A DNA stretch of 64,000 bases from an uncultured Coriobacteriaceae bacterium (GTDB lineage: Bacteria; Actinomycetota; Coriobacteriia; Coriobacteriales; Coriobacteriaceae): positions 1-64,000 of the forward strand of contig CALUOP010000003.1 of the NCBI GenBank assembly GCA_944322305.1. The letters are read 5' to 3'. This document shows positions 1 through 64,000 of this stretch, one piece after another; positions within the stretch are counted from its first letter, which is position 1; each line of letters starts with the position of its first letter. A program made the translations under genes and the position numbers. Under the pieces are notes generated by a model. The model worked only from the letters and a program-made list of their open reading frames with translations. It made no database searches and was not told the origin of the DNA.

Positions 1-151
1 TATTGCCAGCCGCCCCCGGGGCGCGCAAGGGGGCGGGCGGGGGTTCACGGGATCTTCACATCTCGGGGAGCGGGGGCGGAAGAGTCCCGCCATCTCACGG
101 TCTCAGGACCCCACTCGCTACCCTCTTGCCCTGTATGCTGCGCAAGCCATG

Positions 152-1594
152 CTATGGAAGCGGACTTGAGGCAAGCGACGCCCCTGCACAAAGCAGCTCG
201 TCGCGACGCGCCACGTCTGAGGCCTCCGCAGAAATCCTCATAATTGGTTCCTCCGGGTCGGGTCGCAGCAGCAACCACGAACCGTCAGCAAACCCCAGGC
301 GCAGGCCTTCCAGATGGCTTACCTCCACTGGCTCCGCACCCGCTATGCGCTCGGGGTTCAGCCCGGGAGCGAGCAGGCGGAAGGACTCCATGACCTCCGC
401 TTCCAGCCGCACGTCTCTTTGGCCGAAGACCATCGCGCCCAAGCGCTGCTCGAGCTCGTCAACCAACTGACCCAGCGGCTTGCCGGCAACCGCCATCGCG
501 CGACAGACCAACACGCACGCCAAGATGCCGTCGAACGAGGGCAGGTGCGCTGGCGCCGAAAGCGCCCCGCCATCGGTTGTGGCGAGCAGCACCTCGCCGC
601 GGCCGATCTCGTCGCACAGCCGCCGCGCGTTCCAGCCGGTAACGGTGAGCGGGCAGCCCAGCTGCTTGGCCTGACGGCGCACCAGCGTAGACAGCGAGCC
701 CGGGCCTACCACGCGCCCCTCCATGCCGCATATCTCAACCAGGTAGCCCATCGCAATCGCTAAGACCTTCTGGGGTCCCACGTACCTGCCGCGCTCATCC
801 ACCAAGCCAAAGCGCGTGCCCGTGCCGTCAACCGCCAGACCCGCCCACGCCTGCGCGTCGGTCACCGCTTGCTCGCACTCGTCAACCCACGGCTCAACCG
901 GGTCGGGGCGCACGTCGTCGCAATCCGCATACGGCCCACGGTGGATCTCGTACGCCTCGATGTCCAGGCGCTCGAGCACGCGCGGCAGCACCCCCTGAGC
1001 CGCGCCGTACAGCGGGTCGCACATCACGCGCATGCGCTCGCCGCTCTTATCGCCCAGCGCCGCAGCCTCATCAGAGCCGCCCGCGACGGTGCCCTCGGCT
1101 GCCGACGCAAAGCGAACCAACTCGTCTATATAGGGTGTCAGCAAGTCAACGCGCTCGAAAGCGCCGCGCTCGTCGGGAACCTCGGCGCGCACGGCCGACT
1201 CCAGGCAGTCGTAGTCGCTTTCAAGCGCCGGCGAGCCGTTGGCGTTCACCAGCGTCACCCCGGCATACCCGCAAGGGCGAGAACCGCCGGTAACCATGAT
1301 GCCGCCGCAAGCGCGCAAATCACTCGTCACCGCCCACGCAAGCGCGGGAGCGGGACACGGGCCGCTGGACACGCGCACGGTCAAACCGCGCGAGGCGGCC
1401 ACCGCGGCGGCGAGCAACGCGGCATGCTCGCAGGCCGGGCGCGTGTCGTACGCTATATAGAGCGTGATGCCCGGCACCATGGGCGCCCACAGGCGCGCCA
1501 CCGCGTCAGCGACGCGCGCGATATTCTCGTCAGTAAAGTCTTCGTCGATATGAGCGCGCCATCCATCTTCGGCGCACCGAATGGCGGAGGCCAT
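152..1594 (-). CDS. Phosphohexomutase-family protein with degenerate active site
   Basis: The 480-aa product follows the alpha-D-phosphohexomutase (phosphoglucomutase/phosphomannomutase/GlmM) fold pattern through its full length. The family motifs are altered. The phosphoserine loop, normally TASHNP, reads TGGSRP. The metal loop, normally DGDADR, reads DGTGTR, so two of three Asp are Thr. The C-terminal phosphate-binding loop, normally RPSGTEP, reads RPDPEEP. Ordinary mutase activity is therefore doubtful. I infer a diverged paralogue or pseudoenzyme. The ATG at 1594 is chosen because GGGAAGG precedes it; the frame stays open upstream to 1813 without a better start. It is not clearly in an operon with the next gene, 240 bp upstream. 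Confidence 0.7.
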   Translation of the reverse strand: MASAIRCAEDGWRAHIDEDFTDENIARVADAVARLWAPMVPGITLYIAYDTRPACEHAALLAAAVAASRGLTVRVSSGPCPAPALAWAVTSDLRACGGIMVTGGSRPCGYAGVTLVNANGSPALESDYDCLESAVRAEVPDERGAFERVDLLTPYIDELVRFASAAEGTVAGGSDEAAALGDKSGERMRVMCDPLYGAAQGVLPRVLERLDIEAYEIHRGPYADCDDVRPDPVEPWVDECEQAVTDAQAWAGLAVDGTGTRFGLVDERGRYVGPQKVLAIAMGYLVEICGMEGRVVGPGSLSTLVRRQAKQLGCPLTVTGWNARRLCDEIGRGEVLLATTDGGALSAPAHLPSFDGILACVLVCRAMAVAGKPLGQLVDELEQRLGAMVFGQRDVRLEAEVMESFRLLAPGLNPERIAGAEPVEVSHLEGLRLGFADGSWLLLRPDPEEPIMRISAEASDVARRDELLCAGASLASSPLP

Positions 1595-1834
1595 TGCGTT
1601 CACCTTCCCTGCATACCAGCGCCGGCTCACGTGCCGCCGGCAGGCGCACCGCCACCCGGAAGGTGGACGCCCTCCGGAGAGCACGACGCGCGTACAGGTT
1701 TGTACCCGGGAACGCGGCGCAGAAACAGCGGTGCCGCGGCGTCCACATTTCATCAGAAAGCTAAAGCGCGCTTGACGATACCAGCCTCCCGAGCCGGGGC
1801 GCCGCCCCCTCAAACCGGAGCAGCCCCTCCCCCG

Positions 1835-2767
1835 CTACCGTTCGTCAACAGCGACGCGCACGGCGGCCGTCGTCCGCGCCGTGGTGCCGCAGCACGAGCC
1901 CACCAGCACCGCGCCGGCGCGCACCCAGCGCACCGCCGCCTCGGCAAACGCCTCGGGATCCTCGTTCCACGCAAGCGCGCCGTCGTCGTCGCGGTGCGGC
2001 TCGCCCGCGTTCGGGCGGACGCTCACCGGCGTGCGCGCCACCTCCACCATGCGCGGAACCGCCTCGTCGGCGGCAGCCAAGCTGCAGCAGTTCACGCCCA
2101 CCGACGCCGCCCCGTGCTTCTCGGCATATAGGACGGCGGTTTCCACGGGAAGCCCGTCGCCCAACAGGTTGCCCGCCTCGTCCACCGCAAAGCTCGCGAG
2201 CACCGGCATGCCCGCGGCAACGTCGGCGGCGCCGATCAGCGCGGCCACCAGGTCGTTCACACTCGTCACGGTCTCAACTAAAACACCTGCGGCGCCGGCG
2301 GCAAAAAGCGCGCCCACCTGCTCGCGGTATGTGGCACGCGCCGCGCGGAACTCCGGCGAGTCCTGGGTTATCCAGCTGACGCCGCACGGCCCCACCGATC
2401 CCAGCACCGGCAGGCGCGCTGCCTTGAGGGCGGCGCGCACGGCTGCGTCGTTGACCTCCCGCACGCTCGCGTACACCCCGTCGCGCTCAAGCGCGGGGCC
2501 GTTTGCCTGGAACGTGTTGGCAAGGAGCACGTCGGCGCCCGCGGCGGCGTAAAGCGCGTGCAGGCGCGTCACCGTCTCAGGCTCGGCAAGATTCCAGTAC
2601 GCCGGCGGAATGCTCTCGGCCCCCGGCTCCTGCATGAGCGCCGTGCCCATTGGCCCCTGCACAACCAGAGGCCACCCTGCCGCGAGCGCCTCCCGCAGCT
2701 CCTCGCCATCGTCAAAACGCCAGGCAGCGGTATCGAAACCAACAGCCGCGCCGCTCTTCTCGTCCAT
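1835..2767 (-). CDS. Homocysteine S-methyltransferase (MmuM/MetH-N type)
   Basis: This 310-aa TIM-barrel enzyme probably transfers a methyl group to homocysteine, giving methionine in the cytoplasm. The N-terminal GPMGTALMQ segment and the two zinc-ligand regions GVNCCS (Cys227/228) and GSCCGTT (Cys292/293) are typical of the family. S-methylmethionine or SAM is the likely methyl donor, but the donor cannot be read from sequence. The start at 2767 lies 7 bp after the stop of the DtxR-type regulator, with GGAG within that stop region, so the two genes are very likely co-transcribed. Confidence 0.85.
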   Translation of the reverse strand: MDEKSGAAVGFDTAAWRFDDGEELREALAAGWPLVVQGPMGTALMQEPGAESIPPAYWNLAEPETVTRLHALYAAAGADVLLANTFQANGPALERDGVYASVREVNDAAVRAALKAARLPVLGSVGPCGVSWITQDSPEFRAARATYREQVGALFAAGAAGVLVETVTSVNDLVAALIGAADVAAGMPVLASFAVDEAGNLLGDGLPVETAVLYAEKHGAASVGVNCCSLAAADEAVPRMVEVARTPVSVRPNAGEPHRDDDGALAWNEDPEAFAEAAVRWVRAGAVLVGSCCGTTARTTAAVRVAVDER

Positions 2768-2773
2768 GCGCGC

Positions 2774-3199
2774 CTACTCCTCGACGCTGATGCCCTGGGA
2801 CTCGAGATAACCCATCCAACGCTCCATGGTGTCCTCGGACAGCGCGTGCTCCATCATGCAGGCCTCGCGGTCGGCGCGCTCGTACTCAACGCCCAGCTCC
2901 TGCACGAGAAACGCGCGCAGCATGCGGTGGCGGCGCCACACCGCCTCGCCGATCTCGCGCCCTTTGAGGGTGAGCACCACCTTGCCGTAATGCGACTGCT
3001 CAACCAGGCCGGCAGCCTTGAGGGCCGTCACCGCTTTGTTGACGGAGGCTTTGGAAACGTCCAGCCGCGTGGCGATGTCCACCGACCGCACGCCCTCGGC
3101 CTCGTCGGGATGCTCGCGCGTGATGCGCACGATGCACTCCAGGTAGTCCTCGTTGGCGACGGTCAGGTGCAGCTCAGACGATGCGGCGGTGGTTTGCAT
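2774..3199 (-). CDS. DtxR/MntR-family metal-dependent regulator
   Basis: The 141-aa protein has an N-terminal winged helix (roughly residues 12-75, including the VSKASVNKAVTALKAAGLVE recognition region) and a dimerisation/metal domain with candidate ligands in CMMEHALSEDTMERW. There is no SH3-like third domain, which resembles MntR more than DtxR/IdeR. It should repress in response to Mn(II) or Fe(II). The start at 3199 has GGGAAGGT upstream. An imperfect 20-bp palindrome just upstream is a candidate autoregulatory operator. Pairing with a homocysteine methyltransferase is unusual and its meaning is unknown. Confidence 0.85.
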   Translation of the reverse strand: MQTTAASSELHLTVANEDYLECIVRITREHPDEAEGVRSVDIATRLDVSKASVNKAVTALKAAGLVEQSHYGKVVLTLKGREIGEAVWRRHRMLRAFLVQELGVEYERADREACMMEHALSEDTMERWMGYLESQGISVEE

Positions 3200-3214
3200 A
3201 AACGATACCTTCCC

Positions 3215-3234
3215 TAGACAATACGGTTAGTCTA
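3215..3234. promoter_or_regulatory. Candidate operator of the DtxR-like regulator
   Basis: A 20-bp imperfect palindrome starts TAGAC and ends GTCTA. It covers the pepT stop codon and lies 15 bp before the regulator start. It contains TTAGTCTA, which resembles halves of MntR/IdeR boxes. Binding is inferred from position and symmetry only. Confidence 0.3.
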
Positions 3235-4462
3235 CCGCAAAACGGGCGATAAGCGCCTGAAGCACGTCCACCATGCCCTCGAGCGAGCTCACGGGGATGA
3301 ACTCGTTAACGCTGTGAGCACAGTAGCCGCCAGTGGAGAGGTTCGGGCACGGCAGCCCGCGGAAGGAAAGCTGCGCGCCGTCGGTGCCGCCGCGGATCGG
3401 AATAACGCGCGGGATGAAGCCGGCATCCTCGAAAGCAGCCTGCGCGCGGTCGATGAGCTCGGGACGCCCGTGCACCACCTCGGCCATGTTGCGGTACTGC
3501 GGGTGGACCGCCAGCGCAGCGCGGCCCTCGCCGTGGCGCAGGTTGACGTAGGCGGCCGCCGCCTCCATGAGGTCAAGCTTATGCTGGAAGGCCGCCGCGT
3601 CGTGGTCGCGCACGATGTAGCGCGCCGTCAGATGTTCGCAGGTGCCCGACACGCTCATGCAGTGGATGAAGCCCTCGTAGCCCTCAGTGTGCTCGGGGCG
3701 CTCGTGGGCGGGAAGCATGGCCTCGAACTCCTCGAAAAGGTGCACGGCGTTGACCATGCGGCCCTTCGCGTCGCCGGGGTGGATGGTGGCGCCCTGGATG
3801 GAAAGCGTCACGTCGGAGGCGTTGAAGCACTCCCACTCCAGCTCGCCGATAGGGCCGCCGTCCACGGTGTAGGCCGCCGTGCACCCGAAGGCGTCGATGT
3901 CGAGAAGCGCCGCGCCGTGGCCGATCTCCTCGTCCGGCGCGAAGCAGATGCCGAGCGGCGGATGCGGCAAATCGGTATTTGCGGACAGGCGCGCCACGAG
4001 TGCCATGATCTCGGCCACACCGGCCTTGTCGTCGGCGCCCAGCAGCGTGGTGCCGTCGGTCACCACCAGCTGCTCCCCCACCAAGTTGGCGAGCGCAGGG
4101 AGCTTCTCGGGGGTCATGGCAACCGGCGCGCCGTCGACCTCGCCGGCCACCAGGTCACCTCCCTCGTAGGTCACCACGCGGGGCTGCACGTTGGCGCCCG
4201 AGGCCTCGGCGGCCGTGTCGAGGTGGGCGATCAGCCCCAGGCGCGGCAGGTGCTCGGCGCCCGGGCTCGCGGGGAACCACGCCGTTACGTAGGCGTGCTC
4301 GTCGGCGCACACGTTTTCCGCGCCCAGCGCGCGCAGCTCGTCGGCCAACAAGCGCGCCAGGTCATGCTGCTTGGCCGTAGACGGGACCGCATCGCACGTG
4401 GCCTCGTCAGACTGGGTGTTTACGCGCACATAGCGCAGGAACCGATCAAGAACGTCAGACAT
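3227..4462 (-). CDS. pepT: Peptidase T (tripeptidase)
   Basis: PepT is a cytoplasmic di-zinc aminotripeptidase of family M20B that releases N-terminal residues from tripeptides. The 411-aa length matches the family. Visible metal and catalytic residues are His80/Asp82 in AHLDTAAE, Asp144 in GADDKAG, Glu178/Glu179 in APDEEIG, and the C-terminal GGYCAHS histidine. The ATG at 4462 is chosen because AAAGGAGAT lies 6 bp upstream; earlier in-frame codons have no ribosome site. It precedes the DtxR-type gene by 27 bp and may be read through into it. Confidence 0.93.
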   Translation of the reverse strand: MSDVLDRFLRYVRVNTQSDEATCDAVPSTAKQHDLARLLADELRALGAENVCADEHAYVTAWFPASPGAEHLPRLGLIAHLDTAAEASGANVQPRVVTYEGGDLVAGEVDGAPVAMTPEKLPALANLVGEQLVVTDGTTLLGADDKAGVAEIMALVARLSANTDLPHPPLGICFAPDEEIGHGAALLDIDAFGCTAAYTVDGGPIGELEWECFNASDVTLSIQGATIHPGDAKGRMVNAVHLFEEFEAMLPAHERPEHTEGYEGFIHCMSVSGTCEHLTARYIVRDHDAAAFQHKLDLMEAAAAYVNLRHGEGRAALAVHPQYRNMAEVVHGRPELIDRAQAAFEDAGFIPRVIPIRGGTDGAQLSFRGLPCPNLSTGGYCAHSVNEFIPVSSLEGMVDVLQALIARFAVD

Positions 4463-4539
4463 GGGATCTCCTTTGCAGGGATGTCGGTGTTTAGGCGGGC
4501 TTGAAACCACCTTCAGAGTATCGCAACGACGGGTCGCGT

Positions 4540-4687
4540 CAAACCTCCCCGTTAAAGTGCACACCAACCAGCCGCATCCATTGCGACCGAAAAGGTGCAC
4601 GCGCCCAACCTGGGCTTTTAATCAGTTTCCAGCACCGTCTACTCAGAAAGGCGGCTTTGATGTGCACTTTAACGAAGAGGTTTGCAC
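4540..4687. repeat. Element C1, 148-bp inverted-repeat element
   Basis: The left end reads CAAACCTC, three variable bases, then GTTAAAGTGCACA. The right end is its near-perfect inverse (TGTGCACTTTAAC ... GAGGTTTG). The same ends bound a 150-bp segment at 37543-37692 with a different interior. Two copies with conserved termini and divergent centres suggest a small non-coding repeat family (MITE-like or structured RNA). I see no flanking target duplication that I can be sure of. Confidence 0.7.
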
Positions 4688-4859
4688 ATGCAGACCGCGC
4701 AGCAACGACGTTCCGACCCAGATTGAGCCTTTTTTCCACTCGAAAAGCCGTGCGCGCTCGACATCGCGGGCGGGCACGGCAAGATGCACCGGCGATTATC
4801 TCGAAGGGCCGTGCGCGGGCGACCGAGCACATCGTTTCGCGCGCAGTTCTGCAGACGCA

Positions 4860-4883
4860 GGAGGCCCCGTTTCCGGGGCCTCC
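4860..4883 (-). terminator. Terminator hairpin after LCP gene
   Basis: A perfect 10-bp stem GGAGGCCCCG with a 4-base loop lies about 60 bp downstream of the LCP stop codon. The T-run after it is poor, so this is a hairpin-type terminator by position. Confidence 0.6.
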
Positions 4884-4944
4884 GTCGCGTCGAAGCTGTT
4901 TGAGTACGGGATGATACGCCCGGCTGCCCTCAGGGGAAGCTCGG

Positions 4945-6108
4945 CTATTCGATGACGTCGCTCTCGTCTATTACCCCGTCGCCGTTGTTGTCCACCGCAA
5001 CGTCCGCGCCGTTGGAGAAATCCTCCGCGGTGTTGTTAGTCAGGTCGGCGATGGTGGAGCTCTCGCCGGTAACGTCAGAGGTCTGCGGGCCCTGCGGGTC
5101 CTCGCCGGCATCCACACGCTCCATCATCTCGGCCAGCTCGTCCTCGTCGGCGATGACGTAGCTGACGCCGTCGATCATGGCGGTGGTGGAAGGCACGTTG
5201 GCCGACCAGATCTCGTCGGTGTCCATGCCGCGCATGGTGTTGGCAAGCGCGATGATGTCGGACACCGAAAGGTCGGTCACCACCATGTTGGAAAGCGAGT
5301 TCACCAGCGGCACGATGGTAGTGGCGTCGGTGCTCTCGAGCACCTTCTTGGCAAGGGCGGCGATGAAGATGCGCTGGTGACGCATGCGGGTGAAGTCGCC
5401 GTCGGCGAAAGCGCGCGAGCGGCAGAACGTAAGCGCAGCCTCGCCGTCGAGCACCTGCAGGCCGGGCTCGATAACCACGTCGCCGGCCTTGGGGTCGTCG
5501 ATGCGGTCGGGCACGTTCACCTCGACGCCGCCCACCGCGTCCACGAGCTCCTTCATGCCGTCAAAACTCACCTCGGCGTAGTGCGAGATCTGCACGCCGC
5601 AGAGCTCGTTCACCGCCTTGACCACCGCCTCCGGGCCGCCGAAGGCGTGCGCCGCGTTGATCTTCTGGGTGCCGTAGCCCTCGATCTCCACCTTGGTGTC
5701 GCGCGGGATGGAGATGAGCGTGACCTGCTTTTGCTGCGGGTCGATCCGCGCGAGGATGATGGTGTCCGAGCGGTACGTGTCCTCGCCCGGGCGCCCGTCG
5801 GTGCCCAGCAGCAGCATGTAGAACGGGTCGCGCGTGATGTCGGAGTCAACGAGGGTGGCCAGCAAGCCCTGGGTGATGAGCGAAGGGTCGTTCAGCTTGG
5901 CCATCACGCTTGTGATCCACATGCCCGCTGCCGCAACGACGCCCACCAGCGCCACGACCACGCCGTAGAACACGCCGCGCTTGAGCGTGCGGTGGCGCCT
6001 GCGCTGCGCGGCGCGCTCGGAGTAGCGCTCGGTGTTGTGCCGGCTGTAGACGCGGGCGTTCGCCTGAGGAGACGTGCGCGTATCGGGAGCCGTCTTCTTG
6101 AAACCCAT
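4945..6108 (-). CDS. LytR-CpsA-Psr (LCP) wall-polymer ligase with EF-hand-like tail
   Basis: LCP proteins attach undecaprenyl-linked anionic glycopolymers to peptidoglycan outside the membrane. This 387-aa protein has a basic N-terminus, one membrane helix (about 45-66), then the LCP domain. The domain shows LLLGTDGRPGEDTYRSDTI, SIPRDTKVEIEGYG and the C-terminal FCRSRAFADGDFTRMRHQR block, with the conserved Asp and Arg residues. The last 15 residues hold a canonical Ca2+-binding EF-hand loop (DNNGDGVIDESD), as in dockerins; this is unusual in LCP proteins. It starts 9 bp after the murA stop and is probably co-transcribed. Confidence 0.9.
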   Translation of the reverse strand: MGFKKTAPDTRTSPQANARVYSRHNTERYSERAAQRRRHRTLKRGVFYGVVVALVGVVAAAGMWITSVMAKLNDPSLITQGLLATLVDSDITRDPFYMLLLGTDGRPGEDTYRSDTIILARIDPQQKQVTLISIPRDTKVEIEGYGTQKINAAHAFGGPEAVVKAVNELCGVQISHYAEVSFDGMKELVDAVGGVEVNVPDRIDDPKAGDVVIEPGLQVLDGEAALTFCRSRAFADGDFTRMRHQRIFIAALAKKVLESTDATTIVPLVNSLSNMVVTDLSVSDIIALANTMRGMDTDEIWSANVPSTTAMIDGVSYVIADEDELAEMMERVDAGEDPQGPQTSDVTGESSTIADLTNNTAEDFSNGADVAVDNNGDGVIDESDVIE

Positions 6109-6117
6109 AGAACCTGC

Positions 6118-7395
6118 CTAAAAATCGGTATCGTCTGCCACGTCCACGCGCTCGATGTGCGCGCCGAGGGAGCGAAGCTTGCCAACGAAGTTCTCGTAGC
6201 CGCGGTCGATGTGGTGGATGGCCGAGACGTCGGTCTCGCCCTCCGCCACCAGGCCCGCCAGCACGAGGGCGGCGCCGCCGCGCAGATCGGGGGAAACCAC
6301 CTGGGCGCCGGAGAAGCCGTCAACGCCGCGCACCAGGGCGTGGTGCCCCTCGATGCGGATGTCGGCGCCCATGCGGCCGAGCTCGCTGGCGAACATGAAG
6401 CGGTTCTCGAAGATGTTCTCGGTGATGACCGAGCTGCCCTGCGCGAGCGCCGTCAGCGCGAGCACCTGCGCCTGCATGTCGGTGGGGAAACCCGGGTACG
6501 GCAGCGTTTGGATGTCGGTCGGCAGGATCTTGCCGGGGCGGCGCACGCGCGCGCCGTTGCCGGTGGTCTCGAACTGCACGCCCATGAGCTCCATCTTCTT
6601 GAGCACCATGCCCAAGTGGCTCGGAGCGAAGCCGGTGACCTCGAGCTCGTCGCCGGTGATGGCGCCCGCCACCAGGAAGGTGCCCGCCTCGATGCGGTCG
6701 CCCACCACGCGGTGCTCCACCGGGTAGAGCTCCTCCACGCCTTGGATCTCGATCACGGGCGTGCCGGCGCCGGAGATCTTGGCGCCCATCTCGTTCAGCA
6801 TGCGGATGAGGTCGACGATCTCGGGCTCGCGCGCCGCGTTGTCGATCACCGTGGTGCCGCGGGCGCGGACCGCCGCCATGATGAGGTTCTCGGTGGCGCC
6901 CACGCTGGGGAACGAAAGGGTCACGGTGGTGCCCACCAGGCCGTCTGCGGCCTCGGCGTAGATGTAGCCGTGGTCGTTGTCAAAGTGCACGCCCAGCGCC
7001 TCGAGGCCCAGGAAGTGCAGGTCCATCTTGCGGGCGCCGATGTTGCACCCGCCCGGCATGGCGATAACCGCCCGGCCGAACCGCCCGATGAGCGGGCCCA
7101 TGACCGCCGTTGAGGCGCGCATCTTGGCCACGAGCTCGTACGGGGCCTCCCAGGAGGACACCTCCGAGGTGTCGATGGCGAGCTCGTGCACGCCGCGCAC
7201 CTCGATCTTGGCGCCCAGGTGCTTGAGCACCTTGCCCATGATGTGCACGTCCGAGATGTTGGGCACGTTGGTGAGAACCGTGACGCCCGGGGCGAGCAGC
7301 GTTGCCGCCATCAGCTTGAGCGCGGAGTTCTTGGCACCGGCCACTTCCACGCTGCCGCCGAGATGGTGACCGCCTTCGACGCGGATAATCTCCAT
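6118..7395 (-). CDS. murA: UDP-N-acetylglucosamine 1-carboxyvinyltransferase
   Basis: MurA transfers enolpyruvate from PEP to UDP-GlcNAc, the first committed step of peptidoglycan synthesis. The 425-aa length is normal. The fosfomycin-target cysteine is present (Cys117 in MPGGCNIGARKMDLH), as is the N-terminal AGAKNSALKLMAA substrate loop. TAGGAG precedes the ATG. It follows atpC on the same strand with a 91-bp gap containing a hairpin, so expression may be partly independent of the ATP synthase operon. Confidence 0.97.
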   Translation of the reverse strand: MEIIRVEGGHHLGGSVEVAGAKNSALKLMAATLLAPGVTVLTNVPNISDVHIMGKVLKHLGAKIEVRGVHELAIDTSEVSSWEAPYELVAKMRASTAVMGPLIGRFGRAVIAMPGGCNIGARKMDLHFLGLEALGVHFDNDHGYIYAEAADGLVGTTVTLSFPSVGATENLIMAAVRARGTTVIDNAAREPEIVDLIRMLNEMGAKISGAGTPVIEIQGVEELYPVEHRVVGDRIEAGTFLVAGAITGDELEVTGFAPSHLGMVLKKMELMGVQFETTGNGARVRRPGKILPTDIQTLPYPGFPTDMQAQVLALTALAQGSSVITENIFENRFMFASELGRMGADIRIEGHHALVRGVDGFSGAQVVSPDLRGGAALVLAGLVAEGETDVSAIHHIDRGYENFVGKLRSLGAHIERVDVADDTDF

Positions 7396-7417
7396 ACAGG
7401 TCTCCTATAACAAACTC

Positions 7418-7442
7418 ATGCCCGGGAGGGTGTCCCGGGCAT
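7418..7442 (-). terminator. Hairpin between atpC and murA
   Basis: A perfect 10-bp stem (ATGCCCGGGA and its complement) with a 5-base loop is followed on the minus strand by a weak T-rich stretch. It could attenuate ATP synthase transcription before murA. Confidence 0.5.
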
Positions 7443-7486
7443 GATGTTCTCAGATCTGATGAGTGAGCCTGCCTGCGCGAAGGGTG

Positions 7487-7888
7487 TTACACCGCGGGCG
7501 CGTCAAGCAGAAGCCTACACCATGCGACTTCATTATAGAGGTAAGCGCGGTGCGCGTCCTCTTCAGCGCACATGCTCAACTGACCTTCAAATTCTTCAAG
7601 CTGAGCTTGAACCTTGGGGCGGTCAACCTCGGCGGCGTCGCACGCGCGCTCGGTGAGGACCACCACCCGGTCGAGCGTGACCTCGGCGTAACCCTCCCAG
7701 ACGCAGATGACGCGGTCCACCTGGCCCATAGCGGTCTCGGACACGCGCACGTAACCGGGCTTGAGCGTGGAGATCTCGCTCGCATGGCCGGGCAGCACGC
7801 CGAGCTCGCCGGAGGTGGCGGGCAGCGCCACGAAGGCCGCCTCGCCCTCAAAGGCGCAGCTCTCAGGGCATACGACACGAAGCTCCAT
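7487..7888 (-). CDS. atpC: ATP synthase F1 epsilon subunit
   Basis: This is the rotor/inhibitory subunit of F1. The 133-aa protein has the N-terminal beta-sandwich (VVCPE, GELGVLPGHA) and a C-terminal helical part that is less conserved than usual. It is the last gene of the atp operon, starting 5 bp after atpD, with GAAGGAG upstream of the ATG. Confidence 0.93.
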   Translation of the reverse strand: MELRVVCPESCAFEGEAAFVALPATSGELGVLPGHASEISTLKPGYVRVSETAMGQVDRVICVWEGYAEVTLDRVVVLTERACDAAEVDRPKVQAQLEEFEGQLSMCAEEDAHRAYLYNEVAWCRLLLDAPAV

Positions 7889-7892
7889 GCGC

Positions 7893-10266
<2,374 letters not shown>

Positions 10267-10271
10267 GTGCC

Positions 10272-11888
10272 TTAGTTCTCCTCAGACACGTCGGCCGAGG
10301 CCGCCTGGGCCTGGTCGCGCGTGGCGACGTAGCGCTGCTTGTAGGAGTCGACCGCCTCGGTCAGGCGCTGCTCGACCTCGCCCTCGATCTTGCAGGTGCC
10401 CTCGTCCAGGCGCTGCATGAGGGCCGGGACGCTGGAGTGCAGGTCGTCGATAAGCCCGTCGCGGAACGGCAGGACCTCGGAGAGCTCCAAGTCGTCCAGC
10501 ACGCCGCGGTTGCCGGCGAAGAGCACCGCAACCTGCTCGGACACCGAGAAGGGCTTGAAACGGCGCTGCTTCAGCAGCTCGGTCATGCGCGAGCCGTGCG
10601 TGAGCTGCTTTTGGGTCGAGGCGTCCAGGTCGCTTCCGAACTGGGTGAAGCCGGCGAGCTCGCGGTAGGCCGCGAGATCCAGGCGGAGGTTGCCCGCCAC
10701 CTGCTTCATGGCCTTGGTCTGGGCGGCGCCGCCTACGCGCGACACCGAGATGCCCACGTCAACAGCCGGGCGCTGACCCTGGAAGAAGAGCTCGGACTGC
10801 AGGTAGATCTGGCCGTCGGTGATCGAGATCACGTTGGTGGGGATGTAGGCGGACACGTCGCCGTCCTGCGTCTCGATGAGGGGCAGCGCCGTGAGCGAGC
10901 CGCCGCCGAGGTCGTCGGACAGCTTGCAGGCGCGCTCGAGCAGGCGCGAGTGCAGGTAAAAGATGTCGCCCGGGTAGGCCTCGCGTCCCGGCGGGCGGTG
11001 CAGCGTCAGCGACATCTGGCGGTAGGCCACGGCGTGCTTGGACAGGTCGTCGTAGACCACGAGCACGTGCTTGCCGGGGTTGCCCTTGCGCGCCAGGTGC
11101 CCGTCGGCACCGCGCGTCATGAAGTACTCGCCGATGGCGGCGCCCGCCATGGGAGCGATGTACTGCAGCGGCGCCGGCATGGAGGCCGAGGCCGAGACGA
11201 TGACGGTGTAGTCCATCGCGCCGTGCTTGGCCAGCGTCTCGCGGATCGAGGCGATGGTGGACGCCTTCTGGCCGATCGCGACGTAGATGCAGATCATGTT
11301 CTTGCCGCGCTGGTTGATGATGGCGTCGATGGCGATGGCGGTCTTGCCGGTCTTGCGGTCGCCGATAATGAGCTCGCGCTGGCCGCGGCCGATCGGGATC
11401 ATGGCGTCCACGGCGAGCAGGCCAGTCTGCACCGGCTCGCACACAGGCGTGCGCTCGATGATGCCGGGGGCCTTGAACTCGATGGGGCGGCGGTGCGTGG
11501 TGTGGATCTCGCCGCGGCCGTCGATGGGCTGGCCGAGCGGGTTGACCACGCGGCCGAGCATGGCGCTGCCCGTGGGAATGTCCATGATGCGCCCGGTCGT
11601 GCGGCAGACGTCGCCTTCCTTGATGGCCTCCGCGTTGCCGAACAGCACCGCGCCGACCTCTTCGCGCTCGAGGTTCTGCACGAGGCCGTACACGGTCTCG
11701 CCGGTGTCCTCGCTCTTGAGCTCCAAAAGCTCGCCGGCCATGGCGCTCTTCAAGCCCGAGATGCGGGCGATGCCGTCGCCGACCTCGGAGACCGTAGAGA
11801 CCTCCTGCGTGTTGACCGTGGCGGCAAGGTTGCCCAAGCGCTTCTCAAGCGCCTTGGCGATGTTCTCTGCGTTGAGCTGCTCGGACAT
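10272..11888 (-). CDS. atpA: ATP synthase F1 alpha subunit
   Basis: This is the non-catalytic nucleotide-binding subunit of F1. The 538-aa protein carries the P-loop [13 protein letters not shown], the [13 protein letters not shown] region and the [15 protein letters not shown] segment. I choose ATG 11888, which overlaps the atpH stop as TGATG, with AGGGAGGT 8 bp upstream. An in-frame GTG at 11891 is an alternative. Confidence 0.97.
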
Positions 11889-12361
11889 CACGCAGCACCT
11901 CCCTCTTCATCCATAGGTTTGGCAAGCACGTCGCGCGCGGCCGCGAGCTGCGTGCGCACGGACATGTCGCGGCGCTTGCCGCGCGCCGCGAGCACCACGC
12001 CGCCGATGATCTCGGGGTCGACGTGCTCGATGAGAAAGACCTTCCTGCCGAAGTCGGCCTCGCACCGGCGCTCGATGACGGCGCGCAGGTGCTCGTCCAA
12101 CGGGACGGCCGTGGTGACCTCGACGCCCACAACGTCGTCGTCGGCCTCCACCAGGTCGCGGTACAGCTTCAAAACGCCGGGCAGCAGGCCCATGTCGCCG
12201 TGCTCGTTAAGCGCGCGCAGCACAGCGATAAGCTCGGGGGACGCGCCGACAACAACCTCGAGGTCGCGCAGGTTGTCGAAAACGCGGCCCTCGGCCTTGG
12301 AGGCCTCGAGCAGCGTGCGCGCGTAGGTCTCGACCAGCCGCTCCTCGCTGCGGCTAGCCAT
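11888..12361 (-). CDS. atpH: ATP synthase F1 delta subunit
   Basis: This is the peripheral-stalk subunit joining F1 to subunit b. The 157-aa protein is short for the family and shows [15 protein letters not shown] at the N-terminus and the C-terminal [20 protein letters not shown] block. Its start overlaps the atpF stop by 8 bp and its stop overlaps the atpA start. Confidence 0.9.
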
Positions 12362-12950
12362 TGAGGCTCCCCACCTCGTCCATGTACTTCTCGATCAGGT
12401 TGCGCTGCTCGTTCTCGTCCAGCGACTCGCCGATGATCTTGGAGGCCACGGAGACCGCGAGGTTGGCGATGGTGGCGGAAGAGCTGGCGTACACGGCGCG
12501 GCGCTCCTCCTCGATGTTCTCGTGCGCGCGGGCAACCACGGCGGAAGCCTCGTCGTGGGCCTGGCCGATGATGCGGGCGCGCTCGGCCTCGGCGTCGCGG
12601 CGCGCCTCGAGCACGATGTCGGAGGCCTGGCGGCGGGCGTCGGCCACGATCTGCTCGGCCTCGCGGCGCTTCTCGTGGGCCACGGCGTTGGCGTCCTCGG
12701 CGGCCTTGAGGCTGTCCTCGATGCGCTGGGAGCGCTCGTCCATCATGCCGAGCACCTTGGGCCATGCCAGCTTGGCCAGCGCGAAGAAGATGATCAGGAA
12801 GGCGATGAGCGCCGGGATGAACTCCGCCATGTTGGGGATGAGGATGCTGGCGCCGCCGGCTGACTCCTCGGCGAAGGCCGGGGTGGGGGCGGCGAGCAGC
12901 ATGAGCGTGACGGGGACGGCTGCCTGCGCCACGCGCTTGGTGAACTTCAT
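12354..12950 (-). CDS. atpF: ATP synthase Fo subunit b with signal-like N-terminus
   Basis: This is the peripheral-stalk subunit b. The 198-aa protein begins with a signal-peptide-like stretch (residues 1-27, ending APTPAFA), then a membrane helix (about 43-63). A long charged Ala-rich coiled coil follows (DERSQRIEDSLKAAEDANAV and on). The ATG at 12950 has AAGGAG 6 bp upstream; the GTG seven codons earlier lacks one. The extra N-terminal hydrophobic segment suggests processing or a second membrane pass. Confidence 0.93.
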   Translation of the reverse strand: MKFTKRVAQAAVPVTLMLLAAPTPAFAEESAGGASILIPNMAEFIPALIAFLIIFFALAKLAWPKVLGMMDERSQRIEDSLKAAEDANAVAHEKRREAEQIVADARRQASDIVLEARRDAEAERARIIGQAHDEASAVVARAHENIEEERRAVYASSSATIANLAVSVASKIIGESLDENEQRNLIEKYMDEVGSLNG

Positions 12951-12984
12951 AGTCTGCTCCTTACTCGACACGCTCCGGCGCTCC

Positions 12985-13176
12985 TTAGGAGATCAGCGTG
13001 ACGACGAAGCCGATGAGGCCCAGCGCCTCGGTGAACGCGGACGCAAGGATGAAGACCGTGAAGGCACGACCCTGAACCTCGGGCTGACGAGCCATGGCGC
13101 TCGTAGCGCCAAAGGCCGCGAGGCCGATGGCCAGACCAGCACCGATAACACCGAGACCGTAACCGATAACTCCCAC
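12985..13176 (-). CDS. atpE: ATP synthase Fo subunit c
   Basis: This is the proteolipid of the rotor ring. I choose the GTG at 13176 because AAAGGAGGAATT sits directly upstream, giving a short 63-aa hairpin of two membrane helices. The polar loop is ARQPEVQG and the ion-binding carboxylate is Glu50 in FTEALGLIGFV. The Gln and Ser/Thr ligands typical of Na+-type rings are absent, so proton coupling is the better inference. Confidence 0.94.
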   Translation of the reverse strand: MGVIGYGLGVIGAGLAIGLAAFGATSAMARQPEVQGRAFTVFILASAFTEALGLIGFVVTLIS

Positions 13177-13284
13177 AATTCCTCCTTTGTCGGAAGCGCT
13201 TCTGCGCCTAGGGACACCTTGTTTATATCGTTCGGGCACGCGGGCGCGCGCCGGGGAACGCAAGCGTTGAGCGCGGCCGCGGGC

Positions 13285-14082
13285 CTAGTGGCCCTCGGAC
13301 TCCGCGATCTGGATGTACACGGCGGCGAGCACCGTGAAGACGTAGGCCTGCACGAAGGCGACGATGAGCTCCACCGCGTAGATGATGATCAGGATGGCGA
13401 TCCACGCCAGGCTGGGCAGCGCGCCCACGGCGTTCATAGCCGAGAAGTGCTCAAGCAGCGGCTCGGCGAAGATGGTTGCCATGATGGAGAACGACCCCAT
13501 GACGATGTGGCCGGCGAACATGTTGCAGAACAGACGGATGGCCAGCGTGATGGGGCGGAGCAGCAGCGAGAAGACCTCGATGACCCACACGAACACGTTC
13601 ATGGGGAAGGCCACGCCCTCGGGCGCCAGGCTCTTGAGGTAGCCGATCACCCCGTGCTTCTTGCAGCCGAAGTACACGAAGTACACAAAGGTCACCAGCG
13701 CCAGCGCCGCCGTGCAGCCGATGGCGCCCGTGCCCGGCTTCATGCCCGGGATGAGGCCGATGAAGTTGTTGACGAGGATGAAGAAGAACACCGTCGCCAA
13801 AAACGGGAAGTGGCGGCGCCAGCCGGAGCCCACCACGCCCTTGGCCACGTCGCTCTCGACGTACTCGATGAGGTACTCGACGCCGTTGACGAACACGCCC
13901 TTGGGCACGAGCGTCTGCTTCTTCACGAACACGGCGATAATCGCCACGAACACCACGGCGGCAACGAGCAGCCAAAACGAGTACTGCGTCAAGCCAACCG
14001 TGAGATCGCCCACCACCGGGGCGGATGAAAACTCGGAGACCAGATGGTTTATCTCCTCGGGGAGCTTCTCAAAAGCGTCCAA
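13285..14082 (-). CDS. atpB: ATP synthase Fo subunit a
   Basis: This is the stator subunit with the proton half-channels. The 265-aa polytopic protein carries the essential arginine in LAIRLFCNMFAGH and the C-terminal VELIVAFVQAYVFTVL segment. The start is a TTG at 14082, preceded by GGGAGGG at 8-bp spacing; no ATG fits. Confidence 0.95.
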   Translation of the reverse strand: MDAFEKLPEEINHLVSEFSSAPVVGDLTVGLTQYSFWLLVAAVVFVAIIAVFVKKQTLVPKGVFVNGVEYLIEYVESDVAKGVVGSGWRRHFPFLATVFFFILVNNFIGLIPGMKPGTGAIGCTAALALVTFVYFVYFGCKKHGVIGYLKSLAPEGVAFPMNVFVWVIEVFSLLLRPITLAIRLFCNMFAGHIVMGSFSIMATIFAEPLLEHFSAMNAVGALPSLAWIAILIIIYAVELIVAFVQAYVFTVLAAVYIQIAESEGH

Positions 14083-14193
14083 GACTGCACCCTCCCATGC
14101 TCTGCTAAGGAATGCGGGTCATTCTACACCCTACGGTACCCACCTATCACGTAATCTCCACCGTCCCCGCGCACCGCGGCGCCGCAGGCACCG

Positions 14194-14496
14194 CTACGGC
14201 ATCATGATGACCGCAATCGCCACCACAAGCAAGACCAGCGCGAACCCTGCGATCTCACCCACGACGAGAAACACCGACGCCTTCCCCGCCACGAGATACG
14301 CCAGCGCAAACGCACACAAAAGCACGACAAACGACGCAACGACGGCCAAGCCGCCCTTGGCTATGCTCGGCTCGCGCTTGCGCATGACTGTCGGAACGAG
14401 CACGGCCACGAGCGGCAGAAACGCCACGACGCCGACAAGCGCCCCCACGAGCGCGAGCGGCCAGTGTTCGAGCTTCATCTGAATGATGCCGTCCAT
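14194..14496 (-). CDS. AtpI-like small membrane protein
   Basis: A 100-aa protein with three hydrophobic segments (about 10-35, 43-63 and 70-98) lies immediately upstream of atpB on the same strand. Position and topology match the AtpI-type accessory proteins that head many atp operons and help assemble the c-ring. Sequence similarity is not strong enough for certainty. The ATG at 14496 has AAGGGAT upstream; an in-frame ATG at 14478 is possible. Confidence 0.6.
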   Translation of the reverse strand: MDGIIQMKLEHWPLALVGALVGVVAFLPLVAVLVPTVMRKREPSIAKGGLAVVASFVVLLCAFALAYLVAGKASVFLVVGEIAGFALVLLVVAIAVIMMP

Positions 14497-14646
14497 GGCA
14501 GATCCCTTCATCGTGCGGTGGTGGTTGACACGTCGGGCGGCGAGAAGCGCCCCGCCGTTGCCCGTCTGCGCAACTGGAGGGCTTCCCGCCGCCCTGTCTT
14601 GCCTTTTGCGTTTTTGCCGGCGCCGGCGCAGCGGCCGCTTGCGCCT

Positions 14647-15270
14647 TTACGCCTTGTCCTCTTCGAAGTGGCACAGCTCGACGCCCGCCTCGGCGAGCAG
14701 CGCGCTGGAAAGCTCGTCAGGGTAGGAGTCGCGGTAGACGATGCGCTTCACGCCGGCGTTGATGAGCATCTTGGTGCACTGCGCGCACGGGTGCGCGGTG
14801 CAGTAGATGGTCGAGCCATCGGTGGCGATGCCGCCGTGGCGCGCCGCCTGGATGAGCGTGTTCTGCTCGGCGTGAAGGCCGCGGCACAGCTCGTGGCGCT
14901 CCCCGGAGGGGATGCCCAGCTGCTCGCGCAGGCAGCCCACCTTGGCGCAGTGGGCGATGCCGGCCGGCACGCCGTTGTAGCCGGTGGCGAGAATGCGCTT
15001 GTCGGCCACCAGCACCGCGCCGATGTGGCGGCGCAGGCAGGTTGAGCGCGTGGCGACCGCGTCGGCTATCTGCATGAAGTAGCTGTCCCACGAGGGGCGC
15101 ACGTAATGGCGAAACGGCGCGGTGCTCGCCGCCGGCGCTCCCGCGGCGGACGCAGGGGTGCCCGACTCGGAACCGGGTGCGGCGCCGCAGCACGAGCAGC
15201 CGCTGGCCGAGATGCTCTTTTGTATAGCGGCAACCAGAGCTTCCTGGCTGCTGGGAATCTCAGGGGACAC
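14647..15270 (-). CDS. dCMP deaminase family protein (ComEB-like)
   Basis: This zinc deaminase probably converts dCMP to dUMP for thymidylate supply. In the 207-aa protein the ligands are His133/Glu135 in HAEQN and Cys162/Cys165 in PCAQC, with [12 protein letters not shown] upstream as in ComEB-type dCMP deaminases. Residues 1-55 are an extra Ala/Ser/Gly-rich extension that contains CSCC (Cys25, 27, 28). The start is GTG at 15270 with GAGAGGAGG upstream. Confidence 0.88.
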
Positions 15271-15335
15271 GGAGGCCTCCTCTCAGCGCGGCAAAGGCGC
15301 GAGAGACGCCTGCGCGCATACGTAAAGGTGCGGGC

Positions 15336-16883
15336 CTACTTTACTATCTGGCCGCGGGTGCGCGCAACCGCCTCGCGCCAGCCGCGCAGCTCGCGCGCGC
15401 GGACGTCGAGCGGCATGGAGGGCAGGTAGCGGCGCCCCACGTCGCGGTTCTGCACGAGCTCCTCGCGGCTCTCCCAGTACCCCACGGCAAGCCCCGCCAG
15501 GTACGCAGCGCCCAGCGCGGTGGTCTCTATGACCTCCTCGCGCTCCACCGGAATCTGCAGAAGGTCCGCCTGGAACTGCATGATGAAGTCGTTGCGGGCA
15601 ACGCCGCCGTCAACCGAGAGGCTCGAGAGCTTGAAGCCGGCGTCGGCCTCCATAGCCTCCAGGACGTCGTAGGCCTGGTAAGCGATGGCCTCGCACGCGG
15701 CGCGCACGATGGTGGCGCGCCCCGAGGCCCGGGTGAGCCCGCAGATGATGCCGCGCGCGGCGGAGTCCCACCACGGCGAGCCGAGCCCGGTGAAGGCGGG
15801 CACCAGGTAGCAGCCGCCGTTGCTGGAAAGCGACGCGGCGACCTCCGAGGTCTCGGCCGGATCCTCCACGAGGCCCAGGCCGTCGCGCAGCCACTCGATG
15901 ACCGAGCCCGCCTGGAAGATAGAGCCTTCGAGCGCGTAGGAAACCGACCCGCCCTCGGCGATGCCCACCGTGGAGACGAGCCCGTGCTCCGAGCGCACCA
16001 CGGTGTCACCGGTGTTGACGAGTATGAAGCAGCCCGTGCCGTACGTGCTTTTGGCCGAGCCCCGCTCGAAGCAGCAGTGCCCGAACAGCGACGCCTGCTG
16101 GTCTCCCGCAACGCCGGCGATGGGCGGCATGTGGGTCATGATCTCGCTGGACACGCGCCCGAAGACCCCCGAGCTGGGGCGCACCTCGGGCAGCATGGAG
16201 CGCGGGATGTCCATGATGCGCAGCAGGTCCTCGTCCCACGCGAGTTTGTGGATGTTGAAGAGCATGGTGCGGCTTGCGTTGGTGTAGTCGGTGGCGTGCA
16301 CCGCCCCGCCCGTGAGGTTGAAGATGAGCCAGGTGTCCACCGTGCCGAAAAGCAGGCGCCCCTCGTCAGCCATCTCGCGCGCGCCGGCAACGTTTTCCAA
16401 GATCCACTTGAGCTTGGTGGCCGAGAAGTACGCGTCGGGGATGAGGCCGGTCTTCTCGGCGATAAGGTCGCTGTAGCCGTCGGTCACGAGCGCCTTGGCG
16501 ATGGGCGCCGTGCGGCGGCACTGCCACACGATGGCGGGGGCAACGGGCTGGCCGGTGTCGCGGTCCCACACCACGGTGGTCTCGCGCTGGTTGGTGATGC
16601 CCACCGCAGCGATGTTGGCCGAGTGGATGCCGCTTTTGAACTGGACCTCGATCATCGCGGCGATCTGGCTTGCCAACAGCTCGGTAGGGTCCTGCTCGAC
16701 CCAGCCGGGCCGCGGGTAGGTGCAGGCGACCGGGCGGCTTGCCTGGGCCACCACGCAGCCGTACTCGTCTATGAGCAGCGCCCGCACCGAGGTGGTGCCG
16801 CAGTCGAGCGCCATGACGTAGGAGTTGCGCGGGGCAAGGGGCGCGGCATCTATAACGCCGAGGTCTGACAGAGAGAGGGGCAT
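15336..16883 (-). CDS. glpK: Glycerol kinase
   Basis: GlpK phosphorylates glycerol to sn-glycerol 3-phosphate in the cytoplasm. The 515-aa FGGY-family protein has the ATP/Mg loop ALDCGTTSVRALLID, the glycerol-site stretch NQRETTVVWDRDTG and IVWQCRRTAP, and GDQQASLFGHCCFERGSAKSTYGTG. The ATG at 16883 lies 8 bp after the stop of the Sua5/TsaC gene. No glpF or glpD is nearby, so glycerol uptake must be encoded elsewhere. Confidence 0.93.
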   Translation of the reverse strand: MPLSLSDLGVIDAAPLAPRNSYVMALDCGTTSVRALLIDEYGCVVAQASRPVACTYPRPGWVEQDPTELLASQIAAMIEVQFKSGIHSANIAAVGITNQRETTVVWDRDTGQPVAPAIVWQCRRTAPIAKALVTDGYSDLIAEKTGLIPDAYFSATKLKWILENVAGAREMADEGRLLFGTVDTWLIFNLTGGAVHATDYTNASRTMLFNIHKLAWDEDLLRIMDIPRSMLPEVRPSSGVFGRVSSEIMTHMPPIAGVAGDQQASLFGHCCFERGSAKSTYGTGCFILVNTGDTVVRSEHGLVSTVGIAEGGSVSYALEGSIFQAGSVIEWLRDGLGLVEDPAETSEVAASLSSNGGCYLVPAFTGLGSPWWDSAARGIICGLTRASGRATIVRAACEAIAYQAYDVLEAMEADAGFKLSSLSVDGGVARNDFIMQFQADLLQIPVEREEVIETTALGAAYLAGLAVGYWESREELVQNRDVGRRYLPSMPLDVRARELRGWREAVARTRGQIVK

Positions 16884-16891
16884 GGGGAAAC

Positions 16892-17560
16892 CTACCGTTC
16901 CGCCGGGGCCGGGTCGCGCCCGAGGGCCTCGGCTATCTGGGCGCTGGTGATGGCTCCTTCCCGCAAGATGCGCGGGCTCGGCCCCAGGCACGAGACGATG
17001 GTGGAAGCCTCGCCGCACATGGTGGCGCCGCCGTCTATGGCCACGTCGACGCCCTCCAAGATGCGCGGCTCCACCTCGCTGAAGGAAACCGGAGCGGGCT
17101 GCCCGTGGGTGTTGGCGCTCGTCGTGGCGAGCGGGCAGCCGCAGGCGCGGATAAGCGCCGCCACGACCGGCGAGCGCGACACGCGCAGGGCCACGGTTCC
17201 GTCGCCCGCCTGCAGCGACTTGGGCACCGCGCTGGATGCATGAACGATGAGCGTGAGGGCACCGGGCCAGAAGCGCTCAGCCAGGCGCAGCGTGTCGTCG
17301 TCCACGCCCACGGCGTAGGTCTCGAGGTCCGAAACGTTGTCTACAAGCCACGGGACGGTCTGGGTCCGGTTGCGCTGCTTTAACGAGAAGATGCGCGGAT
17401 AGCCGGCGGAAACGCCGGTGGCGGTATGTACGGCAACGCCGATGCCGTACACGGTTTCGGTGGGATACAGCGCGAGCGCCCCTCGCAGCAGATCCTCAGC
17501 CACGTCGTCGATGGCCAACGGGTGCGGCGTCGCCTCGCTTGTTTTGTACGTGCGGACCAT
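16892..17560 (-). CDS. tsaC: L-threonylcarbamoyladenylate synthase (Sua5/YrdC/TsaC)
   Basis: This protein makes threonylcarbamoyl-AMP, the precursor of the t6A37 modification of ANN-decoding tRNAs. The 222-aa sequence has the YrdC-fold landmarks: YPTETVYGIG, the SLKQRNRTQTVPWLV basic motif, WPGALTLIV, VALRVSRSP and LATTSANTHGQP. It lacks the extra C-terminal Sua5 domain, so it is the short TsaC type. It is followed closely by glpK. Confidence 0.92.
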   Translation of the reverse strand: MVRTYKTSEATPHPLAIDDVAEDLLRGALALYPTETVYGIGVAVHTATGVSAGYPRIFSLKQRNRTQTVPWLVDNVSDLETYAVGVDDDTLRLAERFWPGALTLIVHASSAVPKSLQAGDGTVALRVSRSPVVAALIRACGCPLATTSANTHGQPAPVSFSEVEPRILEGVDVAIDGGATMCGEASTIVSCLGPSPRILREGAITSAQIAEALGRDPAPAER

Positions 17561-17894
17561 TGCGCCACAACCTTTCTCCTAAAGACAACGTGAGAGGCTT
17601 TCAACCGCCTTTCAGATGCGCAGGGGTTCGTGATACCTAGCAGCTATTTTCTCATTCTCGCCGAGGCTGCCGGCGCTCAACGGAAGATTTGTCGCAAACG
17701 GGGAACCCGGCTCGGTCAATGGGGCAAACGGGCGGCATCTGCCGCCGGCAACCGACCGCTTAGGCATGCGCACCAACCGTTCACGGCGCATGACCACACG
17801 TCGAACACAAGGCCTCCACACCTTGGCGCAGCGCCCGACCCGGCGCACGCGAGAGCCGCGCCGGGTCGGGCGCCGGGTGCTTTGATGCTTGGAG
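17561..17894. other. 334-bp gap between prmC and tsaC
   Basis: I see no gene here. The gap holds the strong hairpin at 17831-17873 and the presumed promoter of tsaC. Between about 17677 and 17775 there are several loosely spaced CAAACGG/CAACCG words. They resemble one arm of the GGTTGGTCGC repeat family but are too degenerate to call. Confidence 0.5.
17831..17873 (-). terminator. Hairpin after prmC
   Basis: A perfect 16-bp stem (GCGCCCGACCCGGCGC and its complement) with an 11-base loop begins 22 bp past the prmC stop. There is no clear T-run, so it may act as a terminator or as a 3'-end stabiliser. Confidence 0.6.
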
Positions 17895-19193
17895 TTACCG
17901 ACCGGCAGCCTGCTGGGCGCTCGCCTGCCGAGCATCTTCCTGAGCGGCGTGCGGCATGCGCGCGGTGACGAAGCGCGGCTTGCCCGGCAGGTCGCGCACG
18001 ATGCGCACCTCGGCAAAGCCGGCCGCGCGGCAGATCTGCGCCGCCTGGCCCAAGGTGGTCTCGTGCAGCTCGCAGGCAAAGAATCCGCCCGGCTTGAGCA
18101 CCCCGGGCGCCGCGTCAACCAGCCGACGGAACACGTCGAGCCCGTCCTCGCCGCCCGCAAGCGCAAGCGCCGGCTCAAAGTCGGCCACCTCGTGCGGCAG
18201 CTCGCGCATCACCGCCGAAGGGATGTAGGGAGGGTTCGAGACGAGCACGTCGAAGGTGCCCTGCTCGGCCGGACGCACCGGGGAGAGCAAATCCCCTTGG
18301 CGGATGGCCACCGCACCGGCGAGATCGAGCGCATCGCGGTTCGCCCGCGTGAGCGCGCACGCCTCGGGCGCAATGTCTATCTCGAGCACGCGCACATCAC
18401 CCGGGCGCTCCACCGCAAGCGAGAGCCCGATGCACCCCGTGCCGCACCCCACCTCGACCACGCGCGCCACAGGGGCAGGCGCAGGCTCCGGATCCGGCTC
18501 GGCCTCCTGCGCCGCGTCATCGGCAGAGGCCTCCGCGGCAAAAGCCTCCCCAGCGACCTCCGCGGCGGGACCCTCCCCCTGCGGCGGCACCGCGGCTTGC
18601 GCGTCAGGCTCGTCGAGCGCTGAACCCGACGCGCCGAAGGTCGCCGTCACCGGGCGGTTCTCGTCCTCGTCGTCCTCGTCGCCGCCGCTCGCCTCCGAGG
18701 TTGCAGCCTGAATCAGCGCTGCGGGCGCAGGCGCCGCCTCCGCCGCAACCGAGCGCTCCTGCTCTGCGGCGATCTGCTCGGCCACCTCGGTGTTCCACGC
18801 AAGGACCTTGCGCTCGCGCTGAGCGCCCTGCCTCGCTGCGAGCACGTGTTTGTCCAGGTAGGCCAGCACCTCGTCTACCAGCATCTCGGTCTCCGGGCGC
18901 GGGATGAGCACCCCGGGGGCGCAGGCGACGTTGATGGTGCGGAAGCTCGTCTCGCCGATGATGTACTGCAGCGGCTCGCCGGTCGAGCGGCGCTTGATCA
19001 TGGCGTGCATCTTCTCAAGCTCGGCAGGGGAAAGCGGGCGGTCGTAGTTAACGTAGAGCTGCACCCGGCTGAGGCCCGTGGCCGCCGTTAGCAGCCATTC
19101 GGCCGCAAGGCGGGCCTTCTCGTCTCCCTTGCGCTCCAAATACCCGCGCGTCCAGTCCAGGCAGCTTCGAATCGTCCAGGTTGCCTCCGCCAT
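17895..19193 (-). CDS. prmC: Release factor glutamine methyltransferase with acidic insert
   Basis: PrmC methylates the GGQ glutamine of release factors using SAM. The N-terminal substrate-binding helical domain (residues 1-118), SAM motif I (VVEVGCGTGCIGLSLA, about 246-260) and the catalytic NPPY (320-323) are intact. At 432 aa it is about 150 residues longer than usual, because an acidic Ala/Pro/Glu-rich low-complexity stretch (about 119-242) sits between the two domains. The start at 19193 has AGGGAGGGG upstream. Its substrate gene prfA is on the same strand but 1.15 kb away. Confidence 0.92.
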   Translation of the reverse strand: MAEATWTIRSCLDWTRGYLERKGDEKARLAAEWLLTAATGLSRVQLYVNYDRPLSPAELEKMHAMIKRRSTGEPLQYIIGETSFRTINVACAPGVLIPRPETEMLVDEVLAYLDKHVLAARQGAQRERKVLAWNTEVAEQIAAEQERSVAAEAAPAPAALIQAATSEASGGDEDDEDENRPVTATFGASGSALDEPDAQAAVPPQGEGPAAEVAGEAFAAEASADDAAQEAEPDPEPAPAPVARVVEVGCGTGCIGLSLAVERPGDVRVLEIDIAPEACALTRANRDALDLAGAVAIRQGDLLSPVRPAEQGTFDVLVSNPPYIPSAVMRELPHEVADFEPALALAGGEDGLDVFRRLVDAAPGVLKPGGFFACELHETTLGQAAQICRAAGFAEVRIVRDLPGKPRFVTARMPHAAQEDARQASAQQAAGR

Positions 19194-19604
19194 CGCTCTC
19201 CCCTCCCTGTCTCAGTGAGCTATGGGGGAGATTCTACTGCATCGCCCTGCGGCCAACCGCCTGGGCGCCCCAAACTCCGCGCCTTAGCGTTACGGATCGC
19301 GCGCAAAATAAAACGGCGCCGCCCTGAGGCCTGCCCGACGTTTGGTTAGCCGCGCTAACGACCTGCAAGCTCCAATCGCCCGCAGGCGTGGCAGGAAAGC
19401 CCCGTTGCGCGTGCCGTGACAGCCAGATCCCCTTGCGCGCCCGCCCAATCTCCAACTCATCGCGCCCACAACCCGCAGGGCCCGGGGCGATACGCAGGGC
19501 CCGTGGGAGATAAGAACCCGGTTTTTGCCCGTTATCAAAAACCGGAACCTTATCTCCCACGGGCCCCTCCGCAACGGGACACCTACCCGGGCCCAGTGTC
19601 CAAC

Positions 19605-20120
19605 AGTTGGTCGCGAGAACAGCACCCAAGGCTCGGTTGGCCGTAATTCTCGCAGACGAGCCTTCCGGTTGAACGCTGTTATCGCAGGTAAATCTTGGTT
19701 GGTCGCTGTTTCGACATGGCCGATGCGGTTGGTCGTTCGAACCGCAGCTAAATCCCGGAAAGCCGGGAGTTGCGTGCGGTTTGGGCGACCAAACGGAAGT
19801 TAGCGGTCGGATGAGCGATCAACTGGGAGCTTGGATGCCAGGACAGCGGGCAACCCGCGGCTGGACGTCGGAAGCGCGACCAACCGCTGGGGCCGGCGAT
19901 GTACCTGACGAGAGAAACGCGCGGGCTTCCCGGCCGGCGACGTTTTCGCGATCGACCTGGAGCTTAGATGTCGCAACCACTGGCAACCCGGAGCTTAGCT
20001 GCCGAAGCAGCAAGCAACGTGCGGCTGGATGTCGGAAGTGCGGGCAACCGCTGGCGCCGCCGGCGTATCTGGCAAGAGAAACGCGCGGGCTTCCCAGCTG
20101 GTGACGTTTTCGCAACCAAG
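19605..20120. repeat. Mirrored repeat array B1 (GGTTGGTCGC family)
   Basis: Units with the core GGTTGGTCGC occur at 19605, 19635, 19666, 19697 and 19727, a period of 30-31 bp. After a centre of about 50 bp the inverse core GCGACCAAC appears at about 19785, 19815, 19846 and 19876. Less regular inverse units continue to about 20115. Outside the cores the units differ. Within the right flank about 83 bp are duplicated (19874-19956 and 20039-20120). This lies between prfA and prmC and encodes no convincing protein. The rest of the gap (19194-19604) shows no gene. Confidence 0.75.
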
Positions 20121-20231
20121 AGGGGCCGTAGGCAGCCCCAGATGACGGGTCGGGCACTCCCATCCGCCTCCTGCGGCAGAAATAACGGCCACCCGCAACC
20201 ATCCTCCGCGGCGGGCCCCTGTGGCACGAAA

Positions 20232-20264
20232 AACGGCAGGGCCGCATGCGGAAACCCTGCCGTT
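20232..20264 (-). terminator. Intrinsic terminator of prfA
   Basis: A 10-bp stem (AACGGCAGGG and its complement) is followed on the minus strand by a run of five T. It lies about 80 bp downstream of the prfA stop and separates prfA from prmC. Confidence 0.85.
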
Positions 20265-20342
20265 GTTGTCATCCCCTCAAACCACCACGGCGCACAGAGG
20301 CACGCGGCGGCTCGCGGAAACCCGCCGCAGCGGGCGCGCCGC

Positions 20343-21410
20343 TTACACCGTCTGGGCGAGCTTCTCGGCTCGGTCGGCGGCAGCGAGCGCCTCGATCACG
20401 TGCTCGAGGCCGTCGCCCAGAAGCACGCCGTTGTAGGTGGAGTTGAAGCCGATGCGGTGGTCGGTCACGCGGTCCTGCGGCTGGTTGTAGGTGCGGATCT
20501 TCTCAGAGCGCGCGCCGTGGCCGATCTGGCTCTGGCGCTCGGCGCCCATCTCGGCCTGCTGCTTCTCGAGCTCCATCTCGTAGAGGCGGGCGCGCAGCAT
20601 CTGCATGCAGACCTCGCGGTTCTGGATCTGAGAGCGCTGCTCCTGGCTCTGCACCACGGTGTTGGTGGGCAGGTGGGTGATGCGCACCGCCGAGTAGGTG
20701 GTGTTGACGCACTGGCCGCCGGGGCCGGAGGCGCAGTAGGTGTCGATGCGCAGGTCGCCGGGGTCGATCTGGATGTCGATCTCGTCGGCCTCGGGCAGCA
20801 CGGCCACGGTGGCCGTGGAGGTCTGGATGCGGCCCTGGCTCTCGGTCTTGGGCACGCGCTGCACGCGGTGCACGCCGGACTCGTACTTCATGATGGAGTA
20901 GACCTTGTCACCGGTGACCTTGAACTCCACCGTCTTGAAGCCGCCCTGCTCGCCGGGGCTCGCGTCGAGCACCTCGACCTTCCACTTGCGGGAGTCGCAG
21001 AAGCGCTGGTACATCTTGTAGAGGTCGCCGGCAAAGATGGCGGCCTCGTCGCCGCCCACGCCCGCACGGATCTCCACGATGGTGTTCTTCTCGTCGTTGG
21101 GGTCGCCAGGGATCAGCATGATCTTGATCTCGTCCTCAAGGCCGGGCAGCTTGGCCTCGTTGGCGGCGATGTCCTCCTGGAGCATGGCCTTGGCGTCGGC
21201 GTCGGACTCCTCGGCCAGCATCTCCTTGGCCACCTCGATGTCGTCGAGCGCGCCGATGTACTCGCGCGCCTTGGCGATAAGCTCGGCCTGGTGCGCGTGC
21301 TCCTTGGCCAGGCGCATGTACTCCTTCTGGTCGGCCACCACGGAGGGGTCGGAAAGCTTCTTCTCAAGCTCGGCGTACGCGGCGATGAGCTTCTCGAGTT
21401 TGTCGCGCAT
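20343..21410 (-). CDS. prfA: Peptide chain release factor 1
   Basis: RF1 recognises UAA and UAG in the ribosomal A site and triggers peptide release. The 355-aa protein has the tripeptide anticodon PKT (187-189, the PxT class of RF1) and the catalytic GGQ (231-233 in SGPGGQCVN), which PrmC methylates. AAGGAGACATC precedes the ATG. It has its own terminator, so it is probably not co-transcribed with prmC. Confidence 0.97.
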   Translation of the reverse strand: MRDKLEKLIAAYAELEKKLSDPSVVADQKEYMRLAKEHAHQAELIAKAREYIGALDDIEVAKEMLAEESDADAKAMLQEDIAANEAKLPGLEDEIKIMLIPGDPNDEKNTIVEIRAGVGGDEAAIFAGDLYKMYQRFCDSRKWKVEVLDASPGEQGGFKTVEFKVTGDKVYSIMKYESGVHRVQRVPKTESQGRIQTSTATVAVLPEADEIDIQIDPGDLRIDTYCASGPGGQCVNTTYSAVRITHLPTNTVVQSQEQRSQIQNREVCMQMLRARLYEMELEKQQAEMGAERQSQIGHGARSEKIRTYNQPQDRVTDHRIGFNSTYNGVLLGDGLEHVIEALAAADRAEKLAQTV

Positions 21411-21627
21411 GATGTCTCCTTACATACGTTGGTGCGATAAGTTGCGGTGCGTACGGTAGGCACGGGTGCGTGAGAAGCGCAGCTAGAGCTTATCGAGCGT
21501 AAGGAACATGCGGGCAAACCTCCTCGTTGACGCGCGGCCGGTCGGCCGCCTTGGCGTAACTGCGTATCGTACCACGCCCTGTGCTAGGATGTGGTGCACT
21601 ATTGACCAGATGAGGAGCTGAGACCCC

Positions 21628-22680
21628 ATGGCGCACAGCAAATCCAAAAAGAAGCGGCGCGCGGCCGGCAAGAACCCCAACGCGAGCGGCCTGCGTGGCC
21701 CCGCGCCCAAAAACCAGCTGGCCCTTGCCCCCTCCGGCCCCACCTCCGTGCGCGAGGCCTGGTTCGAGGCGCTGCGCACGCGCACGCTGCCGCTGGCCGT
21801 TGCCGGCTCGCTCGTGGCGGCGGGCATCGCGTACGCGCAGGGGGTCTTTCGCGGCGAGGTTCTGGCGCTCATGGCCGCCGTGGCCATGCTGCTGCAGGTC
21901 ATCGCCAACTTCGCCGACGAGTACGGCGACCTCGCCAGCGGCCTGGACGACGAGACGCGCGTGGGGCCGCGGCGCGGCATGCAGGCGGGCCTCATCACGC
22001 CCGCGCAGATGCGCCGCGCGCTTATCGGCCTGTGCGTCGTGACGCTCGCGCTCGGCACCGTGCTCATCTACGTGGCGCTCTCGGGCGGCCCGGCGTTCGC
22101 GTTCGACCCGCGCGTGGCGGCCGGCGTCCTGCTCGGCGTGGGCATCCTGGCCATCTGGGCGGCCGTTGCCTACACCGTGGGCAAGCGCCCCTACGGCTAC
22201 GTGGGCCTGGGCGACATCATGAGCTTCGTGTTCTTCGGATTGGTGAGCGTGGTGGCCGGCAGCTTCCTCTACACCCACGAGCTCGACCCGCGCACGCTGG
22301 TGCCGGGTACGGCGCTCGGGCTTTTGGTGATGGCCGTGATGCACGTGAACAACATGCGCGACGCCGACGCCGACCGCGCCAAGGGCAAGGTCACCATCGC
22401 CAACAAGCTGGGCCCGCGGCGCATGCGCGTGTACTACGCCGTGCTCGTGAACCTCTCGGCCATGCTCTTCGTAGCCTACCTGGTGCTTATCGGCCACCTG
22501 AGCATCACCGGCGTGGCGCTTCTGCTCATCAGCTACGCCCAGCTGCTGCGCTGCGAGCGCGAGATCTTGGCCGAGCCCGACAACGCCACCTTCGACCGCT
22601 TCATGGCCCCCACCTCCGGCGGCGCCTTCGTGGTGGCCTTCATCTACATGGCCATCCTGATGGCCAACCTGCCGTTCTAA
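21628..22680 (+). CDS. menA: 1,4-dihydroxy-2-naphthoate prenyltransferase (MenA-like)
   Basis: MenA attaches the polyprenyl tail to dihydroxynaphthoate in menaquinone synthesis. The 350-aa UbiA-superfamily membrane protein has both Asp-rich prenyl-diphosphate sites, NFADEYGD (94-101) and NNMRDADADRAKGK (241-254). The second is characteristic of MenA. An unusual Lys/Arg-rich cytoplasmic N-terminus of about 40 residues precedes the first helix. GAGGAG lies upstream of the ATG. It is transcribed alone, divergent from prfA, and points to a menaquinone-based electron-transport chain. Confidence 0.88.
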   Translation: MAHSKSKKKRRAAGKNPNASGLRGPAPKNQLALAPSGPTSVREAWFEALRTRTLPLAVAGSLVAAGIAYAQGVFRGEVLALMAAVAMLLQVIANFADEYGDLASGLDDETRVGPRRGMQAGLITPAQMRRALIGLCVVTLALGTVLIYVALSGGPAFAFDPRVAAGVLLGVGILAIWAAVAYTVGKRPYGYVGLGDIMSFVFFGLVSVVAGSFLYTHELDPRTLVPGTALGLLVMAVMHVNNMRDADADRAKGKVTIANKLGPRRMRVYYAVLVNLSAMLFVAYLVLIGHLSITGVALLLISYAQLLRCEREILAEPDNATFDRFMAPTSGGAFVVAFIYMAILMANLPF

Positions 22681-22720
22681 CGCGCACGCCTCTTCACGCC
22701 TCTTTTTTAACGCGCGCCTC

Positions 22721-23044
22721 TTACTTGCCAGCCTCTTGCTTGCCATCCAGAAGGTCGAGCGCCTGGTCAAGGATGTGCGCCACGTTTAGGTGGCCGAAGT
22801 CGGCCATGGAGATCACGCCGATGGGAACCTTGCCGTGCACGGCGCGCTCGAGCTCGGTGCGCGCATAGGCGATCTGCGGCCCCAGCAGCACCACGTCGGC
22901 GTCGGGCGCGGCGTCGAGCGCCTCGGACAGGGAAAGGGCGGCCATCTCGAGGTCGAGCTCGCGCGAGCTGATCTCCTCGCGCATGCGTTGGATAAGCAGG
23001 CGGGTTGACATCCCCGCGGTGCACGCGAACAACAGCTTTCTCAT
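22721..23044 (-). CDS. PTS lactose/cellobiose EIIB component (second copy)
   Basis: This 107-aa phosphocarrier has the active-site cysteine Cys8 in FACTAGMST and the GPQIAYA segment of the cellobiose-type EIIB family. It accepts phosphate from EIIA and passes it to the sugar entering through EIIC. It is the last gene of the beta-glucoside cluster, 275 bp after the GH4 gene and beyond a hairpin. It is a diverged paralogue of the EIIB at 25481-25780. Confidence 0.9.
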   Translation of the reverse strand: MRKLLFACTAGMSTRLLIQRMREEISSRELDLEMAALSLSEALDAAPDADVVLLGPQIAYARTELERAVHGKVPIGVISMADFGHLNVAHILDQALDLLDGKQEAGK

Positions 23045-23157
23045 GAGCGACCCTTCCCTCGCGCCGTGACCCCGTGGCCTATCATTATCTGCCTAGCAGC
23101 GAAGAAAGGGAAGGCGGGCGCGCCCGGCGGCGCAAATCTGCCGGCGAGCAGGCAAAA

Positions 23158-23202
23158 GGGCGGGCGCGCCCCGACGGTTTCCCGTCAGAGGCGCGCCTGC
23201 CC
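23158..23202 (-). terminator. Hairpin between GH4 gene and second EIIB
   Basis: An inverted repeat of about 13 bp (GGGCGGGCGCGCC against GGCGCGCCTGCCC, one mismatch) with a 19-base loop lies about 115 bp past the GH4 stop. It is a probable terminator or processing site. Confidence 0.5.
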
Positions 23203-23318
23203 CACGTGGCGGACGGACGGAACGGACCGGACCCGACCCCGAGTGTCCCGCATCCGTCCCAGACCGCGCGCTTCGTCCCTCCGCGTCCGTCCCCTACGGC
23301 CGAACGGCAAAGAGGCTG

Positions 23319-24734
23319 TTAGGCGAGGGCGCAGACCTGGCTCGTGAGCTTCTTGGCAACGCTCGGGTCCTTGGGGGTGCCGTCGGCGTTGTAGAACTCG
23401 GGCAGGTAGTCCTTGTGGGCCTCGCACAGCTCGTCGAAGACCTCGTTGGCCACCGCGTCGGAGTCGCAGAGCTTGTTGGCCACGAGCGCGGCGACGGCCA
23501 GATCCTTGTTGCCGGTGACGGCGGCCTCGGCAACCATGCGCTCGAAGGTCTTGATCATCTGGATGGTGCCGTTGATGGAGGGCTTGAGCTCGCCGATGGC
23601 GATGGGCTTGGGGCCGTCGGCGGTGATGACGGCGGCGCACTCGATGGCGCTCTCGGCCGGCAGGTTGGACACGGCCCCGTTGTTCTTCACGTCCACGTAC
23701 TGGATGTCGCCGCGGTCGTTGTAGATGGAGTCGATCACGCTGCAGGCCGCGTCGGAGTAGTGGGCGCCGCCACGCTCCTCAAGCTGCTTGGGCTTCACGT
23801 GCAGCTCGGCGTCCTTGTACAGCTCGAACAGCTCGGCCTCGACCTTCTTGACCACCTCGGCGCGCACGCCGTGCTCCTCGTAGTCCTTCGTGAGGCCCTC
23901 GAGCTCCTCGCGGGTGGAGAAGTAGTAGTTGAGGTAGCTCACCGGGATGGCTCGCAGGCCGCGGATGAGGCGGTTGGACCACGGGATGGCCATGATGTTC
24001 TTCATAGTGCCCAGCTCCTCGACCGGCAGCTCGCAGTAGCGCTCGAGCACCGCGTCGAAGCAGCTCTTGCCGTCGATGAACACGTCGGTCACGAAGAAGT
24101 GGTGGTTCAGGCCGGAGAGCTCCATGCGCACGCGGTTGGGGTCGACGTTCATCCACTTGGCGATGCCGAAGCGCATCGAGATCGGGCAGTTGCACAGGCC
24201 GATGATCTTCTTCCAGTTGGTGTAGCGCAGCACGGCCTCGGTCACGATGCCCACCGGGTTTGTGAAGTTCACGAGCCAGGCGTCGGGGCAGAGCTCCTCC
24301 ATGTCGTGGATGATGTCGAAGATGACCGGGATGGTGCGCAGAGCCTTGAACATGCCGCCGGCGCCGTTGGTCTCCTGGCCGATGAGGCCGTGCTTGAGCG
24401 CGATGCGCTCGTCCTTGATGCGGGCGTCGAGCTGGCCCACGCGGAACTGCGTGGTCACGAAGTCGGCGTCCTTCAGGGCCTCGCGGCGGTCGAGCGTGAG
24501 GTGCACCTCCATGGGAAGGCCCGCAGCCTCGACCATGCGCTGCGCCAAGCCGCCCACGATCTTGAGCTTCTCCTCGCCCTCGGGCACGTCGACAAGCCAC
24601 AGCTCGCGCACCGGCAGGCTGTCGTAGCGCTTGATGAAGCCCTCGACCAGCTCGGGGGTGTAGCTGGAGCCGCCGCCGATGGTGGCGATCTTCACCGGAC
24701 GCTTGGCCTCGCCGTTGTTCTCGCAGGTTGCCAT
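23319..24734 (-). CDS. 6-phospho-beta-glucosidase, GH4 family
   Basis: GH4 enzymes cleave 6-phospho-beta-glucosides by an NAD+- and Mn2+-dependent redox mechanism in the cytoplasm. The 471-aa protein has the N-terminal Rossmann loop IATIGGGSSYTPELVEGF, the FTNPVGIVTEAV region, the metal-binding GLCNCPISMR cysteine, and LSGLNHHFFV. I choose ATG 24734 (AAGGAGAGG upstream) over the TTG at 24740. It complements the GH1 enzyme at 27377, giving two unrelated phospho-beta-glucosidases in one cluster. Confidence 0.93.
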   Translation of the reverse strand: MATCENNGEAKRPVKIATIGGGSSYTPELVEGFIKRYDSLPVRELWLVDVPEGEEKLKIVGGLAQRMVEAAGLPMEVHLTLDRREALKDADFVTTQFRVGQLDARIKDERIALKHGLIGQETNGAGGMFKALRTIPVIFDIIHDMEELCPDAWLVNFTNPVGIVTEAVLRYTNWKKIIGLCNCPISMRFGIAKWMNVDPNRVRMELSGLNHHFFVTDVFIDGKSCFDAVLERYCELPVEELGTMKNIMAIPWSNRLIRGLRAIPVSYLNYYFSTREELEGLTKDYEEHGVRAEVVKKVEAELFELYKDAELHVKPKQLEERGGAHYSDAACSVIDSIYNDRGDIQYVDVKNNGAVSNLPAESAIECAAVITADGPKPIAIGELKPSINGTIQMIKTFERMVAEAAVTGNKDLAVAALVANKLCDSDAVANEVFDELCEAHKDYLPEFYNADGTPKDPSVAKKLTSQVCALA

Positions 24735-24813
24735 ACCCAAACCTCTCCTTTCCTTGGCGCCTCGCGGGCACCGTGTCTCCTGGCGCGCCCCGAGCTGGGG
24801 GCGCCTTACGCAA

Positions 24814-24843
24814 AAGGGCGCTACCGTCTCCGGCAGCGCCCTT
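24814..24843 (-). terminator. Intrinsic terminator between EIIA and GH4 gene
   Basis: A 9-bp stem AAGGGCGCT with a 12-base loop is followed by TTTT on the minus strand, about 155 bp past the EIIA stop. Confidence 0.75.
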
Positions 24844-24932
24844 CAAAACCCGTGTGTATGCGGTTGTTGGAACTAAGTATACCGCGGCGTCGATACGTAT
24901 GTGACAAAGTAGAGCGATTCACATTTTCAACG

Positions 24933-24948
24933 TATAGCGCTCTAATTT
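24933..24948. promoter_or_regulatory. Candidate operator shared with the bglA promoter
   Basis: TATAGCGCTCTAATTT here matches TATAGCGCCCTAATTT at 28963-28978 at 15 of 16 positions. The first lies in the GH4 promoter region, the second across the bglA -10 element. Because the divergent GntR/UTRA regulator lies next to the second copy, I infer it binds both. Confidence 0.5.
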
Positions 24949-24997
24949 AGTCCTTTATCGCATAGCGACGGAACGCGCCGGACTCTGCACTCCCCGC

Positions 24998-25339
24998 TTA
25001 GGCCAGCTTGGCCTTGAGGGCGAGCAGCTCCTTGTAGGTGTCGATGAAGTTCAGCGCCATGAGCTTGCAGGTCTCGGTGCCGGCCATCTGGTCCTCGGCG
25101 TGCAGGAGGATGAGCGGGGCCTCGCCGTTGCGCTCGCCGGCCGCGTCGGCCTGCAGGAGCTTCATGTGCACGTCGTGCCCGCCGTTGTAGGCCTCGTCGC
25201 CCTGCTTGATCAGGTCGGCGGCCTCGTCGAAGGCACCCGCCTTGGCCTTGCCGATGGCGTTGATGTAGCACGACTTGGCCGTACCCACGTAGCCGATGAT
25301 CTCGAAGCAGGTCATCTGCAGCGCATCCATTTCGTCCAT
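24998..25339 (-). CDS. PTS lactose/cellobiose EIIA component
   Basis: This 113-aa trimeric helical phosphocarrier takes phosphate from HPr on His80 (ILLHAEDQM). The pattern matches the LicA/ChbA family. The ATG at 25339 has AAGGGAGA upstream. It lies between EIIB and the GH4 gene, with terminators on both sides, so it may be expressed at its own level. Confidence 0.92.
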   Translation of the reverse strand: MDEMDALQMTCFEIIGYVGTAKSCYINAIGKAKAGAFDEAADLIKQGDEAYNGGHDVHMKLLQADAAGERNGEAPLILLHAEDQMAGTETCKLMALNFIDTYKELLALKAKLA

Positions 25340-25417
25340 CAGACGATCTCCCTTCGTTGCGCGCAAAGCTCTGCGGCTCGCAAGGCGGGAGGCCTTGCCG
25401 CCGCGCGGATAGAAAAA

Positions 25418-25460
25418 GGGCCGGGCGCGGGCGAGAAGCACCCGCCGCCGCACCCGGCCC
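25418..25460 (-). terminator. Intrinsic terminator between EIIB and EIIA
   Basis: An outer 8-bp stem (GGGCCGGG and its complement) encloses an inner hairpin and is followed by TTTTT on the minus strand, about 20 bp past the EIIB stop. Confidence 0.8.
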
Positions 25461-25480
25461 CTGTTGCCCGGAAGCGACGC

Positions 25481-25780
25481 TTAGGCGAGAAGGGCCTTGA
25501 CGTCGTCGAGGATCTTGGGGGCGTTCGTGCGGCCGTAGTCGGTCATCGGGATGACGGTGACCGGGATGCGGCCGGCAACGGCCTTCTCGAAGTCGCCCTT
25601 GGCGTAGCCGATCTGCGGGCCGAGCAGGAGGATGTCAGCCTCGTTGAGGTGATCCATGGCCTCGTTCATGGGGCGGGCCTCGATCTCGATGTCCTCGCCG
25701 CGCTTGGCGACCTCCTGCTGCATCTTCTGGACGAGCAGGCTCGTGGACATACCGGCGTTGCAGCAAAGCATGATCTTCAT
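25481..25780 (-). CDS. PTS lactose/cellobiose EIIB component
   Basis: This is a 99-aa EIIB with the active cysteine in LCCNAGMST (Cys7) and GPQIGYAKGDFE. The ATG at 25780 has GGAAGGAG upstream; earlier in-frame codons do not. It follows the EIIC gene by about 217 bp, which include a strong hairpin. Confidence 0.93.
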   Translation of the reverse strand: MKIMLCCNAGMSTSLLVQKMQQEVAKRGEDIEIEARPMNEAMDHLNEADILLLGPQIGYAKGDFEKAVAGRIPVTVIPMTDYGRTNAPKILDDVKALLA

Positions 25781-25923
25781 GATTGCTCCTTCCTTTCTGG
25801 GGCTCACGCCCCGCATGCGCCCGTTGGGGCGTGGCCGTACTGAGACGGCTCGGTTGGCTCTAGGCCCACCTTGCCGTGCGCCGGACAAGCGCTGCTCGCG
25901 CATTCGCTCAACCGGCTGAAAAC

Positions 25924-25967
25924 GGCCGCAGGCGCAGGGAGGTAGTTGGTAAACGGCGCCTGCGGCC
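25924..25967 (-). terminator. Intrinsic terminator after EIIC
   Basis: A perfect 12-bp stem GGCCGCAGGCGC with a 20-base loop is followed by TTTT on the minus strand, about 30 bp past the EIIC stop. Confidence 0.8.
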
Positions 25968-25997
25968 AAACAAGAGGGGGTAGCGTCTTTGCGAGGG

Positions 25998-27271
25998 CTA
26001 CTCGGACATCTCGAACTGCTTGCGCTGAGCGGTCTCGGAAGCCTTCATGAAGGGCAGGTAGATGACCACGAAGAGCGCGAGCAGGATGACCTGCAGGATG
26101 GCGGCGCGGATGTCGCCACCCGTGGAGAGAATGCCGGAGGCGATGATCGGCGTGGTCCAGGGCACCTGGATGCAGGTGGGGTTGACCAGGCCGGCGACCG
26201 TTGCGAAGTACGGGATGACGATGCCGAGGGCGGTGCAGAGCACGAACGGGACCATCAGCGGGATGTTGAACACGATCGGGTAGCCGTAGATGACCGGCTC
26301 GTTGATGTTGAAGATGCCGGGCAGGATGCCGAGCTTGGCGATCTCCTTGGAGGGCTGCCACTTACCCCAGATGAAGGTGGCGATCAGCAGGGCCAGGGTG
26401 CAGCCCGAGCCGCCCATCAGCGCGTAGACGTTGATGACGTTCATGTTGAGGTACAGGTCGGGACGGGCGATAACAGCCTCGATGCCGCCGGTGTTGTAGA
26501 CCTCCATGGCTCCACGAGCACGATGGTGAGGACGGGCTCGACGAGCACGCCGTTGATCGTGGACTGATGGATGCCGAGGGTGAACAGGAAGACGCCGAGC
26601 GAGTAGATGAACACGAGACCCACGGGGTTGGTGGTCAGCGCGCGCAGCGGGGTCTGGATCCAGGTGTTGATCAACGCGGTGATGTCGGTGCCGAAGCCCG
26701 CGAACAGAACCATGGCGACGAGGCCGAACACACCGAGGGTGATCAGCATCGGGATCAGGACGTTGAAGGACTTCTCGACCGCCGGCGGCACGCCCTGCGG
26801 CATCTTGATGCGCAGCTTCTCGACACCGGACACCTTGATGAACAGCGTCGGGGCGAGCAGACCGATGATGATGGCGGTGAACATGCCGTTGGTGCCGGTG
26901 TAGCTGGTGATGAAGGCGCCGGTCACGTCAGCGGCGGTGACGGTGTCGGTCATGAGCTCAGAGGTGGCGGCCAGGGTGGCGCTTGCGGTCTGGGGCATCA
27001 TGATGAAGAACACCGACAGCGACACGACAACGCAGGAGATCGGGTTGTCGAAGCGCTTGTTGGTAGCGAGGCTGTAGCCCACCATGCCGCACAGGAGGAT
27101 GGCGGAGATGGACAGGGCGCCCTGCGACAGGGCGTTGCCCCAGTACCGGGCGGTTGCCAGGGCGTCGGCGTTCGGGAACAGGCCGAGGCTCGCGGGATCC
27201 GTGCTCCAGAGCCCCTTGAAGACCACGTTGTTCAGAAGGCCCGCGATACCGGCGAGGATGAAGACCGGCAT
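25998..27271 (-). pseudogene. PTS cellobiose-type EIIC, frameshifted and 5'-truncated
   Basis: This should be the membrane sugar channel of the beta-glucoside PTS. The N-terminal part (27271 to about 26510) and C-terminal part (about 26507 to 25998) are both clearly EIIC, but in different frames. The break is near 26505-26516 around GTGGAGCCATGG, where one added base would restore LVEAMEVYNTGG. The visible 5' end starts at ATMPVFIL-type sequence with no ribosome site and without the usual first 30 or so residues. The upstream 100 bp hold a hairpin instead. Repaired, it would be 424 aa. It may be a real pseudogene or an assembly error. Confidence 0.8.
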
Positions 27272-27322
27272 GATGGTGGCGAAGCCGCCGCGAAGCGGGA
27301 GCGCGCGGCGGCGCGTGGGATC

Positions 27323-27367
27323 GGGCGGGCGCGCGGGCGCCTTAAGCGGCGCTCTTCTCGCCCGCCC
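27323..27367 (-). terminator. Hairpin between bglA and EIIC
   Basis: A 9-bp stem (GGGCGGGCG and its complement) lies about 10 bp past the bglA stop. It has no T-run on the minus strand. It occupies the place where the EIIC start should be. Confidence 0.5.
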
Positions 27368-27376
27368 CAGAGGGGA

Positions 27377-28801
27377 CTAGCTGATGACGTGGGTGGTGGC
27401 AACCTGCTTGAGCCACGCGGCCGACTTCTTGGGACGGCGCTCGTAGTTCTCCATGAGGTCGACCTCCACGAAGCCGTAGCGGTTCTTGAAGGCGTTGGCC
27501 CACGACCAGTTGTCGATGAGGCCCCAGTAGTGGTACCCCACGCAGTTGGCGCCGTCGACGATGGCCTTGGCGATCCAGGTGAGGTGGTCGCGCACGAAGT
27601 CGACGCGGTAGTCGTCCTGGACCTGCTGGGTCTCAGGGTCCTTGTTGAGGTACTCGCGCTCGATGCCGATGCCGTTCTCGGAGACAAACCACTCGAGCTC
27701 GGGGTACTCCTTCTTGCACTTCATGCCAAAGTCGTAGACGCCCTTGGGGTAGATCTCCCAGCCGCGCGACTCGTTCATGACGCGCTCCGGCCAGATGTAG
27801 GGCTCGGCGAACAGCGGGTTGCCGTGCTCGTCGTGGCTCTTGCTTGGCGCCTGGACGCGGCTCGGCTGGTAGTAGTTGCAGCCGATCCAGTCGACCACGC
27901 CGGCGGCGAGCACCTCGTCGTCGTACGCGCGGACGGGCAGCTCGATGCCGAGCTCGCCAGTGAGGGTGTCGATGACGTCCTGGGGCAGGCAGCCCTTGGT
28001 GACGAGGTCGAGCCACCAGCGGTTGGTGAGGCCGTCGTTCATGCGCAGGGCCTCGAGGTCGGCCGGGGTGGGGTCGTCCTTGGTGTAGGAGGGGCTGAAG
28101 TTGCAGATCATGCCGATGCGCGCGTCGGGCAGCATGCGGCCCTCGGACACGGCGCGGCGGTAGTTGGCCACGGCCAGCGCGTGCGCGATCGAGATGTTGT
28201 ACTGCACGGTGCAGGCTTCCTGGAAGCTCGTGTGCTGCGGGTACCACACCGGGTGCCAGTAGCGGTTCTCGGGCTCAACGATGGGCTCGTTGAAGGTGAA
28301 CCAGTAGCGGATCTCCTTGCCGAACTCGCAGAAGGCCTTGTAGGCGTAGTTGGCGTACGCCTCGCAGACCTCGCGGTTCTCCCAGCCGCCGCGGCGGAAC
28401 AGGTAGGTGGGCATGTCGAAGTGGTACAGGTTCACGAAGACCTCGAGACCGGCCTCCTTGGAGGCGCGGAACAGCTCGTGGTACCACGCAGCGCCCTCGG
28501 GGTTGATGTTGCCGTGCTCGTCGAGCAGGCGGCTCCACTGGATCGAGGTGCGGTAGCTGTTGAGGCCCAGATCCTTGAGGATCTGCAGGTCCTCCTTGTA
28601 GCGGTGCATGAAATCGTTGCCCACGTAGGAGCCCACGCGGTTGTAGAACGCGCTGATGTCCTCGTTGGACCAGGTGTCCCAAAGGTTCTCGAGCTTGCCG
28701 CCGATGTTCCAGCCGCCCTCGGTCTGAGGACCAGACATGGCCGCGCCGAAGAAGAAGCCCTCGGGAAGCGTCAGCTGCGCTGCGTCCTGCCCCTGCTCCA
28801 T
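27377..28801 (-). CDS. 6-phospho-beta-glucosidase, GH1 family (BglA-like)
   Basis: This enzyme hydrolyses phosphorylated beta-glucosides imported by the PTS. The 474-aa GH1 protein has the acid/base Glu172 in TFNEP and the nucleophile Glu375 in SENG, both in retaining-enzyme context. The ATG at 28801 is preceded by GGAAGGGAGGG. It is first in the minus-strand cluster, facing the divergent GntR/UTRA gene, with a recognisable promoter at 28961-28988. Confidence 0.93.
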   Translation of the reverse strand: MEQGQDAAQLTLPEGFFFGAAMSGPQTEGGWNIGGKLENLWDTWSNEDISAFYNRVGSYVGNDFMHRYKEDLQILKDLGLNSYRTSIQWSRLLDEHGNINPEGAAWYHELFRASKEAGLEVFVNLYHFDMPTYLFRRGGWENREVCEAYANYAYKAFCEFGKEIRYWFTFNEPIVEPENRYWHPVWYPQHTSFQEACTVQYNISIAHALAVANYRRAVSEGRMLPDARIGMICNFSPSYTKDDPTPADLEALRMNDGLTNRWWLDLVTKGCLPQDVIDTLTGELGIELPVRAYDDEVLAAGVVDWIGCNYYQPSRVQAPSKSHDEHGNPLFAEPYIWPERVMNESRGWEIYPKGVYDFGMKCKKEYPELEWFVSENGIGIEREYLNKDPETQQVQDDYRVDFVRDHLTWIAKAIVDGANCVGYHYWGLIDNWSWANAFKNRYGFVEVDLMENYERRPKKSAAWLKQVATTHVIS

Positions 28802-28960
28802 GCGCCCTCCCTTCCTGCGCGCCGAACCGCGTGTGGCCGGTGCTTGGTTTCTCATGCGGCGCGAAGACCTGCCCGCCTGCCTGCGGCCCGACCTGCGCTT
28901 CATCGTCTGCATATAACAGAAACGCGATGGTCTTTGTCTTCGTCACGCCTTTCTCGGAAT

Positions 28961-28988
28961 ATTATAGCGCCCTAATTTTCAATGTGAA
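28961..28988 (-). promoter_or_regulatory. bglA promoter with overlapping operator
   Basis: On the minus strand a -35 TTCACA (28983-28988) and a -10 TATAAT (28961-28966) are separated by 16 bp. The conserved 16-bp word at 28963-28978, also found at 24933-24948, covers the -10, as expected for repression by the neighbouring regulator. The surrounding gap (28802-29224) is AT-rich for this genome and holds the divergent promoters; no gene is seen in it. Confidence 0.6.
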
Positions 28989-29224
28989 GATGATTGTCAC
29001 GCTATTATTTTCACAAAATAGGAGATAATAGAGATATGCGACGTGCGTCGATTCTTCTAGCTGGGCTCTTGACTCTTCCCCGTGAAAAACGCCGAGAACC
29101 GACACCCTCCCCTAGTTTTTCAGCGCGCTTTTGGTCTACCGTTCGCCGGCGTTTTCCAACCGTTCACGGTAGAATCAAAAACCGCGCAGATTGTTCGACG
29201 CCACTGGTTTTGAAAGGAGCGTGC

Positions 29225-29947
29225 ATGCTGAAATACCAGTCCATTGCCGAGGATCTGCAACGCAGCATCGAGGACGGCACGCTGAAGCCCAACGACAGGC
29301 TCCCCACCGTGGTCGCGCTGTGCGACCTGTACGGCGTGAGCAAGATCACCGTCAAGCGCGCGCTCAACGTGCTTTCGGAAAACGGCCTCATCGCCAGCAA
29401 GCGCGGGTCGGGCACCTACGTGAAGAACACCACCGAGCTCGCCGAGGACGCGTTTCTGTTCGGGCGCTCGGACCGGGCCCTGGGCTTCTCGACCGAGCAC
29501 AGGGGCTCGGCGCAGGAGGTCTCGTCGGTGGTGTACGCCTTCTCCATCGTCACCCCCGCGCCGGACATCGCGCGGCACCTGAGCATCGGCGAAGACGACT
29601 TCACCTATTACCACGAACGCGTGCGCTGCCTCGACGGGGTACCCATCGTCATCGAGTACACCTACATGCCGCTCGACCTCATCCCCGGGCTCAAGAAAAG
29701 CACGCTGTACGACTCGGTGTACGGCTACATCCAAAAGACGCTCGGCTACAAGATCTCGAGCTTCCACCGCTTCCTGCGCGCGGTGCGCGCCACCGACGAG
29801 GAGGCCAGGCGGCTCGACTGCGAGCCGGGCAGCCCGCTGCTCGAGATCGAGCAGGTGGGCTTTTTCGACGACGGCACGCCGTTCGAGTACTCGGTGTCGC
29901 GCAACGTGGGCGACCGCTACGAGCTGAAGGACGTCAACGTGCTGTGA
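29225..29947 (+). CDS. GntR-family regulator with UTRA domain
   Basis: The 240-aa protein has an N-terminal GntR winged helix (about 1-70: RLPTVVALCDLYGVSKITVK, GLIASKRGSGTYV) and a UTRA ligand domain (about 90-235). UTRA regulators next to phospho-beta-glucosidases commonly sense a phosphosugar and repress the operon. AAAGGAG precedes the ATG at 29225. It diverges from bglA. I infer that it controls the PTS cluster through the shared 16-bp site. Confidence 0.9.
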   Translation: MLKYQSIAEDLQRSIEDGTLKPNDRLPTVVALCDLYGVSKITVKRALNVLSENGLIASKRGSGTYVKNTTELAEDAFLFGRSDRALGFSTEHRGSAQEVSSVVYAFSIVTPAPDIARHLSIGEDDFTYYHERVRCLDGVPIVIEYTYMPLDLIPGLKKSTLYDSVYGYIQKTLGYKISSFHRFLRAVRATDEEARRLDCEPGSPLLEIEQVGFFDDGTPFEYSVSRNVGDRYELKDVNVL

Positions 29948-29948
29948 G

Positions 29949-29990
29949 GGCGCGCGGCGGCGCCCGGGACCGCTTGGCCCGGCGCGCGCC
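29949..29990 (+). terminator. Hairpin after the GntR gene
   Basis: An extended GC-rich inverted repeat (GGGCGCGCGG... against ...CCGGCGCGCGCC, with an inner CCCGGG pairing) begins directly after the stop. The T-run is weak. Confidence 0.45.
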
Positions 29991-30108
29991 GTACCTTGTG
30001 GTTCTTATGGCCCGCGGCAAACGCCCCGCGCAGACGCAGCAGGCGGGCAGCGGACCAGAGGCATAGCGATACGGTGCCGGATGCTCCGGCAAACGCAAAG
30101 GAGGACGC

Positions 30109-31065
30109 ATGTCCAAGCTGATCCATCTGCAACCGCTGTTCCACAACAAGATCTGGGGCGGGCGCCGGCTCGAGCGCGAGTACGGCTACCAGATCCCCGC
30201 GGGCCCCGTGGGTGAGTGCTGGGCCATCTCGGCCCACCCCGCCGGCGACTGCCCGGTGCTCAACGACGAGTACGCCGGCATGACGCTCTCCCAGCTGTGG
30301 GACGAGCACCCCGAGCTCTTCGGCGGCACGGCGGGCGAGAAGGGCAGCGCGCCGGGCGGCGACCGATTCCCGCTGCTGATCAAGATCATCGACGCCGACG
30401 GCGACCTCTCCATCCAGGTGCACCCCGACGACGCGTACGCCGCCGAGCACGAGAACGGCAGCCTGGGCAAGCGCGAGTGCTGGTACGTGCTCGACTGCAA
30501 CGAGGGCACCACCATCGTGGTGGGCCAGCGCGCGAGCGGGCGCGAGGAGTTCGCGCAGATGGTCGAGGAGGGCCGCTGGGGCGAGCTGCTCAACGAGATG
30601 CCCATCCACAAGGGCGACTTCTTCCAGATCGACGCCGGCACGGTGCACGCCATCAAGGCCGGGACGCTGATCTTGGAGACGCAGCAGTCCAGCGACGTGA
30701 CCTACCGCGTGTACGACTACGACCGCGTGGGCGACAACGGCAAGAAGCGCGAGCTGCACCTGGCGCAGTCGCTCGACGTGATCGACTACGCGGCCAAGGC
30801 GCCGGAATCCGGCGCGGTGACGGCGCCCGAGGTTGACGGCGTGACCGAGCTCGAGGCGAACGAGACCTACACCGTTGAGCGCATCCGCGTGAAGGGCTCC
30901 AAGACGCTGGCCCAGCCGTGGCCGTTCATGTGCCTGTCGGTGATCGAGGGCGCGGGCACCATCGCCGGCGAGCCGGTCGAGAAGGGTGCGCACGTGGTTG
31001 CGCCCTGCGGCTGCGGCGATCTTGAGCTGACCGGCGACATGACGCTGATCGCGAGCCATCTGTAA
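30109..31065 (+). CDS. manA: Mannose-6-phosphate isomerase (class I)
   Basis: ManA interconverts mannose 6-phosphate and fructose 6-phosphate. The 318-aa protein is the short Bacillus-like type. The zinc ligands are Gln103 and His105 (QVHPDD), Glu123 (KRECWYVLD) and His180 (GTVHAI). AAAGGAGG precedes the ATG. It stands alone on the plus strand, 160 bp after the GntR gene. Confidence 0.95.
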   Translation: MSKLIHLQPLFHNKIWGGRRLEREYGYQIPAGPVGECWAISAHPAGDCPVLNDEYAGMTLSQLWDEHPELFGGTAGEKGSAPGGDRFPLLIKIIDADGDLSIQVHPDDAYAAEHENGSLGKRECWYVLDCNEGTTIVVGQRASGREEFAQMVEEGRWGELLNEMPIHKGDFFQIDAGTVHAIKAGTLILETQQSSDVTYRVYDYDRVGDNGKKRELHLAQSLDVIDYAAKAPESGAVTAPEVDGVTELEANETYTVERIRVKGSKTLAQPWPFMCLSVIEGAGTIAGEPVEKGAHVVAPCGCGDLELTGDMTLIASHL

Positions 31066-31099
31066 GAAGCGCGGCCACTCCGCGCGCATAAGCAGCAAA

Positions 31100-31208
31100 C
31101 GCAAACGTTCCGCATGCGTTCTGTATCAGATAGCGCCTGGAAACGGCCTGTTAGAGAACCGGAATGCCTGCGGAACGTGGCGGCGTATACGGAATGCATG
31201 CGGAACGT
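31100..31208. repeat. Small mirrored repeat element F
   Basis: One unit AACGTTCCGCATGCGTTC (from 31101) faces two inverse units, CGGAATGCCTGCGGAACG (31158) and CGGAATGCATGCGGAACG (31188), spaced exactly 30 bp. It lies between the convergent genes manA and yxeA and ends in a T-run, so it could also serve as a terminator. The period and mirrored layout match the larger arrays A and B. Confidence 0.7.
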
Positions 31209-31251
31209 TTTTTAAACGACCGTTCCCGCTGACGCGTACCCGCCGGACGCC

Positions 31252-31617
31252 TTACGCGCCGGCGGGTGCGGGAAGCTTGGCCTGGGCGGTTTCGGGCACC
31301 TCGTCCCAGGCGACCTCCTCCCAGCTGAACACGCCGCGCAACGCCAGCGTCTCGAGCTTGAGATAGGCGCCGTCGCGCAGCTCGCGGCTGGTGTCGAACC
31401 CAAGCTCCCGCTCCCTGCCGTCCGCGCTCACGGCTGGCAGGTCGTAGTGGTAGTCGAAGTCGTTGTTGTTGTCGTCCGCCGGGGTAAGGCGGTCGGCGTC
31501 CACCTGGGCGTACCACGCCTCCGGCTCGGTGAAGACCGCGCGGTAGCCGAACCACGCGCCCGCACCCACCAGCGCCACGACGGCCAGGGCCACCACCGTA
31601 CCGACGATCTTTTTCAT
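31252..31617 (-). CDS. YxeA-like (DUF1093) exported protein
   Basis: The 121-aa protein has one N-terminal membrane or signal segment (about 4-24), then a small extracytoplasmic domain with WYAQVDADRL, FDYHYDLPAVSADG and GAYLKLETLALRGVFSWEEV. This fits the YxeA family. In Bacillus subtilis yxeA follows yxdLM, a peptide-antibiotic ABC transporter, and here it likewise follows such a transporter. The ATG at 31617 has AAAGGGGG upstream. Its molecular role is unknown. Confidence 0.75.
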   Translation of the reverse strand: MKKIVGTVVALAVVALVGAGAWFGYRAVFTEPEAWYAQVDADRLTPADDNNNDFDYHYDLPAVSADGRERELGFDTSRELRDGAYLKLETLALRGVFSWEEVAWDEVPETAQAKLPAPAGA

Positions 31618-31717
31618 GAGAACCCCCTTTCCCCGCGTTGCGCGGGTGAAAACACGAATGTGGAAGCACGCGCGCAAGGCCGGCAGGCCGTTGACCGCGT
31701 TGCGCAGGTGATGAGAA

Positions 31718-31754
31718 GGGGCGGGCGGCGCTTTTCCCGCGCGCCGCCCGCCCC
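31718..31754 (-). terminator. Hairpin between ABC permease and yxeA-like gene
   Basis: A perfect 14-bp stem GGGGCGGGCGGCGC with a 9-base loop begins about 30 bp past the permease stop. There is no clear T-run on the minus strand. Confidence 0.5.
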
Positions 31755-31784
31755 CGCCGCTCTTTGCGCGTGCGCCCCGAGCGC

Positions 31785-33998
31785 CTAGAGCGCGTGCCGC
31801 ACGCGGATGGCGTCGTGGACGATGCCGCGGCTCATGAGGTAGGTCACCGCGAAGTAGCCGCCGTAGGCCACCACGAAGATCGCGGCAGTGAGCCCCACCG
31901 TGCCGCCGATGGACATGCCGCCGAACAGCGCCACGAGGTCGATGACCACCTTCAGCGCCACCACGGCGTGCGCGATGCCCACCACCAGGGGAAACACGAA
32001 GAACACCGTCTGCTGCGCCAGCGCCGAGTGCGCGATCTCCCGCTCGGAGGTGCCCAGCTCGGAGAGCACGCGGTAGTTGGGGCCGGCGTCGGACACGCCG
32101 GAGAGCTGCTGGATGGTGAGGATGGCCGCGCACGCCACCACGAGCACGAAGCCGATGTAGATGGCCAGGTAGCTGATGAGGCCGTTCATGGAGTCGGTGC
32201 TCGCATAGGTGGTGGTGCGCGTGGCCTCGGCGCCCCAGCCGCCCACGATGTTGCCGGATGCGTCCGTCACGTCGCCGTAAGCGCGCGGCGCGCTCACGTA
32301 GGCGTCGCCCTCCTCCACGCTCACGCCGTCCTTGTAGTTGACGAGCAGGTACCCGTAGTACAGCGGCAGGTTCTCCTCCTCCACCAGCGCGTCGGGCACC
32401 ACGATCGTGCCGGAGTTCATGCCCATCATGGCGTTTTGGAACACGCTGGCGTCCTCGTTCACGCGCTCGGCGACAGGCTTGAGCACATGCCCGCCGAAGT
32501 CGACCTCGACGCCGCGTGCCAGCACGTCGTTGTAGATGCCGGTGATGCTCTCGCCCATGTCGGAGAGGAGCGTGTAGCCGTTCTCGCCCAGGTCGATCTC
32601 GGGCATGCCGCGGAAGGCCAGGTAGCGGTTGTAGTCGCTTTCGCGCATGACCATGAGACCGAGGTCGGCCACGTCATCCGACTCCACGCCGTTTGGCAGC
32701 TCGCGCCCCACGGCGTCGCACAGATCCCGCAAGGTCACCAGGGGCACCTCGGCCCCGCGCGGCGTGGAGTCGTAGACAGTGACCTGCACGGACGCGCCCG
32801 TGATGGACGCCAGGTCGAACGGACGGGCGTTGGCGGTATCGTACTCCACCGTGTCCGCCGCCGAAGTCGCCAGCATGTCCACCGGCTCAGTCGCCGCAGC
32901 GTAGGCACGGCCGCTCCCCGCATCCGCCGCGTCGCCGGCGCCTGCCTCGTCGTTCATCTCGGGCACCGTCTTGTCGGAAAAGTAGATCAGGCAGCGCGTG
33001 AAGTCCACCGGCGTGCCGCGCTCAACCGACTCGTTCATGACGCTCGCCAGCGACATGCCCGCCGTAACCGATGTGATGGCCAGAAACAGGATCATGGAGA
33101 TCACGGCCATGGAGAAGCTCACGGTGTTGACCTTGGCCGAAAGCTGCCGCAGCGTCACCATGTTGAGGCCGCGCCAGTACAGCCCGCGCACCGCCTGGAG
33201 CGCCTTGAGCAAAAAGCCCGAGAGCCCGAAGAACAAAAGCAGGGTGCCCACCACCACGGTGAGGGTGGTGACGCAGAAGGCGCCCATGGCCGCGTCGCCG
33301 CCGTCCCAGGGCAGGCCGTCGCGCAGCAGCCGCGCGTAGGCCACGCCCACGGCGACCGCGCCCACCACGAACACCACCGCCGAGAGCCAGGGGTTGCGCA
33401 GCTTGATCGCCTCGCCGCGGCGCTCGGCGCCCATGAGGTCGATGACCTTGGCGCGCGCCACCACGCGCAGGTTGAACACGAGCGTCACGGCGAAGATGGC
33501 CGCCAGGCACCCCACCGTGATGGCCAGCGCGGTCGGCGAGAAGAAGAAGTGGAAGTCGGCGATCTGCGTTTTGAACAGCGAGGCCGTGAAGAACACCATG
33601 AGCTGCGAGAGCCCCACGCCCAGCGCCAGCCCCAGCACGAGCGCGCCACCGGAGACGATAAGCGTCTCGAGCGCCATGATGCGCGCCACCTGGCCACGCC
33701 CCATGCCGAGGATCTGGTACAGGCCGAACTCCTTCTTGCGCCGCCGCATGATGAAGTTGTTGGCGTACACCATGAGAAAGCCCATCACGAAGCCGAGAAA
33801 CACCGTGAGCCCCGCGATGATGTTGCCGAGCAGGTCGCCCATGCCGGGGTTCTGCTCGGCCACGCCGGCGATGTCGACCTGGACGGAGATGGTGTTGAAG
33901 GCGTAGAACACCGTGACGGCCAGCGTGAGGGTAACGAGGTAGACGAGGTAGTCGCGCCCGGCGCGGCGGACGTTTGACCAGGCGATCTTACAGAGCAT
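31785..33998 (-). CDS. BceB/YxdM-type ABC transporter permease
   Basis: This 737-aa FtsX-superfamily permease has an N-terminal helix (LVYLVTLTLAVTVFYAFN), helix clusters near residues 50-340, a large extracellular domain of about 200-250 residues, and three C-terminal helices. This is the Bce/Yxd architecture for sensing and removing peptide antibiotics from lipid II-cycle intermediates. The ATG at 33998 overlaps the ATPase gene by 11 bp. No BceRS-type two-component system is adjacent, although such transporters usually pair with one. Confidence 0.88.
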   Translation of the reverse strand: MLCKIAWSNVRRAGRDYLVYLVTLTLAVTVFYAFNTISVQVDIAGVAEQNPGMGDLLGNIIAGLTVFLGFVMGFLMVYANNFIMRRRKKEFGLYQILGMGRGQVARIMALETLIVSGGALVLGLALGVGLSQLMVFFTASLFKTQIADFHFFFSPTALAITVGCLAAIFAVTLVFNLRVVARAKVIDLMGAERRGEAIKLRNPWLSAVVFVVGAVAVGVAYARLLRDGLPWDGGDAAMGAFCVTTLTVVVGTLLLFFGLSGFLLKALQAVRGLYWRGLNMVTLRQLSAKVNTVSFSMAVISMILFLAITSVTAGMSLASVMNESVERGTPVDFTRCLIYFSDKTVPEMNDEAGAGDAADAGSGRAYAAATEPVDMLATSAADTVEYDTANARPFDLASITGASVQVTVYDSTPRGAEVPLVTLRDLCDAVGRELPNGVESDDVADLGLMVMRESDYNRYLAFRGMPEIDLGENGYTLLSDMGESITGIYNDVLARGVEVDFGGHVLKPVAERVNEDASVFQNAMMGMNSGTIVVPDALVEEENLPLYYGYLLVNYKDGVSVEEGDAYVSAPRAYGDVTDASGNIVGGWGAEATRTTTYASTDSMNGLISYLAIYIGFVLVVACAAILTIQQLSGVSDAGPNYRVLSELGTSEREIAHSALAQQTVFFVFPLVVGIAHAVVALKVVIDLVALFGGMSIGGTVGLTAAIFVVAYGGYFAVTYLMSRGIVHDAIRVRHAL

Positions 33999-34875
33999 CG
34001 GAGCCCTCCCCTCCCATGATGGCCACAACCTCCATGATGCGGTTGAAGAACTCCTGGCGCGGGCTCTCGCCGCGGTTGAGCTCGGTGAAGATGCGGCCGT
34101 CGCGCAGGAAGATAACGCGGTGGGTGTAGCTCGCGGCGAAGGCGTCGTGCGTGACCATGAGGACGGTGGCGCGGTAGGTGCGGTTCATCGTCTCCAGGCA
34201 CTCGAGCAGAAGGCGGGCGTTTTTGGAGTCGAGCGCGCCGGTGGGCTCGTCGGCCATGATGATGGCCGGGTTGGTGACCATGGCGCGCGCCGCCGCCACG
34301 CGCTGCTGCTGGCCGCCGGACATCTGATAGGGGTACTTGTCGAGCACCTCGAGAATGCCGAGGCGCCGCGCCACCTCCTCCACGCGGGAAAGGGTCTCGC
34401 GCGCGGGCACGCGGCTGATGGTGAGCGGCAGCGCGATGTTCTCGCGCGCGGTGAGGGTGTCCAGCAGGTTGGAGTCCTGGAAGATGAAGCCCAGCTGCTC
34501 GCGGCGGAAGCGCGTGAGCTTGGCGGGCTTGATCGACGTGATGTCGGCTCCGTTCACCAGCACGTGGCCGGCGGTGACGGTGTCGATGGTGCTGATGCAG
34601 TTGAGCAGCGTGGACTTGCCGGAGCCCGACGCGCCCATGATGCCCATGAACTCGCCTTCGGCGACCGAGAAGCTCACGTCGGCGAGCGCCTGGGTCACGG
34701 CGTTGCGGCTGCCGTAGACCTTCTCGACATGCTGCACGTCGAGCACGCGCGGAGCCTCGCCTGGGTACGCGGCGGCCGCGTGCGCGGGGGCGGCCGCAGG
34801 CGCCGGCGGCTGCTTGGGATAGGCGCGGCGCAGGTGCTGGGCGGCCGGCTTCTCAGGGACTTGGGTTGATGCCAT
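33988..34875 (-). CDS. BceA/YxdL-type ABC transporter ATPase
   Basis: The 295-aa ATPase has Walker A GASGSGKST, the signature MSGGQQQR, Walker B IIMADEP and the H-loop MVTHD. It powers the permease encoded by the overlapping downstream gene. An Ala/Pro-rich extension of about 42 residues precedes the nucleotide-binding domain. AAGGAG lies upstream of the ATG. Confidence 0.93.
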   Translation of the reverse strand: MASTQVPEKPAAQHLRRAYPKQPPAPAAAPAHAAAAYPGEAPRVLDVQHVEKVYGSRNAVTQALADVSFSVAEGEFMGIMGASGSGKSTLLNCISTIDTVTAGHVLVNGADITSIKPAKLTRFRREQLGFIFQDSNLLDTLTARENIALPLTISRVPARETLSRVEEVARRLGILEVLDKYPYQMSGGQQQRVAAARAMVTNPAIIMADEPTGALDSKNARLLLECLETMNRTYRATVLMVTHDAFAASYTHRVIFLRDGRIFTELNRGESPRQEFFNRIMEVVAIMGGEGSDAL

Positions 34876-35030
34876 GAGGGTCTCCTTATCGGTTGGGCCC
34901 GCCGGACGGGGTGTCGCAGCGGGCGGGTTGTGACGTACGAACGCAGGCGGCTAGGCAAGTTGTCCCGCCCTGTCCGACCTGCGCGGGGCGACCGAGATCA
35001 GCGCGCGCCGGTTCGGGCGCGGGTCCGGTT

Positions 35031-35216
35031 TCAGCGCGCGGTTGTCCACAGCAGCCAGAGCATCCCGAGGCTCAGCACGGCCATGATGGCCAGCCACACC
35101 AGCATCTCCACCAGGGTCATGCCGGCCTGAGCCATGCGCCCGCGGTGCGCGCGGGGCCGCTCCGCAATCGGGGCGTAGGGGCTGCGGGTTGGTGCGTAGG
35201 GGTTGTTGCCGTTCAT
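35031..35216 (-). CDS. Orphan 61-aa prepilin-like peptide
   Basis: The ATG at 35216 has a strong GGAGGTGGG site. After about 33 basic and Pro/Tyr-rich residues comes AGMTLVEMLVWLAIMAVL, a textbook type IV prepilin cleavage site (G|MTLVE with Glu5) and hydrophobic helix. The protein ends about 10 residues after the helix, so there is no globular pilin domain. No pilus assembly gene is in the window. It could be a minor pseudopilin remnant or a genuine small pilin-like peptide. Confidence 0.65.
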   Translation of the reverse strand: MNGNNPYAPTRSPYAPIAERPRAHRGRMAQAGMTLVEMLVWLAIMAVLSLGMLWLLWTTAR

Positions 35217-35675
35217 GGTTCCCACCTCCTACCACCATACTGGCAGGGCGGCGCGCGCGGTGCCATCGATTTGGCTTACAGTAAGGTGACGCTTTTGCAA
35301 CCTTCGTGAAGAGGGGCTTAAGGGCAGGTGCGGCGGGCGGGCGAGGACGGCGCGGCAAGTGGGCGGGCGCGGGCGCCGCGCCGCGCAGGAATGAGGCACC
35401 CCGGCTTCCGCACGCCCCCCGACGAGGCGCTTTCCACCCAGATTGACAGGTTCTTCTCGGCAGGCTCCCCCTACAATGGGAGCGGTTGCGCACCCTGTCC
35501 GAACAGCGTGCCGTTACCCGGGCGAGCGCGCATCCGCCGATCCAAGGGGCCCTGGGCGGTAGGGCTCTAGAGGCTGTTGTCGGGCTGATCCCGGGTTCTT
35601 GTTACCCAGGGTCTTAGCCGAGGCGCACACGCGTCCCCGCGATTGCTTGCGCCTCGTTTCGAGGAAGGTTGTTCC
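35217..35675. other. 459-bp gap upstream of the PHP phosphatase gene
   Basis: I see no gene here. Between 35587 and 35613 a hairpin with a GGGT/ACCC core could be part of a leader or terminator. A promoter for the plus-strand gene is expected just before 35676, but I cannot place its boxes. Confidence 0.4.
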
Positions 35676-36515
35676 ATGCTTGCCGACTACCACGTGCACT
35701 CAGCGTTCAGCGATGACTCGACCTACGAGGTGGAGGACGTGTGCCGCGACGCGGTGCGCCTGAACCTCGGCGAGATCTGCTTCACCGACCACGTGGATTA
35801 CGGCGTGAAGCCCGACCACGCCGGCCCCGACACGCGCGTGGTCGACGGCAAGCCCGTGGTCAACGTCGACTACCCGCGCTACTTCCCCGCGCTGCCCGCC
35901 GCGCGCGAGCGGTTCGCAGGCGACCTCACCGTGAGGAGCGGGCTTGAGCTCGGCGTGCAGAGCCATACGGTCCCGCGGTTCAACGCGCTGTTCTCGACCT
36001 GGGAGCAGGAGCTTGACTTCACGATCCTGTCGATCCACCAGGTGGGCGACCAGGAGTTCTGGACCGGCGACTTCCAGCGCGGGCGCACCCAGCAAGAGTA
36101 CAACGAGGCGTACTACCAGGAACTTTACGACGTGGTGCGCGAGTTTTCCCACTACAGCGTGCTGGGGCACCTGGACCTCATCAAGCGCTACGACCCGGCG
36201 GGCGTCTATCCGTTTGAGAAGAGCCGCGAGATGATCGCCGAGATTCTGAGGCAGGTGATCCGCGACGGCAAGGGCATCGAGGTGAACACCTCGAGCTTCC
36301 GCTACGGCCTGCCCGACCTGCAGCCGTGCACGGACATCCTGCGGCTTTACCGCGACCTGGGCGGCCGCATCGTCACCGTCGGCAGCGACACCCACAAACC
36401 CGAGCACCTGGGTGCCTACATCGCGCTGGTGAAGCGGCGGCTGGCGGCGCTGGGCTACGAGCGGTACTGCACGTTTGACAAGATGGAGCCCGTGTTCCAC
36501 CCGATCGACGACTGA
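35676..36515 (+). CDS. PHP-domain phosphatase (histidinol-phosphatase type)
   Basis: The 279-aa PHP hydrolase shows the metal-binding series DYHVHSAFSDD, CFTDHVDYG, SGLELGVQ, LSIHQVGDQEFW, VLGHLDLIKRY and VGSDTHKPEHLG. This matches HisK-type histidinol-phosphatases, which carry out the eighth step of histidine synthesis. No other his gene is near, so the substrate is inferred from the family. The ATG at 35676 has GAGGAAGG upstream. Confidence 0.85.
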   Translation: MLADYHVHSAFSDDSTYEVEDVCRDAVRLNLGEICFTDHVDYGVKPDHAGPDTRVVDGKPVVNVDYPRYFPALPAARERFAGDLTVRSGLELGVQSHTVPRFNALFSTWEQELDFTILSIHQVGDQEFWTGDFQRGRTQQEYNEAYYQELYDVVREFSHYSVLGHLDLIKRYDPAGVYPFEKSREMIAEILRQVIRDGKGIEVNTSSFRYGLPDLQPCTDILRLYRDLGGRIVTVGSDTHKPEHLGAYIALVKRRLAALGYERYCTFDKMEPVFHPIDD

Positions 36516-36697
36516 CGAGGCGCGCGGCGCTTCGGGCGCAGGGAAGCGTTTTCGCAGGTAAATGCTTGGCGGCGCACTTCGGTCAAAATCGGGGCGTGCG
36601 CCTGCCGGCTTTCTTTGGGGCATCCGCCCCTCCGCCCCGCGTGCTGGTTGCGCCGACGCAACGTGCTATGCTTGGGATAGACAGCGGAAGGGGTACC

Positions 36698-37462
36698 ATG
36701 GAGGCGCTGTACGCTCAGATAGACAAGCTGCTGCCGGACGGATGGGTTCACGCTGCCGTGTGGGGCGTCATCCTCTTTGCGATCACGGCGGCGACCGCCC
36801 GCGTGGCGACCAAGCTCATGCGGCACGTGCTGCGCAGCGACGACAACCCGCTGCCCTCCTCCAGCATCATCGTGAACATCGTGCGCGCCACCGTCTGGAT
36901 CATCGGCGGCAGCACCATCTTGGGGTCGTGCTTCAACATCAACGTCAGCAGCATCATCGCCGGCCTCGGGGTTGTCGGTATCGCCGTGTCCCTGGGCTTT
37001 CAGGACACGCTCTCCAACCTCATCGGCGGGCTGCAGGTAACGTTCATGCGCATCGTGCAGCCCGGCGACAACATCCAGGTGGGCGGGCAGACCGGCGTGG
37101 TGCGCGACGTGAGCTGGCGGCACACCACCATCACCAACACCTCGGGGCAGACCATCATCATCCCCAACTCGGTGATCTCGACCACCGCGCTCGTGCAGCT
37201 GCCCCCGGCAACGCTAACCGTGGTGCCGTTTGCCGTAGCCACCGACGACCGCCCCATGGACGAGGTTGCCGAGCAGGTGCGCGCGCTCGCGGCCGAAGCG
37301 GCAGCCAAGGTGGGCACGGTGACGCAGGAGCCCAAGGTGCTGTTCGCTGAGATCACCGAGTACGGCTTCAAGGGCAAGGTCATCCTGCAGATGGAAGACC
37401 CCGCAGAGGTATCTGCAGCGGTGGACGCCATCATCCGCGCCATCGCGCCGGTCACGCGGTAG
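36698..37462 (+). CDS. Small-conductance mechanosensitive channel (MscS family)
   Basis: The 254-aa protein has two N-terminal helices, the pore helix TM3 (IIAGLGVVGIAVSLGFQDTLSNLIGG), then the beta domain (VGGQTGVVRDVSWRHTTITN, IIIPNSVI) and a short C-terminal alpha/beta domain. It opens on membrane tension to release solutes in osmotic downshock. GGAAGGGG precedes the ATG at 36698. Confidence 0.92.
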   Translation: MEALYAQIDKLLPDGWVHAAVWGVILFAITAATARVATKLMRHVLRSDDNPLPSSSIIVNIVRATVWIIGGSTILGSCFNINVSSIIAGLGVVGIAVSLGFQDTLSNLIGGLQVTFMRIVQPGDNIQVGGQTGVVRDVSWRHTTITNTSGQTIIIPNSVISTTALVQLPPATLTVVPFAVATDDRPMDEVAEQVRALAAEAAAKVGTVTQEPKVLFAEITEYGFKGKVILQMEDPAEVSAAVDAIIRAIAPVTR

Positions 37463-37918
37463 GGGCGCACGGCCAACGCGAGGCCATGGCGGGCACCCGG
37501 GTGCCTGAGCGGCGGCGAAACACCCTCTCGCTTACGGCACTCGTGCAAACCTCGCAGTTAAAGTGCACACCATATGGGAACTCTCCAGTAGACCGCGCTG
37601 TCGCATCGCAAAATCGCAGGTAAACGATGGGCTAATTGCGGATGTACTTCGCATGCCCTGTTCGATGCGCACTTTAAGAGCGAGGTTTGCGCCGGATCCC
37701 GGCTGAGAGGCTCTGGCGCTGAGGCTCTATAAGCCAAAAACGCTGTAAGCCAAAACGTCCGCCGCTTCACGGGGGCGCCCGCGCAAGGGCCACCCGCAAG
37801 AAAGGCGCGCCGACCCCCTTCTGTCACATTTCCGCACGCACTCCCGCCGCAGGCGGTGCGCATGGTACAGTGACGAGGTACTTTGCCGCATGCATCGCAG
37901 CAGAAGATGGGAGAACAT
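37463..37918. other. 456-bp gap between mscS and hom
   Basis: I see no gene here. It contains element C2 (37543-37692), a second copy of the inverted-repeat family found at 4540-4687, and the presumed promoter region of hom. Confidence 0.55.
37543..37692. repeat. Element C2, 150-bp inverted-repeat element
   Basis: The left end GTGCAAACCTCGCAGTTAAA continues to GTGCACACC. The right end TGCGCACTTTAAGAGCGAGG continues to TTTGCGC and is its near-perfect inverse. The ends match element C1; the roughly 90-bp interior does not. Confidence 0.7.
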
Positions 37919-39238
37919 ATGAGCACCGTGAACGTTGGCATCATCGGGTTGGGAACCGTGGGCGGCGGCACCGCCCACGTGATCCTCAACCGCCATGACG
38001 ACTTCCTGAAGCATTACGGCTACGACCTCAAGATCAAGCGCGCGTGTGCCCTAGAGCCCGAGCGCGCCGCCGAGCTGGGCATCGCGCCGGAGGCCTTCAC
38101 CACCGACTGGCGCGACGTGGTGACCGACCCCGACGTGAACATCGTGGTGGAGCTCATCGGCGGCGACCACCCCGCCACCGAGATCTTCGAGGCGGCCTTC
38201 GCCGCGGGCAAGCACGTGGTCACCGCCAACAAGGCGCTGCTCGGCCGCCACGTTGAGAAGCTTGCGCACGAGGCGGCGGCTGCCGGCGTGCAGATCAAGT
38301 GCGAGGCGGCGGCGGGCGGCGGCATCCCCATCGTGAACGCGCTGGAGCACACGCTGGTGGGCAACGAGATCCTCACCGTGGCCGGCATCCTGAACGGCAC
38401 CACCAACTACATCCTCACCCGCGTGGAAAACGAGGGCAAGAGCTTTGACGAGGTGTTGGCCGACGCGCAGCACCTGGGTTACGCCGAGGCCGATCCCACC
38501 GCCGACGTGGACGGCTTCGACGCGGCCGCCAAGGTGGCCATCCTCGCCTCCATCGGCTTCCGCACGCGCGTCACCACCGATGACGTGCACACCGAGGGCA
38601 TCCGCAGCATCGCGCCGATCGACTTTGAGATGGCGCACAACATGGGTTGCACCATCAAGCTGCTGGGCATCGCACGCAACACCGCCGCGGGCGTGGACGC
38701 GCGCGTGCAGCCCACGATGATCCCGACGAGCCACATGCTGGCAAGCGTCTCCAACGCCATGAACGCCGTGTACGTGGTGGGCGACGCTGTGGGCGAGACC
38801 ATGTTCTACGGCGCCGGCGCTGGCTCCTATCCCACCGCCTCCGCCGTGGTGGGCGACATCTGCGTGCTGGCCGAGCACATCACGGGCGGCACCGTGGCAC
38901 CCGAGAGCGAGCCGTTTGAGCGCAGCCTGCCGGTGCTGCCCATCGAGGAGCTGGTGACCCGCTACTACCTGCGCCTTTCGGTTGAGGACAAGCTCGGCGC
39001 ACTGGCCGAGGCGGTGCAGGTGTTCGCCAAGCACAACGTCTCGGTGGCACGCATCAACCAAAACGAGGTGGGCACCGACGGCGCCAACACGCTGGTGTTC
39101 GTGACGCACAAGGCCTCCGAGCGCGACATGCAGGCAGCCTGCGCCGAGCTGCGTGGCCTGGACTCCGTGCGCGAGGTGGCGGCGCTCATCCGCATCGAGG
39201 ATTGCGACGCCTGGACGGACGGCGTGATGGCCAACTAG
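37919..39238 (+). CDS. hom: Homoserine dehydrogenase
   Basis: This enzyme reduces aspartate semialdehyde to homoserine for threonine and methionine synthesis. The 439-aa protein has the NAD(P) loop IIGLGTVGGGTAHV, the catalytic region GILNGTTNYILTRVENEGKSF and AEADPTADVDGFDAAAK, and a C-terminal ACT domain (about 360-430) for feedback control, usually by threonine. GGGAGAAC precedes the ATG. A terminator follows directly. Confidence 0.96.
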   Translation: MSTVNVGIIGLGTVGGGTAHVILNRHDDFLKHYGYDLKIKRACALEPERAAELGIAPEAFTTDWRDVVTDPDVNIVVELIGGDHPATEIFEAAFAAGKHVVTANKALLGRHVEKLAHEAAAAGVQIKCEAAAGGGIPIVNALEHTLVGNEILTVAGILNGTTNYILTRVENEGKSFDEVLADAQHLGYAEADPTADVDGFDAAAKVAILASIGFRTRVTTDDVHTEGIRSIAPIDFEMAHNMGCTIKLLGIARNTAAGVDARVQPTMIPTSHMLASVSNAMNAVYVVGDAVGETMFYGAGAGSYPTASAVVGDICVLAEHITGGTVAPESEPFERSLPVLPIEELVTRYYLRLSVEDKLGALAEAVQVFAKHNVSVARINQNEVGTDGANTLVFVTHKASERDMQAACAELRGLDSVREVAALIRIEDCDAWTDGVMAN

Positions 39239-39247
39239 GGCGAGAAG

Positions 39248-39275
39248 CGCCCTCGGCACCGCGCCGCCGAGGGCG
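39248..39275 (+). terminator. Hairpin after hom
   Basis: A 10-bp stem (CGCCCTCGGC and its complement) with an 8-base loop lies directly after the stop codon and just before the tRNA promoter region. Confidence 0.6.
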
Positions 39276-39298
39276 TGGTACACTAAAGCGTGCGCCTT

Positions 39299-39383
39299 GG
39301 GGGCGTGGCGGAATTGGCATACGCAGGAGACTTAAAATCTCTCGCCGCAAGGATTGTGGGTTCGAGTCCCACCGCCCCTACCA
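39299..39383 (+). tRNA. tRNA-Leu (anticodon TAA)
   Basis: The 85-nt sequence folds as a class II tRNA. The acceptor stem GGGGGCG pairs with CGCCCCT, closing with one G-U. The anticodon loop ACTTAAAAT gives TAA, a variable arm follows, and the T-loop is GTTCGAGTC. The 3' CCA is encoded. TACACT at 39279-39284 is a plausible -10. Its 3' 21 nt are duplicated 201 bp downstream. Confidence 0.95.
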
Positions 39384-39690
39384 AGCGAACCAAGCGCCCG
39401 ATGCACCTGTCCGCACCGGGCGCTTTTACGTGGGATGCGGCGGGGCTCGAACCCCGCTGGGGGCGCGGAGCGCAAGGCGAAGAGGCCGGAAGGCCTCTTC
39501 GTAGCGGAGCGCGGCCATGGGCCGCAGGCACATGGCCGGGGGCGGGCGGCGCCAGCCGCGCGCCGAGTCCCACCGCCCCTACCAAGCGAACCAAGCGCCC
39601 GATGCACCTGTCCGCACCGGGCGCTTTTACGTGGGATGCGGCGGGGCTCGAACCCCGCTGGGGGCGCGGAGCGCAAGGCGAAGAGGCCGG
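39363..39690. repeat. Tandem duplication starting in the tRNA-Leu 3' end
   Basis: A 127-bp segment (39363-39489) recurs at 39564-39690, offset exactly 201 bp and apparently identical. It starts with the last 21 nt of tRNA-Leu, includes the terminator hairpin, and ends at GAAGAGGCCGG. A 74-bp unique stretch separates the copies. This looks like a partial tandem duplication or an attachment-site scar; no integrase gene is present. Confidence 0.85.
39392..39428 (+). terminator. Terminator of tRNA-Leu (second copy at 39593-39629)
   Basis: A 9-bp stem AAGCGCCCG with a 16-base loop is followed by TTT, nine bases after the CCA. It is copied with the duplication at +201 bp. Confidence 0.75.
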
Positions 39691-39894
39691 CACTTATCCG
39701 CCGGTATCGCAGATAAAAAGAGGTTGCCCGCTGAGGCAACACCTAACTCGCCATTCTTGGCAGTTTAGACGTTGCCCAAGCGGGCAGCCGAACATCCGAT
39801 GCGCTGAAAGCGCGCAACCGCGCCGCAGGGTGAGCGCAGGAACCTTTGCGGCCAGAAGCAGGCGCATCTGCGCAGCGAGAAAGCGCCTCCGCAC

Positions 39895-40035
39895 CTACGC
39901 AATCACGGGCGCGGGGATCCCCAGTGCAATGAACACGGCAAGCAAGATCAGCGCCGCAGCGGCCACAACGGCGGCAGCGCCCTTCCAGCGGGTGGCGTCG
40001 TCGGCGTAGAGATAGCGGGTGGCGTCGGTCTTCAT
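39895..40035 (-). CDS. Hypothetical 46-aa membrane peptide
   Basis: The ATG at 40035 has AAGGAG eight bases upstream. The peptide is a short polar head (MKTDATRYLYADDATRW) and one long hydrophobic helix (about 18-44). No function can be assigned. The region between the tRNA duplication and this gene (39691-39894) shows nothing recognisable. Confidence 0.5.
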   Translation of the reverse strand: MKTDATRYLYADDATRWKGAAAVVAAAALILLAVFIALGIPAPVIA

Positions 40036-40292
40036 GTGCGGCTCCTTGCAACCGGGACGAACAGACAGCGCCACGCAAGCTCCCGCCGAGTCGGCTCGCG
40101 CAGGCCGGGCCGCACCGCCCGACGCCCGCAATGCCCGGGGGCCTCTGTTGGCGCGTTGCTATTGTCGCAGGCAAGTATCAACAAACCATCTCAAAATGGT
40201 TAACGGCGCGTAAAGAAGAACAAGGCGACCGCCGCACGCCTGGGCGCGGCACCGAGGCAACCGACCCAGCCCGCCGCAACGAACCCGCACGG

Positions 40293-41060
40293 CTAGATAA
40301 GCCCCAGATGCTTGCACGCGTTCCAAATGCCGTCGTCGTCAACGCCGGTGGTCACGTAGTCAGCCGCCGCCTTCACGTTGTCCCCGGCGTTGCCCATGGC
40401 AACGCCCGTCCCCACCGCCTGGAGCATGGAGATGTCGTTGCCGCCGTCACCAAACGCAACCGCCTCGTCCAGCGTGAAGCCGAAGCGCTCGCACATGGCG
40501 CGCACGCCCTCGGGCTTGCCACCGCCCATGGGGATCACGTCGCAGAAGTCGTCGCACCAGCGAGCCGTCACCACGTAGGGGTTGCCCTCGGTCACCAGGT
40601 GCTCGTCCGGCTCGCCCACAAACGCGCACATCTGCATGATCTCGAGCTCAAGGGCGCTGGACGGGTCGCGCTCCTTGTACACCAGGCCGCAATGGCGCTC
40701 GTTGTGAAGCACGCGAGGACTGTGGCCGCTGATGAACGAGTCGTCCTCCGTCATGAACAGCGCCTCGTACAGGCCGGCCTCCACCTGCTCGACCACGCGC
40801 TCGACGCCGGCACGGTCGATGGACTGGTGGCGGAACTCGCCCTGGCCGTCGAAGCACACCTGACCGTTGAGGGTCACGTAGCCGTCGAAGCCGTGGTTCA
40901 CCGACTCGGGCAGCATGCGGAACACGCGTCCCGTCGCCACGAAAACCTTGACACCGGCGGCGCGCAGAGCGTCGAGCGCACGGCGCGTCGAGGCGGGGAC
41001 GTCGTGGGTTTTGAAGCTCAGGAGCGTGCCGTCTACGTCGAAGAACGCAGCTTTGATCAT
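40293..41060 (-). CDS. HAD-superfamily Cof-type phosphatase
   Basis: The 255-aa protein has all HAD motifs: DVDGTLLSF (I), VATGR (II), the lysine in GGGKPEGV (III) and FGDGGNDISML (IV), with a type C2 cap between II and III. Cof-type enzymes dephosphorylate small phosphorylated metabolites; the substrate is unknown. AAGGGAAGG precedes the ATG at 41060. Confidence 0.9.
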   Translation of the reverse strand: MIKAAFFDVDGTLLSFKTHDVPASTRRALDALRAAGVKVFVATGRVFRMLPESVNHGFDGYVTLNGQVCFDGQGEFRHQSIDRAGVERVVEQVEAGLYEALFMTEDDSFISGHSPRVLHNERHCGLVYKERDPSSALELEIMQMCAFVGEPDEHLVTEGNPYVVTARWCDDFCDVIPMGGGKPEGVRAMCERFGFTLDEAVAFGDGGNDISMLQAVGTGVAMGNAGDNVKAAADYVTTGVDDDGIWNACKHLGLI

Positions 41061-41177
41061 GGCGGGCCTTCCCTTTAGTCCGGACGGTTTGCGAGGCGTC
41101 GCGTAGATTGTAGGCGATCCGGCGGCTCTTCCGCACACAGGGCCGGATTTCTGCAAAAACTCGGCCGCGCAACACGC

Positions 41178-42425
41178 CTACCCCGCCAGCAACAGCCTCC
41201 GGTACGCGTTGAGCCCCTGCACCAGCACGCGCTCGTTGAAGTTGAAGGTGTCGGCATGCAGCGGGATGCCCGTGCCGGTCCCGAGCAAGAAGAACACCCC
41301 GGGAAGATGCTGCTGGTAAAAGGCAAAGTCCTCGGCGATGAGCAGCGGCTCGGGCACCAGCTCCACGCCACCCAGCGCCTCCTCCGCCCAGGCAAACAGC
41401 TCGCGGTTGTTCACCACCGGCGGGTATCCTTCCGAGAAATGCAGGTCGAACGCGCACCCGCAGCTCGCGCAGGCCTCTTCGGCGCACGCGCGCACCGCCG
41501 CACGGGCGCGCTCGGACATCTGCTCGGAAAACACGCGCAGGCTGCCCTCGACCACGGCATCGGCGGCGATGGCGTTGCGCACCGACCCGCTCGCCATGTG
41601 GCCGAACTTGAGCAGGCAGGGGTCTTCGGGGTCCTCGGCGGCGAGCGCTGCGGTGGCCTTATCGGCCGCGCAGACAAAGCGCACCGCGGAAAGCAGGGCG
41701 TCGCGGCCCTCTTGATGCTTGGCGATGTGGCTCGACACGCCACGCACGGTGAGCGTGGTCTCGCTTGAGCGTGCGAGAAGCGCCCCCGGCCGGCTGGCCA
41801 CCACGCCCTCCGGCAGGTCGGGCCACAAGTGGAAGCCGAAGATGCGGTCGACCCGGCGACGCTCGAACACGCCCGACTCGCACACTATCTTGGCGCCGCC
41901 CGTGGTCTCCTCAGCCGGCTGGAACACAAAAAGCACGTTGCGGGTCAGAGCGGGCTCGGAGGGCTCGGAGCCCTCGGCCGGCCCGGCAGGCCCGCCGCCA
42001 GCGCCCGCGCCCGCCGCGCGGCCCGCCCGCAACGCCTCAACCTGCTCGCTCACCCAGCAAGCCGCCGCAAGCGCCATGGCCATATGCCCGTCGTGCCCGC
42101 AGGCGTGCATCCGCCCCGGGTGCTCGGAGGCAAAGGAGGCGCCGCTTTGCTCGCAAATGGGCAGCGCATCCATGTCCGCGCGGATGGCCGTGGCAGGCCC
42201 CGAGCCCGCCGGGCGGCCGAGCGCGGCGTCCACGTCAAAGTACGCGCACACGCAGCTCGGGCAGGGCGAGAACACCTGGCAGCTCAGGCCCTCCAGCACG
42301 CCGCGCACGTAGGCGATGGTCTCGGGCAGGTCGAAGTCGAGCTCGGGGATACGGTGGAGGTCGCGCCTCAAGCGCGTGAGCAGGGCGAGGTCGGCCTCTT
42401 GCGAGGGCACAGACAGCGGGTTCAT
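41178..42425 (-). CDS. M20 amidohydrolase, candidate N-acetyldiaminopimelate deacetylase
   Basis: The 415-aa dinuclear metal amidohydrolase has RDLHRIPELDF, IRADMDALPI, HACGHDGHMA, FVFQPAEET, FGFHLWPDLPEG and the dimerisation domain VRGVSSHIAKHQEG, as in the HipO/YkuR group. It diverges from lysA beside dapA, dapB and dapH. DapH is the acetylase of the N-acetyl lysine pathway, which needs a DapL deacetylase, so I infer that role. The ATG at 42425 is a choice; ATG 42461 is possible. A Gly/Ala-rich insertion occurs near residues 136-157. Confidence 0.8.
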   Translation of the reverse strand: MNPLSVPSQEADLALLTRLRRDLHRIPELDFDLPETIAYVRGVLEGLSCQVFSPCPSCVCAYFDVDAALGRPAGSGPATAIRADMDALPICEQSGASFASEHPGRMHACGHDGHMAMALAAACWVSEQVEALRAGRAAGAGAGGGPAGPAEGSEPSEPALTRNVLFVFQPAEETTGGAKIVCESGVFERRRVDRIFGFHLWPDLPEGVVASRPGALLARSSETTLTVRGVSSHIAKHQEGRDALLSAVRFVCAADKATAALAAEDPEDPCLLKFGHMASGSVRNAIAADAVVEGSLRVFSEQMSERARAAVRACAEEACASCGCAFDLHFSEGYPPVVNNRELFAWAEEALGGVELVPEPLLIAEDFAFYQQHLPGVFFLLGTGTGIPLHADTFNFNERVLVQGLNAYRRLLLAG

Positions 42426-42601
42426 GAAAACGTCCTCTCCCGCCCGCGGGCGCGGGCGCATGTTCGTACGCAGCCCATTGTGGCACAACGTGACGCGGGC
42501 GGGCGCGCGATCCTCCGCCCCGCGCGCCGCCTGTGCGCATTGGGTTACATCTTGCGCGCGGCCTTGTGGGGCGCCGGCGCGCATGGTAGGGTAACCCTTA
42601 C

Positions 42602-42735
42602 GATAGAGGCGCGAGGAAGAAGAAGCGCGTGCGAGCCGGCCGGGCTAAGACCGCGCGCAGAGGCAACCTCGCCGAACCCGTCGCGGCCGGCAGCCGCCGC
42701 GGGTGGGCCTGCGGGAAAGACCCGCAGGACTGTCT
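42602..42735 (+). promoter_or_regulatory. Lysine riboswitch (L box) upstream of lysA
   Basis: The leader shows the L-box hallmarks in order: GATAGAGGCGCGA, an AAGA internal loop, AGAGGCAACCTCGCCGAA, then GGGCCTGCGGGAAAGACCC and the closing CAGGACTGTC. It lies 41 bp before the lysA start on the same strand. L boxes lower expression of lysine genes when lysine is bound; here translation control is likely because the ribosome site follows closely. Confidence 0.85.
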
Positions 42736-42775
42736 GCCGCGAAACGTTGCAGGAGCGCTATCAAGGAGAGAACCC

Positions 42776-44398
42776 ATGGCACCAGCCTCCCCCACCTCTG
42801 ACAACCAGGGCGTCCAAGGCGTCCAGCCCGCCGCCGCAACCTGCCCGGCCGCTGCAGCCGACGCCGCGAACGCAGTCGCACCCGCGCCGCACGCACCCGC
42901 GGACCCCACCACGTTCCCCGGCGCCCCGGACCACCGTGTCCCGGCCGACCAGGTGCCCGCCGCAACGGCCGCCTACGCGGCCAAGCGCCCCTTCGTAACC
43001 AAATCCCAGCTCGAGGAGATCTGCGAGCGCTTCCCCACGCCCTTCCACCTCTACGACGAGGCGGGCATCCGAGCCAACGTGCGCGCGCTGCGCCGTGCCT
43101 TCAGCTGGAACAAGGGCTTCCGCGAGTATTTTGCCGTGAAGGCGACGCCCAACCCCTTCATCCTCGACATCCTGCGCGAGGAGGGCTGCGGGGTCGACTG
43201 CGCCAGCGACGTTGAGCTCATGCTCGCCCACGCCTGCGGCTTCACCGCCCACGACATCATGTTCTCCTCGAACGACACCCCGCAGGCCGACTTTAAGCTG
43301 GCGGCGCGCCTGGGCGCCATCGTGAACCTGGACGACCTCACCCACCTGCCGTTTTTCGAGCAGGCGTGCCGCACGCAGGCCGCTGCGGGCCTCATGCCCG
43401 CCCCGGGCCTGCCCGGCGGCCCCGCGCCTGCCGGCAACGGCGCCGCAGCCGGCCCGCTTCCCGAGACCGTGTGCTGCCGCTTCAACCCCGGCGGCCTGTT
43501 CACGCTCTCCAACGGCATCATGGACAACCCCGGCGACTCCAAGTACGGCATGACCGAGGAGCAGCTCTTCCAGGCGTTCCGCGAGCTCAAGGCGCGCGGC
43601 GTGCGCCGCTTCGGCCTACACGCGTTCTTGGCCAGCAACACCGTCACCAACGAGTACTACCCCAAGCTCGCCGGCATCCTGTTCGAGCTGGCGCGCCGCC
43701 TGCAGACCGAAACCGGCGCGCACATCGCCTTCGTGAACCTCTCGGGCGGCGTGGGCGTTGCCTACCGCCCCGACCAGACCCCCAACGACATCGCCGCCAT
43801 CGGCGCGGGCGTGCGCGAGGCCTACGAGCGCATCCTCGTCCCCGCCGGCATGGGCGACGTCGCCATCTTCACCGAGCTCGGCCGCTTCATGCTGGCCCCG
43901 TACGGCTGCCTGGTAACCCGCGCCATCCACGAGAAGCACATCTACAAGGAGTACGTGGGCGTCGACGCCTGCGCGGTGAACCTCATGCGCCCGGCCATGT
44001 ACGGCGCCTACCACCACGTAACGGTGATGGGCCAGCCCGGGGGCCCCGACAAAAGCGCCGGCGCCGTCCCGGCCGACCGCGTTTACGACATCGTGGGCAG
44101 CCTGTGCGAGAACAACGACAAGTTCGCCGTCGACCGGGCTCTGCCCGCCGTTGACCGGGGTGACCTGCTCGTTGTCCACGACACCGGCGCCCACGGCTTC
44201 TCTATGGGCTACAACTACAACGGACGCCTCAAGTCGGCCGAGGTGCTGCTGCGCAAGAACGGCGAGCCCCAGCTCATCCGCCGCGCCGAGACCCCGCGCG
44301 ACTACTTCGCCACCTTCGACTGCTTCGGCGACCTCTTCGCACGGCTTGAGGACGCCTCGGCGCTCGAGGCGCCGGCGGCAGGGGAAACCGCACGCTAG
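42776..44398 (+). CDS. lysA: Diaminopimelate decarboxylase
   Basis: LysA converts meso-diaminopimelate to lysine. The 540-aa PLP fold III protein has the PLP lysine in EYFAVKATPNPF, the glycine loop LSGGVGVAYRP, and the C-terminal GAHGFSMGYNYNGR. It is longer than usual: about 60 Ala/Pro-rich residues precede the catalytic domain, and a Pro/Gly/Ala insertion (about 204-222) interrupts the barrel. AAGGAGAG precedes the ATG at 42776. Confidence 0.92.
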   Translation: MAPASPTSDNQGVQGVQPAAATCPAAAADAANAVAPAPHAPADPTTFPGAPDHRVPADQVPAATAAYAAKRPFVTKSQLEEICERFPTPFHLYDEAGIRANVRALRRAFSWNKGFREYFAVKATPNPFILDILREEGCGVDCASDVELMLAHACGFTAHDIMFSSNDTPQADFKLAARLGAIVNLDDLTHLPFFEQACRTQAAAGLMPAPGLPGGPAPAGNGAAAGPLPETVCCRFNPGGLFTLSNGIMDNPGDSKYGMTEEQLFQAFRELKARGVRRFGLHAFLASNTVTNEYYPKLAGILFELARRLQTETGAHIAFVNLSGGVGVAYRPDQTPNDIAAIGAGVREAYERILVPAGMGDVAIFTELGRFMLAPYGCLVTRAIHEKHIYKEYVGVDACAVNLMRPAMYGAYHHVTVMGQPGGPDKSAGAVPADRVYDIVGSLCENNDKFAVDRALPAVDRGDLLVVHDTGAHGFSMGYNYNGRLKSAEVLLRKNGEPQLIRRAETPRDYFATFDCFGDLFARLEDASALEAPAAGETAR

Positions 44399-44559
44399 CA
44401 CAGAGGCGGCGAGGCCGCTGCGGGCGCTACGCGCCGCGCCGCCGGTATCAGAGGCTCTTCTTACCCGCCCGCACCGCAACCTGTGTCGGGAGCCCGCGCC
44501 GCCCGCCGGTTCCGGAACCCGTCGCATAGCAACCCTTGCGCAAGAGAAAGGCAGCTACC

Positions 44560-45450
44560 ATGGACGCACGCACGCTAGAGGGATCGATCGTCGCGCTGGT
44601 CACGCCGTTCAACGAGGACGGCAGCGTGAACTTCGACGAGCTCGGACGGCTCGTGGACTTTCAGATTGCAAACGGCACGGACGGCATCCTGACGCTGGGC
44701 ACCACCGGCGAGAGCTCCACCATGACCGACGAGGAGGACGACGCCGTCTGCGCCTTTGTGGTGGAGCGCGTGGCCGGACGCGTGCCGGTGATCGCGGGGT
44801 CGGGCTCCAACTCCACCGCCACGCAGCTGGCCAAGAGCTTAAGCTACCAGCGGCTCGGCGCCGACGCGCTGCTCATCATCTCGCCGTACTACAACAAGAG
44901 CAACGAGGAGGGCATCTACCGGCACCTGGCCACTGTGGCCGACGCGGTGGAGATCCCCTGCATCCTGTACAACATCCCCGGCCGCACGGGCTGCTCCATC
45001 AGCGTGCGCAACGTGGAGCGGCTGGCCGCGCACCCCAACGTCATGGCCATCAAGGAGGCGTCGGGCAACATCGGCTATGCGGCCGACATCGCCCATACGC
45101 TGGGGCCGGACTTCAAGATGTTCTCGGGCAACGACGACATGGTGGTGCCGCTGATGAGCCTGGGCGCCTCGGGCGTGATCAGCGTGTGGGCCAACGTGCA
45201 GCCGGCGCTGGTGGCCGAGATGTGCCATGCGTGGCTCGCCGGCGACGTTGACCGCGCCCGCCAGATCCAGGTGGCCGGGCTGCCGCTGGTGCGCGCGCTC
45301 TTTTCGGAGGTGAACCCCATCCCGGTGAAGGAGGCGCTGGCGCAGATGGGCATGATCGGCGCGAACTACCGCCTGCCGCTGTTCCCCATGGCGGACGGCA
45401 CGCGCGCCAAGCTGGTTGAGGCTATGAAGGGAGCTGGTCTTGTTGATTAA
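44560..45450 (+). CDS. dapA: 4-hydroxy-tetrahydrodipicolinate synthase
   Basis: DapA condenses pyruvate with aspartate semialdehyde. The 296-aa TIM barrel has GTTGESSTM, CILYNIPGRTG (catalytic Tyr) and the Schiff-base lysine in MAIKEASGN. The ATG at 44560 has GAGAAAGG upstream. Its end overlaps the start of dapB by 11 bp, showing coupling. Confidence 0.96.
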   Translation: MDARTLEGSIVALVTPFNEDGSVNFDELGRLVDFQIANGTDGILTLGTTGESSTMTDEEDDAVCAFVVERVAGRVPVIAGSGSNSTATQLAKSLSYQRLGADALLIISPYYNKSNEEGIYRHLATVADAVEIPCILYNIPGRTGCSISVRNVERLAAHPNVMAIKEASGNIGYAADIAHTLGPDFKMFSGNDDMVVPLMSLGASGVISVWANVQPALVAEMCHAWLAGDVDRARQIQVAGLPLVRALFSEVNPIPVKEALAQMGMIGANYRLPLFPMADGTRAKLVEAMKGAGLVD

Positions 45451-46183
45451 GGTTGCGATCATGGGCACGGGCCGCATGGGCACGCTGATCCGCGAGGCGG
45501 CCGAGGCTGCGCGCACCGACGCGGGCGAGGCCGTGTTCGAGGTGGTGGCGCAGGTGGGCTTTGAGCTCGGCGAGCTTGACATGGCGCCTGCCGCCGACGT
45601 GATGATCGACTTCTCCAACGCCAGCACGCTCGACGCCGTGGCCGCCTACGTGCGGCGCTGCGGCTGCGCGCTGGTGTGCGGCACCACCGGCTACACGCCC
45701 GGGCAGGTAGACGAGCTGCGCGCGCTCGGGCAGGTGGCGCCCGTGATCCAGAGCGGCAACTACTCGCTGGGCGTGGCGGCGCTGCGGCACGCCTCGGCGC
45801 TTGTGGCCCGCGAGCTGCCCGGCTTTGACATCGAAATCACCGAGTGCCACCACAACCAGAAGGTGGATGCGCCGAGCGGCACCGCGGCGCTGCTGTTCGA
45901 CGCGGTGAACGGGGCGCGCGGCGGGGTGCTCACCCCGGTGTACGGCCGGCACGGCCAGGTTGGCGCGAGAAACGCCGACGAGGTGGGCATGCACTCGCTG
46001 CGCGGCGGCACGGTCCCCGGCGTGCACACGGTGTCGTTCTTCGGAACGGACGAGGAGGTCTCGCTCACCCACCGCGCCACGAGCCGCCAGATCTTCGTGA
46101 CCGGCGCCATCGCCGCCGCGCGCAAGATCGTGGAGAAGCCCGCAGGGTTCTACACCTTCGACGAGCTGATGTTCGGCGCGTAA
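45440..46183 (+). CDS. dapB: 4-hydroxy-tetrahydrodipicolinate reductase
   Basis: DapB reduces hydroxy-tetrahydrodipicolinate to tetrahydrodipicolinate. The 247-aa protein has the nucleotide loop [17 protein letters not shown], and the substrate motif [18 protein letters not shown]. The start is a TTG at 45440 inside the end of dapA, with GAAGGGAGC upstream. Confidence 0.95.
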
Positions 46184-46571
46184 GCAAAGCCCCCCCTGGG
46201 CGGGGCCGGGATCGGGCGGCAGGAGGAGGGGGCGGGGTTACCGTCTGGTGCTCAAACGGTTCCCTTTGCGACGAAAGCGCCGGAAACGGCGCTTTCTGCT
46301 CATGCGGAACTGCGCCCAGACGGATAACCCCGAACCCCTCCTCGCGCAAGCTTTTCGCTATGCGCGAAGCTCGCTCAGAGAACGCGCTGGGAAACACCCC
46401 GGCCCTGCACGCCCCTCACGGCTTCACGGAGAGTGGGAAAAGGGAGCGACAACACAGACCTGCCGGCTTTACAAGGCCTGCACCTCTCGTCCGCCCTTTG
46501 CGCGTAAACTCTTCTACGAAACAACCGGTCCTGCTTGCGCAGCCATCAACATGAAAGGAAAAAAGAACACC
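46184..46571. other. 388-bp gap between dapB and dapH
   Basis: I see no gene here. It contains a GC-rich inverted repeat just after dapB (about 46189-46206), the hairpin at 46273-46296, a smaller hairpin near 46348-46373, and presumably a promoter for dapH. No L-box-like sequence is visible. Confidence 0.5.
46273..46296 (+). terminator. Hairpin between dapB and dapH
   Basis: A perfect 10-bp stem GAAAGCGCCG with a GAAA loop lies 90 bp after dapB. There is no long T-run. Confidence 0.5.
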
Positions 46572-47300
46572 ATGAACGCTCAGGAGATCATCGACTTCAT
46601 CGCTAGCGCACCTAAGAAGACGCCGGTCAAGCTGGTGGTGCGCGAGAAGGCGGGCGCCAAGATCAACTGGAAGGCCGGCGACGGGTCGGGTGCCAAGGAT
46701 CCGGTGCACGTGTACGGTGGGCGCAAGGGGCGCGTCGTGTACGGCGACTGGGCCGACCTGAAGCCGGTGCTCGAGGCCAACGCCGAGCTTATCGCCCACT
46801 ACGAGGTGGAGAACGACTGCCGCAACTCCGCGGTGCCTATGCTCGACCTCAAGGGCGTGAACGCGCGCATCGAGCCGGGCGCCATCATCCGCGACAAGGT
46901 GGAGATCGGCGACAACGCGGTGGTCATGATGGGCGCGGTGATCAACATCGGCGCGGTCATTGGCGCGGGCACCATGATCGACATGAACGCCGTGCTGGGC
47001 GGGCGCGCCACCGTGGGCAAGAACTGCCACGTGGGCGCCGGCACCGTGCTGGCCGGCGTGGTGGAGCCGGCGAGCGCCACGCCCGTGATCATCGAGGACA
47101 ACGTGATGATCGGCGCGAACGCCGTGGTGCTGGAAGGCGTGCACGTGGGCGAGAACGCCGTCATCGCCGCCGGCGCCGTGGTGGTTGAGGACGTGCCGGC
47201 CGGCGCCGTGGTGGCCGGCGTGCCCGCGCGCGTGATCAAGCAGCGCGATGCGCAGACCGACAGCAAGACCGGCCTGGTAGAGGGCCTGCGCCAGCTGTAA
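46572..47300 (+). CDS. dapH: Tetrahydrodipicolinate N-acetyltransferase
   Basis: DapH acetylates tetrahydrodipicolinate, the defining step of the N-acetyl branch of lysine synthesis. The 242-aa protein closely follows Bacillus Dap[20 protein letters not shown] at the N-terminus, [15 protein letters not shown], then left-handed beta-helix hexapeptide repeats ([20 protein letters not shown] onward). The ATG at 46572 is supported by homology; the in-frame ATG at 46551 lacks a ribosome site. A strong terminator follows. Confidence 0.96.
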
Positions 47301-47364
47301 ACACCGCAGAGCGACACGGCCGCTCCGGCTGTGCCGGTTGCCGCATGGGCTCCACTCAAACGAG

Positions 47365-47403
47365 AAGGGCCTCCTCCCGCTCCATGCCGGGAGGAGGCCC
47401 TTT
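47365..47403 (+). terminator. Intrinsic terminator of dapH
   Basis: A perfect 15-bp stem (AAGGGCCTCCTCCCG and its complement) is followed by TTT, 65 bp past the stop. Confidence 0.85.
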
Positions 47404-47451
47404 GCCGTTATGGAAGGGTCCGGGCAGTCGCTGCACCGGCATGCATGCCTT

Positions 47452-47742
47452 GGTTGGTCGCGATCTTGTTATGCAGGCTCTCGGTTGGTCGCGATTACGT
47501 CGCGCAGGCGCAGGTGACGCACAGGTTAGTCGCAAATCCGTCGCCCAGGCCCTAGTTGGCCGCAATCTCGTCACCCAGGGCACCGGTCGGTCGCACTTTC
47601 GACATGCACTGTGCAGTTAACCGCTCAAACCGCAGCCAACTCTCGGATTTCCAGGAGTTGCGCGTCGCCGAGACGATCAACCGATTCTTGGACGTCGAAC
47701 CAGCGACCAACCTGCCCCTTAGATGTCGACCCCGCAGCCAAC
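47452..47742. repeat. Mirrored repeat array B2 (GGTTGGTCGC family)
   Basis: Units with the core GGTTGGTCGC (variants GGTTAGTCGC, AGTTGGCCGC) occur at 47452, 47483, 47524, 47554 and 47585. After a centre of about 40 bp, inverse cores (GCAGCCAAC, CGATCAAC, GCGACCAAC, GCAGCCAAC) occur at 47632, 47674, 47703 and 47734. Spacing is 30-31 bp with one 41-bp step per arm. It lies between the convergent genes dapH and kup, and no gene is seen. Confidence 0.75.
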
Positions 47743-47791
47743 CGCGGAGCGTGGCGCGCAGGCCCGCGGGCCGGCAACCGCCCGTAAGACG

Positions 47792-47828
47792 AAATGCGCC
47801 AGATTAGGCCCGGCCTAAATTGGCGCAT
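47792..47828. repeat. Palindrome E1 (37 bp)
   Basis: A near-perfect palindrome, ATGCGCCAGATTAGGC, three bases, then its inverse with two mismatches. The same palindrome recurs at 48036-48072 in the same orientation, flanking element D1. Confidence 0.75.
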
Positions 47829-47854
47829 CGGGGCGATGAGCCCGGCGCACGGGG

Positions 47855-47979
47855 AAATGGATGTCGTTTTGCGCGGGGGCGCCGAGTAGACCGACCAAGC
47901 ACCACTCGTTCTACCTGCGCTTTTCCTGCAGCGCGGGGCGTCTCTACTCGAAGAACCCCTCTAAAACCACATCCATTTT
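47855..47979. repeat. Element D1, 125-bp inverted-repeat element
   Basis: The left end AAATGGATGTCGTTTTGCGC continues to GAGTAGA. The right end starts TCTACTCGAAGAACCCCTCT and ends CACATCCATTTT, its inverse with mismatches. The same ends and almost the same length occur at 56414-56539. The interior differs. Confidence 0.7.
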
Positions 47980-48035
47980 CTCTGAACGGGGTAATACAGC
48001 CGCCCGATGCCCCGTCCGCCCCGTTCCATTTTACG

Positions 48036-48072
48036 AAATGCGCCAAATTAGGCACGGCCTAATTTGGCGCAT
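48036..48072. repeat. Palindrome E2 (37 bp)
   Basis: A perfect 16-bp stem ATGCGCCAAATTAGGC with its inverse, plus preceding AA. It is a direct copy of E1 and lies 140 bp before the kup stop codon, so it may also act as a bidirectional terminator. Confidence 0.8.
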
Positions 48073-48214
48073 CGGGACGGAGCGACCAGTCAGCGAGCGG
48101 AGCCGGAGGGCCCGAGATTGCGGCGAAAGACGGAGCGCACGCACCTAGCCGGTGGTGCACGGCGACTTGAACCGCAAGGTAGAGCCCTCCGGCCCCGCGC
48201 AGCGTCGACAAAGT

Positions 48215-50254
48215 CTAGCGGACGCGGATCAAGTGATCCGCCGTGCGGAACTTGGTGAACAGCGGGACGTACTCGATGATCACGCTGGAGCTCTCGAGGC
48301 CGTACCAGCGCACCGGCGAGCCGGCCACGCTGCGGATGGCGTACTTAAGCGAGATCGCGAAGCGGTCGATCGGCGTCACGTCGGACTCGGGCGAGAGGGT
48401 CTTGCGCAGCATGCAGAAGCGGAACGAGCCAATAACGCCGGGATCCTCGTACACCGAGTAGTCGCGCGGCTGCGGCGGCAGCTCGCCGGACGCCGACAGC
48501 TCCTGTACGATCTGGCGCAGGTAGGCGTTCACGCGCTGCGGAACCTTGTAGCCCAGGTACAGGTGCACCTTGAACACGAAGTCCGAGCCGAAGTTCTCCA
48601 CCGCGTAGGCGCAGGTGTAGGGATCCTCGGTCACCTCGACGCACACGAACCAGTAGGCGCGGGCGCGCTTGGGATGGCGGTCCAAGATGGAGTAGAGCAC
48701 GTCGCGGTCGAGATGCTCGCGATCGCCGGTGCCCACAAGGTACACTAGGTTGTCGGCCAGGCGGTCGACCGTGTTGTCATGGCGCAGGCGGTCGAGCATG
48801 GGCACGTAGCGCTTCACCGGCAGCAGTGTGGCCTGGCGGCGCTCAACGTTGGTGCCGAAGTACCAGGCAACCATGATGGCCATAATGGCCAGCGCCATGA
48901 GCAGCGTGAAGTAGCCGCCGTGGAAGAACTTGGTGAGCGAGGAGCCGCAGAAGAAGCCCTCGAGCACCACGAAGAACGCCACGAAGACCCACGGGAGGAC
49001 CTTGAGGTCGCGGATCTTGCGCAGGTAGGTGAAGAGCAGAAGCGTGGTGCACAGCATGGTGATGGTGATAGCCAGGCCGTAGGCCGCCTCCATGTGCGCC
49101 GAGGACTGGAACAGCAGGATCACCACGATGCAGCCCACCCACAGCACGTTGTTGACCATGGGGATATAGAGCTGGCCCTTGGTCTCGGCCGGGTAGAAGA
49201 CCTGCATGTGCGGCATGAGGTCCAGGCGGCTGGCCTCGGACACCAGCGAGAACGCGCCGGTGATGAGCGCCTGCGAGGCGATGATGGCCGCGAGCGTGGA
49301 AAGCGCCACCGCGAACGGGCGGATGGGCCCGCCGAGCATCTGGAAGAAGGGGTTGAGGTCGGCGATGGCCGCAAGCTCGAGGTTGCCGGCGTTGGCGAGC
49401 AGCCACGCGCCCTGGCCCAGGTAGCTCAGGATCAGGCAGACCTTCACAAACGGCCAGGTGGCGTAGATGTTGCCCTTGCCCACGTGGCCCATGTCGGAGT
49501 ACAGCGCCTCGGCACCCGTGGTGGCCAGAAAGCAGCTGCCCAGAATCATGATGCCCGCGTGGTTATGCGGGCTGAACAGAAACGAGATGCCGTAGACCGG
49601 GTTGATGGCGCGCAGGACGCTGAGGTTGCCCAGCACGTAGTACAGGCCCGCGCCGCCCAAGAAGAGGAACCAAAACGTCATGACCGGGCCGAACGCGCGC
49701 CCCAGCCTGCTCGTGCCGGCGCGCTGCGCGGCAAAGAGCACGCACACGATGACCAAGGTGATGATAACCACGTTGGTCTGCTCGTCGCCGATGACCGCAT
49801 GCATCTGCGGAATGGTGCGCAAGCCCTCGATGGCGGTGGTGATGGTGACCGCCGGGGTGAGGATGCCGTCGGCGAGAAGCGCCGAGCCGCCCAGCATGGC
49901 CGGGATGATGAGCCACTTGCCGTAGCGTCTGACCAGGCTGTAGAGCGCAAAGATGCCGCCTTCGCCGTGGTTGTCGGCCTTAAGCGAGATCAGCACGTAC
50001 TTCACCGTGGTGAGCAGCGTGACCGTCCAGATGACGAGCGACAGCGCGCCGAGGATGAACTCCTCGTTCACGGTCATGATGCCGCCCTGGCCCGCCAGCA
50101 GCGCCTTGGTCACGTACATGGGCGAGGTGCCGATGTCGCCGTACACCACGCCGAGGGTTACGAGCATCGCCGCGAAGCTGACCGGGATGGCGCTCTTCGA
50201 TGCAGACGGCGCGGGCGCTGAGCCCGTTTTGCCCGTAGAAGCCGCTTTACTCAT
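48215..50254 (-). CDS. kup: KUP-family potassium uptake protein
   Basis: Kup is a proton-coupled K+ importer. The 679-aa protein has the family hallmark GVVYGDIGTSPMYV near residue 40, about 12 membrane helices to roughly residue 460, and a C-terminal cytoplasmic domain. ACAGGAG precedes the ATG at 50254. It is transcribed alone. A structured leader lies upstream. Confidence 0.95.
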   Translation of the reverse strand: MSKAASTGKTGSAPAPSASKSAIPVSFAAMLVTLGVVYGDIGTSPMYVTKALLAGQGGIMTVNEEFILGALSLVIWTVTLLTTVKYVLISLKADNHGEGGIFALYSLVRRYGKWLIIPAMLGGSALLADGILTPAVTITTAIEGLRTIPQMHAVIGDEQTNVVIITLVIVCVLFAAQRAGTSRLGRAFGPVMTFWFLFLGGAGLYYVLGNLSVLRAINPVYGISFLFSPHNHAGIMILGSCFLATTGAEALYSDMGHVGKGNIYATWPFVKVCLILSYLGQGAWLLANAGNLELAAIADLNPFFQMLGGPIRPFAVALSTLAAIIASQALITGAFSLVSEASRLDLMPHMQVFYPAETKGQLYIPMVNNVLWVGCIVVILLFQSSAHMEAAYGLAITITMLCTTLLLFTYLRKIRDLKVLPWVFVAFFVVLEGFFCGSSLTKFFHGGYFTLLMALAIMAIMVAWYFGTNVERRQATLLPVKRYVPMLDRLRHDNTVDRLADNLVYLVGTGDREHLDRDVLYSILDRHPKRARAYWFVCVEVTEDPYTCAYAVENFGSDFVFKVHLYLGYKVPQRVNAYLRQIVQELSASGELPPQPRDYSVYEDPGVIGSFRFCMLRKTLSPESDVTPIDRFAISLKYAIRSVAGSPVRWYGLESSSVIIEYVPLFTKFRTADHLIRVR

Positions 50255-50641
50255 ATGCTCCTGTTTCTGTCAGGGCCGCGCCACAGCGCAAGCCCGCCAC
50301 AACGGCTCCGCCCTCCCCCGGCACACCGGACGCCACCGGGCGCAATCGGCCGGGGGCGCGCGTAAAAGCCGTCCCTGCAGTAACCACCTATTGTAGATAC
50401 GCCTGCATCCTCTGGCAACAGCTGCTAGCAGGGCGGATGCCAAAACCCTCAACCTTCGGTTAAAAGTTTGGGGCGCAGGTTGCGCCATGCCGGCGCCTGG
50501 CGAGAAAAACGCGCAGGACGAGAAGGGCTAGCGTGCGAGAAGGTCTGGGCAGGGCGAGATGGGCGCGCCGTCAGCGGAGCGCCCTTGCACGCGGAGCCCC
50601 CGCACAGCAGCGGGGTTGCCGGCACACCGCGCGGGCGCCCC
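50255..50641. other. 387-bp gap between rlmKL and kup, with a folded kup leader
   Basis: I see no gene here. On the minus strand, 50302-50372 can form a closed structure: outer ACGGCT/AGCCGT, inner CCCCCGG/CCGGGGG, and a CGCC-CGGT-GGCG hairpin inside. It is a candidate 5' leader element of kup. A second inverted repeat (GCATCC/GGATGC) lies near 50403-50440. Confidence 0.4.
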
Positions 50642-53203
50642 CTACGCGCGGAGCTTCTCGGCCAGCTGGCGCTGGGCCACTGCCGGCGTGGTGCGGCGCA
50701 GGCGGTAGGCGTGATGGATCCGCGGGTTGCGCGCAAAGTCCTCCGGGATGGTTGAGGCCGTGATGTCCTCCAGGATCACGCCGGCGCGGGCGAGCGCGGC
50801 AAGGTCGGGCTTGAACGTGCGCAGGTTGCACGAGAAGATGGCCTGGCCGTCCACCGTGAGCAGGCGCGACACGCCGATGAGCAGCTCCACGTGGTCGCGC
50901 TGCACGTCGAAGCTGCGGCCGCCCATGCTGGATGAGTTGGAGAAGGTGGGCGGGTCGCAAAAGATGAGGTTCCAGCGGTTGCGGGTGTGGCGCTGCTCGT
51001 TGATCCAGGCGATCACGTCCGCGCGGACGAACTCGTGCGCGCGCCCGGCAAAGCCGTTGCGCTCCATGTTGCGCTGCGCCCAGTCAAGGTAGGTGCGCGA
51101 GAGGTCCACCGTGGTGGTTGCGCGCGCGCCGCCATCGGCCGCATAGCAGGTTGCCGTGCCGGTGTAGGCGAACAGGTTGAGGAAGCGCGGCACGTCGTAG
51201 GCGTCCTCGCGCACCAGCCCGCGCGTGATGCGGTGATCCAGGAAAAGCCCCGTGTCCAGGCGGTCGTCGAAGTTGACCTCGAAGGTGAGGCCGCCCTCCT
51301 CCACCAGCACCGGGCGAGAAGCGCCCGCGCACGCAGAGCCCTGCGCGCCGAACGGGGCGCGGCCGGCGCCCGCGGCGCCCGCGTACTGCGAGCCGCCCTT
51401 GGCGCGGCGGCGGGCCTTCACGGCAACGTGATCCGCCGGTACGTCCAGCACCACCGGCGCGATGGCCACCGCGTCGAGCAGGCGCGCCTCGGCAAGCGAC
51501 GGGTCAACGGTCTTGGGGGCCTGGTACTCGGCGATGACGAGCCAGCGACCCGGCGTCGCGGCCGAGCCCTCGTACAGGTCGATGGCGCAGGCGTAGTCGG
51601 GCAGGTCGGCGTCGTAGACGCGGTAGCAGGTCACGCCCGCGCGACGCGCCCACTTGCGCCGCTGGCGCGCCACCTTCTTGAGACGGCCCGCGAACTGGTC
51701 GGACTGCGGCACCAGCACCGGTACCTTTCCCTTGTCGCCCAAGTCGAGAAGCGCCTGCTCGGCAGGGCGGACAGCGCTGGCGCCGGAGCCGCGGCGGGCG
51801 GAGGAGGAGGCGCCGGCATCGGTGCCGCGGGCATCGCGCGAGGCGGTACCCGGCGCCACGGCGGCCCCGGCTGCGGCAGGGGCGTCCTCTGCGGAGCCGG
51901 ATCCGGCTGCAGCCGCCTCGGACGCGGCGGCGCGGGCCTCCCCCGCCGCGGGATACACCAACAGCACGGCGTCCTCCTGCTGGGGCTTCACGGCCACGGC
52001 GGACGCCGGCGCGGCGCCGAGCGCGCGGGAAAGCGCGTCGTCGTACGCAAGCACCGCCAGCGGGAAGTCCTCGCACGCCGGGGCGCGGTGCACGGCCGCC
52101 GCTGTGGAGAGCACAAGCGGCAGGCGCGCCGGCGCCACGGGACGCAGGTCGAGCACCACCAGGCCGCGCCGAGCGGATGCGGAAGCGGCGGCCTGACGCG
52201 CGGCGGCCTGCTCCATGCGCTGGCGGTTGCGCGGGCGCTTGGTGGTTGCGCGGGTGGGTAGGGAGCCGTTCTTCTCATCCGCCGCCAAAGCGTCGAGAAC
52301 CGCGGCGGCCGAAGGCTCCACCACCTCAACGCAGGAGCCCACACCCGCCGCGTGCGCGACGCGCTGGGCAAAGCGCGCGGCGGCCGCGTCGACGTCGGCG
52401 GCGATCACGCGCACGCGCTTGGCGGCTGCCGCTGCCTCGGCGCGCTCGTCGGCCTCGGCGAGCAGCGCAAACCACGTGTCGGCGTCGTGCGCGGCCCAAG
52501 ACTCGAAGCCCCAGCGCACGCGCGTGGCGCCCGGCGCGCGGTCAAGCGCCATGGCGGCCGCCTCGATGGCCACGCCGCCGCCGGCGCAGGAGAGGTCGAC
52601 CAGCACGGGCTCCGCCGCGCGGCAGGCGCGGTACCAGCCCGCGGCGTCGAGCAGCAGCGCCGCGTAGTCGGGACGCAGCACGGCGGCCGGCGCGCCAGGG
52701 CGCGTGGCCTCGCGCGGGAGGCGCTTGAACAGCGGGTCGCCCGACAAATCGAAGCTGAAGGTGGCCTTGCTGCCCGAGAGCGAGACGGCCAGGCGCGCGT
52801 CGGCCGCGCGCGCGTCCGTGCGCGGGCGCTCGCCGCGGCGCTCCGCGAGCCGATCGCACACGGCGTCCTTCACGCGCAGGGCGGTGAAGTGCGTGTTGCG
52901 CAGCTCGGGGCTTGTGCCGCGCGCCGCCACGGAGATGCTGGCGCCCGGCGCCACGATGTCCTCCCAGGCAAGGCCGAGCGCGGCGGCGTAGAGCGCGTCG
53001 GCCGTGGCGGCCTGCGCGCGGCCGAGCACGACGAAGACGCGGCTCGCCAGGCGCGACCACAGGCAGGCGCGGTAGGCGTCGACGGGCTCGCCCTCGAAGG
53101 CGACGCGGCCCTTCAGACGACGCACGCGGGGGAGCTTGAGCGCGGTGAGCTCACCGGCGAGGGCGCGCTCAAAACCGGCAGGGCACGTGGCAAAGAATTC
53201 CAT
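50642..53203 (-). CDS. RlmKL-like 23S rRNA methyltransferase with degenerate N-terminal enzyme
   Basis: The family fuses RlmL (m2G2445) and RlmK (m7G2069). This 853-aa protein has the THUMP region and an N-terminal methyltransferase fold, but key motifs are changed. The SAM loop DPMCGSGT is DLSCAGGG, and the catalytic NPPYGERL position reads DLRPVAPARL. The C-terminal RlmK half is intact: GLFLDHRITRGLV, NLFAYTGTATCYAADGGA, FCDPPTFSNSS. An Ala-rich low-complexity linker joins them. I infer that only the m7G activity remains. The ATG at 53203 is best supported by homology to the RlmL N-terminus. Confidence 0.85.
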   Translation of the reverse strand: MEFFATCPAGFERALAGELTALKLPRVRRLKGRVAFEGEPVDAYRACLWSRLASRVFVVLGRAQAATADALYAAALGLAWEDIVAPGASISVAARGTSPELRNTHFTALRVKDAVCDRLAERRGERPRTDARAADARLAVSLSGSKATFSFDLSGDPLFKRLPREATRPGAPAAVLRPDYAALLLDAAGWYRACRAAEPVLVDLSCAGGGVAIEAAAMALDRAPGATRVRWGFESWAAHDADTWFALLAEADERAEAAAAAKRVRVIAADVDAAAARFAQRVAHAAGVGSCVEVVEPSAAAVLDALAADEKNGSLPTRATTKRPRNRQRMEQAAARQAAASASARRGLVVLDLRPVAPARLPLVLSTAAAVHRAPACEDFPLAVLAYDDALSRALGAAPASAVAVKPQQEDAVLLVYPAAGEARAAASEAAAAGSGSAEDAPAAAGAAVAPGTASRDARGTDAGASSSARRGSGASAVRPAEQALLDLGDKGKVPVLVPQSDQFAGRLKKVARQRRKWARRAGVTCYRVYDADLPDYACAIDLYEGSAATPGRWLVIAEYQAPKTVDPSLAEARLLDAVAIAPVVLDVPADHVAVKARRRAKGGSQYAGAAGAGRAPFGAQGSACAGASRPVLVEEGGLTFEVNFDDRLDTGLFLDHRITRGLVREDAYDVPRFLNLFAYTGTATCYAADGGARATTTVDLSRTYLDWAQRNMERNGFAGRAHEFVRADVIAWINEQRHTRNRWNLIFCDPPTFSNSSSMGGRSFDVQRDHVELLIGVSRLLTVDGQAIFSCNLRTFKPDLAALARAGVILEDITASTIPEDFARNPRIHHAYRLRRTTPAVAQRQLAEKLRA

Positions 53204-53348
53204 GGGGCTCTTTCGGGTAGCGGGCCTGAGGCCCGGGCGGTTCGGCTGCCCGCTATTATCGCCCAACGCAGGGCTTTGGCAGGTCGGCTGCGGCAAACGC
53301 GCACAAACTGAGAATCCCGCCGCCGCGCGTCCGGCCCCCGGGCGTGCG

Positions 53349-54224
53349 TCAGGCGCGCCGCTCTCCCGTCCAGTTGGCGACCCACGCGGCGGCGGAGCGG
53401 TTCATCTCGGCCATGAACGCCGAGGTGTGCTTGCGCACGTACAGGTCGCGCACGCGCCCGCCGGGTTCCTCGCCGCGCGAGCATGCGCGCGGGCGGAAGA
53501 GACGGTCCTGCTCGGCAACCTGCCGGTCGAGCGTCTCGGGGTCGGCGCGGCGGTACTCCTCCTCCATCACGAGGTTTACCTGCGGATGCGGGGTCTGCGG
53601 GCGCTCTTTGGCCGGCACGCCCAGCACGAGCATGGAAAGCGGCACGGTATGCTTAGGCAGCTTGAGCAGGGCGGCAACCTCCGCGGCGTTCTCCAAGATG
53701 TCGCCGATGTAGCAGGTTCCAAGCCCCACCGCCTCCGCGGTGAGAACGGCCGTCTGCGCGGCGGCCATGGTGTCCTCGGCCGCCAGCAGGAGCTCGCCGA
53801 CGCCGGGCGCGGGGCGATGCCCGGCGGCACCCGGCTGCACGCGCTCGAAGCAGCCCGCGTGACCGAACAGGTCAATCCACTTGGCGTAGTCTGCCACGAA
53901 CACGAGGGCCCACGGCGCGGTGGCGATGAAGGGCTGGTGGTCGCAGAGCTCGGCGAGGGCGTCGAGGGTGTCCTGGCGCTGGATGCTGATGACGGAGTAG
54001 AGCATCATGGCGCCGGCGCTGGGCGCGCGGCTGGCGGCGTGCAAAACGGCAGCGCGCTGGGCGTCGGTGACGCGGCCGGCCGGCGTGGCCTTGTCGTTGA
54101 ACAGGCGCGTTGAGCTGCGGCGGTTGATCAGCGCGAGCGTGGGGTCGGACGAGAAGGGCGCGGCGGGGGCGGCGGGGGCGGTGGCTGCGTCGGCGGCGCT
54201 TGGGACGGCGGGTGCAGATTCCAT
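53349..54224 (-). CDS. Nitroreductase-family flavoprotein (NfsA-like)
   Basis: The 291-aa protein has the FMN-binding RRSSTRLF start, ASRAPSAGAMMLYSV, AEAVGLGTCYIGDI and LSMLVLGVPAKERPQTP. This fits the NfsA/FRP group of NADPH-dependent FMN oxidoreductases acting on nitro- or quinone compounds. The native substrate is unknown. An Ala/Pro-rich stretch of 24 residues precedes the domain. AAGGAG lies upstream of the ATG. Its leader region contains repeat array A1. Confidence 0.88.
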   Translation of the reverse strand: MESAPAVPSAADAATAPAAPAAPFSSDPTLALINRRSSTRLFNDKATPAGRVTDAQRAAVLHAASRAPSAGAMMLYSVISIQRQDTLDALAELCDHQPFIATAPWALVFVADYAKWIDLFGHAGCFERVQPGAAGHRPAPGVGELLLAAEDTMAAAQTAVLTAEAVGLGTCYIGDILENAAEVAALLKLPKHTVPLSMLVLGVPAKERPQTPHPQVNLVMEEEYRRADPETLDRQVAEQDRLFRPRACSRGEEPGGRVRDLYVRKHTSAFMAEMNRSAAAWVANWTGERRA

Positions 54225-54410
54225 GGGGCTCCTTAGTCACGGGGATTGGCGCGTGCGGGTGCGGTGCGCCGGACACGTGCCGCGCGCAAAACACGCGGGG
54301 CACGCGAGGCGCGACCCCATGATAGCCCCGGCCGGGGCGGGCGCAGCGCAGGAAGCGGCGCATCGGAAATGCGCCGCGCAAGCAAGCCGGCTGCGCAGCG
54401 CGCAAGAAAC

Positions 54411-54434
54411 GGCCCCGCGGGATTGGCGGGGCCG
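54411..54434 (-). terminator. Terminator between array A1 and the nitroreductase gene
   Basis: A perfect 9-bp stem CGGCCCCGC with a 6-base loop is followed by TTTCTT on the minus strand. It would stop transcripts from the MGMT-domain gene or the array before the nitroreductase. Confidence 0.65.
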
Positions 54435-54620
54435 GTACAGCAACCGGCGGTGATCGCATGTGGGGCTGCGCGAGAGGGACGAGCGGGGGCCTTCGGCGCA
54501 AGTCCCACCCGACCGGCAACGCTTCGCCGCGCCGCACCTGCGGGGCGAAAGAGCACAAAACGCCTCCCGTTGACGCATGGGATTGGGATCCGGATCAAGC
54601 ACCCAGGCCAAAAGCGCACC

Positions 54621-55072
54621 CATACGATACGCGTGGGCGAAACGCACGCTCATACGAAGAGTTTGGGCGACAAAAGCACTCATACGAAACGCTTGGGCGA
54701 GGAGAGCACTCGTACGAGCGCGATTATTGCCGCGAGGGAAACCTGGTCAAAGCTGGTCTTTCTAACGGTAACGTTTCCGCAGGTAAAAGGACACCTGTCC
54801 GCAAAGCAACAAAGCGCGGAGCGAGATGGACCGTCGTACGAACGCCCCTCTCGCCCAAACGCGTCGTATGAACGCGCATTTCGCCCACGCGCGTCGTATG
54901 AATGGTCTTCTCGCCCAAATCCTTCGTATGGATGCTCTTCTCGCCCAGGTGCGTCGTATAAGTGAGAGATTCGCCCACGCGCGTCGTATGAGTGAGAGAT
55001 TCGCCCACGCGCGTCGTATGAATGCGATCTTGGCCCACGTGCGGTGGTATGAGCCGCGTCGGCGACAACTTC
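54621..55072. repeat. Mirrored 30-bp repeat array A1
   Basis: The left arm has CATACGA-type units at 54621, 54651, 54681 and 54711. After a unique centre (about 54723-54830) the right arm has the inverse TCGTATGA-type units at 54834, 54864, 54894, 54924, 54954, 54984, 55014 and 55044. The period is exactly 30 bp. Each unit has two conserved cores, TCGTATGA and TCGCCCA, with variable bases between. Both innermost units carry CGTACG instead of CATACG. Because 30 is a multiple of three, all frames look open; I do not call a protein. The rest of the gap (54225-55189) has no gene. Confidence 0.85.
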
Positions 55073-55105
55073 GCCCGCGCACCGCGAGCAGACAGCGACT
55101 TCGGC

Positions 55106-55185
55106 ACAGGCCGCCCATCTTGCAGGCCGCCCATCTTGCAGGCCGCCCGCCCTGCGGGTCGCCCGCCTGCGGGTCGCCCGTCTTG
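55106..55185. repeat. Short tandem repeats beside array A1
   Basis: GGCCGCCCATCTTGCA is repeated twice in tandem with a partial third copy. A pair of CCTGCGGGTCGCCCG-type units follows. They lie just before the stop of the MGMT-domain gene. Confidence 0.6.
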
Positions 55186-55189
55186 TGCA

Positions 55190-55528
55190 CTATAACCCGG
55201 CGGGCCAGCGGCTTTCGCGCAGATCCACGTGGTTATCGTCCAAAAAGACCACGCCCTCGTCCTCCAGCAGCTGACGCTGGACCTCGGCGCCGCCAAAGGC
55301 GAACCCCTCGCAGATGCGGCCGTCGGCAAACACCACGCGGTGGCAGGGGATCACACCCGGCTCGGGGTTGCTGTGCAGCGCATACCCCACGAAGCGCGCC
55401 TTGCGCGGCTCGCCCACCAGCTTGGCCACTTGGCCGTACGTGGCCACGCACCCTTCCGGGATCTGCCGCACCACCTCGTACACGCGCGAGAAGAACCCTG
55501 CGCGCTCAGATTCCCGCTGCTTTGCCAT
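55190..55528 (-). CDS. MGMT-domain protein (Ogt/ATL-type, DNA-binding domain only)
   Basis: The 112-aa protein is the C-terminal domain of O6-alkylguanine-DNA alkyltransferase: FFSRVYEVVRQIPEGCVATYG (helix-turn-helix), AKLVGEPRKARFVGYALHSNP, and the PCHRVV active site with the acceptor cysteine retained. Alkyltransferase-like proteins usually replace that cysteine, so real repair activity is possible although the N-terminal domain is missing. The ATG at 55528 is preceded by GAGGGGA. Confidence 0.88.
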   Translation of the reverse strand: MAKQRESERAGFFSRVYEVVRQIPEGCVATYGQVAKLVGEPRKARFVGYALHSNPEPGVIPCHRVVFADGRICEGFAFGGAEVQRQLLEDEGVVFLDDNHVDLRESRWPAGL

Positions 55529-55785
55529 AGCCTGTCCCCTCGCCCGTGCGCCGCGCAGCCGCCTGCAACGCACCGTGTCCTTTGCCGCGCGCCGCGCAAG
55601 ACGCTCCGCGCTTTTCTCCCCGCATTGTACGCCTGGCATCGCCTCTCGCCCGAAACCGCAAAGCGGAAGGTATTCGCCACGCAGAAAGACGGGCTTACCG
55701 GCTGAAGGCGCGTACAATTGAGCTGTGACGTTGCATGCAGCCCCGCGACGCCTCATACACCGACAGCGGGGTGGGAAGGAGCTTT

Positions 55786-56292
55786 ATGGTTAAGACGCTG
55801 GTTCTCGTGCGCCACGGCAAGGCGCAGTCCGCCGCCCCCGGGCAGGCCGACATCGAGCGCGCCCTCACGGTCGAGGGGCGGGCCGCCTTGGCTTCGTCGC
55901 GCGGATTCAGCCGCACGTTCTCGCTGCTCAGCGACGAGGAGCGCGAAAACGCCGTTATCTGGACGAGCCCGGCGGTGCGCGCGCAGCAGACCGCGCAGGA
56001 AGTGGCCGAGGCCGTGGGCCTGCACACCATCCTGGGCGACCGCAAGGTCGTGACCTGCGAAAGCCTGCTCAGCCAAGACGGCGACGCGTTCCTGGCCGAG
56101 CTGGATCGCGTGAATGCCAGCTGCCTCATCGCCGTGGGACACATCCCGTTTATGGAGACGATGACCGAGTTCCTTACCGGCGCGGAGATTTCCTTCAAAC
56201 CCGGCGCGGCGGCAGCCATCAAGATGGGCAAGACGATCAAACCCGGCAAGGCGCGCCTGGCGTGGTTCGTGCAGGGGCCCAAAGCTAAGTAG
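55786..56292 (+). CDS. SixA-like histidine phosphatase family protein
   Basis: The 168-aa protein begins MVKTLVLVRHGKAQ, the RHG phosphohistidine loop, and has the second catalytic histidine in IAVGHIPFMETM. Length and layout match SixA-type phosphohistidine phosphatases. The target is unknown. GGGAAGGAG precedes the ATG at 55786, and a terminator follows at 56338. Confidence 0.87.
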   Translation: MVKTLVLVRHGKAQSAAPGQADIERALTVEGRAALASSRGFSRTFSLLSDEERENAVIWTSPAVRAQQTAQEVAEAVGLHTILGDRKVVTCESLLSQDGDAFLAELDRVNASCLIAVGHIPFMETMTEFLTGAEISFKPGAAAAIKMGKTIKPGKARLAWFVQGPKAK

Positions 56293-56337
56293 CGGAAGCG
56301 CCGCCCGGCAATCCCAGCCTCATACCGCGCGGAAAAG

Positions 56338-56358
56338 AGGCGTTCCGGCGCCTTTTTT
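56338..56358 (+). terminator. Intrinsic terminator after the SixA-like gene
   Basis: A short stem AGGCG/CGCCT is followed by a run of six T (counting the stem's last base), 45 bp past the stop. Confidence 0.75.
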
Positions 56359-56413
56359 CTTGCGCAAACACCCACGCGGCGCCGCGCATCGACCGAAAAA
56401 CGCACCCACAAGC

Positions 56414-56539
56414 AAATTGGATGTTGTTTAGAGCGGGTACCTCAAGTAGCCAAACAAACGTCAGGGCCCGTACCAGGCATTTTGTTGAGTGGAACGACCG
56501 GTGTACTTGAGAGGCCCTCGCAAAACAACATCCATTTTT
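56414..56539. repeat. Element D2, 126-bp inverted-repeat element
   Basis: The left end starts AAATTGGATGTTGTTTAGAG and continues to CTCAAGTA. The right end starts TACTTGAGAGGCCCTCG and ends AACATCCATTTTT. The arms are inverse with few mismatches over about 35 bp. It is a second copy of element D1 with an unrelated interior. Confidence 0.7.
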
Positions 56540-56671
56540 GTTTTACGGCCACCGTAGGTCGCACAACCCGCTTCCACAGGCGCCCCGAGAGCGGTTTTCA
56601 CGCTGCTCCACCTGCGCGCACAGAACAAGAGCCGGCCGAATGGCTTCATGGCGTCAGAATATGTCTGAGAA

Positions 56672-56694
56672 AGTACTATGACAGGCATAATACT
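56672..56694. promoter_or_regulatory. Candidate PadR operator
   Basis: A 23-bp palindrome, AGTA...ATG...CAT...TACT, has 9 of 11 pairs matching and lies 108 bp before padR, overlapping a plausible promoter. PadR regulators commonly repress their own operon. Binding is inferred. Confidence 0.45.
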
Positions 56695-56802
56695 ATGTTA
56701 CACTGAGGTCACCGCAAGACGGATACCAGCCGAGACCCGGACAGCACGCGCGTCACGGACGGCATCCGCGCAGACACGGAAAGCACGGAACGGGGTGATT
56801 GC

Positions 56803-57177
56803 ATGGCAGCGCGCGACGCGGAAAGCGACCTTATCCGGGGCAACATCGACGCCATCGTGCTGCGCTCGCTTTCCAAGCACGACAGCTACGGCTACGAGAT
56901 CCTGAAGGACATCGCCGCCACCAGCCAAGGCGAGTACGAGATGAAAGAGCCCTCGCTCTACACCAGCCTCAAGCGCCTGGAAAAGCAGGGTTTCATCGAA
57001 GGTTACTGGGGCAGCGAGTCCCAGGGGGCGCGGCGCAAGTACTACCGCGTCACGCCGGCCGGCGCACAAGAGCTCGACGCGGCCATCGGCCGGTGGAGGC
57101 GCGCACGCCGGGTGATCGATCAGCTGCTAGGACAGACCGACCAGCATTCCACCAGCCAGAACGGAGGCAACCGATGA
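56803..57177 (+). CDS. PadR-family transcriptional regulator
   Basis: The 124-aa winged-helix protein has the PadR signature: IDAIVLRSLSKHDSYGYEIL, PSLYTSLKRLEKQGFIEGYW and RRKYYRVTPAGAQEL. The C-terminal helix is short, as in the PadR-s1 group. It overlaps the next gene by 4 bp (ATGA), a typical pair with a membrane-associated partner. Confidence 0.92.
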   Translation: MAARDAESDLIRGNIDAIVLRSLSKHDSYGYEILKDIAATSQGEYEMKEPSLYTSLKRLEKQGFIEGYWGSESQGARRKYYRVTPAGAQELDAAIGRWRRARRVIDQLLGQTDQHSTSQNGGNR

Positions 57178-58460
57178 ACGAGCTGCGCATGTACGTTGAG
57201 CACCTGTTTGAGGGGCGCGTGCTCACCGCCGAGGCGATCGAGCTTAAAGAGGAGATCTACGGCAACCTGGTTGCCCGCTACGACGACTACCGCGCCCAGG
57301 GCATGGGGGAAAGCGACGCGCTCACCAAGACCATGGCGAGCGTCACCGACATCAACGAGCTGTTGGACGGCTTTGACGAGAGAAACGCAGGAAACGGCGC
57401 GAGCGAGGACGCGCTCAACGCGGCAAGCGGAACGCGTGCGAACGCGGAGGGTGAGGCTGTCGCGTCCGATGCCGCGGGCGGTAAGGACGCCACGCGCCCC
57501 GGCGCGCAGGACGCAGGCAACGGCGCGATCCTCGCGCACAGCGACGCGCCGCGCATCGGAGTGCCGACGCCGCCGGAGGGCGCCCCGGCGCCGGATGCCG
57601 CGTCAGGCTCAGAGAGCGCGGCGGACGAGAAAGGCGGCGCCGGCGACACCAGCCGCGCGCCCGAAAACCAGCCGAAGCGCCAAGGGCTGCGCGTGGCGCT
57701 GATCGCCTTGGGAGCCGTTGCGGTACTGGCGGTGGCCTTCGCGGTGGGCATTCCCCTGCTTGGCGGCGCATCTCTGCTGGCCCAGAAATACAACCCAACG
57801 GGCGCAACCGCCCCTAGCGACGAGCTCTCGACGCAGGACGGCAACGCGGACGATGAGCCCGAGGAGGACTTTGCGCAAAGCGGCGTCCAGCGCTCGGCCA
57901 TCCAGATGCAGCTTGAGGATCTGCGCCTCGCCGACATCCAGCAGTACCTGAACGCCGGTGTCATGGGCAACGCAGCCAACCTTGCCGAGCTGATCGACCG
58001 CCTGCCGGGCTCGACGCTTGGCCCCAGCGTTGAGGAGGTCGACGCCGCCAGCCGCACCGTCCAGCTCGCCTACCGCTATCAGGAGGACAGCGTAGACGAC
58101 GAGGATCTTGACCGCGCGCTTGTCTTCAACACAACCGTGCTGATGTGCGCCACCGACGCGCCGGACACCGTGCGCATCGTCACGTGCGACGACGCAGCCG
58201 GCAGCGGGGTCGGCACGCAAGGCGGCAACGGAGCGCAGCGCGGCGATCGCGCGCTCGACGGCAGCGGCAACCCGAATGCCGACGCGGAGACGTACCTGTT
58301 CACGCGCGAGATGCTGGAAAGCCCCAACGGCTGGAGCCACGCGCTCACGCCCGAGCGCGTTGCCACGCAAGCCGAGCTCGACGCCAACCTCCGCAACCCC
58401 GTGCTGGAAAACGGCGACTTAGTGGAGCTCATCGCCGAGAAGGCCCGCGTGCTGCAGTAG
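57174..58460 (+). CDS. PadR-partner membrane protein (permease-prefix / DUF4825-like)
   Basis: The 428-aa protein has three parts. The first is an N-terminal helical domain (about 1-70: MNELRMYVEHLFEG, AELIKE-like helices, VTDINELLD), like the permease-prefix/DUF1700 domains beside PadR genes. The second is a low-complexity Ala/Gly/Asp linker (about 72-165) and one membrane helix (about 172-195). The third is an extracytoplasmic domain with NLAELIDRLPGSTLG and RTVQLAYRYQED that resembles DUF4825. The assignment of the last domain is tentative. Its likely role is envelope sensing or regulation with PadR. Confidence 0.6.
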   Translation: MNELRMYVEHLFEGRVLTAEAIELKEEIYGNLVARYDDYRAQGMGESDALTKTMASVTDINELLDGFDERNAGNGASEDALNAASGTRANAEGEAVASDAAGGKDATRPGAQDAGNGAILAHSDAPRIGVPTPPEGAPAPDAASGSESAADEKGGAGDTSRAPENQPKRQGLRVALIALGAVAVLAVAFAVGIPLLGGASLLAQKYNPTGATAPSDELSTQDGNADDEPEEDFAQSGVQRSAIQMQLEDLRLADIQQYLNAGVMGNAANLAELIDRLPGSTLGPSVEEVDAASRTVQLAYRYQEDSVDDEDLDRALVFNTTVLMCATDAPDTVRIVTCDDAAGSGVGTQGGNGAQRGDRALDGSGNPNADAETYLFTREMLESPNGWSHALTPERVATQAELDANLRNPVLENGDLVELIAEKARVLQ

Positions 58461-58490
58461 CAGCGCCCGGCTTGCGCACCGTCATTTCGA

Positions 58491-58527
58491 GGGCCGGCCC
58501 CGCAACTTGCGTGCGGGGCCGGCCTTT
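58491..58527. terminator. Bidirectional terminator between the PadR operon and cobA-hemD
   Basis: A perfect 13-bp stem GGCCGGCCCCGCA with a short loop is followed by TTT on the plus strand. It lies between convergent genes. Confidence 0.75.
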
Positions 58528-58604
58528 CGCTGGACGGGTGCGGGCTGTTCTCATCCGGCCTGTCCGCACCCCCCCGCCCGCGCGGTTATCGTCCACCGGC
58601 GCGC

Positions 58605-60398
58605 TTAGAACGCACGCGCCGCCTTCACGCACGCCTCAACCAGGCTGTCGATGGTGGCGCGCTCGGCCGAGACGCACGCAAACCCGCACGCCTCGGCGGC
58701 CGCGCGCGTGGAGGCGCCGAGGCACACCGCCAGCGGCAGCCCCGCGCCGGGCGCGCCCGGCCCCTCAAGGCCGAGCGCCCGCGCGAAGCCCTTGACCGTA
58801 GACGCGCTAGTAAACGTTACGAAGTCCACGCCGCCCTCCCGCAGGCGCCGCGTCAAGCCGCGCGGCGGCTCCTCAGGGGCAAGCACCGTCTCGTAGGCGT
58901 CTATCTGCTCGTACGGCACGCCGGCGCGCGTGAGCTCCCGCGGGAGGTCGTCGGCGCCGGACGCCGAGCGGAACAGCAGCACGGGCTTCTCGTCTGCCGG
59001 GGCTTGCCCGCGCTCGGCGCAGATACGCTCAGCCAGACCCCGGCCAAGGTGCGCGCCGTCGTAAACCTCCGGCACGTAATCTGCGTGGACACCGCGGGAG
59101 CGCAGGGCCTCGGCCGTGGCCGACCCGATGGCCGCAACGCGCACCGCGGCCAGCGCGCGCACGTCGAGCCCCGCCGCCTCGATGGCGCAAAACAGGCACC
59201 GCACGCCGTACGTGCTGGTCAGCACCACCCAGCCGAAGCGCGGCAGGCGCTGCGCCGCGCACGCGAGAACCTCGTCTGCGGCCTGACGCGTCTCTATGCA
59301 GGGCAGGTATGCCACGCGCGCGCCGAGTGCGGCGAGCTTGTCCACCAGCCCTTGGGCCCGGTCGCGCGGGCGCGTCACCAGCGCAACCCTGCCGCGCAGA
59401 GGCAGGCGGTCGTACCAGCCAAGGTCGGGCGAGAAGCGCGCAACCTCGCCCACCACCAGCACCGCCGGGCTTTTCACACCGGCCTCGCGCGCGGCGTTCG
59501 CCATGCGCCCGAGCGGCGCGTAAACGCTGCGCTGCTCGGGCGTGGTGCCGCGCTCAACCACCGCGACCGGTGTTTCGGGACCCATCCCCGCCTGAAGCAG
59601 CCCCGCGCAGATCTCCCCCATGGTGGCTACCGCCATGAGAAACACGCAGGTACCGCCCGCACGCACTAGCGCGTCAAAGTCTATGCCCAGCGCGCCGTTC
59701 GCCTGGCGGTGGCCCGTCACCACATGCACCGACGCCGACGCGCGCCGGTCGGTAACCGGGACGCCCGCATACGCCGGAGCGGCAAACGCGCTGGTCACCC
59801 CCGGCACCACCTCAAACGGCACGCCGTTTTCAACCAGGTACGAGGCCTCCTCGCCCCCGCGGCCGAACAGGTACGGGTCGCCGCCCTTGAGCCGGACCAC
59901 CAGCCCGCCCGCCCCGACGGCGCGCGCCTCCTCAACCAGGATCTCGTTGATGCGATGCTGCGGAACCGGATGGCTCCCCTGCTCCTTGCCCACGTTCACC
60001 AGCTTGGCGTGCGCGGCCAGGGCAAGCAGCTCCGACGCCACGAGCCGGTCGTGCACCACCACGTCTGCCCGGACGAGAAGATCGCGCCCGCGCACTGTGA
60101 TGAGGCCGGGGTCGCCGGGGCCGGCACCCACCAGGGCAACCAAGGCGCACGGGGGCGCGGCAGGTGCTGACGCGGCAGGTACCGGTGCAGCGGAGGCTGG
60201 CACGGTGGGGGTCGGTGCGGCAAGGGCTGATGCGGCGGGGGCTGGATGCTCTTGCTGTGCGCGGGTTTCGTTTTGAGTGGTGGAGACGGACAGCGCTTCC
60301 GGCTGGGTCAGGCTGCTGCCGGCGCCCTCCGCGCGGCCCGCGCCAACCGAACCGCAAAAGCCCTGCGCGTGCGTGCCCGCCTTGCCGAACTGACCCAT
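58605..60398 (-). CDS. Fusion of uroporphyrinogen-III methyltransferase (CobA) and uroporphyrinogen-III synthase (HemD)
   Basis: The 597-aa protein makes uroporphyrinogen III (HemD) and methylates it to precorrin-2 (CobA). After an Ala/Pro-rich stretch (about 1-84), the SUMT domain (about 86-325) shows VGAGPGDPGLITVRG, VVRLKGGDPYLFGRGGEE, PGVTSAFAAPAYAGVPVTDR and ERGTTPEQR. The HemD domain (about 345-597) shows VALVTRPRDRAQGL and VLTSTYGVRCLF. The ATG at 60398 is a choice, because the low-complexity start gives little guidance. It belongs with hemC and the CbiK-SirC fusion upstream, across array A2. Confidence 0.93.
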   Translation of the reverse strand: MGQFGKAGTHAQGFCGSVGAGRAEGAGSSLTQPEALSVSTTQNETRAQQEHPAPAASALAAPTPTVPASAAPVPAASAPAAPPCALVALVGAGPGDPGLITVRGRDLLVRADVVVHDRLVASELLALAAHAKLVNVGKEQGSHPVPQHRINEILVEEARAVGAGGLVVRLKGGDPYLFGRGGEEASYLVENGVPFEVVPGVTSAFAAPAYAGVPVTDRRASASVHVVTGHRQANGALGIDFDALVRAGGTCVFLMAVATMGEICAGLLQAGMGPETPVAVVERGTTPEQRSVYAPLGRMANAAREAGVKSPAVLVVGEVARFSPDLGWYDRLPLRGRVALVTRPRDRAQGLVDKLAALGARVAYLPCIETRQAADEVLACAAQRLPRFGWVVLTSTYGVRCLFCAIEAAGLDVRALAAVRVAAIGSATAEALRSRGVHADYVPEVYDGAHLGRGLAERICAERGQAPADEKPVLLFRSASGADDLPRELTRAGVPYEQIDAYETVLAPEEPPRGLTRRLREGGVDFVTFTSASTVKGFARALGLEGPGAPGAGLPLAVCLGASTRAAAEACGFACVSAERATIDSLVEACVKAARAF

Positions 60399-60685
60399 GC
60401 TTTCCGCCGCCTTTCCGTCGCCTGCCTCGAACGCTTACTTTTATGCGCCCCGAACCGTTGCCGTCGGCAACGGCTGTTGCTGACCAGTATTTCACCACAG
60501 CAAGCCCCCGGCATGCGCACATGATGAAAAAAAGCGCTGCACGGACGCCGCGCGCAAACAAAGGCGCCGCGCGGACGTTGCATACGCAAGCAAGGGCGCC
60601 GCGCGCAGCGCGCGGGCCGACGGCTCACGGCGGCAAGCGCACGCAGAAAGGCGGGCCCGCCGGCATGGCGGGCGAAAAGCGCCCC

Positions 60686-61129
60686 GATACGAAACTCCAG
60701 GGCGAAAATCGAAACGATACGACGCGTTTGGGCGAAACCGCGCATGATACGAGCCGGCTGGGCGAGAACCGCGCTCGTACGAGCGTAGTTCTCGCGCACT
60801 CGCCTCTGCTGTCGCGGCCATACCCCGTGTACCAGGGCGTTTGCCGAAGCGAGAAAACAACAATACCCCAAGTGAGCTGCGCGCGCCCTCGTATGAATGC
60901 ACTCTTCGCCCAAAGGCGTCGTATGAACGTGTTTTTCGCCCAAAAAGCTCGGATGAGTGAGTTTTTCGCCACGCGGCTTCGTATGGGTGCGCTTTTCGCC
61001 CAGGAAGCTCGTATGGATGTGCTTTTCGCCCAAGAGGCTCGTGTGAGTGAAACTTTCGGCCCAGGAAGCTCACATACGTGAAATCTTCGTCCGAGAGGTT
61101 CGTATGAGCGAGCCCTGCGCCCAGAAAGG
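60686..61129. repeat. Mirrored 30-bp repeat array A2
   Basis: The left arm has GATACGA/CGTACGA units at 60686, 60716, 60746 and 60776. The centre spans about 60786-60888. The right arm has TCGTATGA-type units at 60889, 60919, 60949, 60979, 61009, 61039, 61070 and 61100. The period is 30 bp (one 31-bp step). The conserved cores TCGTATGA and TCGCCCA are those of array A1, and the innermost left unit CGTACGAGCG is identical to that of A1. It lies between hemC and cobA-hemD. The rest of the gap (60399-61370) shows no gene. Confidence 0.85.
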
Positions 61130-61370
61130 CCTGCAGGGCCACGCTGCGCCTGAGGAAACCCGTGCCCAGAAAGGCCACACGAAGGAACAGCGCGCGCTGC
61201 GAGCCGACCCCGCGTGAAACGACCCCTCGTCCGCGCAGCGCGCACCCGACGGTCAAACCCGACCAACGCCGAGGGCCGAGTGCCGCGCGCCGTTGCCACC
61301 CCACGCAACGCCGCCGCCGGCAGCCGCCGTCCCGTCCTTGCCCCAGCGCCGGCGCGCTGCGCCCCGTTCC

Positions 61371-62300
61371 CTACAGCAGCGAGCGGGCGAGGGCCGCCGC
61401 CTCTTCCTCGCAGGCATCGCGCGCAAGCACCGCCTCATCGCGCAGGCAGATGCGGCCGTCGGGCGTGGCGTACAGGCCGCGCAGCCACAGCGACCCCTCG
61501 CCGCGCGGCACGGCGTAGGCTGCGCACGGCATGGCGCAGTCCGCCCCAAGCGCCCGCGTGAACGCGCGCTCGGCCCGGCCGCAGGCGCTCGCGTCCTCGT
61601 CGCTGTACCCGTCCATCCACGACGCGCGGTCGTCCGCGCGCACCGTCACCGCCATGATGCCCTGCCCTGCCGAGGGCAGCATCTCCTCGGGCGCCAGCGC
61701 GCGGTCGATGCGCGCAGCAAGCCCCAGGCGCTTGAGCCCGGCAGCCGCCAGCACCAGCGCGCCGTACTGCCCGTTGTCAAGCTTGGCCAGGCGCGTGTTC
61801 ACGTTGCCGCGCACCGGCTCAACCGGCACGCCCGGCAGCAGCGCCTGCAGCTGCAGGCGCCGGCGCGCGCTTGAGCACCCCACCGGCAGCCGCCGCGCCT
61901 GGAGCCAAGCCGCAAGCGCCCGCACGTCACGCGGATCGGGGGCGCCGGGCAGGGGCGTGCCGGCAGCCGTTCTCGGCAGCGCCAACACGTCGCGTGGGTC
62001 CTCGCGCGGGGAGAAGCCCGCCACGCGGATACGCGGATCAAGCTCGGCGGGAAGGTCCTTCAGGCTGTGCACCGCCGCATCGATCTCGCCGGTTACCAGC
62101 GCGCGGTCGAGCTCGCGCACGAACAGGCCCTTGCCGCCGATCTTGTCCAGCGGCTTGTCTTGGATGCGGTCGCCGGTGGTGGTAAGGCCCACGAGCTCGT
62201 AGGCAAAGCCCGGGCAGCGCGCGCGGACGCCCTCGCCCACCAGCCGGGCCTGCTCCATAGCCAAAAGCGATTTCCGCGTGCCGATGCGCACCACGCTCAT
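61371..62300 (-). CDS. hemC: Porphobilinogen deaminase
   Basis: HemC joins four porphobilinogens into hydroxymethylbilane. The 309-aa protein has IGTRKSLLAMEQARLV, the catalytic aspartate in HSLKDLP (Asp82), GNVNTRLAKLD, and the dipyrromethane-cofactor cysteine (Cys255 in LGADCAMPC). Its ATG overlaps the stop of the CbiK-SirC gene (ATGA), so they are translationally coupled. Confidence 0.95.
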   Translation of the reverse strand: MSVVRIGTRKSLLAMEQARLVGEGVRARCPGFAYELVGLTTTGDRIQDKPLDKIGGKGLFVRELDRALVTGEIDAAVHSLKDLPAELDPRIRVAGFSPREDPRDVLALPRTAAGTPLPGAPDPRDVRALAAWLQARRLPVGCSSARRRLQLQALLPGVPVEPVRGNVNTRLAKLDNGQYGALVLAAAGLKRLGLAARIDRALAPEEMLPSAGQGIMAVTVRADDRASWMDGYSDEDASACGRAERAFTRALGADCAMPCAAYAVPRGEGSLWLRGLYATPDGRICLRDEAVLARDACEEEAAALARSLL

Positions 62301-63790
62301 GCGCTCTCCTCCCCTGCCAAAACCCTGCGCACGGCCGACGCCGCGCGAGCTACGCCGACGTGGTCGCCGTCGGTAGATACGATACCGCACACCAGCGCGG
62401 GCCCCTCGGCCAGCGCCGGGAAAAAGAACGTGCACTCATCGGCCGCGTCGGCCACCGAAACGGGGATGCCCGCCGCCCGACAGCGCGCGCCCACCTGCCG
62501 GTTGACCGCGCGGTCGCCGGTTGCCGCCACCACCAGCGCGCAGCCCTCCTCGTCGCCGGGCTGGTAGGCGCGGGGAAGAAGATCAACCGCTACGGCGCCC
62601 GCGGGGCCCTGCGGCCCCCAGCCCTCACCGGCGCCCTCGGCGCCCAGGCGCGGGTCCGCCAACGTAACGCGCGCGCCGAAGCGGGCGAGCGCCTGGGCAC
62701 GCCGCGTTCCCACAGTCCCCGCACCCACCACGAGGCAGCGCGCGCCGGCGAGCGACACGAACAGCGGAAAGCGCGACGGCCGGGGCGCGGCGCCGGGAAC
62801 GCCAAGGGCACCAGCAGCAGAGAGCGAAGAAGCAGCGGGCGGCTGTTCGGCGCGCAGCGCGGCGCCGACCTCAGCGAGCGCTGCGCATCCCGAAGCAACT
62901 GCCGCGAGAGAGGCGTTGCCGCTGCGCTCCGCAGCGGCAGTCGGCGCGACCGCGAGCCCAGCCGACGCGCCCCCACCTCCGCGCGAGCCGTCGGCGTCGC
63001 AACGCACAGGCCCCGGGCCGCACGCAACCGGCTCGGCCGCAAGCGCATGGCGCGCCACCAGCTCGCGCACAGCCGGCATGTCCGCCAGACCCTCGGGATG
63101 CACCTCAACCTCGTAACCCGCTGCGGCAAGGCGCGCCCTCCAGCTTTCCGGGCCGCTGCCGGCGATGTCGCGCGCGGCATGCACGCCGGCAGCGAGCATC
63201 AACGGCACCAGCAAGGCCCGACGCGCTCCGAGGCCCCTGAGCTCGCGCAGCACGTCCTCAAAGCACGGGCGCAGCCGCAGCGTTCCCACCAGCAGGTCGG
63301 CGCGGCCCGTCATACGCAGAAACTGCGCCAGCGCCGCATAGGGAAGCTGCGCCGGCCCTTCCGCCCCGTGTCCCACAAACACCACCGCCTGCCCGGGCAC
63401 CGGCGGGTGCCGGCGCGCCAGCGCCTCGGCCAGGTAACTTGCGTCAGCCACCGCGCCGATAAGCGGCGCACCCAGCCGCACGGCCGCAAAACGCTCTGCG
63501 GCATCTGCCGCCGCAGCCTCCACCTGCCGGTAGGCGTGCCCCGGCACCAGCTGCGTAGCGGCTACCACGACCTCGCTGGCGCCCTTCTCGCGCAACCGGC
63601 CAAACGCCGCAGAAAGCTCTGACGCCGCCCCCGCGCGGGCCACCGCGCAGGGCACCGCACCGCACGGCGCGCCCCAACGCCGGCACACCTCGCGATGCAC
63701 CGCCTCGGCCAGGGCCGCCACGCTCGGCGCAAGGCTGCCACGCGTGCTGCCGTAGCAGGCAACGAGCAGGCCCGTCTTCCCCGCGGCCAC
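62297..63790 (-). CDS. Fusion of CbiK-type chelatase and precorrin-2 dehydrogenase (SirC/CysG-N)
   Basis: The 497-aa protein joins two consecutive steps after precorrin-2. Residues 1-255 match anaerobic cobaltochelatase CbiK: LLVACYGSTRGS, FVGHGAEGPAQLPYAAL, LLVPLMLAAGVHAARDIAG and SWRARLAAAGYEVEVHPEGL. An Ala-rich linker follows. Residues about 345-497 match the NAD+-dependent precorrin-2 dehydrogenase: CLVVGAGTVGTRRAQAL, VVAATGDRAVNRQV, SVADAADECTFFFPA. The metal could be Co2+ (cobalamin) or Fe2+ (siroheme). The start is GTG at 63790, three bases after the upstream stop. Confidence 0.92.
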   Translation of the reverse strand: MAAGKTGLLVACYGSTRGSLAPSVAALAEAVHREVCRRWGAPCGAVPCAVARAGAASELSAAFGRLREKGASEVVVAATQLVPGHAYRQVEAAAADAAERFAAVRLGAPLIGAVADASYLAEALARRHPPVPGQAVVFVGHGAEGPAQLPYAALAQFLRMTGRADLLVGTLRLRPCFEDVLRELRGLGARRALLVPLMLAAGVHAARDIAGSGPESWRARLAAAGYEVEVHPEGLADMPAVRELVARHALAAEPVACGPGPVRCDADGSRGGGGASAGLAVAPTAAAERSGNASLAAVASGCAALAEVGAALRAEQPPAASSLSAAGALGVPGAAPRPSRFPLFVSLAGARCLVVGAGTVGTRRAQALARFGARVTLADPRLGAEGAGEGWGPQGPAGAVAVDLLPRAYQPGDEEGCALVVAATGDRAVNRQVGARCRAAGIPVSVADAADECTFFFPALAEGPALVCGIVSTDGDHVGVARAASAVRRVLAGEESA

Positions 63791-63793
63791 CGC

Positions 63794-64000
63794 TCACTCA
63801 CCCACCTTGATGTGCACCGGGTCGGGCAGCGCGCCGCGCTTGTCCAGCCAGCGCGCCGCCGCATAGCCCGCCACCAGCACCGCAGGCATCACGCAGGCCA
63901 GCACGCCGTTGAGAGCCGCCGATTCCTGCTCGGTCAGCGCGCCGAGGTTCGCCAGCACCAGCACGCTGACCGCCGCCAGGCCCACCGCGGCCAGCGCCGG
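63794..64000 (-). CDS. Small membrane protein, partial at window edge
   Basis: The visible C-terminal part has two hydrophobic segments separated by LGALTEQESAALNG and ends RGALPDPVHIKVGE. A GTG at 63985 could start a 63-aa protein, but the frame is open to the end of the window, so the true start may lie outside. It is 3 bp from the CbiK-SirC gene and probably in the same operon. No function is recognised. Confidence 0.5.
   Translation of the reverse strand, partial: PALAAVGLAAVSVLVLANLGALTEQESAALNGVLACVMPAVLVAGYAAARWLDKRGALPDPVHIKVGE

Follow-up and report, generated by a model that had tools for sequence, protein, structure and literature searches.

Array A2, in the intergenic region between hemC and cobA-hemD, belongs, on the reading that we hold with moderate confidence, to a family of intergenic elements dispersed over the genome, each of which would serve as a site of protein assembly with a role in chromosome structure. 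Each array of this family has two outward-facing arms of 30-bp units, inverted relative to each other, that flank a centre. The repeat unit is TCGTAYGA-N7-TTYTCGCCCA-N6 (30 bp); it presents a 24-bp bipartite site, and of the cores in an array only the innermost, of 8 bp, is palindromic, so that it is not a short palindromic REP unit.

Array A2 and its setting

The window, by which we mean the whole 64-kb stretch of DNA that was analysed, contains 13 matches to the two-unit pattern, against 0 in 100 dinucleotide shuffles; this test, a PWM scan and direct reading show that the inverted arms of A2, with their 30-bp period, are real and far from chance. The left arm (60663-60782, minus strand) has the four outward units reported in the initial annotation, with cores at 60685, 60715, 60745 and 60775. 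Its innermost core is the palindrome TCGTACGA (60775-60782), shared with an inward-facing unit on the plus strand (60775-60798; PWM score of 30.5 in the inward reading), and this inward unit gives the element a polarity. The centre (60783-60888) measures 106 bp between the innermost cores and 114 bp core-to-core, which places it in the 113/114 helical class; a motif search found within it a candidate copy of motif B, CAAACGCCCTGGTA (60830-60843, minus strand), a weaker example than those in other arrays. The right arm (60889-61129, plus strand; PWM scan and direct reading) had been credited with eight outward units. That count is fair but loose: six units are clear, the seventh (61069-61099) is degenerate and the eighth (61100) is shifted by 1 bp.

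A second array in the window, A1, was read in the same way. Its left arm (54598-54717, minus strand) has four units with cores at 54620, 54650, 54680 and 54710, its centre (54718-54833) spans 124 bp core-to-core, with a copy of motif B, CGTTTCCGCAGGTA (54772-54785; motif search), 62 bp from the left core, and its right arm (54834-55043, plus strand) has seven clear units followed by a degenerate eighth. As had been stated, A1 and A2 have in common the two cores and CGTACGAGCG, and their spacers and centres are essentially unrelated; the centres show a weak similarity, in opposite orientation, that barely exceeds that of shuffles. The view of A1 and A2 as a pair did not survive, as the genome has at least 19 such arrays.

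The placement of A2 between hemC and cobA-hemD, in a tetrapyrrole operon, was correct. Downstream lies the cobA-hemD fusion (58605-60398, minus strand; Pfam TP_methylase and HEM4) and upstream lies hemC (61371-62300, minus strand; Pfam Porphobil_deam). This neighbourhood is incidental, since other arrays adjoin unrelated genes in every gene orientation. The arrays are intergenic and have functionally unrelated neighbours (purF/purM, ftsY/ffh, hypF/hypC and hemC/cobA-hemD, with others beside pyrG and upp), in tandem, divergent and convergent settings; pyrG, hypF and purF are names that we presume from sequence. As a separate observation on the operon (58605-63790 in the window), hemC was found in the source genome, in no other examined genome of its genus and in only one (G007) of five other family genomes searched; with hemC so scattered across relatives, the tetrapyrrole operon is patchy.

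Distribution and architecture of the family

In the source genome (G000), 260 unit-like matches were found compared with 24 for a reversed control, and these include the at least 19 arrays noted above. At least 16 complete arrays are present in G003 (MAG uncultured Coriobacteriaceae BRZ_NT__bin55), a sister species of the same genus. The census is a minimum for both genomes, and 35 arrays were analysed. Of 399 genomes of the order that were searched, these two were positive; none of the other 397, among them the other two species of the genus (G001 and G002), gave an array. In a further scan, of 84,980 species genomes for three cores spaced 30 bp apart, we inspected 15 of the loci matched outside G003, and these proved to be repeats of unrelated sequence that in most cases appear to be coding. 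Plasmids and phages gave no match, and the viral-contig matches that were inspected were likewise repeats of unrelated sequence, most apparently coding. The family is restricted to two species; for a core function of the chromosome such a distribution would be odd, and it counts against a structural role. Within G003, one contig (C3, 228 kb) carries 8 of the 16 arrays and dnaA is on a different contig; the contig with dnaA is array-rich in G000 only, and we do not claim clustering near dnaA.

The initial annotation saw four left and eight right units as a conserved plan. Exactly this composition occurs in only 3 of the 35 arrays, and unit counts vary freely among them (2-9 in one arm and 2-13 in the other), in keeping with the random unit numbers that had been set against such a plan. 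Arrays in G003 are shorter, mostly with 2-5 units per arm. Units are best conserved at the innermost positions and decay outwards (Spearman -0.48). Most arrays have, as the innermost core of one arm, the palindrome found in A2 or a sequence close to it, from which a further unit faces inwards; this one-sided feature makes the element directional. The opposite arm, which lacks the palindrome, tends to be longer (Wilcoxon p = 0.004). No outer terminus is conserved past the last unit in any of the 70 arms, and the sequence beyond has nothing in common except a short spacer in a few G003 arrays.

One unannotated gene is enclosed by a pair of arrays in each of the two species (L064:9664-12446 and L069:4978-7287). 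This gene (L064 10763-11878, L069 5610-6950) was considered as a source of a partner protein and dropped, as Pfam, NCBIfam and PADLOC assign it to no family and it has relatives in array-free genomes; these relatives are widespread in the order, and hence the gene is not array-specific.

Spacing of the centres and divergence between species

Core-to-core distances over the centre fall at 70, 112-114, 121-125, 133-136, 143-144 and 166-167 bp. For the 35 centres the best period of these spacings is 10.50 bp (R = 0.795), and G000 alone and G003 alone likewise give a best period of 10.5 bp. When homologous centres are collapsed to 22 values, R is 0.814 at 10.50 bp, a value reached in 0 of 5000 randomisations. 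As a control, the distances that separate these cores from the neighbouring genes were analysed likewise, and they have no phase (R of 0.26 and 0.11). At the loci shared between G000 and G003, the spacings are 114/144, 114/125, 114/113, 122/124 and 167/166 bp, and these differences indicate that changes come in whole helical turns. The helical-phase dependence of site spacing that characterises a nucleoprotein assembly site is therefore present, at 10.50 bp, in both species and with homologues collapsed.

The centres themselves are of several kinds. Ten are homologous and form one group (class A, spacing of 122-125 bp), three form a second (143 bp), there are two further pairs, and eighteen of the 35 have no detectable relation to any other. 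Since some centres are related copies, dispersal must have happened. One or the other of two motifs occurs in many centres, at distances that either are fixed or differ by whole helical turns. Most copies of motif A (approximately AACATACCCCTATGCGTT) keep a distance of 43 bp to the palindromic core, and a similar site follows about 32 bp beyond the motif. Motif B (approximately GAAAACGCCAGGTA) recurs in other centres; in the six clearest arrays its distance is 51, 62 or 72 bp on the side of the palindromic core, and 47-49 or 57-58 bp on the side of the opposite arm.

The suggestion that selection acts on architecture, and that the arrays are not recent duplications, is supported by the period of the centres and by the contrast between cores and spacers. 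In orthologous arrays the cores are about 87% identical whereas the spacers are 41% identical, compared with 40% in unrelated arrays; cores are kept and spacers are at background. Gene conversion would have made the spacers uniform too.

Individual arrays are not permanent. The purF-purM array is common to G000 and G003 and absent from G001, and two loci with a full array in G000 have just one unit in G003, so that arrays have been gained and lost, which also speaks against a structural role. The purF-purM intergenic sequences of the three genomes are too diverged for the insertion junctions, and with them any target site duplication, to be placed. Isolated single units were seen in G003 at L084:4987, L086:5026 and L072:5037, two of them at full-array loci of G000; they are either relics or minimal sites. 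At hypF-hypC the centre can be aligned between G000 and G003 and has the opposite orientation relative to the genes. A different inverted element is found in the purF-purM intergenic region of G005 (L217:516-1253), which belongs to a different genus of the family. It has three pairs of arms of about 50 bp with inner motifs about 149 bp apart, there are further pairs of such arms elsewhere in that genome, and it is possibly a single-unit analogue of the arrays.

Candidate roles of the arrays

A function at the level of DNA is indicated by the absence of complementarity between spacers, described below, and by the divergence of spacers while cores are kept. The sequences point to a multi-protein complex in which rotational alignment would matter, and the fact that the gap at the centre changes only in whole turns of the helix suggests that proteins fold the element into a defined DNA structure. 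In such a scheme, a putative sequence-specific protein would occupy every 24-bp bipartite site and so cover the two arms in opposite directions; the central motif would be recognised by a second putative protein, and bending or looping of the centre would join the arms into a defined complex. The binding proteins and the looping are presumed from the DNA. We infer a chromosome-structural role (in topology, insulation or nucleoid organisation) in preference to operator-like control of one neighbour gene. A more far-reaching version, which we offer tentatively and regard as possible but doubtful, is that the arrays constitute a chromosomal scaffold system, not described before, in which about twenty polar three-part putative nucleoprotein sites per genome (arm, centre, arm), served by an unknown protein that would read the repeats and a partner that would bind the centre, would fold the chromosome at set positions between genes.

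The closest known elements are of two kinds. BIME-1/RIB elements of Escherichia coli are REP doublets with an IHF site between them, for which a role in chromosome organisation has been suggested (PMC2817692). Like the arrays, they are dispersed intergenic DNA with opposed repeats around a centre, which in BIME-1/RIB is bound by another protein, but REPs are single imperfect palindromes whereas the arrays have 2-13 bipartite 30-bp units per arm. To our knowledge, no quantisation of the BIME-1/RIB centre in helical turns has been reported. Correia repeat enclosed elements of Neisseria are MITEs, some with an IHF site, and are able to invert (PMC10969869). They too are intergenic elements with inverted arms; they have fixed terminal inverted repeats and no tandem arms, however, while no conserved terminus was found in the arrays. 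The arrays belong to neither group.

Plasmid centromeres such as parC of R1 consist of two clusters of repeats around a short centre, as do the arrays, but the parC clusters are direct repeats, single per replicon and located beside par genes. We know of no counterpart to phased arms of variable length.

Among the alternatives to a structural assembly site, the one that survives best is a non-autonomous mobile element, similar to a MITE, whose arms would be arrays of transposase-binding sites like the ends of Tn7 or Mu and whose copies would have spread by transposition in trans; we consider it unlikely. Its attraction is that the copies are dispersed and intergenic with inverted arms of direct repeats, that ten class-A centres are related, that the family is confined to one lineage and that the array is missing at purF-purM of G001. 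Tn7-like ends are arrays of TnsB sites, which are direct repeats of a bipartite site, with the two ends mutually inverted. The likeness extends to bipartite direct repeats in opposed orientation, but the arrays lack a defined terminus or cargo and have a variable unit number and a phased short centre. Moreover, no conserved terminal inverted repeat was detected among the 70 arms and the unit number is freely variable. Saturated spacers beside conserved cores in orthologous arrays are unexpected of decaying copies, as is turn-wise spacing of dead ones. The dispersal would fit a mobile origin, although the conservation that we observed does not require one.

Two further explanations are distinctly improbable, and to a similar degree. 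The first is an attP-like site for recombination or inversion, with arm-type sites and a core, at which a recombinase flips or exchanges the centre. Lambda-type attP has arm sites and a core in helical register, and the arrays share this arrangement; the hypF-hypC centre, inverted relative to the genes between species, also fits. However, there are about twenty copies of the arrays and no cognate integrase was found: in G000 two tyrosine recombinase matches are full-length and a third is weak and partial, and the array-free G001 and G002 have similar numbers. A single inversion can also come from homologous recombination between inverted arms. The second is a classical multi-site operator for the adjacent genes, here hemC and cobA-hemD. 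Intergenic placement and the dyad-like repeated motifs in the centre would suit an operator, but the neighbouring genes share no common pathway and occur in all orientations, the hyp array is flipped between species, and array polarity has no convincing link with gene strand (16 to 10). Polarity has no link with GC skew either (13 to 13).

An RNA hairpin acting in the transcript, through stability, RNase III or attenuation, appears very improbable. Inverted arms could pair and several arrays are within probable operons, but the complementarity of left and right spacers is 0.417 in the same array and 0.410 between unrelated arrays, so the spacers of the two arms show no complementarity, and this test already largely refutes a hairpin. 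Rfam searches gave no match, and a 10.5-bp period in an unpaired centre is a property of DNA. A coding repeat would be suggested by the unit length of 30 bp, equal to 10 codons, and by the long open frames that run through many arrays. We virtually dismiss it, since no reading frame could be kept through the unit steps of 31, 32, 61 and 62 that occur, the arms are inverted and the variable positions do not track codon wobble. The frames that traverse A2 (60164-61308 in the window) and many other arrays arise because the unit is 10 codons long; they are probably spurious genes, and automatic annotation may report them as repeat proteins.

In these arrays evolution has provided about 35 natural repeats of the classical helical-phasing experiment, such that sequence by itself is enough to infer looping or stacking of the DNA. 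A dedicated DNA-binding protein is to be expected in this bacterial lineage, which has been little studied, and the arrays would offer a direct pull-down target.
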